Positions 1-23,940 of a DNA stretch of 23,940 bases are shown here, one piece after another. The translations under genes were made by a program, and so were the position numbers. Origin of the DNA: a virus; the IMG/VR virus record IMGVR_UViG_3300021197_000077, positions 1-23,940 of that record; one strand, 5' to 3'. The notes beneath the pieces are model-generated. The model was not told the DNA's origin. It did not search any database and worked only from the letters and a program-made list of their open reading frames with translations. The stretch's first letter is position 1, and each line of letters begins with the position of its first letter.

Positions 1-8
1 TTATACTC

Positions 9-323
9 CTATCCGTTTATGTAAGGTCTATGATTAATATAAAAAGAAACTCCCATTTCATACGTGTCTGTTTCATATGAGTATATACCTGAAAGAGAGT
101 CGGCAACATTTTTAACTAGCTCGTATTTTCTTTCATCAGACAGTTCGTGATCGTATCCAAAGTTAACAGGAATAGCGGTAACAACATTCTGCCAATGTTT
201 ATGTATGTCACTGCCACCTTCGGTCTTCTCGCCTGTGGGTTCATAACGGTTTTCGTATACAAATACAACAGCATCGTTGTGATTCCATACTTTTATTTGT
301 AGTGTTTTATCCTCAAAAATCAT
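9..323 (-). CDS. hypothetical protein, 104 aa, last complete gene of the early arm
   Basis: I do not recognise this family. The protein is acidic and soluble-looking, with no membrane segment, cysteine cluster or obvious nucleotide-binding motif. The start is supported by a GGAG-type ribosome binding site a few bases upstream that overlaps the stop of the primase gene, so the two are probably translated in tandem. Downstream of its TAG stop another AGGAG sequence is visible at the very edge of the window, so the minus-strand operon probably continues to the left. Its place directly after a primase suggests, by neighbourhood only, an early or replication-phase role. Confidence 0.75.
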   Translation of the reverse strand: MIFEDKTLQIKVWNHNDAVVFVYENRYEPTGEKTEGGSDIHKHWQNVVTAIPVNFGYDHELSDERKYELVKNVADSLSGIYSYETDTYEMGVSFYINHRPYING

Positions 324-324
324 A

Positions 325-1113
325 TTAGTCTCCTAGTGTTGTTAAGTTTTCAAAGTCAGTCGGGTTGCGATATTTAATATCGTCTGTGAGCCGTAGAACT
401 TTAACGTTGTCTACATACCCACGTAATTCTTTTGCAATCTGTAGTGTCTTGGGTAATGCGTCAGGGTCTAGTGCAATTACTACCGTAGAGAACTGAGTTA
501 AGTACTCCCTATGTGCCTCAGAGAGTGACGTACCCAACACTGCGACCCCGACATATACGCCACTCTCTGAGCATCCAGAACTGCCTGTCGCACCCACAAT
601 GGCTGCACTTATACAGTCCTCAACGACTACAGCAGTTTTACCACGTCCAGACACGTATGGCAATACACTTTTTCCGTATCGTTTCCACTTTGGTAATCTT
701 TTTGTGAGGCTTCTGCCACTGGCATCCACCATAACATTGCCCTGCATAATAGGGAACACCACACGATCTTCCTTCACATCATACAACAACCCCAATGCTT
801 TGGGGTCAAGCTGCCATTGCTCACAGAAGTCGGCAATCTTAAAGTGATCTTGTACAAGATAGTCAGGCTTGTCGAATTTCGTGGAGTGTGTTTCTTCTGC
901 AACACTGCCCAATGACTTACGTATGTCATCTGCGGTAAGATGTACACGAGTGCCACCCGACTCAGGGCAACTAGCCTTGTAACAATTCCACACCGTAGAA
1001 CCCATGTTGTTTGTTACGGTGAATGTCTTGTACCCATTACAAGTAGGACAATTCATACGTTTAGTTTCACCATTTGCTAGTGTCATATTATTTATAATAT
1101 TATATACACTCAT
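325..1113 (-). CDS. phage DNA primase with zinc ribbon and TOPRIM domain, no helicase
   Basis: Probable primase laying RNA primers on the lagging strand. A zinc ribbon is visible near the N-terminus (Cys22-x2-Cys25-x18-Cys44-x4-Cys49). A TOPRIM fold follows from about residue 158, with the glutamate in VVEDCISA (E165) and the metal-binding pair DPD (D216, D218). This is the zinc ribbon-TOPRIM order of T7 gp4 and bacterial DnaG. At 262 aa it stops where the T7 helicase domain would begin, so it is a stand-alone primase or needs a helicase encoded elsewhere. The start overlaps the integrase stop by four bases (ATGA), indicating translational coupling. The motifs are seen directly; the primase role is from family knowledge. 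Confidence 0.88.
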   Translation of the reverse strand: MSVYNIINNMTLANGETKRMNCPTCNGYKTFTVTNNMGSTVWNCYKASCPESGGTRVHLTADDIRKSLGSVAEETHSTKFDKPDYLVQDHFKIADFCEQWQLDPKALGLLYDVKEDRVVFPIMQGNVMVDASGRSLTKRLPKWKRYGKSVLPYVSGRGKTAVVVEDCISAAIVGATGSSGCSESGVYVGVAVLGTSLSEAHREYLTQFSTVVIALDPDALPKTLQIAKELRGYVDNVKVLRLTDDIKYRNPTDFENLTTLGD

Positions 1114-2234
1114 AATGTATCACCTTTATTGTTACTCCCTACAGTCGATTGTACAGTTATGTCTCTCTGTGTCAAGGCACTATTTGCACTTTCGTAAGTA
1201 TGCTTGTGATATGGTTTCACAGAAGACACATGTGTATGCCCTGATACAGCCATGATTTGTGGCAATGGTACACCCTTGTCTATCATTTGTGTTATACCAG
1301 TTCTCCTTATGTCCATAAGACGTAGCTCTTCAGGTAGTTTTGCTAACCGCATGATCCTTCGTCCAACCTTGGACAGTCTCTCCATTGCGTATGGTTTGTA
1401 CACACCCTTAGTAGGTACGGGATGTGGCACTACCCACTGCTGAAAACCAAAGTCTGCTTTGTGCTCACGCAGCATCTCAGCTAGGTTATCAGAGATAGGA
1501 AGGAACACATCAGCCCTACGCTTACTCTGCTCTAATGTAAGCTGTTGCTTATCCAAGTCAAGGTTAGACCACTCAAGCATACGCATATCACCCAGACGCT
1601 GACACCACTCGTATGCCATGTGTACAATCAACCCCACATTCCTGTAGTCAAAGTCGCTGTAAGCTACATCAAGGAACTTGTTCACCTCACCGTGTGACCA
1701 CACCATCTTACGCTGCTTAGTTGTCTTACGCTTTATCTTGTTAAATGGGTTTTGCTCTGCATGTTCCATTTGTATAGCGTAATTGTACACTCTGCTTGCA
1801 CATGTTGCCGCATGATTAGCAAAGCTGATGCCACGTTTGACCCACCCCTCGTATGCAGCCTTTGCAACTTTAGGTGTAACGTCTTTGTACTTACGACACC
1901 CAATTGTCTGGTGTAATATGGTCAGGAAGTACCTATAATCTACCTTAGTTGTATCACGCAACATATTGAAATCATTAGATTGATAATAAAAGTTAATCAA
2001 GTCTGTGACCTTGCTGCTTGGCTTCAATCCTACAACCTTAGCTTGTTCTACACGCCAATCATCTATTGCCTTGTTGTGTTCACGTGCAATCTTTCGCACC
2101 TGTCTAAGATCACAACCGTACTCTTCACGCTTAACCACACCTGCATCTACCAGTGTCTGTGGTGGATTGAAACGGTATGAGATGTCACCCGAAGGTGACA
2201 CCCGTTGCTGTACATATCGTGGCAGTGTATTCAT
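1110..2234 (-). CDS. int: tyrosine recombinase / phage integrase
   Basis: Site-specific recombinase of the tyrosine family, 374 aa, the usual length for phage integrases. An N-terminal arm region is followed by a SAM-like core-binding domain (about residues 74-165) and the catalytic domain. Catalytic residues that can be placed are Arg213 (CQRLGDMRMLEW), Arg310 (MDIRRTG), His333 (SGHTH) and the nucleophile Tyr342 (KPYHKHT). The histidine that normally begins the HxxR motif is Met307 here. The gene is joined by overlapping stop/start codons to the DUF932 gene upstream and the primase downstream, so it is not an isolated lysogeny cassette. I could not identify an att site. Integration, resolution of multimers or DNA inversion are all possible uses. 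Confidence 0.92.
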   Translation of the reverse strand: MNTLPRYVQQRVSPSGDISYRFNPPQTLVDAGVVKREEYGCDLRQVRKIAREHNKAIDDWRVEQAKVVGLKPSSKVTDLINFYYQSNDFNMLRDTTKVDYRYFLTILHQTIGCRKYKDVTPKVAKAAYEGWVKRGISFANHAATCASRVYNYAIQMEHAEQNPFNKIKRKTTKQRKMVWSHGEVNKFLDVAYSDFDYRNVGLIVHMAYEWCQRLGDMRMLEWSNLDLDKQQLTLEQSKRRADVFLPISDNLAEMLREHKADFGFQQWVVPHPVPTKGVYKPYAMERLSKVGRRIMRLAKLPEELRLMDIRRTGITQMIDKGVPLPQIMAVSGHTHVSSVKPYHKHTYESANSALTQRDITVQSTVGSNNKGDTL

Positions 2235-3082
2235 TAAGCAGCTTCCAACTGAATGAAACGATCATCAGATACCCACTTGCTCACCTCTTGCTCACGACTA
2301 AACATGCTGATGGCCTGTGTGTCATTGCCAGTGTTACGTAAGCTAAACCCATTACGCTCATCAGCATGTGATGCATAGTTTGTGAACGCAGAGTACAATG
2401 CCCACTTGTTGTGACCACGTTGTGAAGCCTCATGGCAATACAACTCGTACATCTTTTCAGACTTACGCTTGGATGTAATCATGTCCTCAAGCAAAGACTG
2501 TATGTTTACATATTTAAGATCAGTATCAGCCCACACCTGCATCTTGGCAGTCTCTTGGTAGAAGTCACGTCTTGCACGATTTAACTCGTAGATGAAACCA
2601 TCTAACGTAAAGTTAGACGTGTTCTTTTTACGAACCTTGTCGTATTCGCCACGTATCATGCCGTTTGTGCAGAAATAATCAATCTGACCAAAGAACACTT
2701 GGTTGCTGCACGAACCATCAATGCCATGCAGTGAGATAATACGATTACCTAGCGTAGTTGTGTGTTTTTCTGTGGCAATCTCTACCTGCATGTCAGGCAG
2801 TGTAATGTCTAACATAGACCATGCACCACCTCGTGCAGTACGCCAGTTGTACTTGGCATTTGTCATCTCTGATGGCTCAAGATTCTCTGTCAGTGTGTCC
2901 ATGACACCACGGTAGAAGTCACCGTGTGATGCACAGGTAAAACCTGTACCCACTATACCCATGTATTCACCAGTGTCACCATTGATGACATACTTCTTGT
3001 CTTTTACTCGTGTTGGTTCAAACTCCACGTCAAAATCTAGGTGGGTGGGAATGTCGAATGTGTTATGTATATCAAATGGCAT
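2234..3082 (-). CDS. DUF932-like phage/plasmid protein
   Basis: The 282-aa protein resembles the DUF932 family found in phages and plasmids. The recognisable parts are an early segment ending in GEYMGIVGTGF, a middle segment with LGNRIISLHGIDGSCSNQ and the FCTNGMIRG motif, and a charged alpha-helical C-terminal half. The family's biochemical role is not established; members often sit among replication or recombination genes, as here. The start codon overlaps the stop of a 43-aa gene (TAATG), and the stop overlaps the integrase start in the same way. An AGAAGGAGAT ribosome binding site lies just upstream. The family call is by eye from motif order and is fairly secure. Confidence 0.8.
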   Translation of the reverse strand: MPFDIHNTFDIPTHLDFDVEFEPTRVKDKKYVINGDTGEYMGIVGTGFTCASHGDFYRGVMDTLTENLEPSEMTNAKYNWRTARGGAWSMLDITLPDMQVEIATEKHTTTLGNRIISLHGIDGSCSNQVFFGQIDYFCTNGMIRGEYDKVRKKNTSNFTLDGFIYELNRARRDFYQETAKMQVWADTDLKYVNIQSLLEDMITSKRKSEKMYELYCHEASQRGHNKWALYSAFTNYASHADERNGFSLRNTGNDTQAISMFSREQEVSKWVSDDRFIQLEAA

Positions 3083-3213
3083 TACTTATCTCCTTCTAAG
3101 CTGTTGCGGATTTCTTGTAGTAGTTCTTTTAGTTTGCGGTTGTTTGCCATACGTGTGCTGGGTAGTATTTCCTCGCACATTTTAAGCAACTTTAGTTCCA
3201 GTGATTTTTTCAT
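3082..3213 (-). CDS. small basic hypothetical protein, 43 aa
   Basis: A 43-aa open frame begins MKKSLELKLLKMCEEIL and ends RNSLEGDK. It is helix-forming and rich in Lys, Leu and Glu, with no cysteine pair or membrane segment. It has a good AAAGGAA ribosome binding site 7 nt before ATG, and its TAA stop overlaps the ATG of the DUF932 gene (TAATG). Both points argue for real, coupled translation. Function is unknown; amphipathic helices of this size are often small regulators or protein-binding peptides, but nothing specific can be claimed. Confidence 0.7.
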   Translation of the reverse strand: MKKSLELKLLKMCEEILPSTRMANNRKLKELLQEIRNSLEGDK

Positions 3214-3280
3214 ATGTATTCCTTTCAGTTGTTATTGGGGCAACTCTGCCATAGTTGTATAGCATTGTCCAGACATTTCT

Positions 3281-3673
3281 TTACTTGTAAAAGATGTGTG
3301 ATCCATGTGTCACAGTTTTATCATAGTGTTTACTCCACCACGGTCTAACATAGTTAGCGTGGTAATATGTCGCACCATCAGTGTTATCTTTGTGGTAGTC
3401 ATACAATACGTTGTATGCAACTACCCTAGCATATAGCCATGATAGTTCATCTTTGGGTACATCAGACTTGCCATCACAGTACCACGAGAACTGGCACTTA
3501 CCCAAGCCCTTGCTGTACCCCTGCTTGACCACCTTACATGCATCATCGGGGAATGATTCATTGGCTACACGGTTAAGCACAACATGGGCTACAGCGTACT
3601 GCCCCACCATCGGCTCACTACGTGCCTCGTAGTACACGTTCAGTGCAAGGCATGTTAGGAATGCTTCAATCAT
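3281..3673 (-). CDS. SleB-like cell wall hydrolase
   Basis: Probable peptidoglycan hydrolase of the SleB/CwlJ (Hydrolase_2) family, 130 aa, about the size of the catalytic domain alone. Family hallmarks are ALNVYYEAR near the N-terminus (Glu16 is the likely catalytic acid), GQYAVAHVVLNRV, and the CQFSWYCDG block near residues 60-68. The first 15 residues are hydrophobic but I do not see a clean signal peptidase site. The start overlaps the end of the 70-aa gene upstream by 8 nt. It is read with replication genes, far from the holin/M15 endolysin cassette on the other strand, so it may act at a different stage from lysis, for example in entry or wall remodelling. That last point is inference. 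Confidence 0.85.
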   Translation of the reverse strand: MIEAFLTCLALNVYYEARSEPMVGQYAVAHVVLNRVANESFPDDACKVVKQGYSKGLGKCQFSWYCDGKSDVPKDELSWLYARVVAYNVLYDYHKDNTDGATYYHANYVRPWWSKHYDKTVTHGSHIFYK

Positions 3674-3878
3674 CTTTGTATAACTCCATTACTGTGTGTG
3701 TTAGATCGGAAATCATCTTGTATACGTTTTCCCAATCCCAATACTCATACGTATCTACTGCACATTCAACGAACCATTCTTCTAGGTATTCATCATCAAA
3801 GTCCTGCCAGTTCTTAGGCAGTTCCTGTGTAAGAAAGTGTGCAGATAGTTTTGCAAATACTTGTTCAAACTTAGGCAT
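3666..3878 (-). CDS. hypothetical acidic protein, 70 aa
   Basis: A small, strongly acidic protein rich in Trp, Tyr and Phe (for example DTYEYWDWENVYK in the middle). I do not recognise a family. An AAGGAGA ribosome binding site precedes the start at good spacing, and the end overlaps the start of the SleB-like hydrolase by 8 nt, which supports translation. Acidic aromatic-rich small phage proteins can be nucleic-acid mimics, but there is no direct evidence for that here. Confidence 0.72.
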   Translation of the reverse strand: MPKFEQVFAKLSAHFLTQELPKNWQDFDDEYLEEWFVECAVDTYEYWDWENVYKMISDLTHTVMELYKDD

Positions 3879-3945
3879 ATTCTATCTCCTTTGGTTTAGG
3901 TATTTGTCTGTCTGACCAATCATCACATGGATCATCAGGCGGCAT
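3871..3945 (-). CDS. possible 24-aa peptide bridging two genes
   Basis: A very short frame (begins MPPDDPCDDW, Pro/Asp-rich) starts inside the last codons of the 128-aa gene and ends on the start of the 70-aa gene, where ATGCCTAA joins the two. It fills an otherwise untranslated gap of about 56 nt in an arm where almost every gap is bridged by overlapping genes. There is no clear ribosome binding site apart from a weak AGGAT, so it would depend on coupling. Its sequence gives no functional clue. It may be chance. Confidence 0.25.
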   Translation of the reverse strand: MPPDDPCDDWSDRQIPKPKEIEYA

Positions 3946-4321
3946 CGGCTTCTGATCCTGATGTGTAGACTGATATGAATATACGTGTACCATCGCCATC
4001 GCTTTCACTGTCTGAGATGAGGCGTACTTCATTACCTGCATCAGCATATTGCTTTAGCTTTTGTATGCTAATGCGTTTGTCACCACGTTTACCACTGCGA
4101 TAGAACGTGATGTCAGCTTCTGTGCCATCAATGTACTCACCTATGATAGTGAACTTTTTACGTTCAAACCTATCTTTATCAGCGTTGTAGAACTGTTCAG
4201 TAAAAAACTTGTCAGTGTAGTCCATGCCAAAGTCCTCTAATAAGAAACTTTGCACAGTTTTGTTGGCATCTATGATGCTTTTATCTAGCATCGTCTTAGT
4301 CAGTTTGATCCTTGCGTCCAT
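3935..4321 (-). CDS. hypothetical protein, 128 aa, possible EcoRII-N-like fold
   Basis: The protein contains the block ADITFYRSGKRGDKRISI (residues about 79-96), followed by a short helix. This weakly recalls the DNA-effector-binding domain at the N-terminus of EcoRII (an IYYNSR ... KRIT pattern), but the resemblance is by eye and unverified. No catalytic motif is visible. The start has an AAAGGAG ribosome binding site and overlaps the end of the upstream membrane-protein gene. A profile search would settle the fold. Without that it should be treated as hypothetical. Confidence 0.72.
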   Translation of the reverse strand: MDARIKLTKTMLDKSIIDANKTVQSFLLEDFGMDYTDKFFTEQFYNADKDRFERKKFTIIGEYIDGTEADITFYRSGKRGDKRISIQKLKQYADAGNEVRLISDSESDGDGTRIFISVYTSGSEADAA

Positions 4322-4496
4322 AAATAACTCCTTTCAGTTTACGAAACATCCATATGAATATATACAACTGTATATACACAACGAACAATGTCTCTGTTTC
4401 AATAGACTTTACGTCATACCCTACGTTTGCTGCAATAGCAACCGTAAACATCATGGCAAAGTACGCAGCCATAGGTATGGTAAACAGGTGCATCAT
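4296..4496 (-). CDS. small inner-membrane protein, two predicted TM helices
   Basis: A 66-aa protein with two hydrophobic stretches, about residues 3-24 (MMHLFTIPMAAYFAMMFTVA region) and 36-51 (TLFVVYIQLYIFIWMF). They are separated by a short acidic loop and followed by a basic tail (RKLKGVIYGRK), which suggests an inner-membrane hairpin with a cytoplasmic C-terminus. The start overlaps the preceding stop as ATGA and the end overlaps the next gene by 26 nt. Small early membrane proteins of this type can be superinfection-exclusion or host-takeover factors; no family is recognised. Confidence 0.72.
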   Translation of the reverse strand: MMHLFTIPMAAYFAMMFTVAIAANVGYDVKSIETETLFVVYIQLYIFIWMFRKLKGVIYGRKDQTD

Positions 4497-4732
4497 TGTA
4501 AGGCAATAGGTGCAGAATGTATGTACCCATAATCTTTGTATTCTTCCATTTCAAACTCACCACATTCTATAAATGATATGTTGGTTGCGTCTGGATAGTA
4601 ATGCCTTGCCATGTGTAATGCCAATTCAGTTGCGCTATGCCAATCATCAACGGTGGGATAGAGGTCATCTAACTCAACGACACTATCCACACCATCAATA
4701 TCAATGGTTACATCGTAACCCATTACTTTCAT
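4493..4732 (-). CDS. hypothetical acidic protein, 79 aa
   Basis: Unrecognised acidic protein with a repeated VDSVVELDDLYPTVDDW-type segment and a tyrosine-rich C-terminus. I chose the start at 4732 because it overlaps the upstream stop as ATGA and has AAAGGA eight bases before it. An in-frame ATG at 4756 would add eight residues but lies well inside the upstream gene. The end overlaps the start of the membrane-protein gene as ATGA. Function is unknown. Confidence 0.68.
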   Translation of the reverse strand: MKVMGYDVTIDIDGVDSVVELDDLYPTVDDWHSATELALHMARHYYPDATNISFIECGEFEMEEYKDYGYIHSAPIALQ

Positions 4733-5022
4733 CCAACCATTCCTTTGTAACTCCATGCACGATCATCATTAGGCAGCACACACGGCTTCCAGTGGCATGG
4801 TCTGTCTTCATATTCCTCGTGCTTTTGTGGCTTAAAGTTAAACGTTTCCTTTAACACATATGCTTTGTGGCGCAAGTCACCTAACGTACTCAAGTTTACG
4901 TCAAACATTTCTGCTGCATCATCTAGCATAGTGTCTAACGCATTGTACAACGCAAGTATTTCTAATGCTTTGTCCTCTTGAAGTAGGTATGTTAGTTTCT
5001 CTGGTGTTTTTGTTTTGGTCAT
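4729..5022 (-). CDS. hypothetical helical protein, 97 aa
   Basis: The protein is predicted mostly helical (KALEILALYNALDTMLDDAAEMF). The LDDAAEMFDVNLSTLGDLRHKAY segment could be read as a degenerate helix-turn-helix. The tail has two cysteines about nine residues apart. Start support is strong, with AAGGAG 8 nt before ATG and a four-base ATGA overlap with the upstream stop. The end overlaps the next start in the same way. A DNA-binding role is only a possibility. Confidence 0.7.
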   Translation of the reverse strand: MTKTKTPEKLTYLLQEDKALEILALYNALDTMLDDAAEMFDVNLSTLGDLRHKAYVLKETFNFKPQKHEEYEDRPCHWKPCVLPNDDRAWSYKGMVG

Positions 5023-5414
5023 GGTTTTGCTCCTTCTGCATATAGGTATGGTCTGTTTACGGGATTACCAACCACCATACTTGGTTGTATTTGTAGGACT
5101 GCACGTTTGGCTGTACGAACAGGTCTTGTGTCTATGACATCTACAAATGTGTCAAACTTGTACGGATTATACGACACAAGTGTGTAGTCCAAATAGTCTG
5201 GGTCAAAGTCATTAAACACTGTGATGTCACCACGCACAAATGCATGTACATTCTTCTTGCCCTCACGCAGTACACGCTCACGCCCTGCCTTACGTACAAC
5301 AAACGTAGGATTGTTTATGTGTACTTTGTCAGTGTGTAGCAATACTCTGCCCGTCCTACATGAACGAACAGACCATATGTATTTATGTAGATTGAAGTAT
5401 ACTTCAACTCTCAT
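5019..5414 (-). CDS. conserved phage hypothetical protein, 131 aa
   Basis: Begins MRVEVYFNLHKYIWSVRS, a pattern I associate with a family of small phage proteins of unknown function; the family link is from memory. The body is beta-rich, basic and soluble. I placed the start at 5414, where AAGGAA precedes ATG, rather than at the upstream in-frame ATG at 5432, which would lie before that ribosome binding site. Its first codons overlap the last codons of the 40-aa gene upstream by 11 nt, and its stop forms ATGA with the next start. Confidence 0.72.
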   Translation of the reverse strand: MRVEVYFNLHKYIWSVRSCRTGRVLLHTDKVHINNPTFVVRKAGRERVLREGKKNVHAFVRGDITVFNDFDPDYLDYTLVSYNPYKFDTFVDVIDTRPVRTAKRAVLQIQPSMVVGNPVNRPYLYAEGAKP

Positions 5415-5526
5415 TGTATTTTCCTTTCGCATAATTTATGCATACACGTTTGTCAGATGATATGATGATGACCTTTCCGTCATCACCATACACAACCCAT
5501 TTATTTTTGTAGGGAACTAAGTACAT
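5404..5526 (-). CDS. small hypothetical protein, 40 aa
   Basis: A 40-aa frame begins MYLVPYKNKWVVYGDDGKV and ends KGKYNES. It looks like a small beta-sheet protein. The ATG overlaps the stop of the winged-helix-like gene (TAATG) and the TGA falls just inside the next gene, so it exactly fills the gap between them. This junction geometry is the same as at many other boundaries of this arm. No family is recognised. Confidence 0.6.
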   Translation of the reverse strand: MYLVPYKNKWVVYGDDGKVIIISSDKRVCINYAKGKYNES

Positions 5527-5864
5527 TAACTAGCAAGCTGCTCTAGTTGACTTTGTACTTTGCGTAGTTGTACTCGCAACTCACGCTCTTGCTTAAGCAA
5601 TTTTGTCTTACCAGTATACTTGCCCTTGATAAGCCCAAGTGTTTTTAATACTTGTATACGGTATACAATACGGTTGGGCAATTCATTCATTGCTTCTGCA
5701 ATTTGTGCAATGGTCATTTCATCCCATAGCTCGACAATAACCTCATCAATTACACAGTAGTTGTATGTATATGATTTTGCACGATTCATGTGATATGTAT
5801 GATCTGCATACAATTCTGGGTGTGCGGCTTTAACTACAGGTGTGTTTGGGTTTGAGTTTGTCAT
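5526..5864 (-). CDS. putative winged-helix regulator with coiled-coil tail, 112 aa
   Basis: The middle of the protein (about residues 48-82) reads as a helix-turn-helix with a wing: MTIAQIAEAMNELPNRIVYR, then VLKTLGLIKGKYTGK. A Leu/Gln/Glu/Arg-rich C-terminal helix (residues 86-110) could dimerise as a coiled coil. This layout suits a dimeric DNA-binding regulator, and this is one candidate for binding the palindrome repeated in this arm. That link is inference. An AGGAGAAT ribosome binding site precedes the ATG. The DNA-binding call is moderately supported; no specific family is assigned. Confidence 0.7.
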   Translation of the reverse strand: MTNSNPNTPVVKAAHPELYADHTYHMNRAKSYTYNYCVIDEVIVELWDEMTIAQIAEAMNELPNRIVYRIQVLKTLGLIKGKYTGKTKLLKQERELRVQLRKVQSQLEQLAS

Positions 5865-5887
5865 AATATATTCTCCTATGTTGGGGT

Positions 5888-6040
5888 TTAGTTTGCTAGT
5901 TTACGGTTAATTTGCTTTTGCTTACGTGCAATCTTACGCTCTCGCTTCCAATCATCACGCTTGCTTGGTTTGTCAAACTGTCCAACGTTGGACGCTTTTG
6001 ACTTAGAAAACTTAATAAAGTTTTGCATCTCGTAACGCAT
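5888..6040 (-). CDS. small basic protein, 50 aa, containing an in-frame palindrome
   Basis: The frame begins MRYEMQNFIKFSKSKASNV and ends in a very basic tail (KRERKIARKQKQINRKLAN). It has a GAAGGAA ribosome binding site eight bases before ATG and sits neatly between its neighbours. The 14-bp palindrome at 5980-5993 lies within it and is read as Ser-Asn-Val-Gly, exactly as in the 223-aa protein. The lysine/arginine-rich tail suggests nucleic-acid binding. It is otherwise unrecognised. Confidence 0.62.
   Translation of the reverse strand: MRYEMQNFIKFSKSKASNVGQFDKPSKRDDWKRERKIARKQKQINRKLAN
5980..5993. promoter_or_regulatory. palindromic operator-like site, copy 1 (inside the 50-aa gene)
   Basis: Perfect GTCCAACGTTGGAC within coding sequence, preceded by ACT and followed by GCTTTT on the plus strand. 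In the minus-strand frame it reads as Ser-Asn-Val-Gly. Confidence 0.6.
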
Positions 6041-6081
6041 TTTGCTTTTCCTTCTGCTTTGGTTTACGTTTGTTGCCCTTT

Positions 6082-6357
6082 TTAGGTGGCACTGTCTGCG
6101 GTGACTTGCGTTCCTGTAGCATTGCCCTTGCCACGGGATTTATGTATGTGAGTTTTGTCGATTTCATCACGTATCTCCTGTAATGCTCGTATCAAACTTG
6201 TGAGCGAACTGCCATAACGTACAATATACATGTCTGCTGTCGCTGGCAATATTGCGATTTCTTGTACCCATGTTTTACCATTGTCTCCGTGTTGGGCAAT
6301 TGAAACTTCATTGCCCTTGTGCTTAACATTTATGTTATTGAAAACTAAACCCATCAT
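6082..6357 (-). CDS. hypothetical protein, 91 aa
   Basis: A small protein with a beta-rich N-terminal half (MGLVFNNINVKHKGNEVSI ... WVQEIAILP) followed by a helix (SSLTSLIRALQEIRDEIDK) and a polar tail. Two consecutive ATG codons at 6357 and 6354 can serve as start; the first overlaps the stop of the GP88-like gene (TAATG). I see no catalytic motif and do not recognise the family. Tight coupling to the GP88-like gene suggests the two are made together. Confidence 0.7.
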   Translation of the reverse strand: MMGLVFNNINVKHKGNEVSIAQHGDNGKTWVQEIAILPATADMYIVRYGSSLTSLIRALQEIRDEIDKTHIHKSRGKGNATGTQVTADSAT

Positions 6358-7046
6358 TACACTCCTTGTGCTACTTGATCTGCTTTGCGTTTACTTGCAC
6401 CATGTGCAGGAAAACCTACGATTGCATCACGCATTCTTGCACACAATTGGCAATCAACACATGCTACATCATCCTTGACCACGGCAGGGCATACAACAAC
6501 CTTGCGTCCTTTAGGTGTGGTTGTATTAGTCATCTGATCGGCAGGTAAAACGGTGGTCACTGGTGCAATGCCAAGATCATACAATGCATCAGCATGATTG
6601 AGATTGTTACCAGACAGGTTGACCACAAAGCCCTTGTCATTCATATGCTTGACTACTTGTGCATTATGCTTGCTAGTCAATACGGGATAGTGTGTGTATG
6701 TCCAACCACGTTTGCCAGTGTTAGCATCGGCAAGCTCTGCATTGGCATCGGCATCAAGTAATTTGCCATCACCTGCAAGATCACCTGCTTGATTGTGCCG
6801 CCACAATTCACCAACCTTGAACGATTTGACTTTGGCAATGAATGTTGACCAACCATCGCCACGTTCACGCTTAGTCACCTTTGCCCAATGCATAGCAAGT
6901 GGGCCACCGTTAGCATAGCAGCCACCTTCGTTTGCATTGTTGAACGGGCAAACATCGGGGCATGTATCTGCTGATGTGGTTGTGACGGGTATCTTACCAA
7001 CCTTGCGATTGTTTGATTTGATTGTGGTATGTACTTGATAAGTCAT
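6357..7046 (-). CDS. GP88-like cysteine-rich phage protein
   Basis: This 229-aa protein matches my memory of a family in phages and alphaproteobacterial genomes, related to mycobacteriophage gene product 88. An N-terminal stretch KVGKIPVTTTSADTCP is followed by Cys29, Cys33 and Cys43 (GGCYA), a central GELWRHNQAGDL and TGKRGWTYTH region, then a second cluster Cys186, Cys196-x2-Cys199-x2-Cys202 and the ending VGFPAHG. Seven cysteines in two clusters would suit an iron-sulfur or zinc site, but the chemistry is not known to me. It is the first gene after promoter P1 and one palindrome, with ACGGAGT as ribosome binding site. Confidence 0.78.
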   Translation of the reverse strand: MTYQVHTTIKSNNRKVGKIPVTTTSADTCPDVCPFNNANEGGCYANGGPLAMHWAKVTKRERGDGWSTFIAKVKSFKVGELWRHNQAGDLAGDGKLLDADANAELADANTGKRGWTYTHYPVLTSKHNAQVVKHMNDKGFVVNLSGNNLNHADALYDLGIAPVTTVLPADQMTNTTTPKGRKVVVCPAVVKDDVACVDCQLCARMRDAIVGFPAHGASKRKADQVAQGV

Positions 7047-7066
7047 TCGACTAACTCCGTTAAAGT

Positions 7067-7080
7067 GTCCAACGTTGGAC
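7067..7080. promoter_or_regulatory. palindromic operator-like site, copy 2
   Basis: Perfect palindrome GTCCAACGTTGGAC, about 10 bases downstream of the predicted transcription start of P1 and upstream of the ribosome binding site of the GP88-like gene. On the minus strand it is flanked by GAAACC on the left and ACTTT on the right, a context shared with the copies at 7459 and 8678. The position suits a repressor roadblock. Confidence 0.7.
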
Positions 7081-7096
7081 GGTTTCGGTTTGCTTT

Positions 7097-7126
7097 AGTA
7101 TATGTATACGTTATTTATACTTTCAA
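7097..7126 (-). promoter_or_regulatory. putative sigma70-like promoter P1 for the GP88-like gene
   Basis: On the minus strand TTGAAA (7126-7121) is followed after 18 bases by TATACT (7102-7097). It lies about 50 bases upstream of the GP88-like start and overlaps an AT-rich inverted repeat, with the palindrome just downstream. Prediction from sequence only. Confidence 0.5.
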
Positions 7127-7147
7127 TAAATATCAAGTATAAATAAC
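7110..7147. repeat. AT-rich inverted repeat at P1 (13-bp arms, 12-nt spacer)
   Basis: Arms 7110-7122 and 7135-7147 are perfect reverse complements. With one mismatch and one bulged base the pairing extends outward by about ten more pairs to roughly 7099-7158. The spacer starts TCA, as in the related repeats at 7495 and 8474. It covers the -35 box and spacer of P1. Confidence 0.75.
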
Positions 7148-7168
7148 TTATACTATACATAAGGACTA

Positions 7169-7438
7169 TTATTCCTCTCCAAATGTAGCATCCCATTCCT
7201 CTGGTGTAATACCAGAAATCAGGAACTCACGTTGATCATTATCCAATTGTGGGAACGCATCCTGCACAAGCATACATGTGTCAATCCAGTATTCGATCTG
7301 GCCTTGACGCACAGGAAGAACCATCTGGTTTTGCTTACCAGACAATAGGGATGCTTTCGTGATACGCACCTGATTTTCTGCAACATGCTCAATAATCATT
7401 TGCGATGTATTGCTGAGATTAGTTGTTTCAATAATCAT
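7169..7438 (-). CDS. small conserved phage protein, 89 aa (GITPEEW motif)
   Basis: The C-terminal half contains QDAFPQLDNDQREFLISG and GITPEEWDATFGEE. I recall this pattern from many small phage non-structural proteins of unknown function, so the family is probably widespread though unnamed here. The N-terminus is beta-rich (MIIETTNLSNTSQMIIEHV). The gene has its own promoter (P2), palindrome and ACGGAGT ribosome binding site, arranged as for the GP88-like gene, so the two are probably regulated together. It ends in two consecutive stops (TAA TAG). Confidence 0.75.
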   Translation of the reverse strand: MIIETTNLSNTSQMIIEHVAENQVRITKASLLSGKQNQMVLPVRQGQIEYWIDTCMLVQDAFPQLDNDQREFLISGITPEEWDATFGEE

Positions 7439-7458
7439 TTCGGTTACTCCGTAAAAGT

Positions 7459-7472
7459 GTCCAACGTTGGAC
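7459..7472. promoter_or_regulatory. palindromic operator-like site, copy 3
   Basis: Perfect GTCCAACGTTGGAC lying about 5 bases downstream of the predicted start of P2. It has the same minus-strand flanks (GAAACC left, ACTTTT right) as copy 2 and is upstream of the ACGGAGT ribosome binding site of the 89-aa gene. Confidence 0.7.
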
Positions 7473-7483
7473 GGTTTCAGTTA

Positions 7484-7512
7484 AGTGTACACATGTTATA
7501 TAACACTTTCAC
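7484..7512 (-). promoter_or_regulatory. putative promoter P2 for the 89-aa gene
   Basis: On the minus strand GTGAAA (7512-7507), a 17-base spacer and TACACT (7489-7484) line up with P1. An alternative overlapping pair is TTGAAA (7523-7518), 17 bases and TATAAC (7500-7495). Both lie inside the inverted repeat. Prediction only. Confidence 0.45.
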
Positions 7513-7535
7513 TTATGTTTCAAGTGTTATATAAC
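7495..7535. repeat. AT-rich inverted repeat at P2 (14-bp arms, 13-nt spacer)
   Basis: Arms 7495-7508 and 7522-7535 are perfect reverse complements. Past one bulged base (7494), four further pairs form between 7490-7493 and 7536-7539. Arm sequence resembles P1 (AAGTxTxxxATAAC) but differs at several positions, and pairing is kept. Confidence 0.78.
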
Positions 7536-7545
7536 TGTGGCACTG

Positions 7546-7710
7546 TTAAATGCCTTCAATCAGCAGCATCAGCAGCACAAAGACATAGGGGATCAGGCAT
7601 ACGATAAACGCTGGGCTTAACATACCACCAGACGTAAGTATGCCTATGCTACCCACAATCACGGTTGCAGATAGCATGGCAATCACGATAATTGCTTTAG
7701 CAATAAACAT
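7546..7710 (-). CDS. small membrane protein, 54 aa, two TM helices
   Basis: The frame encodes a very hydrophobic 54-aa peptide: helix one about residues 2-24 (FIAKAIIVIAMLSATVIVG) and helix two about 31-51 (LSPAFIVCLIPYVFVLLMLL), separated by a short Ser/Gly turn. An ACGGAGT ribosome binding site lies 7 bases before the ATG, within a leader (TTTTAACGGAGT) nearly identical to those of the GP88-like and 89-aa genes. Function is unknown. Candidates are superinfection exclusion or membrane anchoring of early proteins; holin is less likely given its early position. Confidence 0.68.
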   Translation of the reverse strand: MFIAKAIIVIAMLSATVIVGSIGILTSGGMLSPAFIVCLIPYVFVLLMLLIEGI

Positions 7711-7742
7711 GTATAAACTCCGTTAAAATTGAAACACCAATA

Positions 7743-7760
7743 CAGCCCCCAAAGGGGCTG
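7743..7760 (-). terminator. GC-rich hairpin after the 223-aa gene, possible terminator
   Basis: CAGCCCC (7743-7749) pairs with GGGGCTG (7754-7760) across a 4-nt loop, 17 bases after the stop of the 223-aa gene. On the minus strand only scattered Ts follow, so intrinsic termination would be weak. It may instead be a processing or stabilising hairpin. Confidence 0.4.
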
Positions 7761-7776
7761 CATAAATGCGTCAATC

Positions 7777-8448
7777 TTAAGCTGCTTTCTTCGCCTTACG
7801 CTTGCTAGGCTTTGCCTTTGCAGGTGCTTGTGTCTTGACTTCAGTACGTGATTGCTTTGCAACATGTGACTGAAGGTCATTGATGATGTCCTCAAGGTTG
7901 AGGTTACTACGTTTGCAGTGTTCCAAAATGGTATCCACCATTTTTGTACGGGTTACAATCACATTGACAGAACGTTGTTCTGTTGCACCTGACTTCTCTG
8001 CTTTAGCAGGAGTAGCCTCAGACTGTCCAACGTTGGACACTTGTTCCGTAGGAACGTTTGCTTTAGCAGTATCGGCAGGTTTGTCAGCCTCTCGCATGGC
8101 TCTCTGTAAGGCAGAGAGTGACGTGAAGCCTTTCTTTGAGGCTTGCATGAACTCACGACACTTGACCTCATTCTCAGCGAACCACAGAGCTTCTGCTCTG
8201 CGTCTACGGTCAATTTTGTGGATTCCATGAGTCGTCAATACTTGACGGGAAATCTGACCACTATCCAACGATGAAGCGGCCTTCAATTGCATAAGCAATT
8301 TACCCAAGCGAGTGTCAAAGCCGTTGGCTTTCGTGCTGTCTTTCAGACTGTTAGTCTGCTTCCAAATACGACCAAGGGCTTTGCCCTCTTGAACCATTGC
8401 GTCAATTGAAGTTCCTTCAACTTGCTGAGTTTTTGCTGATTTTGCCAT
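7777..8448 (-). CDS. basic DNA- or RNA-binding-like protein, 223 aa, first gene of the early arm
   Basis: I do not recognise the family. The protein has an N-terminal helical region, a basic patch with IHKIDRRRRAEALWFAENE (about residues 76-94), a low-complexity Ala/Lys/Thr linker (about 121-160), another helical segment (MVDTILEHCKRSN..LEDIINDL) and a histone-like basic tail ending SKRKAKKAA. This suggests nucleic-acid binding. It has its own promoter (P3), an AAAGGAG ribosome binding site and first position in the arm. Its coding DNA is unusual: about a dozen perfect short stem-loops and one in-frame copy of the 14-bp palindrome (8025-8038, read as Ser-Asn-Val-Gly). It is a candidate for the regulator of this arm or a replication initiator, by position only. 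Confidence 0.75.
   Translation of the reverse strand: MAKSAKTQQVEGTSIDAMVQEGKALGRIWKQTNSLKDSTKANGFDTRLGKLLMQLKAASSLDSGQISRQVLTTHGIHKIDRRRRAEALWFAENEVKCREFMQASKKGFTSLSALQRAMREADKPADTAKANVPTEQVSNVGQSEATPAKAEKSGATEQRSVNVIVTRTKMVDTILEHCKRSNLNLEDIINDLQSHVAKQSRTEVKTQAPAKAKPSKRKAKKAA
8025..8038. promoter_or_regulatory. palindromic operator-like site, copy 4 (inside the 223-aa gene)
   Basis: Perfect GTCCAACGTTGGAC within coding sequence, preceded by ACT and followed by ACTT on the plus strand. It is in the same codon phase as copy 1, giving Ser-Asn-Val-Gly. Confidence 0.6.
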
Positions 8449-8461
8449 TGGATGGCTCCTT

Positions 8462-8554
8462 TCTCTATCTGATGTTTATATAAGAAATATTTAACTATTT
8501 CACTAAAGATGAATAGTTAAATATTTCTTGTATAAACGTAAGATCAGATAGAGA
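8462..8554. repeat. giant inverted repeat upstream of the 223-aa gene
   Basis: Inner arms 8474-8499 and 8512-8537 (26 bp each) are reverse complements except for one G-T pair, around a 12-nt spacer. After a 5-nt bulge on one side (8538-8542), outer arms 8462-8473 and 8543-8554 pair perfectly for 12 bp. It contains promoter P3 and reaches the ribosome binding site of the 223-aa gene. Confidence 0.88.
8475..8503 (-). promoter_or_regulatory. putative promoter P3 for the 223-aa gene
   Basis: On the minus strand GTGAAA (8503-8498), 17 bases and TATAAA (8480-8475). The layout matches P1 and P2, with the -35 box at the edge of the inverted-repeat spacer. A start near 8468 would give a leader of about 20 bases with AAAGGAG (8462-8456). 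Confidence 0.5.
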
Positions 8555-8574
8555 GTTGCGATTTTGGTTCTCAT
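8503..8574 (-). CDS. possible 23-aa leader peptide overlapping the giant inverted repeat
   Basis: A short frame beginning MRTKIATLYLILRLYKKYL follows AGAGGAT, a fair ribosome binding site, and its TAG stop lies in the spacer of the giant inverted repeat. If transcribed from an upstream promoter, ribosomes on it would open the hairpin arm, which would suit attenuation of the 223-aa gene. No homology is known, and it may be chance. Confidence 0.25.
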   Translation of the reverse strand: MRTKIATLYLILRLYKKYLTIHL

Positions 8575-8677
8575 GCGTGATCCTCTGCGCCTGTCGTTTC
8601 CCGTGTGACTGCAGGAATACCTTCAGTATTCCGAAGTTCGTGTGTGAAACTTGTGTGTATGCACGAGGCTCTGAACC

Positions 8678-8691
8678 GTCCAACGTTGGAC
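8678..8691. promoter_or_regulatory. palindromic operator-like site, copy 5 (opposite orientation)
   Basis: Perfect GTCCAACGTTGGAC. Its flanks, GAACC to the left and ACTTT to the right on the plus strand, match those seen on the minus strand for copies 2 and 3. It is therefore turned towards the plus-strand arm. Confidence 0.65.
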
Positions 8692-9053
8692 ACTTTGATC
8701 AGCCACCACCCCCCTTGGGGGTAGGGTATAATTAGCATCGGCATTGCAACACAACCTTGTTGTGACATTCTAACCTTTTCACACACTACAAGTAGTGGCA
8801 ACTGATTCCATAACAGTTGTCGTAGACAAGTAACCCATTGATAACTCACATACTTTGTATGATCTGGTGGACTGACACACAATTGCTGCTCTCACCACAC
8901 GCCATGACGTTGCATCATACGTGCAATTGCGCAGTGAATAGGCGGTAGGCATGGGCCACCCCCCGTAGGTGCGTATATATATACACATAAATACACAGAT
9001 CAGGAAAAATGAAGTGTTAACCACATTACATATATAGTGGTTTACAGATGTAG

Positions 9054-9223
9054 TGTTACAGTTTTGTAACATAATGTGATGTATCTGTAGTAACGTTTTG
9101 TTACAGTATTCACTTTTTTCTGTAACATTGTCGATTGTGTATTGACATGCCTGTTAAAGTGTGTAAAACTATATAATAGGGAAACTAAGATGACACTAAC
9201 AGTGATACATGTACAATGTAACA
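9054..9223. repeat. cluster of TGTWACA heptamers, possible iterons
   Basis: TGTTACA or TGTAACA occurs at 9054-9060, 9065-9071, 9099-9105, 9121-9127 and 9217-9223. A related GTAAC at 9090-9094 pairs with GTTAC at 9100-9104. The first two copies face each other as a 6-bp stem. The spacing is irregular, so initiator binding is only a possibility. Confidence 0.45.
9142..9177 (+). promoter_or_regulatory. possible plus-strand promoter elements
   Basis: TTGACA (9142-9147) and TATAAT (9172-9177) are both perfect consensus boxes but stand 24 bases apart, too far for one normal sigma70 promoter. With a 16-base spacer the -10 would be TAAAAC (9164-9169). It is a plausible site for late-arm transcription only if spacing is relaxed or an activator is used. 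Confidence 0.25.
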
Positions 9224-9345
9224 CTTAACTGTATATACATATCTAATATAATATACATTAGCTAATAAATACACTAACGATAAACACGTACAATGTACCG
9301 CCTTTAGGCGAGAAGTTTTGTATTTATTTAAATTTCTTATTGACA

Positions 9346-9558
9346 ATGGCTAGAAAATCAGTAAAACTATACACAGACAATGTTCTTGAAGAGTTCTATA
9401 AACATGTAGTTGATGGAACTGTAAAGGATTTGCATATTCCCCATAGTGATGTATTCTATGTACGTGAAGCTGTACAGAATCATTATGGTAAGCCGTTTAC
9501 GTTAGAGCACGTAGAGTGGGCTATGCGTATGGAAGGTTGGACAGATGGCAACAACTAA
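9346..9558 (+). CDS. hypothetical protein, 70 aa, first gene of the late arm
   Basis: A small soluble protein (begins MARKSVKLYTDNVLEEFYKH) with no recognised family. I chose ATG at 9346; a TTG two codons earlier is also in frame. There is no Shine-Dalgarno sequence upstream, only AT-rich DNA, so translation may be leaderless or initiated by another route. It overlaps the next gene by 14 nt, which supports that it is translated. The region HSDVFYVREAVQNHYGKPFTL could form a small helical DNA-binding unit, but this is weak. Confidence 0.65.
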   Translation: MARKSVKLYTDNVLEEFYKHVVDGTVKDLHIPHSDVFYVREAVQNHYGKPFTLEHVEWAMRMEGWTDGNN

Positions 9559-9829
9559 AGATGTAAAGAGATTACCCAGTGGTAGAATAGAATACCGTGG
9601 GGAAACCTTTGCAGGATACAACAAACCCAAGAGTACTTCAGGTGGTTCTAAGAAATCTGCTGTATTAGCCAAGAAGGGTGATCAGGTAAAGCTAGTTCGT
9701 TTCGGTGATCCGAACATGTCCATCAAAAAAGATCAACCTGCTAGACGTAAAAGTTTTCGTGCAAGGCATAATTGTGATACAGCAAAAGATAAGTTTACTG
9801 CACGATACTGGTCGTGTAAAGCATGGTAA
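9545..9829 (+). CDS. conserved marine-phage protein, 94 aa (RARHNCD / ARYWSCKAW)
   Basis: The C-terminal half carries KLVRFGDPNMSIKKDQPARR, then FRARHNCD and the ending ARYWSCKAW. I remember this set of motifs from small proteins of many marine phages; their role is unknown. The two conserved cysteines and one histidine could form a metal site. The N-terminal part has a RIEYRGETFAGYNKP segment followed by a Ser/Gly/Lys linker. It overlaps the previous gene and is followed by the next after an AAGGAA ribosome binding site. Confidence 0.78.
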   Translation: MATTKDVKRLPSGRIEYRGETFAGYNKPKSTSGGSKKSAVLAKKGDQVKLVRFGDPNMSIKKDQPARRKSFRARHNCDTAKDKFTARYWSCKAW

Positions 9830-9841
9830 AGGAAAAATAAC

Positions 9842-10282
9842 ATGGGAATGCAAGCAATAGCAAAGGTTGCCAAGAAAGCGACTGAAGGACAAAAGAAAGT
9901 TGAACCAGCAGTACGTAAGCAACGTGCTTATGGTAAAGGACAGTTAAAAGCTGCAGGAGCTACAGGACTCACTGCTGCTGCACTTGGTGCAATGTCTTTG
10001 AAGGAACTACGTGCAGAACTCAAGAAGGCTAAGACAGAAGCTGAACAAGAAAAAATTAAAGCCGCTATTGAAAAGACACTACGTAAGATGATGCAGGAAG
10101 AAGCTGCAGAAAAAAAGACAGACATGAACCGTGGTGGTGTATTGAAAGCACCAACAGCGGATCAGACAGGATTACAGAAACTCCCTACACCTGTACGTAA
10201 TAAGATGGGCTACATGAAGCGTGGTGGCACTATGCGTTCAGGTCACATGGATATGCGTAAAGGCGGTATCTTTTATAAGTGA
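9842..10282 (+). CDS. lysine-rich helical protein with MRGG-type tail, 146 aa
   Basis: An Ala/Lys/Glu-rich N-terminal two-thirds is predicted to form a long charged helix or coiled coil (LKELRAELKKAKTEAEQEK ...). The C-terminal third has three Met-Arg/Lys-Gly-Gly units: MNRGGVLK, MKRGGTMRSG and MRKGGIFYK. The same type of motif recurs in later genes of this arm. An AAGGAAAAA ribosome binding site is present. Its stop overlaps the GTG start of the next gene. The function is unknown; a virion-associated or nucleic-acid-binding role would suit the composition. Confidence 0.72.
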   Translation: MGMQAIAKVAKKATEGQKKVEPAVRKQRAYGKGQLKAAGATGLTAAALGAMSLKELRAELKKAKTEAEQEKIKAAIEKTLRKMMQEEAAEKKTDMNRGGVLKAPTADQTGLQKLPTPVRNKMGYMKRGGTMRSGHMDMRKGGIFYK

Positions 10283-10806
10283 GCGTAGAGGATGACTTAC
10301 GAAATTGGTCTAGCCAAGTTCTGGAAGTACCTAATGCAGTGCTTGGAGGACTACCAGCATGTCCGTATGCAAAGGAAGCATGGAAACAAAATAAAGTAAG
10401 TGTAGTTGAAACAGCTAACCTTGGAATAGAGACAATATGCCAAGCTAGGAAGTTTGACAATACGTATGACTTAGTTGTTGTGGCATCCTACACCTTTCCA
10501 TCTCAATATGCATTCACAGACTTTATTGAATTTCTTAATGATACATTTACAAAAAACGATCTGCACATTATGGGGTTTCACCCTGACTATGGTGCAGAGG
10601 ACGCAGACCTAGACTTTTTATACGAACACGAATGGGAGTCTGCACTAGAGGATGAATATGCCATGATGTTTATTCAATCTCTTTCTAAGGTGGATGATGC
10701 AAGTCTGAAGCTAGAAAAACTAGGATACTATAATGTGTATCCATCTGATGAATATCAAACCCTTGTGGTTGATCGTAGAAAACGGAGAACTAAACAATGG
10801 CAATGA
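10279..10806 (+). CDS. hypothetical protein, 175 aa, weakly DUF1415-like
   Basis: The pattern LPACPYAKEAWKQNKVSV near residues 25-42, followed by a beta strand (YDLVVVASY) and a helix-rich region with IMGFHPDYG, loosely recalls DUF1415 proteins (CPFAK motif). The match is by eye and uncertain. The protein is acidic and soluble. The start is GTG, overlapping the previous stop as GTGA, and the end overlaps the next small gene by 10 nt, so expression is coupled on both sides. It could be an auxiliary enzyme rather than a virion part. Confidence 0.65.
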   Translation: MSVEDDLRNWSSQVLEVPNAVLGGLPACPYAKEAWKQNKVSVVETANLGIETICQARKFDNTYDLVVVASYTFPSQYAFTDFIEFLNDTFTKNDLHIMGFHPDYGAEDADLDFLYEHEWESALEDEYAMMFIQSLSKVDDASLKLEKLGYYNVYPSDEYQTLVVDRRKRRTKQWQ

Positions 10807-10931
10807 AACCTAGAGCAATGAAGAAAAAGATGCCTATGCGTGGTGGCGGTATGGCAAAAAAGAAAATGATGCGTGGTGGTACACCAGCTAAGAAAAAGAT
10901 GATGCGTGGCGGCATGTCTAAAAAGAAATAA
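10797..10931 (+). CDS. 44-aa low-complexity Lys/Met/Arg/Gly protein with MRGG repeats
   Basis: The whole protein consists of basic repeats: KKKMPMRGGGMA, KKKMMRGGTPA, KKKMMRGGMSKKK. Three MRGG units follow lysine-methionine runs. It begins inside the previous gene, and its TAA overlaps the next ATG, the normal junction type in this phage. About a third of its residues are lysine, so it should bind nucleic acid or another acidic partner. I know of comparable short MRGG-type proteins in marine phages but no assigned role. Confidence 0.68.
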   Translation: MAMKPRAMKKKMPMRGGGMAKKKMMRGGTPAKKKMMRGGMSKKK

Positions 10932-11116
10932 TGTGGGTAGGAGTATTGCTGATGTGTTTAAATCCGTCAGCGCTATCTTGTCAAATTATTTCAAAATCAG
11001 AACCTTTTTACAGTGAGCAAGAATGTAAGAGTAGCTCTGAAAAAATAGCAAATGATTTGAGAGCAAAGGGTGTATACGCAGTGCCAGCTTGCATCGAAAT
11101 CGGAACCAGTATATAG
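10931..11116 (+). CDS. small exported protein with cysteines, 61 aa
   Basis: The N-terminus MWVGVLLMCLNPSALS is a short hydrophobic signal-like segment, followed by a polar region with further cysteines (SCQ near residue 17, QECK near 32, PACIE near 54). The three mature-part cysteines suggest a periplasmic protein with disulfides; LNPSALSC is also reminiscent of a lipobox, but not a good one. It lies 10 nt upstream of another exported protein gene, so the pair may work together in the cell envelope. Confidence 0.62.
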   Translation: MWVGVLLMCLNPSALSCQIISKSEPFYSEQECKSSSEKIANDLRAKGVYAVPACIEIGTSI

Positions 11117-11126
11117 GAATAAATAA

Positions 11127-11477
11127 ATGAAGACATTAGTAATTGCATCTGCATTGGCAGTTGCAGCAACATCAGTATCAGCAATTGATCTAGGCAATGG
11201 CCTATCAATGGGTGCTGAAGTAGACGCTAACTATGTAACTGGCGTAGATATGTGGGCATTGGAAGCAACTCCATACGCAGCTATCTCACAGTATGGCGTT
11301 ACATTAAAGGCAGAAACAACAGTAAATGTGCTGAAAATTAATGAAGATGACGTATTCAAAGGTGTAGACCTTACAGCAGAATATGTTTGGAACAGCATGA
11401 CTACGTACACAGAAATTTCATCAGACGCAGACTTTGAGTTTGGTGACGTAACAATAGGCGCAAAGATTAAGTTCTAA
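11127..11477 (+). CDS. beta-barrel-like exported protein, 116 aa
   Basis: A clear signal peptide (MKTLVIASALAVAATSVSA, cleavage likely after ALA-type SVSA) precedes a sequence of alternating polar and hydrophobic residues (LSMGAEVDANYV, YAAISQYGVTLKAETTVNV, LTAEYVWNSMTTYTEI). It ends in phenylalanine (GAKIKF), the typical final residue of outer-membrane barrel proteins. At about 97 mature residues it could form six to eight strands. In a phage it might mask or alter a receptor or the envelope, but no role is established. An AGGAATAA ribosome binding site is present. Confidence 0.7.
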   Translation: MKTLVIASALAVAATSVSAIDLGNGLSMGAEVDANYVTGVDMWALEATPYAAISQYGVTLKAETTVNVLKINEDDVFKGVDLTAEYVWNSMTTYTEISSDADFEFGDVTIGAKIKF

Positions 11478-11843
11478 ATGGCTAACCCTGCTACAGCAAA
11501 GTATTTTACAAAAGCAAAAGACTTATCTGCTACAGCGGGTGGGGCAAGCGGTGATGTAATTTATACGTGTCCAAATAACCACGTGTCTCTTATTTCTTTT
11601 ATGCACATATCTAGCGGTTCTAGTTCTACAAAAAAATATAGCCTTCAGTGGTACGAGGCTGCTACTACTACATATCATTTTATTATAGATGAACACAGTG
11701 TAGCAGGTAATGGCATTGAAGAAGTAATAGAGGGTGGTGCATTTCTTGCACTAGCTGCAGGTGATAAGATTGTAGGATTTGAGGAAAGCAGTTCTGACTT
11801 TCATGTTATCTTATCTGGTGCGGAGTATTACCAACCTACATAA
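11478..11843 (+). CDS. putative beta-sandwich structural or decoration protein, 121 aa
   Basis: Begins MANPATAKYFTKAKDLSAT and is rich in Ser, Thr and Gly with predicted strands such as HVSLISFMHIS and KKYSLQWYEA, then GGAFLALAAGDKIVGFE, a cupin/jelly-roll-like turn pattern. Small proteins of this style are common in tailed phages as capsid decoration or neck/fibre components. I cannot assign the class. It follows the barrel gene with no gap (stop next to ATG). About 97 bases of non-coding DNA follow it, the largest break in this part of the arm. Confidence 0.6.
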   Translation: MANPATAKYFTKAKDLSATAGGASGDVIYTCPNNHVSLISFMHISSGSSSTKKYSLQWYEAATTTYHFIIDEHSVAGNGIEEVIEGGAFLALAAGDKIVGFEESSSDFHVILSGAEYYQPT

Positions 11844-11892
11844 CGGGTATGCAACTTTTGTGAGTACTCATAGGTTAGCAAGTATGATATAA

Positions 11893-11938
11893 CTATCTCC
11901 ATAAGCTGCAATGCAGCAATTAACACTAAAGGAGATAG
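11893..11938 (+). promoter_or_regulatory. hairpin that can hide the ribosome binding site of the DUF1127 gene
   Basis: CTATCTCC (11893-11900) is the reverse complement of GGAGATAG (11931-11938), which holds the Shine-Dalgarno of the next gene. An inner hairpin GCTGC-AAT-GCAGC (11905-11917) sits in the loop and would bring the arms together. A weak promoter-like pair (TTGTGA 11858, TATGAT 11883, 19-base spacer) lies upstream. Confidence 0.5.
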
Positions 11939-11940
11939 AT

Positions 11941-12114
11941 ATGAGTGTAAAACAATTTTTTAAACGTGCTTGGAAAAAGCATGAAATTGCCCAACAAAAA
12001 CGTGCAGACTTTAGATTACTGAATATGATGAGTAACAAAGAGCTACACGATATTGGTATAGGGCGAGGCGATATAAGGAGAGTTATATATGCCGAAGAAA
12101 AAAAGCACAGTTAA
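11941..12114 (+). CDS. DUF1127 family protein, 57 aa
   Basis: The C-terminal part RLLNMMSNKELHDIGIGRGDIRRVIY matches the DUF1127 (YjiS-like) signature of a short helix, (M)S..EL.DIG..R.DI. The family is abundant in Alphaproteobacteria, where some members bind RNA and influence RNA turnover and metabolism. The N-terminus is basic (MSVKQFFKRAWKKHE). I chose ATG at 11941 because GGAG lies six bases before it; an upstream ATG at 11911 lacks this. The gene follows a gap with a hairpin over its ribosome binding site, so it may be separately controlled. It is an unusual phage cargo that could modulate host RNA. Confidence 0.85.
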   Translation: MSVKQFFKRAWKKHEIAQQKRADFRLLNMMSNKELHDIGIGRGDIRRVIYAEEKKHS

Positions 12115-12268
12115 TGCGGCAGGAAATTATACTAAGCCTACTATGCGGAAGCGTATGTTTAACAGCATTAAGTCAGGAACCAAAGGGGGCAAGGCAGGTC
12201 AGTGGTCTGCGAGAAAAGCCCAGCTTCTTGCTAACCGATATAAAAAAGCGGGTGGGGGCTACAAGTAA
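12089..12268 (+). CDS. small basic conserved phage protein, 59 aa
   Basis: The sequence has NAAGNYTKPTMRKRMFNSIK, then KGGKAGQWSARKAQLLANRYK and ends KAGGGYK. I recall this combination from small conserved proteins of marine phages, often next to the protein encoded by the following gene. The role is unknown. It is strongly basic. An AAGGAGAG ribosome binding site precedes the ATG inside the DUF1127 gene, and the TAA overlaps the next ATG. Confidence 0.75.
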   Translation: MPKKKSTVNAAGNYTKPTMRKRMFNSIKSGTKGGKAGQWSARKAQLLANRYKKAGGGYK

Positions 12269-12513
12269 TGGCCCTCGCTAAATCCCAAAAGAGTTTAAAG
12301 TCTTGGACTAAGCAGAAGTGGAGAACCAAGAGTGGGAAGCCCAGTGCTAAAACTGGTGAACGCTATTTACCTAGTAAGGCTATTGACTCTCTTAGCTCTA
12401 GTGAGTACGCAGCCACTACACGAGCAAAACGAAAAGGCACTAAGGCAGGTAAGCAGCATGTGGCTCAACCTAAAAAAGTTGCAGAAAAAACCAAACGATA
12501 TAGACGGACTTAG
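12268..12513 (+). CDS. small basic conserved phage protein, 81 aa (DUF5872-like)
   Basis: The pattern SLKSWTKQKWRTKSGKPSAK, GERYLPSKAIDSLSSSEYAA and TTRAKRKGTKAGKQHV resembles a conserved family of phage and environmental proteins that I associate, without verification, with the name DUF5872. It is rich in Lys/Arg/Trp and likely contacts nucleic acid. It is translated directly after the 59-aa protein (TAATG junction), so the two probably work as a pair, possibly in the virion interior or in DNA handling. Confidence 0.75.
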   Translation: MALAKSQKSLKSWTKQKWRTKSGKPSAKTGERYLPSKAIDSLSSSEYAATTRAKRKGTKAGKQHVAQPKKVAEKTKRYRRT

Positions 12514-12516
12514 CTT

Positions 12517-12768
12517 TTGACTCTGATTTCACACTTTCCATTACCTAGTATGCCCTTTCAGACACATGAGAATATTATATTTGAAAAAGCAGATAAAGAT
12601 AGATCAGCTAGAAATAATGAAGAGTATAAGCCAGAACAACCTAATAAAGTAACTCCTGATACACCAGTAGAAGATTTAAAGCTAGTAAATCAGATGTATG
12701 CGTATAACCCTAATCCAAATAAACTACGTACACCTGATGGGCAGATCGTAGATTTTATTATAGCGTAA
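12517..12768 (+). CDS. hypothetical protein, about 72-83 aa
   Basis: A polar, proline- and asparagine-rich protein, probably partly disordered, with the ending TPDGQIVDFIIA. The start is uncertain. TTG at 12517 is three bases after the previous stop and gives the plausible N-terminus LISHFPLPS; ATG at 12550 gives a 72-aa protein. Neither has a strong ribosome binding site. The family is not recognised. It sits just before the lysis cassette. Confidence 0.6.
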   Translation: MTLISHFPLPSMPFQTHENIIFEKADKDRSARNNEEYKPEQPNKVTPDTPVEDLKLVNQMYAYNPNPNKLRTPDGQIVDFIIA

Positions 12769-12771
12769 GGA

Positions 12772-12993
12772 ATGAAAATGGCACACACGATTATTGATGA
12801 CTATAAAATATTTCCACGGCTAATGATGTTAGTTGTGACGGTGCTCACATATCAATCTGTACATTGGTATATGTCATTGCCTGATCCAACTACAGGCCAA
12901 GCAGGTCTTGTTTCAGTTTGTATGGGTGCATTAACGGGTTGCTTCGGCATTTGGATGAATAAAGAAGCAAAGACAGATAGAGGCTCTAAATGA
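12772..12993 (+). CDS. small membrane protein, probable lysis-cassette component (holin-like)
   Basis: 73 aa with two hydrophobic segments, about residues 15-33 (RLMMLVVTVLTYQSVHWY) and 43-61 (QAGLVSVCMGALTGCFGIW), and a charged C-terminal tail (MNKEAKTDRGSK). The gene overlaps the next holin-like gene by four bases (ATGA), and the endolysin follows, so it belongs to the lysis cassette. Two membrane segments suit a class II holin or a pinholin-like partner; it could also be an antiholin. The function is inferred from topology and context. Confidence 0.72.
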   Translation: MKMAHTIIDDYKIFPRLMMLVVTVLTYQSVHWYMSLPDPTTGQAGLVSVCMGALTGCFGIWMNKEAKTDRGSK

Positions 12994-13373
12994 TTCAAGC
13001 ATTAATTGGTCCTATCACAAGTTTAGCAGGAACATGGTTAAATGGTAAAGTTGAAACTAAAGCTGCCGAAACTAAAGCTAAAGTTGCCAAAGCTGAAGCT
13101 GAAGCACAGATTATGCTTAGTCGGGCAACGAGTGAAGCTGATTGGGAAAAGATTATGGCACAAGGTTCTCATTCTAGCTGGAAAGACGAATGGCTAACTA
13201 TTCTTTTTTCAATCCCGTTAATTTTAGTATTTACAGGAGATTGGGGTAGAGACATAGTTGCCAATGGTTTTGTGGCATTAGAGTCAATGCCTCAATGGTA
13301 TCAGTATACGCTGGGTGTAATTGTAGCTGCCAGCTTTGGTGTTAGATCAGCTACTAAATTTTTTGGAAAGTAA
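12990..13373 (+). CDS. putative holin (GTA-type three-TM family), 127 aa
   Basis: The layout is an N-terminal segment MIQALIGPITSLAGTWLNGK, an Ala/Lys/Glu-rich helical middle (residues about 20-50), then KDEWLTILFSIPLILVFTGD and YQYTLGVIVAASFGVRSA as two membrane helices. It resembles the three-TM holin family first named from gene transfer agents, in which the WKDEW motif precedes the membrane helices. The M15 endolysin starts two bases after its stop. Its job would be to permeabilise the inner membrane so the endolysin can reach the wall. The family call is fairly confident, the activity inferred. Confidence 0.75.
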   Translation: MIQALIGPITSLAGTWLNGKVETKAAETKAKVAKAEAEAQIMLSRATSEADWEKIMAQGSHSSWKDEWLTILFSIPLILVFTGDWGRDIVANGFVALESMPQWYQYTLGVIVAASFGVRSATKFFGK

Positions 13374-13374
13374 C

Positions 13375-13827
13375 ATGGCATTTAAACTATCAAGTAGATC
13401 GTTGAAAAAACTAGAAGGTGTAAACGAACAACTGGTTCAAGTTGTAAAGGACGCAATTGAGTTGACTAAAGTAGACTTTGGTGTAACATTTGGGTTACGA
13501 ACATTAGAAGAACAAAAGAAACTTTATGAGTCAGGTCGATCACAGACTATGAAATCTAAACACCTAGAAGGACGTGCAGTAGACTTGGTAGCTTACTTTG
13601 GTTCTGATATTTCATGGGAACTAAATGTCTATGATGATATTTGTGATGCGATGGCTGAAGCAGCCAGACGTAATACATGCCCTATCAAATGGGGTGCGGC
13701 ATGGTCAGAGGGAGACATCAGAACATATTCAGGAACTGCAGAAGATGCAATGAATGCATATGTAGACCTACGTAGATCACAAGGACGTAGGCCATTTATT
13801 GATGCTCCGCATTTTGAAATGATGTAA
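13375..13827 (+). CDS. M15 family peptidase endolysin
   Basis: Probable L-alanyl-D-glutamate or D-Ala-D-Ala type peptidase of family M15 (VanY/CwlK-like), 150 aa, the usual size of single-domain phage endolysins. Zinc-site residues can be placed: His63 and Asp70 in SKHLEGRAVDL and His146 in APHFEM, with GLRTLEEQKKLYESGR upstream as the family's typical helix. The start at 13375 follows GGAAAG; an upstream in-frame GTG lies inside the holin gene and is unlikely. No signal peptide is visible, so export needs the holin. Confidence 0.9.
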   Translation: MAFKLSSRSLKKLEGVNEQLVQVVKDAIELTKVDFGVTFGLRTLEEQKKLYESGRSQTMKSKHLEGRAVDLVAYFGSDISWELNVYDDICDAMAEAARRNTCPIKWGAAWSEGDIRTYSGTAEDAMNAYVDLRRSQGRRPFIDAPHFEMM

Positions 13828-13828
13828 T

Positions 13829-14200
13829 ATGGCTAGACAACTAACAGAACAACAGCAAAAGTTTTTGGATGTGTTATTTGATCAGGCAGGTGGAGATATT
13901 CCTACTGCCAAAAAACTTGCAGGGTATGCGGAGACAACATCTACTACGCATATTATCAAAGGTTTAAAGGAAGAAATCATTGATGCTACGCAGACGTATC
14001 TGTCTCGTAATGCTCCAAAAGCAGCAATGGCTATGGTAGGTGCGTTATACGATCCTACTGAGCTAGGTATTCGTGATAAGATGCAAGCAGCCAAAGAGTT
14101 GCTTGACCGCACAGGCTTGGTAAAGACTGAAAAGATGCAAGTTGAAGCCAAGGGCGGTGTAATGTTAATGCCACCTAAACAAACGGAAGAAGATGACTAA
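13829..14200 (+). CDS. putative terminase small subunit
   Basis: The N-terminal region LTEQQQKFLDVLFDQAGGDI followed by PTAKKLAGYAETTSTTHIIKG is the helix-turn-helix layout of small terminase subunits, and IRDKMQAAKELLDRTGLVK is the usual helical follow-on before the oligomerisation part. At 123 aa it is of the expected size. It would recognise phage DNA and recruit TerL for packaging. It precedes a helical protein and TerL in order, and overlaps the next gene by 8 nt. The next gene is a rival candidate for the same role. Confidence 0.75.
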   Translation: MARQLTEQQQKFLDVLFDQAGGDIPTAKKLAGYAETTSTTHIIKGLKEEIIDATQTYLSRNAPKAAMAMVGALYDPTELGIRDKMQAAKELLDRTGLVKTEKMQVEAKGGVMLMPPKQTEEDD

Positions 14201-14615
14201 ACCATTAAAGAAATGGAAGTTACCCCAACCAACTGACATAAAAGAAGACAATGAGTGGATACCCATTCCACGTATATCCAGAACAATTCCATTTGGATAT
14301 GACATAGACCCTGATGATCCAGACGTACTGTTGCCTAATGAGAACCAGTTAGATATGCTAGAAAAAGCAAAGCAATATCTAAAACAATACTCATATCGTG
14401 AAGTAGCCAATTGGCTGGCACGAAATACAGGCAGAGATATATCTCACGTAGGTTTGAAGAAGCGGTTAGATAATGAGCGAACAAGAAAAAACAAAGCTGG
14501 AAGCCTTCGCAGATGGGCAGACTATGCGAAAAAGGCAATCGCCAAAGCGGAAGAGCTTGAAGCCAAACGCCTCGGTGCAAAAACAGATAACGAAAAAGAA
14601 ACCAGCGCAGCCTAA
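14193..14615 (+). CDS. hypothetical helix-turn-helix-like protein upstream of TerL, 140 aa
   Basis: The segment YSYREVANWLARNTGRDISH (about residues 66-85) reads as a helix-turn-helix, followed by GLKKRLDNERTRKNKAG and a long charged helix (YAKKAIAKAEELEAKRLG). The N-terminus is proline-rich. Proteins of this layout are common just before TerL in marine phages and may form part of the packaging start complex, but this one has no assigned role. Its last 143 nt overlap the annotated TerL start in another frame. Confidence 0.7.
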   Translation: MTKPLKKWKLPQPTDIKEDNEWIPIPRISRTIPFGYDIDPDDPDVLLPNENQLDMLEKAKQYLKQYSYREVANWLARNTGRDISHVGLKKRLDNERTRKNKAGSLRRWADYAKKAIAKAEELEAKRLGAKTDNEKETSAA

Positions 14616-16050
14616 ACAAAATCCTGTAGTTGAACAACTTCCTATTGAAGAAACACATAATATTATCTTCAAACCAAATGCAGGACCACAAACAGATTTT
14701 CTAGCTGCAGGTGAACGAGAAGTTTTATATGGCGGCAGTGCTGGCGGTGGCAAAAGCTACGCTATGCTTGCAGACCCATTACGCTACATGGGCCACCCAG
14801 ACTTTTCAGGTTTGCTATTACGGCATACTACAGAAGAACTTAGGGAACTTATATTTAAATCACAAGAAATGTACCCTAAGATTTGGAAAGGTATTAAGTG
14901 GTCAGAACGTAAGATGCAGTGGACTGCGCCATCTGGCGCAAGATTGTGGATGTCGTATCTTGATAAGGAAGACGATGTTTTGCGTTATCAGGGTCTAGCG
15001 TTTAGCTGGATAGGCTTTGACGAGTTGACACAATGGCCCACACCATTTGCGTGGAATTATATGCGCTCTCGTTTACGGTCTACTGCACCTGATCTTCCAG
15101 TATATATGAGGGCTACTACCAACCCAGGAGGTAGAGGTCATCACTGGGTTAAGAAAATGTTTATTGATCCAGCCCCACACGGTAAAGCATTTGAAGCTAC
15201 AGATATTGAAACAAGTGAGGTACTACGTTATCCTGCTGGACATGCCAAAGCTGGTAAGTTTTTATTCAAACGTAGGTTTATACCTGCCCGTCTTTCCGAC
15301 AATCCTTACCTAGCTGAACAGGGTGACTACGAAGCAATGCTTCTGTCACTACCAGAACAGCAACGTAGGCAATTGCTAGAGGGCGATTGGGATATTAAAG
15401 AAGGCGCAGCCTTTACAGAATTTGATAGGAATATACACGTTGTTGAGCCATTTAACATCCCTAATAACTGGGTTAAATTTAGAGCTTGTGATTACGGTTA
15501 CGGTTCTCACAGTGGTGTGTTGTGGTTTGCCGTATCGCCTAATGAGCAACTTATTATATATAGAGAATTATACGTCAGTAAGGTTTTAGCTACAGATTTA
15601 GCAGATATGGTTATGGGATTAGAGGCAGAAGATGGAAATATTAGATATGGCGTTCTTGATAGCTCTTTATGGCATAAGCGTGGTGATACTGGGCCATCAT
15701 TGGCTGAACAAATGATTCAGAAAGGATGCCGATGGCGTCCATCCGATAGATCACGAGGCTCAAGAGTTGCAGGTAAAAACGAAATACACAGACGATTACA
15801 GGTAGACGAATTTACAGAAGAACCAAGAATAGTATTTTTTAACAACTGCACTAACACAATTGCACAATTACCTGCGCTACCAATAGATAAAAAGAATCCC
15901 GAAGATATTGATACAACTTCAGAAGACCACTTGTACGATGCTTTAAGATACGGTATAATGTCAAGACCAAGGTTTAGTGTATTCGATTATGATCCACATG
16001 GCAGACCATCAACGGGTATGAGAGTTGCGGATAGCACCTTTGGATATTAA
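14473..16050 (+). CDS. terL: terminase large subunit
   Basis: Packaging motor ATPase and headful or site-specific nuclease. The Walker A motif is GGSAGGGKS (residues 87-95), the Walker B is WIGFDEL (Asp183, Glu184) and the coupling motif is ATTNPGG (214-220). The nuclease domain has Asp340 (RACDYGYG), Asp396 (GVLDSS) and the late acidic motif DHLYDALRYG near residue 485. The 525-aa length is normal. The start is uncertain: ATG at 14473 or 14524 both lie inside the upstream gene, and no Met occurs between there and the conserved domain. The N-terminal 50 residues are basic and low complexity. Confidence 0.95.
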   Translation: MSEQEKTKLEAFADGQTMRKRQSPKRKSLKPNASVQKQITKKKPAQPKQNPVVEQLPIEETHNIIFKPNAGPQTDFLAAGEREVLYGGSAGGGKSYAMLADPLRYMGHPDFSGLLLRHTTEELRELIFKSQEMYPKIWKGIKWSERKMQWTAPSGARLWMSYLDKEDDVLRYQGLAFSWIGFDELTQWPTPFAWNYMRSRLRSTAPDLPVYMRATTNPGGRGHHWVKKMFIDPAPHGKAFEATDIETSEVLRYPAGHAKAGKFLFKRRFIPARLSDNPYLAEQGDYEAMLLSLPEQQRRQLLEGDWDIKEGAAFTEFDRNIHVVEPFNIPNNWVKFRACDYGYGSHSGVLWFAVSPNEQLIIYRELYVSKVLATDLADMVMGLEAEDGNIRYGVLDSSLWHKRGDTGPSLAEQMIQKGCRWRPSDRSRGSRVAGKNEIHRRLQVDEFTEEPRIVFFNNCTNTIAQLPALPIDKKNPEDIDTTSEDHLYDALRYGIMSRPRFSVFDYDPHGRPSTGMRVADSTFGY

Positions 16051-16060
16051 GGAAAATTAA

Positions 16061-18202
16061 ATGGCAGAAGAAAACGAAACATTTATTGAAGATGATTCAA
16101 TTGTCCTAGATGATATTGATAATGATATAGCAGAAGATTCGCAAACAGAAAATATCATTCCATTTATTCTGGAACGTTTTCATCGTGCAGAAGATTACAG
16201 AAAACAAGATGAAGAGCGTTGGTTACGATCTTACCGTAACTACCGTGGTATATACGGACCAGAGGTTCAGTTTACTGAAGCAGAAAAATCTCGTGTATTT
16301 ATTAAAGTAACTAAAACAAAAACACTTGCGGCATATGGACAAATTGTAGACGTACTATTTGCAAATAATAAATTTCCTTTGACTATTGATCCTACAGAAT
16401 TACCAGACGGTGTAGTTGCTGACGTTAACTTTGATCCACAAGAACCAGAACAATTACGTACTAACGGCAAGGATGAGTCAGTTAGCCCATATGGATTTGC
16501 GGGAGATGGTCGTGAAATACCTGCAGGTGCTACGGCTAAAACACTTGGGGATAGCCTTGGCCCAATGGCAGATAAGTTTGAAGGCATTGATAATTTAAAA
16601 GCAGGTGTAGGCAAAACACCTACTTCTGTTACCTTTAGTCCTGCAATGATTGCGGCTAAAAATATGCAGAAGAAAATACATGACCAACTAGAAGAATCAA
16701 ACGCATCTAAACATTTACGTAGTACTGCATTTGAAATGGCTTTGTTTGGTACAGGTATTATGAAAGGCCCGTTTGCTGTAGACAAAGAATATCCTAATTG
16801 GAATAACGAGGGTGAATATGATCCTATCTTCAAAACAGTTCCAAAGGTTAACCATGTATCTGTATGGAATTTTTATCCTGACCCAGACGCAAACAATATG
16901 GATGATGCCCAATATGTGATTGAGCGACACAAGTTGTCACGCTCTCAGATGCGTGGACTAAAGAAACGTCCATACTTTCGCTCTGCTGTAATTGATGAAG
17001 CAATTAGGCTAGGTGAAAATTATAATAAAGAATATTGGGAAGATGATTTGTCTGACTATGCACCAGAGCATGGTGTAGAACGTTTTGAGGTTCTTGAGTA
17101 TTGGGGTATGGTAGATACCGAAACTCTTGAAGAACAAGGCGTAGATATTCCAGATGAACTAATGGCAATGGATGAGTTACAAGCAAACGTTTGGATTTGT
17201 AATGGTAAACTGATTCGCATGGTTCTTAATCCATTTAAACCAGCTACTATTCCTTATGTAGCATCTCCGTATGAGCTTAACCCTTACTCATTTTTTGGTG
17301 TAGGTATTGCAGAAAACATGGACGATACACAGACACTTATGAATGGATTTATGCGTATGGCGGTGGACAATGCGGTTATGTCAGGTAACTTGTTAATTGA
17401 GGTTGATGAAACTAACTTAGTCCCAGGTCAAGACTTAACAGTATACCCTGGAAAAGTATTTAGACGCCAAGGTGGAGCACCAGGACAAGCTATCTTTGGC
17501 ACTAAGTTTCCTAACGTTTCTGGCGAGAACATGCAGCTATTTGACAAGGCTCGTGTGCTTGCAGATGAGTCAACAGGCTTTCCATCCTTTGCACATGGAC
17601 AAACAGGTGTTACAGGCGTAGGACGTACAGCTAGTGGTATTAGTATGCTTATGGGTGCTGCTAGTGGTGCGATTAAGAATGTTATTAAAAACGTAGACGA
17701 TTATCTGTTACGCCCACTTGGTGAACGGTTATATCGTTTTAACATGCAATTTGATTTTGATCCTAACATCCGTGGCGACTTAGAAGTAAAAGCACGTGGA
17801 ACAGAATCACTAATGGCTAACGAGGTACGTAGCCAAAGACTAATGCAGTTTATGCAGATTGCAAGTACCCCAACCCTTGCACCTTTTGCAAGATTCCAGT
17901 ATATTATTAGGGAGATTGCTAAGTCGTTAGAACTAGACCCAGATAAAGTTACTAACAATATGAACGAAGCGGCAATACAAGCAGAGCTAATGAAACAGTT
18001 TCAACAGCCAGCCCAGCCTGAAGGAGCACCTGCAGGAGCAGATGCAGCAGACCCAACGGGAGCAGGTGGTGGTAATATAGGAACTGGCATGGCTCCGCAA
18101 CCTAACGAACAAGGATTTAGTGGAAATGATGCAGGACAAGGAGCACCTCAACAAGCTCAAGGGTCTGGTGAGCAACCACCAGCAGTGGGGCCAGTTCAAT
18201 AA
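16061..18202 (+). CDS. portal protein
   Basis: A 713-aa protein directly after TerL, with the features of large podovirus/P22-like portals: an acidic N-terminus, the RWLRSYRNYRGIYGPEV helix, a long wing and stem region with FEMALFGTGIMKGPF and WNFYPDPDA, then NPYSFFGVGIAENMDDTQTL and RMAVDNAVMSGN typical of the portal core. The C-terminal tail from about residue 645 is Gln/Pro/Gly/Ala-rich and probably flexible. It forms the dodecameric ring at the capsid vertex through which DNA is packaged. AAGGAAAAT gives a good ribosome binding site. No head protease or scaffold gene directly follows. Confidence 0.88.
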   Translation: MAEENETFIEDDSIVLDDIDNDIAEDSQTENIIPFILERFHRAEDYRKQDEERWLRSYRNYRGIYGPEVQFTEAEKSRVFIKVTKTKTLAAYGQIVDVLFANNKFPLTIDPTELPDGVVADVNFDPQEPEQLRTNGKDESVSPYGFAGDGREIPAGATAKTLGDSLGPMADKFEGIDNLKAGVGKTPTSVTFSPAMIAAKNMQKKIHDQLEESNASKHLRSTAFEMALFGTGIMKGPFAVDKEYPNWNNEGEYDPIFKTVPKVNHVSVWNFYPDPDANNMDDAQYVIERHKLSRSQMRGLKKRPYFRSAVIDEAIRLGENYNKEYWEDDLSDYAPEHGVERFEVLEYWGMVDTETLEEQGVDIPDELMAMDELQANVWICNGKLIRMVLNPFKPATIPYVASPYELNPYSFFGVGIAENMDDTQTLMNGFMRMAVDNAVMSGNLLIEVDETNLVPGQDLTVYPGKVFRRQGGAPGQAIFGTKFPNVSGENMQLFDKARVLADESTGFPSFAHGQTGVTGVGRTASGISMLMGAASGAIKNVIKNVDDYLLRPLGERLYRFNMQFDFDPNIRGDLEVKARGTESLMANEVRSQRLMQFMQIASTPTLAPFARFQYIIREIAKSLELDPDKVTNNMNEAAIQAELMKQFQQPAQPEGAPAGADAADPTGAGGGNIGTGMAPQPNEQGFSGNDAGQGAPQQAQGSGEQPPAVGPVQ

Positions 18203-18344
18203 TTATTTAGATATTTTAATTGATCAACAGCATCGTATTATGGAACAAACAGATAATACGACTGCTATGCACAGAGCACAGGGTGCAATATTTACATTAC
18301 GCAGATTAAAACTTTTACGTGATGAGGTACTAAAGCAGGGATAA
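18126..18344 (+). CDS. small helical protein after the portal
   Basis: The C-terminal part QQWGQFNNYLDILIDQQHRI ... AQGAIFTLRRLKLLRDEVL is helical, in the style of small proteins that follow the portal gene in marine podoviruses. The start overlaps the end of the portal gene by about 77 nt in another frame, where the portal encodes its low-complexity tail. Candidate starts are GTG 18120, ATG 18126 and ATG 18129, with GTGGAA as weak ribosome binding site. It may assist head-neck assembly, but this is context only. Confidence 0.65.
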   Translation: MMQDKEHLNKLKGLVSNHQQWGQFNNYLDILIDQQHRIMEQTDNTTAMHRAQGAIFTLRRLKLLRDEVLKQG

Positions 18345-18345
18345 A

Positions 18346-20028
18346 ATGGGCTTACTTACTAAACTATTACAGAAAGCACCAGAGGTAGCACAGGCGGCAC
18401 GTTCTGTTCCTAAACGAGAAATGAACCCTTTGATAAAACGAAGGGCAGAAGAACTTGCAAAAAAGATAGACGAAGAAAACTTAAATTCTGTAGATAATCA
18501 AACTGTAGGAAAAATGTATTCTCCTGTCGTGTCTACCGCAGAGCAGATGGACATTGGCCTAGAGGGAACTAAGGGTGAAAACATAGAAGCGTTTTTACGT
18601 AAACGTGCTCCTAATGTTACAGATGCAGAAAAACAATTTTACGAACTAGGGTTTGAGCCACAACGAAAGTACACACGTGAAGAAGTACTTGACGAATTAA
18701 AAGGCGTAAACACAGAATATACTATACGTAAAAAAGTACGTGAAGAAGATTATGACGATTTAAGCTGGGAAGATCAACAACGTCAACCTATTTTTGCAAA
18801 CGAAGAAACCTATGAAGAAATTACTGTAAACGCTGATAGAGGTAGTATTCCATTAGGCGAAGAGGTAACACATTTTAGTCCTGAGACATTAGTACACACA
18901 CGTCTATCTGTAATTAGTCCTTTTGACGAACCTGACTACAGAGCAGTGCTTGTGGAAGAAATACAGAGTGATCTCTATAAAATTGCTAAAATTTCAGACA
19001 TGCAAATGAAAAGAATAATGGATAAAACGTATACACCCTTTACGGGTTCTGTAGAAGAACTAAGACCTTTATCTGTTAATGAAAGTGAAACAGTACAAGT
19101 ACCAGCAATAGAATGGCACAAAACGGATATTGAACTTTCAGCAGAGGAATTTGGTTTAGTTGTAGGTAATGAAAAAGGTCTTGCTGTTGTACTCAACGCA
19201 TTTGATAAACTAGAAAAGTTAGAATCCAATACACGTGTACAAAGTGTGTTAGAAAATACTAAGCGTAACATACGTGAAGAAACTAGACTAAAGTTAAAAG
19301 ATGCTGGAATTATTGTAAGCGGTAAAGATAATAATGAATTAATAAAAAGAGCTTTTAAATATATATTAGAATTAGATGAAACAAACGTTGATCCTGACGA
19401 AATAGAAATGATGGGTGGATTAGTTGATTTCTTTGACTCAGCCGTAGACGATGTTGTTCCTGGAATTATGGAACAGTTAAATCATCAATTAAAAAACAAT
19501 GTAGATATTAATAAAGGGTATAAAGGGTATACACCCGATGCTGATCCTAGAAAACCTGTTCCTGTAAAAACAAAAACAGATGTAGTTCGTAAGGGTATAC
19601 TAGCTAACATTGCTTACGCAAAAGAAAACGGTATTAATAAAATTCTTGTGCCTAGTTACAAAGAAATTGCAGCACAAAGAGTTTCTACATTTGGTGATAT
19701 TGCCCACAATTTAAAAGATCAAAAATCTGCTGAAAAATATTTTAAACTATATAACAGTGGTTATGAAGATGCAGCAAATGAAGTAGCCCAAGACTATTTT
19801 GAAAAAGTGTTTAAGCCTATTTATGGTGATGCTTTGACGAAGGTACTAGGTACTTTAATACGAGAAACAAAAGGCCAAATTAAAGTAGGAAAGAAAAACA
19901 TGCCGTACAAAGATGTGCTGCAAAACAAACAAGAGATAAAAACTCTCACTGAAATAGACATTACGGATTTTGAATTTGATCCTAAGAACGATGCTTTAAG
20001 ATTTAACAGAGGTGGATTAGCAGCATGA
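18346..20028 (+). CDS. large virion-associated or polyvalent-like protein, 560 aa
   Basis: A central block LVHTRLSVISPFDEPDYRAV followed by LVEEIQSDLYK (about residues 184-209) and a later block AYAKENGINKILVPSYKEIA resemble a domain I associate with phage and plasmid polyvalent proteins (VEEIQSDW family). The C-terminus ends DITDFEFDPKNDALRFNRGGLAA, with the RGG tail seen elsewhere in this arm. The rest is charged and helical. Such proteins may be packaged and injected with DNA or have an enzymatic role in the host. AGCAGGG is a fair ribosome binding site, and the stop forms ATGA with the next gene. Confidence 0.65.
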   Translation: MGLLTKLLQKAPEVAQAARSVPKREMNPLIKRRAEELAKKIDEENLNSVDNQTVGKMYSPVVSTAEQMDIGLEGTKGENIEAFLRKRAPNVTDAEKQFYELGFEPQRKYTREEVLDELKGVNTEYTIRKKVREEDYDDLSWEDQQRQPIFANEETYEEITVNADRGSIPLGEEVTHFSPETLVHTRLSVISPFDEPDYRAVLVEEIQSDLYKIAKISDMQMKRIMDKTYTPFTGSVEELRPLSVNESETVQVPAIEWHKTDIELSAEEFGLVVGNEKGLAVVLNAFDKLEKLESNTRVQSVLENTKRNIREETRLKLKDAGIIVSGKDNNELIKRAFKYILELDETNVDPDEIEMMGGLVDFFDSAVDDVVPGIMEQLNHQLKNNVDINKGYKGYTPDADPRKPVPVKTKTDVVRKGILANIAYAKENGINKILVPSYKEIAAQRVSTFGDIAHNLKDQKSAEKYFKLYNSGYEDAANEVAQDYFEKVFKPIYGDALTKVLGTLIRETKGQIKVGKKNMPYKDVLQNKQEIKTLTEIDITDFEFDPKNDALRFNRGGLAA

Positions 20029-23000
20029 TGAATAGACCCAACTTAATGTACAAACAAGGTGGCCTCAATGACGAAGGTGGCGAAATAGATGAAGTATCGG
20101 GCAACAAGGTTCCTGTAGGCGGTACAAAAAAAGGTGTTCGTGATGACATTGACGTTAACATGAGTGCAGGTGAGTGGGTAGCAGATGAAGCCACTACACG
20201 CTATCATGGTCTTAAAACATTCTTAGGTATGCGTGACGAAGCCTTGATGGGTATGGAGAAGATGGAAGCAATGGGATTGATGGGCAATTCTGATGAGGCT
20301 ACACTACCAGATGACATGCCATTTGGTATGGCTGATCTTCTTGTTGTAGAGATTGATGAAAAAAATGGTAAGCAGCGTGAACTAAACATGCAAGACGGTG
20401 GTTTTGTAAGTGGTCAAGAAGGTGAAACTATTTCTCTTGAAGGCCAACAACAAGCTACACCAACTAAGGCAGGTAGAAAAGTAACCTTTGATGAAGTTAT
20501 GGCAGAAGCCAAGATGGAGTTTAAAGAGTATCGTAATGCTGAAGGACAGAGCCTTATGGTTCCGTTTATTGGTGGCGTAGCACTATATCCTATTCCAGAG
20601 GGATACACACTATACACTGGTGAAGGTAGTGAAACTGGTGGACCTACTGACTTACCAGATACAGGTGCAGAAACAATTACACCATCTGCACGTGATGATG
20701 ACGATGACACTAACTTAACAGCGTATCGTGCAACTAAAAAAGATACATCTATCCAGTGGGATACTTTGTCAGATGAAGATTTTGTAAAAGAAGCAAATGC
20801 ACGTAATGGCTTTGGTCGTAACTTAGCATTGGGTGTAGCATCTTTAATTAGCCCATTTGCTGCTGTAGGTATGGCTGGACTAATGCGTATGGAAGACAAC
20901 AAAGTTCTTGCAATGGCACGTACTCGTTTGGCTAACTTACCAAAAGGTTCTGCACAAAGAGCACAATACGAAAAAATGATTGAAGCATACGAAGCACGTG
21001 GTAAAGGTTTGTTTGGTGGCATCATTGGTAAGATTGTAGATACACTGGGTAACATTTTTGGTTCTACAGAAGAACAGAAAAAGAAAGGCCAGAATGCAAA
21101 CTTAGTTGGTAGCAGTGGTCTTGTTGTTGGTAAGTATAGTGCTAATGGACAAATTACAGAAGCAGGTACAGCAGCAGTAAACGAGGGTATTGTAGACGGT
21201 ATTAGTACAGATCAGTATTTAAAAGCTGTAGCTGATTTAGAGTCAAGTGATCCTGAAGTTAAGAAAGCTGCACAAAATGTACTGGCTAAACACATTGGTC
21301 AAGAGTTAGGTAACTTTGTTGATCCAAGTATTATGAATGCGGTACAAACTGGTATTGGTGGTAGAACACCAGAACAAACACGTGTTGATCTTGTTAACAT
21401 TGCGTACCAACCAGCTACGGTATTAAAAGAACAGCTTGATGATTTGACACAAGGACAAAAAGATTTCTTGGGTTATACATCTGGTATTGATCCATCTGAA
21501 GCATTGGCAGTACGGCAAAATGCCGAAAGAACTATTGCTGATCCAAATGCGGGTTTACAAGAAGTACAACAGGCAGAACAGGCACTAGCAAATTTAGAAA
21601 CTACACCTGTAAGTAATTATCTCGATGTTGTTGATTTTGGCCGTGAGCAAGTAGCAGAGATATTACCAACAGATACACCTAGACTTCCTGCAGAGGATGG
21701 TGCAGCAATAGGTATGTTAGACACTTCTGATAGTACACGTACAAGTGTTGGAAGGGATACGTCAGATATTACTCCTACTACAGTAGAAACTACACCTACT
21801 AGCACAGTAGATTTTTTACAAACACAAAGAGACAATCAAGTAAAGACACTTATAGATTCTGGTGTTCCTAGCGATATTGCAGAACAAACTGTCGCTCCTG
21901 TGTCTACTACATTTGTTGATCCAGAAGAAACAGGGTTAGAGGCATTAGAACGTGACTTAACTACAGACCCGTACATGACAGTGCAAGCTGTACCTGAACA
22001 ACCTGAAGTTACAACAACAGAGCTACCACCATCAGCATCCGCACTTCCAAAAGAAGATGATCCTTCGTATCCAGAATACTATGCTAAAAGAATGTTGCCT
22101 AGTCCTTTTGAGGGGGTTAGTGCAGATGGTACAGGTACAACTACAGATCAAACAACTGAGGCATTAGGAACACCTGTTGTTACTGCGGAGCAACAAACAG
22201 ATAGGGGTTTTGTACCTACGAATGTGGCAGATTATGCACCTGATACAACTACTATTACACCACAGACATATGATAGCTCTGAAGCTGTTATGAATGCTGT
22301 ACGTGCAGGTACATTAAGTTTAGAAAGCGGTGCTCCTAGTATTATTGGAACACCTTTAGGTGATACTAATGTACGTAGAAATAGAGCATCATTAGAAAAT
22401 GCTGGTTATACTATTACGGGTGATGTAATTACTTCTGGTCCTACTTCCCCTTCTTATGCAACAATGGATATGGGTGAGGCAGGTAGAACAGATACTACAC
22501 CTGAAGCACTACAGTTAGCTGATGTAGTACCAGACACAGGTACATCTACAACTACTACAGGTGCAGCAATGTCGTTTGACGATGCCTTTGCTGCTGCACG
22601 TGCAGAAGAATCACGTTTGGGTATTTCATCAGGTACATCACAGTTTGAGTTTAATGGTCAAATGTATTCAACTGCAACTGCAGAAGAATCTGCAGCAACT
22701 GCACAACCACAAGCACAAGAGGTAGAGCAGCAAGGTAAATACGATCCAACTGCATCTGCATTATCTGGTGGCTATACAACCAACACACTAAGTGAAGCGG
22801 AACAAGGTGCGTTTGATTATGCTGTTGATAGTGGCGATAGTAATGTTGCAGATCACTATGCGAGTGTAAACAGATTACGCAACAAACAAAATGAGTTTGC
22901 TGCAAGTGGGTTTGATGAAACGCTTGGTAGGTCACTTGGACTTTCTCAAACTGATATGGATCAAGCACGTGAGTATGGCGGCAGTATACAAACAGCAATT

Positions 23001-23684
23001 GATGAAGGACGTGCAGTAGATGATGGTAATCCATTTACAAAAATAGAAGTTATAGACCCTACACCAACTACATCAACAGGCAGTAGTCGTGATGATGATA
23101 GTGGTAGTACTACAACTACTTCAAGTAGCAGTAAAGACACTAACATTGCTTCATCAGGCCGTAGTGAAACAGATATTCAAGCAGATATTAATGCTGCACT
23201 AGATGCATCTGGTGGTGCGTGGACATCAGAACTAAACGATCTTGTATCAGAACGTGGCAGTGCTCGTTCAAATGAGGGTACTTCCTCTTCTTCTAGCAGC
23301 AGTTCATCCAGTTCTTCATCTTCAGGTGGAGGTTCTTTTGGAGGATACTCCTGTTATGTTGCAACAGCATTATCTAACAAAGGCTACTGGTCAAACACAC
23401 GCAAATTAAAATTAATTAAGTGGTGCATGGAAGCAAAACCAGAAGGCAAATTAGATACTAAGTTATGGCGCAACGGTTATGTAACTTTTGGTAAAAGCGT
23501 TATTGCACCTAGAGTTAGTAATAAAACAATTCAATGGTTGTCAAACGGATTTTATTATGCTACAGTTTATAAAAAGAAAAATATTCAAGCAATTGTTGGC
23601 AAACTATTTTTTTATATCCCCTCATACACAATTGGTATATGGAAAGCACTACGGGGTAAACTTGTAGACATTGAAAGGACATAG
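20025..23684 (+). CDS. giant structural or ejection-type protein, 1219 aa
   Basis: The N-terminus contains QGGLND, VNMSAGEWVADEATTRYHGLK (residues 45-64) and FLGMRDEALMGMEKMEAMGL. This matches the L-SxGEYVxPADVxRYxGLK motif of many marine phage virion or ejection proteins. A hydrophobic stretch (about 265-290) and glycine-rich helix (325-347) could span membranes. A very long Thr/Ser/Asp/Glu-rich linker (about 550-1080) and a serine tract (about 1087-1103) follow. The end from about residue 1109 has CYVATALSNKGYWS, LKLIKWCMEAKPEGKL and RNGYVTFGK, a C-terminal cysteine domain of unknown role seen in secreted and phage proteins. This fits an internal-virion or tail protein. Confidence 0.8.
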   Translation: MMNRPNLMYKQGGLNDEGGEIDEVSGNKVPVGGTKKGVRDDIDVNMSAGEWVADEATTRYHGLKTFLGMRDEALMGMEKMEAMGLMGNSDEATLPDDMPFGMADLLVVEIDEKNGKQRELNMQDGGFVSGQEGETISLEGQQQATPTKAGRKVTFDEVMAEAKMEFKEYRNAEGQSLMVPFIGGVALYPIPEGYTLYTGEGSETGGPTDLPDTGAETITPSARDDDDDTNLTAYRATKKDTSIQWDTLSDEDFVKEANARNGFGRNLALGVASLISPFAAVGMAGLMRMEDNKVLAMARTRLANLPKGSAQRAQYEKMIEAYEARGKGLFGGIIGKIVDTLGNIFGSTEEQKKKGQNANLVGSSGLVVGKYSANGQITEAGTAAVNEGIVDGISTDQYLKAVADLESSDPEVKKAAQNVLAKHIGQELGNFVDPSIMNAVQTGIGGRTPEQTRVDLVNIAYQPATVLKEQLDDLTQGQKDFLGYTSGIDPSEALAVRQNAERTIADPNAGLQEVQQAEQALANLETTPVSNYLDVVDFGREQVAEILPTDTPRLPAEDGAAIGMLDTSDSTRTSVGRDTSDITPTTVETTPTSTVDFLQTQRDNQVKTLIDSGVPSDIAEQTVAPVSTTFVDPEETGLEALERDLTTDPYMTVQAVPEQPEVTTTELPPSASALPKEDDPSYPEYYAKRMLPSPFEGVSADGTGTTTDQTTEALGTPVVTAEQQTDRGFVPTNVADYAPDTTTITPQTYDSSEAVMNAVRAGTLSLESGAPSIIGTPLGDTNVRRNRASLENAGYTITGDVITSGPTSPSYATMDMGEAGRTDTTPEALQLADVVPDTGTSTTTTGAAMSFDDAFAAARAEESRLGISSGTSQFEFNGQMYSTATAEESAATAQPQAQEVEQQGKYDPTASALSGGYTTNTLSEAEQGAFDYAVDSGDSNVADHYASVNRLRNKQNEFAASGFDETLGRSLGLSQTDMDQAREYGGSIQTAIDEGRAVDDGNPFTKIEVIDPTPTTSTGSSRDDDSGSTTTTSSSSKDTNIASSGRSETDIQADINAALDASGGAWTSELNDLVSERGSARSNEGTSSSSSSSSSSSSSSGGGSFGGYSCYVATALSNKGYWSNTRKLKLIKWCMEAKPEGKLDTKLWRNGYVTFGKSVIAPRVSNKTIQWLSNGFYYATVYKKKNIQAIVGKLFFYIPSYTIGIWKALRGKLVDIERT

Positions 23685-23685
23685 T

Positions 23686-23940
23686 ATGTTAAATAAACCA
23701 AAGACCCCACTTACAGATTATCAAGAGTATAAAAAAAATGTTATGGCTCGTTTAATGTCATTAGGAGCAGAAGAAACAGAACATTTAAAAAATTTATATG
23801 GTAAACCTGAATTAGTAACGTTAGGTAAAATTGTAGGTGAGGATGTTACAAAGGCATTAGCAGATGGTATTAATAGTATTGCACAAGATGGAAAACAAAA
23901 AGCCATGCAACAATCTTCTGTTAAAAGACGTGGACTAGCT
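23686..23940 (+). CDS. partial hypothetical protein, cut at the right edge
   Basis: The ATG at 23686 follows GAAAGGAC as ribosome binding site, just after the stop of the giant gene. The first 85 residues are visible (MLNKPKTPLTDYQEYKKNV ... VKRRGLA) and no stop occurs before the window ends. The visible part is helical and soluble, with no signal peptide. No family can be named from this fragment. Its place suggests another virion-assembly or ejection protein. Confidence 0.7.
   Translation, partial: MLNKPKTPLTDYQEYKKNVMARLMSLGAEETEHLKNLYGKPELVTLGKIVGEDVTKALADGINSIAQDGKQKAMQQSSVKRRGLA

Follow-up and report, generated by a model that had tools for sequence, protein, structure and literature searches.

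Lambdoid CI and Cro and other dimeric phage repressors use short palindromic operators grouped at two promoters, and changes in the recognition helix of such repressors alter their specificity. Lambdoid N-nut/boxB antitermination relies on oriented elements in early leaders, which have phage-specific readers. For the cluster A mycobacteriophages (L5, Bxb1 and the TipsytheTRex repressor), two reports (PMC6550527, PMC9283540) describe L5-type stoperators as 20-30 asymmetric sites of 13-14 bp distributed genome-wide and bound by a monomer with HTH, the sites and the repressor co-varying between phages. Here it is proposed, from comparison of related loci, that a set of palindromes in Roseobacter phages is probably the operators of gp01, a small, basic, helical protein that would be a DNA-binding protein of a new kind.

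The DNA analysed (the window) is a 23,940-bp virus fragment from a CRP-345/CRP-1-like (HMO-2011-type) Roseobacter phage. Its terminase, portal, primase and integrase match those of CRP-345 and CRP-1 at the DNA or protein level, and the HMO-2011-type core genes are present in the known order; the HMO-2011-type grouping of these phages has been described previously (PMC9038755, PMC6918029). The palindrome scan of the window's own phage covered this 23,940-bp fragment and recovered, as the first-pass annotation had reported, five exact copies of GTCCAACGTTGGAC, all in a 2.7-kb part of the early arm (Table 1). Tolerating up to three mismatches added only one match, at 1361 (one mismatch), and 100 dinucleotide shuffles searched in this way averaged 0.66 matches, with none attaining six (0/100), so the earlier view that the recurrence exceeds random expectation was borne out. 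The near-copy at 1361 lies in the integrase gene and remains GTCCAAGGTTGGAC in loci L139 and L174 despite the switch of their other sites to GANNTC, and therefore it is not counted as a site. A coding match at 14469 of CRP-345, which follows neither the switch nor gp01, was also discounted.

Numbered by ascending position, copies 2 and 3 immediately precede a Shine-Dalgarno sequence; the genes behind them are on the minus strand, and the copies are therefore upstream of the start codons and not, as had been annotated, 5-10 bases downstream of them. The original description holds for the flanks that copies 2, 3 and 5 have in common and for the reversed direction of copy 5. Copies 1 and 4 are intragenic, in the 50-aa gene and the 223-aa gene, respectively. 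A promoter scan was uninformative (11 sites observed, 10.5 expected). A tRNA search found none, and an Rfam search gave a single sub-threshold match, to a plant microRNA, on an AT-rich hairpin.

Table 1. Palindromes and associated genes in the early arm of the window.
Feature	Position	Strand	Remarks
Control-region site	8678..8691	+	Exact; 230 nt upstream of gp01 start; flanks face late (+) arm
gp01, 223 aa, proposed reader	7777..8448	-	Orthologue of CRP-345 gp01, CRP-1 gp01 and HMO-2011 gp74
Predicted recognition helix codons, gp01 residues 111-122	8083..8118	-	AlphaFold2 helix; residue-site tracking
gp01-internal site	8025..8038	.	Exact; codes for S-N-V-G
Leader site of 89-aa gene	7459..7472	-	Exact; start codon (7438) 20 nt after its end
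89-aa gene (phrog_20898)	7169..7438	-	Preceded by leader site
Leader site of DUF7227 gene	7067..7080	-	Exact; start codon (7046) 20 nt after its end
DUF7227 gene, 229 aa	6357..7046	-	Preceded by leader site
p50-internal site	5980..5993	.	Exact; residues 16-20; orthologous site in relatives
p50, 50-aa gene	5888..6040	-	Site within its coding sequence

The site set and its geometry, as shown by sequence comparison, extend well beyond the window. The sample consisted of 80 loci found by gp01 homology plus the window, of which 2/81 were dropped (no complete ORF), giving 67 distinct gp01 proteins. GTCC-N6-GGAC sites accompany all 67 of these proteins, at 2-9 per locus and 339 in total over 654,941 bases, whereas the 256 palindromic tetramers average 17.7 and the runner-up reaches 79. 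Among loci selected by primase with at least 8 kb upstream, gp01 is present in 14/14 and 4-7 sites in 13/14, and 27 of the 29 virus records with matches have 4-8 sites each, clustered in the early region in the long records. Scanned over their full length, the CRP-345 and CRP-1 records have their sites clustered in this early region too, and the sites are conserved in relatives. CRP-1, CRP-345 and HMO-2011 have the same gp01 family and sites as the window; the sites are unannotated in all three and gp01 is annotated merely as a hypothetical protein. A scan of 84,980 bacterial and archaeal species, each represented by a single genome, did not find the full leader element, which agrees with the phage specificity claimed for it.

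The upstream site is found 203-296 nt before gp01 in 59 of 61 cases among the relatives, and an exact gp01-internal site is present in 63 of the 67 loci. The 64 gp01-internal sites are all in a single frame, encoding SNVG (53), SDVG (7), SDIG (2), SNIG (1) or SKVG (1), and over the coding sites as a whole the palindrome is preserved in different reading frames. The start codon follows the end of the leader site by 19-21 nt in 91/113 leader sites, the genes behind them belong to 24 unrelated families, and the stop of the previous ORF is no more than 15 nt away in 35 of 112 leader sites and no more than 80 nt away in 63. The leader sites are oriented with transcription, their centre being AATGTT in 85 and AACATT in 5. 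Chance, or a functionless mobile repeat, has a negligible probability: the 14-mer does occur singly in many unrelated GC-rich contigs, as expected by chance, but this reading is refuted by conservation, the position being conserved, the switching concerted and the palindrome independent of the reading frame. Partition, replication or packaging sites (parS/iteron-like) would likewise be repeated, palindromic and clustered near a divergent control region; however, many sites are phased on the start codons of many different genes and are spread over gene leaders and coding sequences, and gp01 has no ParB or Rep match, which makes this explanation extremely unlikely. Hence, of the original single-regulator proposal, the phage-encoded and phage-specific regulon is retained and the partition/replication role is not indicated, because of this start-codon phasing. 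A weak KorB match (E 0.099) was obtained for one gp01 family member in the Pfam/PHROGs search.

Compared with the available descriptions of the L5-type stoperators, the gp01 sites are similar in having a phage-encoded reader, several dispersed sites, many of them in short intergenic gaps, an orientation with transcription, one site near the repressor gene, and a motif that co-varies with its reader between phages. However, they number 2-9, are palindromic, are confined to the early region and are in some cases inside coding sequences, and gp01, unlike the HTH monomer described there, has no sequence or fold match. Short palindromic operators and a specificity probably tied to a recognition helix are also shared with CI/Cro, whereas the gp01 sites are scattered over leaders and coding sequences and no HTH family was recognised in the protein.

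Comparison of the loci also shows that the sites change together within one phage, as AANNTT, GANNTC or GACGTT, with GACAGC in HMO-2011. The AANNTT (A-type) sites are found in 58 loci and the GANNTC (G-type) sites in 9, the exception being L292, an A-type locus with one G-type site. A gp01 tree that omits the helix and linker columns requires 7 changes of site type, 6 of which are forced by starred branches. The window and L127 have different sites despite 94-99% identity at p229, p91 and p50. In HMO-2011, gp74 is the gp01 homologue and GTCCGACAGCGGAC occurs five times; the gp74 gene has no internal site, which counts against the operator reading. L199 has a barely recognisable, much-diverged gp01 and six GTTACA-N3-TGTAAC sites in place of GTCC-N6-GGAC; in its p50 gene, the codons that carry the site elsewhere carry GTTACATAATGTAAC instead. 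From these sequences, the protein and its sites look like they changed code together across related phages.

The switch is tracked, in the aligned sequences, by gp01 residues 112, 116 and 119, all on one predicted helix. Residue 112 is T in 57/58 A-type loci and S in 9/9 G-type loci, residue 116 is K in 9/9 G-type loci, and residue 119 is R/K in 58/58 A-type loci and N (4), S (2), A (1), Y (1) or K (1) in the G-type. When the 192 gp01 columns were ranked, the best after the site-encoded 139 were 112, 119, 120, 101 and 116. Over six tree-independent pairs, the average agreement is 5.5 for residue 112 (median p 0.031) and 5.0 for residue 119 (p 0.0625); these pairs are few, which counts against the operator reading. 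The residue-to-site code is not one to one, another point against this reading: the window (AACGTT) has the same S112-R116-R119 combination as L149, L006 and L020, in which part of the sites are GACGTT.

That another protein, either a host factor or a different phage protein, reads the sites while gp01 merely travels along is very unlikely. Binding by gp01 is proposed from these comparisons and whole modules are exchanged among phages, which this alternative would accommodate, but among the testable proteins tracking columns outside a site are found in gp01 only: in 12 other early-region proteins used as control no column reached 0.9 except the site codon in p50 (4 of the 17 window proteins, DUF7227 among them, had too few rows). 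A host factor also fails to explain the differing sites of the near-identical window phage and L127. Among the candidate readers first suggested, the 223-aa gp01 is thus supported, its residues tracking the site sequence, and the 89-aa protein is unsupported, having no column that tracks site type. The 112-aa HTH-like protein is excluded: its recognition segment is common to L130 (GANNTC) and L133 (AANNTT), and to L139 (GANNTC) and the window, and the protein is absent from L104, L127 and L128, which have an unrelated 76-aa protein in its place.

An unlikely alternative is that early mRNA folds into a small hairpin at the palindrome, to which gp01 binds for translation control or nut/boxB-like antitermination. 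The constant distance from site to start codon and the orientation of the leaders fit this, as does the half-switched form, which is G..T in the gp01 sense in 14/14 cases and never A..C, compatible with a G-U pair; however, these 14 sites represent about three lineages rather than independent cases. Four site-bearing leaders fold no better than shuffles (z -0.68 to 0.36), 107 leader contexts comprise 102 exact and 5 unrelated with 0 wobble variants, the upstream site points the opposite way, and both centre orientations occur in coding sequences (36 to 18). Like the N-nut/boxB elements, the gp01 sites are oriented, occur in early leaders and have a phage-specific reader, but they are perfect DNA palindromes, one per gene, also present in coding sequence and also facing the other arm.

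In the AlphaFold2 model, the predicted helices 94-103 and 111-122 of gp01 are HTH-like in layout only, and a fold that is not a recognised HTH counts against the operator reading. A search of 41 family members against Pfam and PHROGs gave no consistent family (no more than 7 members per family), and PDB sequences gave one match only (E 1.8). No known fold was recognised in the PDB fold search (best E 0.96 for the full model and 1.2 for the N-domain) or by VIA-align (best Z 4.3 over 71 residues and 3.9 over 80 residues, both at 4.4 A); this does not show that the gp01 fold is new. The sole BFVD match below 0.001 was S4S2E1 (205 aa, E 8.2e-6), which, going by its length, would be HMO-2011 gp74. 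In viral_contigs, searches for close relatives of L199 gp01 and of HMO-2011 gp74 found only the query proteins, and among phages none was found for L199 gp01.

As operator-binding protein, gp01, whose gene heads the early arm, would contact DNA rather than RNA, and each subunit of a presumed dimer would read one GTCCRA half-site with its predicted helix 111-122. It would bind one site some 230 bp before the gp01 gene, another within that gene and, at each of several further early genes, one immediately preceding the ribosome-binding site. Repression is the most likely effect of binding: gp01 would control its own synthesis, and bound gp01 could stop transcription entering or crossing these units in a stoperator-like manner. 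On this analysis the protein, for which no family or fold was recognised, is likely to be a dimeric repressor that regulates its own gene and blocks elongation as well. More tentatively, and possible rather than probable, gp01 may be a DNA-reading repressor of a new fold class, and its stoperator-like sites may set the superinfection-immunity groups within one of the most abundant phage groups of the ocean, escape from rival repressors having driven at least six whole-set re-codings and one full operator replacement (GTCC-N6-GGAC to GTTACATAATGTAAC) at kept positions. In bacterial genomes (genome_contigs), 67 pattern stretches included 0 gp01 relatives, and prophages therefore lend lysogenic repression no support. 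The analysis puts forward a regulator together with its operator set and three candidate residues for specificity, natural code variants included, as a rare natural series of whole-regulon rewiring with intermediates and one complete operator replacement, and immunity groups would become predictable from metagenomic sequence.

L206 has no site within its 6 kb upstream of primase, which also counts against the operator reading. A literature search for the 14-mer found no mention, most subscription journals being outside its coverage, and one text found for HMO-2011 and palindromes concerns CRISPR. Two members of the same phage group, CRP-2 and CRP-603, have neither GTCCRANNTYGGAC nor a detectable gp01, and each contains one unrelated GTCC-N6-GGAC. 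A de novo repeat search of the early regions of CRP-2, CRP-603, CRP-207 and CRP-3 (first 6 kb in the last two) gave no comparable set; four TGTGATCACA were observed in the early region of CRP-603.

All five exact copies of the 14-bp palindrome GTCCAACGTTGGAC reported in the first-pass annotation were recovered by a scan of the window, whose early genes lie on the minus strand. Allowing up to three mismatches added a single match, at 1361; shuffled sequence gave a mean of 0.66 matches and never reached six. The 14-mer was not found in the literature searched.

Exact copies of the palindrome in the window
Position	Location	Context
5980	Within the 50-aa gene p50
7067	Ends 20 nt before start codon 7046	ACGGAG Shine-Dalgarno sequence in between
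7459	Ends 20 nt before start codon 7438	ACGGAG Shine-Dalgarno sequence in between
8025	Within the 223-aa gene gp01
8678	Control region, 230 nt before gp01	Directed towards the late arm

The sites go together with gp01 across related viral loci. Loci were picked by gp01 homology alone (the best 80 of 204 relatives), giving with the window 81 loci, of which 79 have a complete gp01 ORF, with 67 distinct proteins. Sites of the form GTCC-N6-GGAC were found in all 67, with two to nine each and 339 in total, whereas the 256 possible palindromic tetramer pairs average 17.7 and the runner-up, TATA, reaches 79; 63 of the 67 have an exact site inside gp01. Selection by primase (the best 80 of 596 relatives, 36 of these examined) gave the same picture: gp01 was present in all 14 loci reaching at least 8 kb upstream, and 13 of these had four to seven sites, some counts including a copy in the integrase. 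L206 has no site within 6 kb upstream of the primase, its stretch ending short of gp01. Among 80 stretches holding a 25-base oriented element, 68 encode gp01; the remaining 12 carry the element no more than about 1.2 kb from the end past which gp01 is expected. Phages CRP-2 and CRP-603 lack both gp01 and GTCCRANNTYGGAC, as do the first 50 kb of CRP-3 and CRP-207. The control region of CRP-603 carries four TGTGATCACA palindromes, perhaps its own operator set.

Upstream of gp01, 59 of 61 sites lie 203-296 nt before the gene. Downstream, a Shine-Dalgarno sequence and start codon follow closely in 113 of 208 sites, at a site-to-start distance of 19-21 nt in 91 of these 113, and the genes behind 112 leader sites belong to 24 unrelated families. 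The preceding ORF stops within 15 nt of 35 of the 112 leader sites and within 80 nt of a further 28, so that the closest sites, nearly abutting the previous stop, leave little or no room there for a promoter. The context AAAC[CGT]-N14-ACTTT encloses an exact site in 102 of 107 occurrences and unrelated sequence in the remaining five. Coding sites are not confined to a single reading frame: they encode S-N-V-G in both gp01 and p50, and C-P-T-L-D in relatives of the L5 gp82-like gene.

The simplest model makes gp01 a repressor that acts as a dimer, regulates itself and has its operators dispersed. The dimer would repress its own synthesis, act through operators dispersed over the early region and, at sites between a stop codon and the next ribosome-binding site, halt elongating polymerase; a site in that position is poorly placed for blocking initiation and well placed for stopping elongation. 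The L5 repressor stops elongating polymerase at stoperators, as described in PMC6550527 and PMC9283540. The sites of gp01 phages are similarly oriented (in leaders, AATGTT 85 and AACATT 5), and the upstream site, facing the other arm, reads AATGTT in nine cases and AACATT in 26. Phage repressors with dispersed sites are a known kind. Within the reach of our searches, novelty lies in the family to which the reader belongs, in leader sites that are palindromic and in the series of re-coded site sets.

Sequence comparison shows that the sites within a phage are re-coded together. GANNTC (G-type) replaces AANNTT (A-type) at the sites of nine of the 67 loci, HMO-2011 has five GTCCGACAGCGGAC copies, and a third group has GACGTT sites (L149-L151 and L153; partly L006, L011, L020 and L068). 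The A-type locus L292 has one lone G-type site. The window and L127 differ in site type despite 94-99% identity at three neighbouring genes. Within gp01 the change alters the encoded SNVG to SDVG or SDIG; nucleic acid, therefore, is what is kept. The target of gp01 may possibly be RNA: read in the gp01 sense, every one of the 14 half-switched sites carries G..T and none A..C, but folding of four leaders was no better than chance and other wobble variants do not occur.

That residues of gp01 follow site type is best explained by gp01 reading the sites. Site type changes seven times (six forced by well-supported branches) on a tree from which the helix and linker columns were left out. Among 192 ranked gp01 columns, omitting the site-encoded column 139, those following site type best were 112, 119, 120, 101 and 116. 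At residue 112, T occurs in 57 of 58 A-type rows, the exception being S in the window, and S occurs throughout the nine G-type rows. Residue 119 is R/K in every A-type row; among the G-type rows it may be N, S, A, Y or K. Residue 116 is K in every G-type row. Residues 112, 116 and 119 occupy i, i+4 and i+7 of a predicted helix (111-122), and would form an incomplete code, because the S112, R116 and R119 of the window also occur in phages having partly GACGTT sites. In 12 other early-region proteins with enough rows (four further proteins had too few), no column exceeded 0.9 except the site codon in p50. Sign tests (residue 112, median p 0.031; residue 119, p 0.0625) are weak because there are only six independent pairs.

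The gp01 protein is basic (net +17), with an N-terminal domain of confidently predicted helices (pLDDT 83.9, pTM 0.75 when modelled alone), a variable site-bearing linker and two predicted C-terminal helices. Database records label it only as a hypothetical protein. Pfam/PHROG searches of 41 members gave no family common to more than seven, a PDB sequence search gave no match below E 1.8, no fold stood out in fold searches, and no relatives were found in the bacterial genomes searched. With regard to a possible role of gp01 in immunity, the gp01-bearing phages carry an integrase; CRP-3 integrates and CRP-1 is without a known integration site, according to PMC6918029.

HMO-2011 gp74 matches the gp01 profile at 67.9 bits. 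In L199 (37% GC), gp01 is barely recognisable (E 8e-5) and GTCC-N6-GGAC is absent; its early region (1758-4887) has six GTTACA-N3-TGTAAC palindromes, one of them 21 nt ahead of a start codon and another within p50, spanning residues 15-20, which bear the site in the window p50. This single genome may be read as an operator wholly replaced with positions kept. In the window control region, GTTACAGTTTTGTAAC (9055-9070) resembles the L199 operator, and a second regulator may act there.

Long AT-rich inverted repeats lie upstream of several early genes (window 7104-7153, 7478-7552 and 8467-8544), and the same kind, with a TAGTGAAA-like loop, occurs in leaders of relatives and HMO-2011; these could hold promoters or undergo processing in mRNA. 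A terminator-like hairpin (7740-7763, minus strand) lies directly 3' of the gp01 stop codon. In an exchangeable slot flanked by p50 and the L5 gp82-like gene (window 5526-5864; L104, L127, L128), the protein encoded is either 112 aa long and winged-HTH-like or 76 aa long and unrelated. The DUF7227 protein (6357-7046) has about 50% identity to Pseudomonas phage proteins, e.g., of PAK_P1, and 166 of its 181 matching phage records are Pseudomonas phages. By eye, a 116-aa ORF (11127-11477) has a signal-peptide-like start and a sequence resembling a small outer-membrane barrel.

Follow-up and report, generated by a model that had tools for sequence, protein, structure and literature searches.

Perfect short inverted repeats, apparently constrained as DNA, form a dense array in and around the first early gene of HMO-2011-type marine phages

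Phages of the HMO-2011 type are described as ranking with the most abundant ocean phages (PMC6918029). We analyze a hairpin-rich early region in one of these phages and in its relatives. The window, meaning the whole stretch of DNA under analysis, comprises 23,940 nucleotides of IMG/VR virus record IMGVR_UViG_3300021197_000077 and represents part of a marine phage of the HMO-2011 type. This assignment draws on the identity of the portal (92% to CRP-345, 81% to CRP-1, and 79% to HMO-2011) and of the primase (72%, 72%, and 62%, respectively), and on a gene order that agrees with all 3 phages. The label of cobavirus was considered and is wrong; the literature leads to the HMO-2011 type instead. 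Searches of the literature found nothing on how HMO-2011-type phages start replication or switch on their genes, and no report that joins HMO-2011 with a hairpin.

Central to this analysis is early gene 1, which corresponds to gp01 of the Roseobacter phages (roseophages) CRP-1 and CRP-345. The gene heads the early arm and adjoins a gap of ~890 bp that divides the early and late arms. At the equivalent position of HMO-2011 lies gp74, which looks like a remote relative of gene 1 (19% identity, with motifs in common); this kinship rests on alignment and position, as tblastn missed gp74. The gp1 family has no match in Pfam or PHROGs, and no homologue was found in the collection of bacterial genomes searched. 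Elsewhere in the early arm, positions 6357–7046 encode a DUF7227/GP88-like protein (Pfam match 9e-86). Gene 1 carries the following features:

7777–8448, minus strand: early gene 1, gp01 family, 223 aa (homologue searches, stem counts, AlphaFold2)
7890–7903: stem of 6 bp, loop 2
7925–7944: stem of 8 bp, loop 4, AAAATGGT/ACCATTTT; in relatives TGATGGT/ACCATCA or CAATTGT/ACAATTG
7967–7983: stem of 7 bp, loop 3; compensatory ACAGAAC/GTTCTGT versus ACTGAAC/GTTCAGT (codon alignment)
8043–8055: stem of 5 bp, loop 3, GTTCC GTA GGAAC (sequence)
8100–8118: stem of 7 bp, loop 5
8126–8144: stem of 6 bp, loop 7; position kept in at least 11 homologues
8185–8200: stem of 6 bp, loop 4, CAGAGC TTCT GCTCTG
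8233–8247: stem of 6 bp, loop 3
8285–8300: stem of 6 bp, loop 4
8317–8331: stem of 6 bp, loop 3; a stem here in every one of the 21 sequences in the first codon alignment
8344–8358: stem of 6 bp, loop 3
8375–8387: stem of 5 bp, loop 3, AGGGC TTT GCCCT (sequence)
8406–8420: stem of 6 bp, loop 3; in relatives TTGAAG/CTTCAA, TAGTTG/CAACTA, or AAGTTG/CAACTT

A dense array of perfect inverted repeats of 6–8 bp, with loops of ~3–5 nt, occupies gene 1 and its flanks, far beyond chance. With perfect stems counted from 6 bp upward and loops from 2 to 8 nt, gene 1 holds 12; 5000 synonymous shuffles, which keep the protein and the codon counts fixed, average 1.21 ± 1.06 and never go above 6. The first-pass annotation had noticed these stems and reckoned that one or two would arise at random, a figure that the shuffle mean bears out, and its observation survives the codon shuffling that it proposed as a check. 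The positions it listed were confirmed, the 5-bp stems at 8043–8055 and 8375–8387 among them, except that the stem it placed at 8175–8190 truly lies at 8185–8200. The same annotation suggested a comparison with the other genes of the phage, and here too gene 1 stands alone: of the 36 genes in the window, it is the only one to exceed its own shuffle maximum. Some other early minus-strand genes show a weaker excess, namely 325–1113 (5 stems versus 1.1) and 2234–3082 (4 versus 0.8).

The array is widespread across relatives. In viral contigs, 87 distinct gene 1 homologues carry 813 stems versus 166 expected, a pooled count that overstates independence since homologues and pairs share ancestry; the earlier expectation that relatives might lack the stems was not borne out. 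Individually, 79 of the 87 surpass every one of 20 of their own synonymous shuffles. Nothing we found speaks for an artefact of chance, codon usage, or composition, and such an artefact is extremely improbable, given that shuffles preserving protein and codon usage reach at most 6 stems in all trials and that the excess is conserved in these 79 relatives.

To regard the array as a property of one gene proved too narrow. Stem density per 250 bp reaches its maximum in gene 1, is high from ~750 bp upstream to several kb downstream, and declines along the early arm. Whole arms behave accordingly: early-arm counts are 78 stems versus 34.6 in CRP-1, 63 versus 33 in CRP-345, and 69 versus 32 in HMO-2011, and late-arm counts are 67 versus 69, 88 versus 73, and 36 versus 31.6, respectively. 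The sister phages CRP-2, CRP-3, CRP-207, and HTVC033P have no gene 1 homologue that we could find and no comparable stem excess. In gene 1 of a few homologues (L125 and L126), the excess is nearly gone; hairpins in gene 1 are therefore not indispensable. Two extremes were seen along the way. A late gene of CRP-345 (L085, 25229–27163) has an unusual excess for a late gene, 15 stems versus 5, and the 2 kb immediately following gene 1 in the distant homologue L057 have the highest seen, 40 stems versus 5.6 expected.

The noncoding region upstream of gene 1 combines variable stems with conserved elements:

8456–8462, minus strand: Shine-Dalgarno-like AAAGGAG of gene 1 (sequence)
8463–8553: element B, a long conserved hairpin just ahead of the ribosome site, with strongly covarying arms
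8579–8665, minus strand: element A, a conserved GCGCAGAGGAT-type motif flanking a variable 7-bp stem at 8614–8632
8708–8722: intergenic stem of 6 bp, loop 3
8750–8764: intergenic stem of 6 bp, loop 3
8784–8797: intergenic stem of 6 bp, loop 2; sequence varies among relatives
8799–8819, minus strand: conserved CAACTGTTATGnAATCAGTTG hairpin, also in HMO-2011
8972–9052 (approximate), minus strand: very conserved block GTAAACCACTATATATGTAATGTGGTTAACACTTCATTTTTCCTGATCTGTGTA, partly common to HMO-2011; hairpin density drops beyond it

The seven-pair stem of element A is nearly always fully paired, several of its pairs take all four Watson-Crick types, and the motifs around it are invariant. The CAACTGTTATGnAATCAGTTG hairpin and the TTAACAC-CATTTTTCCTGATCTGTGTA block are partly common to HMO-2011. 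Promoter assignment gave no confident candidate. A replication origin was not located; GC skew does not point to one, since its sign changes where gene orientation changes.

Stems are kept in place as their sequences change. In a codon alignment of 21 sequences, stem places are retained, stem sequences differ, and shifts by a few bases are frequent. Among 24 recurrent stems, 67 of 143 base pairs occur as at least two Watson-Crick types. Compensatory synonymous changes, which the first-pass annotation had suggested seeking in homologues, are present, as in the two forms of the stem at 7967–7983. Enrichment reaches 11-fold among loops of 2–5 nt and is absent at 6 and 8 nt, a preference expected of real hairpins with tight turns.

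Rates of change carry the same signal; the pairs behind them are related by descent and do not form independent samples. For the two bins of lowest divergence, synonymous change at four-fold sites is 0.032 and 0.049 in stems versus 0.084 and 0.168 outside (about three times slower among close relatives). In coding sequence, the compensated share of changes grows as divergence increases, from 0/15 to 7/58, 55/142, and 446/1082. The noncoding flank differs at the lowest divergence: below 6%, 48 of 66 changed stem sites are already compensated, versus the 0 of 15 in coding sequence. Between the near-identical genomes L168 and L171, entire hairpins in this flank have been swapped.

Does the pairing matter in RNA or in DNA? 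In gene 1, stems with one inner G-U pair are not enriched (1.08-fold) versus 5.7-fold for Watson-Crick stems; in the upstream noncoding DNA the values are 1.37 and 6.6. Defects in conserved stems comprise 13 distinct G-U and 9 A-C. Synonymous transitions that create G-U run at 0.33–0.37 of the outside rate, with those that create A-C equally suppressed, so the constraint on gene 1 is strand-symmetric; in the better-sampled bins of the noncoding flank, both kinds are down to 0.25–0.42. RNA phages served as positive controls. Their G-U stems are enriched 1.81-fold, and in the MS2 group transitions to G-U run at 0.90–1.20 and those to A-C at 0.45–0.51. Acceptance of G-U on the transcribed strand, the mark of selected mRNA structure, was not seen in gene 1 or the upstream region; a strand-symmetric, Watson-Crick-only constraint, the mark of selected DNA secondary structure, was. 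The hairpin constraint thus seems, from these substitution patterns, to act on DNA and not on mRNA. This evidence is strong, not absolute: a very short RNA stem intolerant of G-U would look alike.

Loops add a further line of evidence. Six hairpins have the same flanks and arms in the relatives compared, and the loop of one relative is the exact reverse complement of the loop of the other (GTA/TAC, CTTCA/TGAAG, AGA/TCT, ATA/TAT, GAA/TTC, and GTA/TAC). The AGA/TCT case lies inside gene 1, in the stem at 8317–8331 of L137 versus L102; another aligned difference block reads CACCAC-CTTCA-GTGGTC in L143 versus CACCAC-TGAAG-GTGGTC in L149. Nine three-nt loops differ in every position; 5 of the 9 are reverse complements, against a chance value of ~1/27 that was reasoned and not simulated. 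Such inversions most easily arise by DNA-level folding, through cruciform cutting or through template switching, of which loop (spacer) inversion is a product according to PMC8604942. They back DNA folding and also keep a mutational rival alive.

Of the options raised by the first-pass annotation, structured RNA is disfavored: G-U is treated as a mismatch by tests of the same kinds that detect folding in RNA phages. Folding of single-stranded DNA gains from the strand symmetry and the loop inversions. Protein-binding beads may exist; with no sequence common to the stems, a protein that binds them would have to read shape. The GTCCAACGTTGGAC palindrome described below is a separate matter, a probable protein site. 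Taken together, the feature is genuine and conserved, and it seems to be constrained as DNA.

Two rival explanations deserve weight. Hairpins could fold in the nascent early transcript, guarding it against Rho or nucleases or guiding antitermination. The excess does track the early arm and fall away from its start; element A, a covarying stem flanked by conserved motifs that stay unpaired, resembles an RNA motif; and elsewhere among the early genes, stems of 7 bp that include one G-U show some enrichment (63 versus 32.6), those with one A-C none, such that RNA may have a role there. For gene 1 and its upstream region, however, static counts, defects in conserved stems, and substitution rates all treat G-U as a mismatch, although such tests do reveal folding in RNA phages, and loop sequences are inverted between relatives as if the strand were irrelevant. 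Intrinsic terminators (a G+C-rich stem with a T run) number only one inside gene 1, on the coding strand, and an Rfam search (E up to 1) returned no match at gathering score. A known RNA family was rejected as a candidate: the sole sub-threshold match is the plant microRNA precursor MIR1120 to the long hairpin at 8460–8556 (35 versus 86 bits), taken as an artefact of shape and probably a match merely between two long near-perfect hairpins. We consider structure at the mRNA level improbable.

The main rival is mutational. Template-switch mutagenesis may keep perfecting imperfect inverted repeats in this region, leaving hairpins without function; the mechanism is described in PMC8794818 and PMC8604942. 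It would explain Watson-Crick-only pairing, tight loops, the lack of a common sequence, and occurrence in coding and noncoding DNA alike, and the spacer inversions that mark it are present. Immediate compensation in the noncoding flank, together with loop inversion, shows these hairpins to be shaped by template switching or recombination as well. Yet the compensated share in coding sequence climbs with divergence from zero, as two-step compensation predicts. Late genes of the same genomes show little or no excess, the four sister phages have none that is comparable, although they belong to this group too, and switching would have to be faster than point mutation at hairpins of 6 bp that number in the dozens. 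As a full account, template switching is unlikely, if less so than a role in mRNA.

A second class of repeat in this region behaves differently from the stems. The first-pass annotation overlooked a 16-bp palindrome inside gene 1, whose core recurs in intergenic gaps; GTCCAACGTTGGAC is exact at 5980, 7067, 7459, 8025, and 8678, where 0.05 occurrences with up to 2 mismatches are expected:

8024–8039: palindrome TGTCCAACGTTGGACA in gene 1, spanning part of the codons for SNVGQ of a predicted linker; probable gp1 binding site
8678–8691: palindrome GTCCAACGTTGGAC, upstream of gene 1
7459–7472: palindrome GTCCAACGTTGGAC, intergenic gap
7067–7080: palindrome GTCCAACGTTGGAC, intergenic gap
5980–5993: palindrome GTCCAACGTTGGAC, intergenic gap

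Unlike the stems, the GTCCAACGTTGGAC palindrome is a probable protein-binding site conserved in sequence. It occurs in two classes. In 8 of the first 69 homologues, the gene encodes an SD(V/I)GQ peptide and carries a GTCCGA..TCGGAC palindrome; the codon after asparagine is GTT in 52 of 52 SNVGQ sequences, and SDVGQ sequences use GTC in 6 of 6. Intergenic palindromes belong, with few exceptions, to the class of the in-gene copy of their own genome, a concerted change. A tree indicates at least 5 independent class switches.

Only three columns of gp1 cleanly split the classes: 112, 119, and 139, the last being the palindrome itself. At column 112, 10 of 10 GC-class genomes have S, and T is present in 67 of the 71 genomes of the AT class; arginine at column 119 occurs mostly in the AT class. 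Columns 112 and 119 fall within a helix at 110–121 in the AlphaFold2 model, which is of low to moderate confidence (pLDDT 62.7, pTM 0.36) and shows a helical N-terminal domain, a disordered linker, and a two-helix C-terminus. The linker, 124–164, is the low-confidence part in which SNVGQ lies. The fold matches no PDB structure, and the sequence has no relative in the PDB. Among supported independent pairs, residue 112 follows palindrome class 5:0 (p 0.06, not significant alone); the window phage itself breaks the rule, with S112, R119, and AT-class palindromes. As palindrome class and residue 112 change in concert, gp1 is probably a DNA-binding protein that recognizes GTCCRA-N2-TYGGAC via the predicted helix 110–121. 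A small early protein at 5526–5864 has very weak winged-helix matches (HrcA-type, HTH_20, and replication initiation O-like), and a palindrome sits ~115 bp upstream of its start. As a palindrome binder, it has too few GC-class orthologues for the class comparison.

Several known systems resemble parts of this picture. Single-stranded DNA viruses have pervasive conserved secondary structure in their coding regions; as in gene 1, pairing at the DNA level constrains synonymous sites through coding sequence. Here, the setting is a tailed dsDNA phage, only the early region is affected, and the hairpins are separate, 6–8 bp long, and very tightly looped. RNA genomes of the MS2 group likewise hold many selected hairpins within coding genes, but they tolerate G-U, which the gene 1 array does not. 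Promoters of the phage N4 virion RNA polymerase are DNA hairpins with stems of 5–7 bp and 3-nt loops near early genes; N4 has few such sites, their sequence is conserved, and the phage encodes the polymerase. The likeness is in small-loop DNA hairpins near early genes. The gene 1 array has at least 12 stems unrelated in sequence, varying by site and by relative, and no RNA polymerase is annotated in CRP-1, CRP-345, or HMO-2011; conserved hairpin sequence with a cognate virion polymerase, the N4 hallmark, was not found. The lambda O gene contains the origin inside its linker-coding part. Gene 1 is similar in that its protein has a probable DNA-binding N-terminal domain, as modeled, and its putative recognition site, at 8024–8039, lies in the linker-coding stretch of the gene. 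It differs in that clustered iterons are absent: gene 1 has one palindrome, and the others are dispersed over several kb, 0.2–2 kb away.

Dispersal recalls the stoperators of mycobacteriophages, where, according to PMC9283540, one phage protein uses many sites dispersed over the genome. The intergenic palindromes at 5980, 7067, 7459, and 8678 are putative sites for a single protein and change in concert within a genome; in contrast to stoperators, they are palindromes confined to the early region, with no known repressor activity. Inverted repeats homogenized by template switching are also perfect short hairpins with spacer inversions, as in the gene 1 region. Those described in PMC8604942 and PMC8794818 are scattered mutation events, whereas the array here is dense and conserved, and synonymous change within it is slowed.

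We favor, about midway between doubt and acceptance, a control region of DNA hairpins, possibly an origin, built around the gene of a regulator that would bind its own gene; the mechanism is inferred. The segment from ~-750 to +2500 around gene 1 would be the early control region and perhaps the replication origin. Its DNA would turn single-stranded or strongly supercoiled, and hairpins would form as extruded cruciforms or as folds of a displaced strand, selected for their shape. They could hold the region open, be recognized by a replication or recombination protein that reads structure, or shield the exposed single strand. The palindromes would be occupied by gp1, acting as initiator or as repressor. 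A more specific version is tentative, and we think it somewhat likelier to fail than to hold: tens of sequence-independent DNA hairpins, coding and intergenic, around an origin-like early region would form a functional code of DNA shape read by a structure-specific protein, with the protein of the first gene as the sequence-specific binder of the region.

If true, DNA folding that constrains the synonymous sites of a coding gene would be unexpected in a dsDNA phage. It would imply that the region passes through a folded single-stranded or cruciform stage, most simply as a replication origin. The joint switching of a palindrome base and gp1 residue 112 provides a rule of recognition that can be tested directly, in a family of proteins without any known match.

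Variants of the palindrome are found in other places. A one-base variant, GTCCAACCTTGGAC, lies at 1361–1374 inside the integrase gene (1110–2234) of the window; likewise, GTCCAAGGTTGGAC lies within the integrase genes of CRP-1 (6868) and CRP-345 (7079). HMO-2011 is without the GTCCAACGTTGGAC palindrome and has its own inverted repeat, AGTCCGACAGCGGACT, of the form GTCC-N6-GGAC, at four places around gp74:

L090, 3877–3894: HMO-2011 AGTCCGACAGCGGACT site
L090, 4807–4822: HMO-2011 AGTCCGACAGCGGACT site
L089, near 60: HMO-2011 AGTCCGACAGCGGACT site
L089, near 1260: HMO-2011 AGTCCGACAGCGGACT site

In the relative L174, most palindromes take one asymmetric form, GTCCGACGTTGGAC, and gp1 has S112 and R119, as if between classes.
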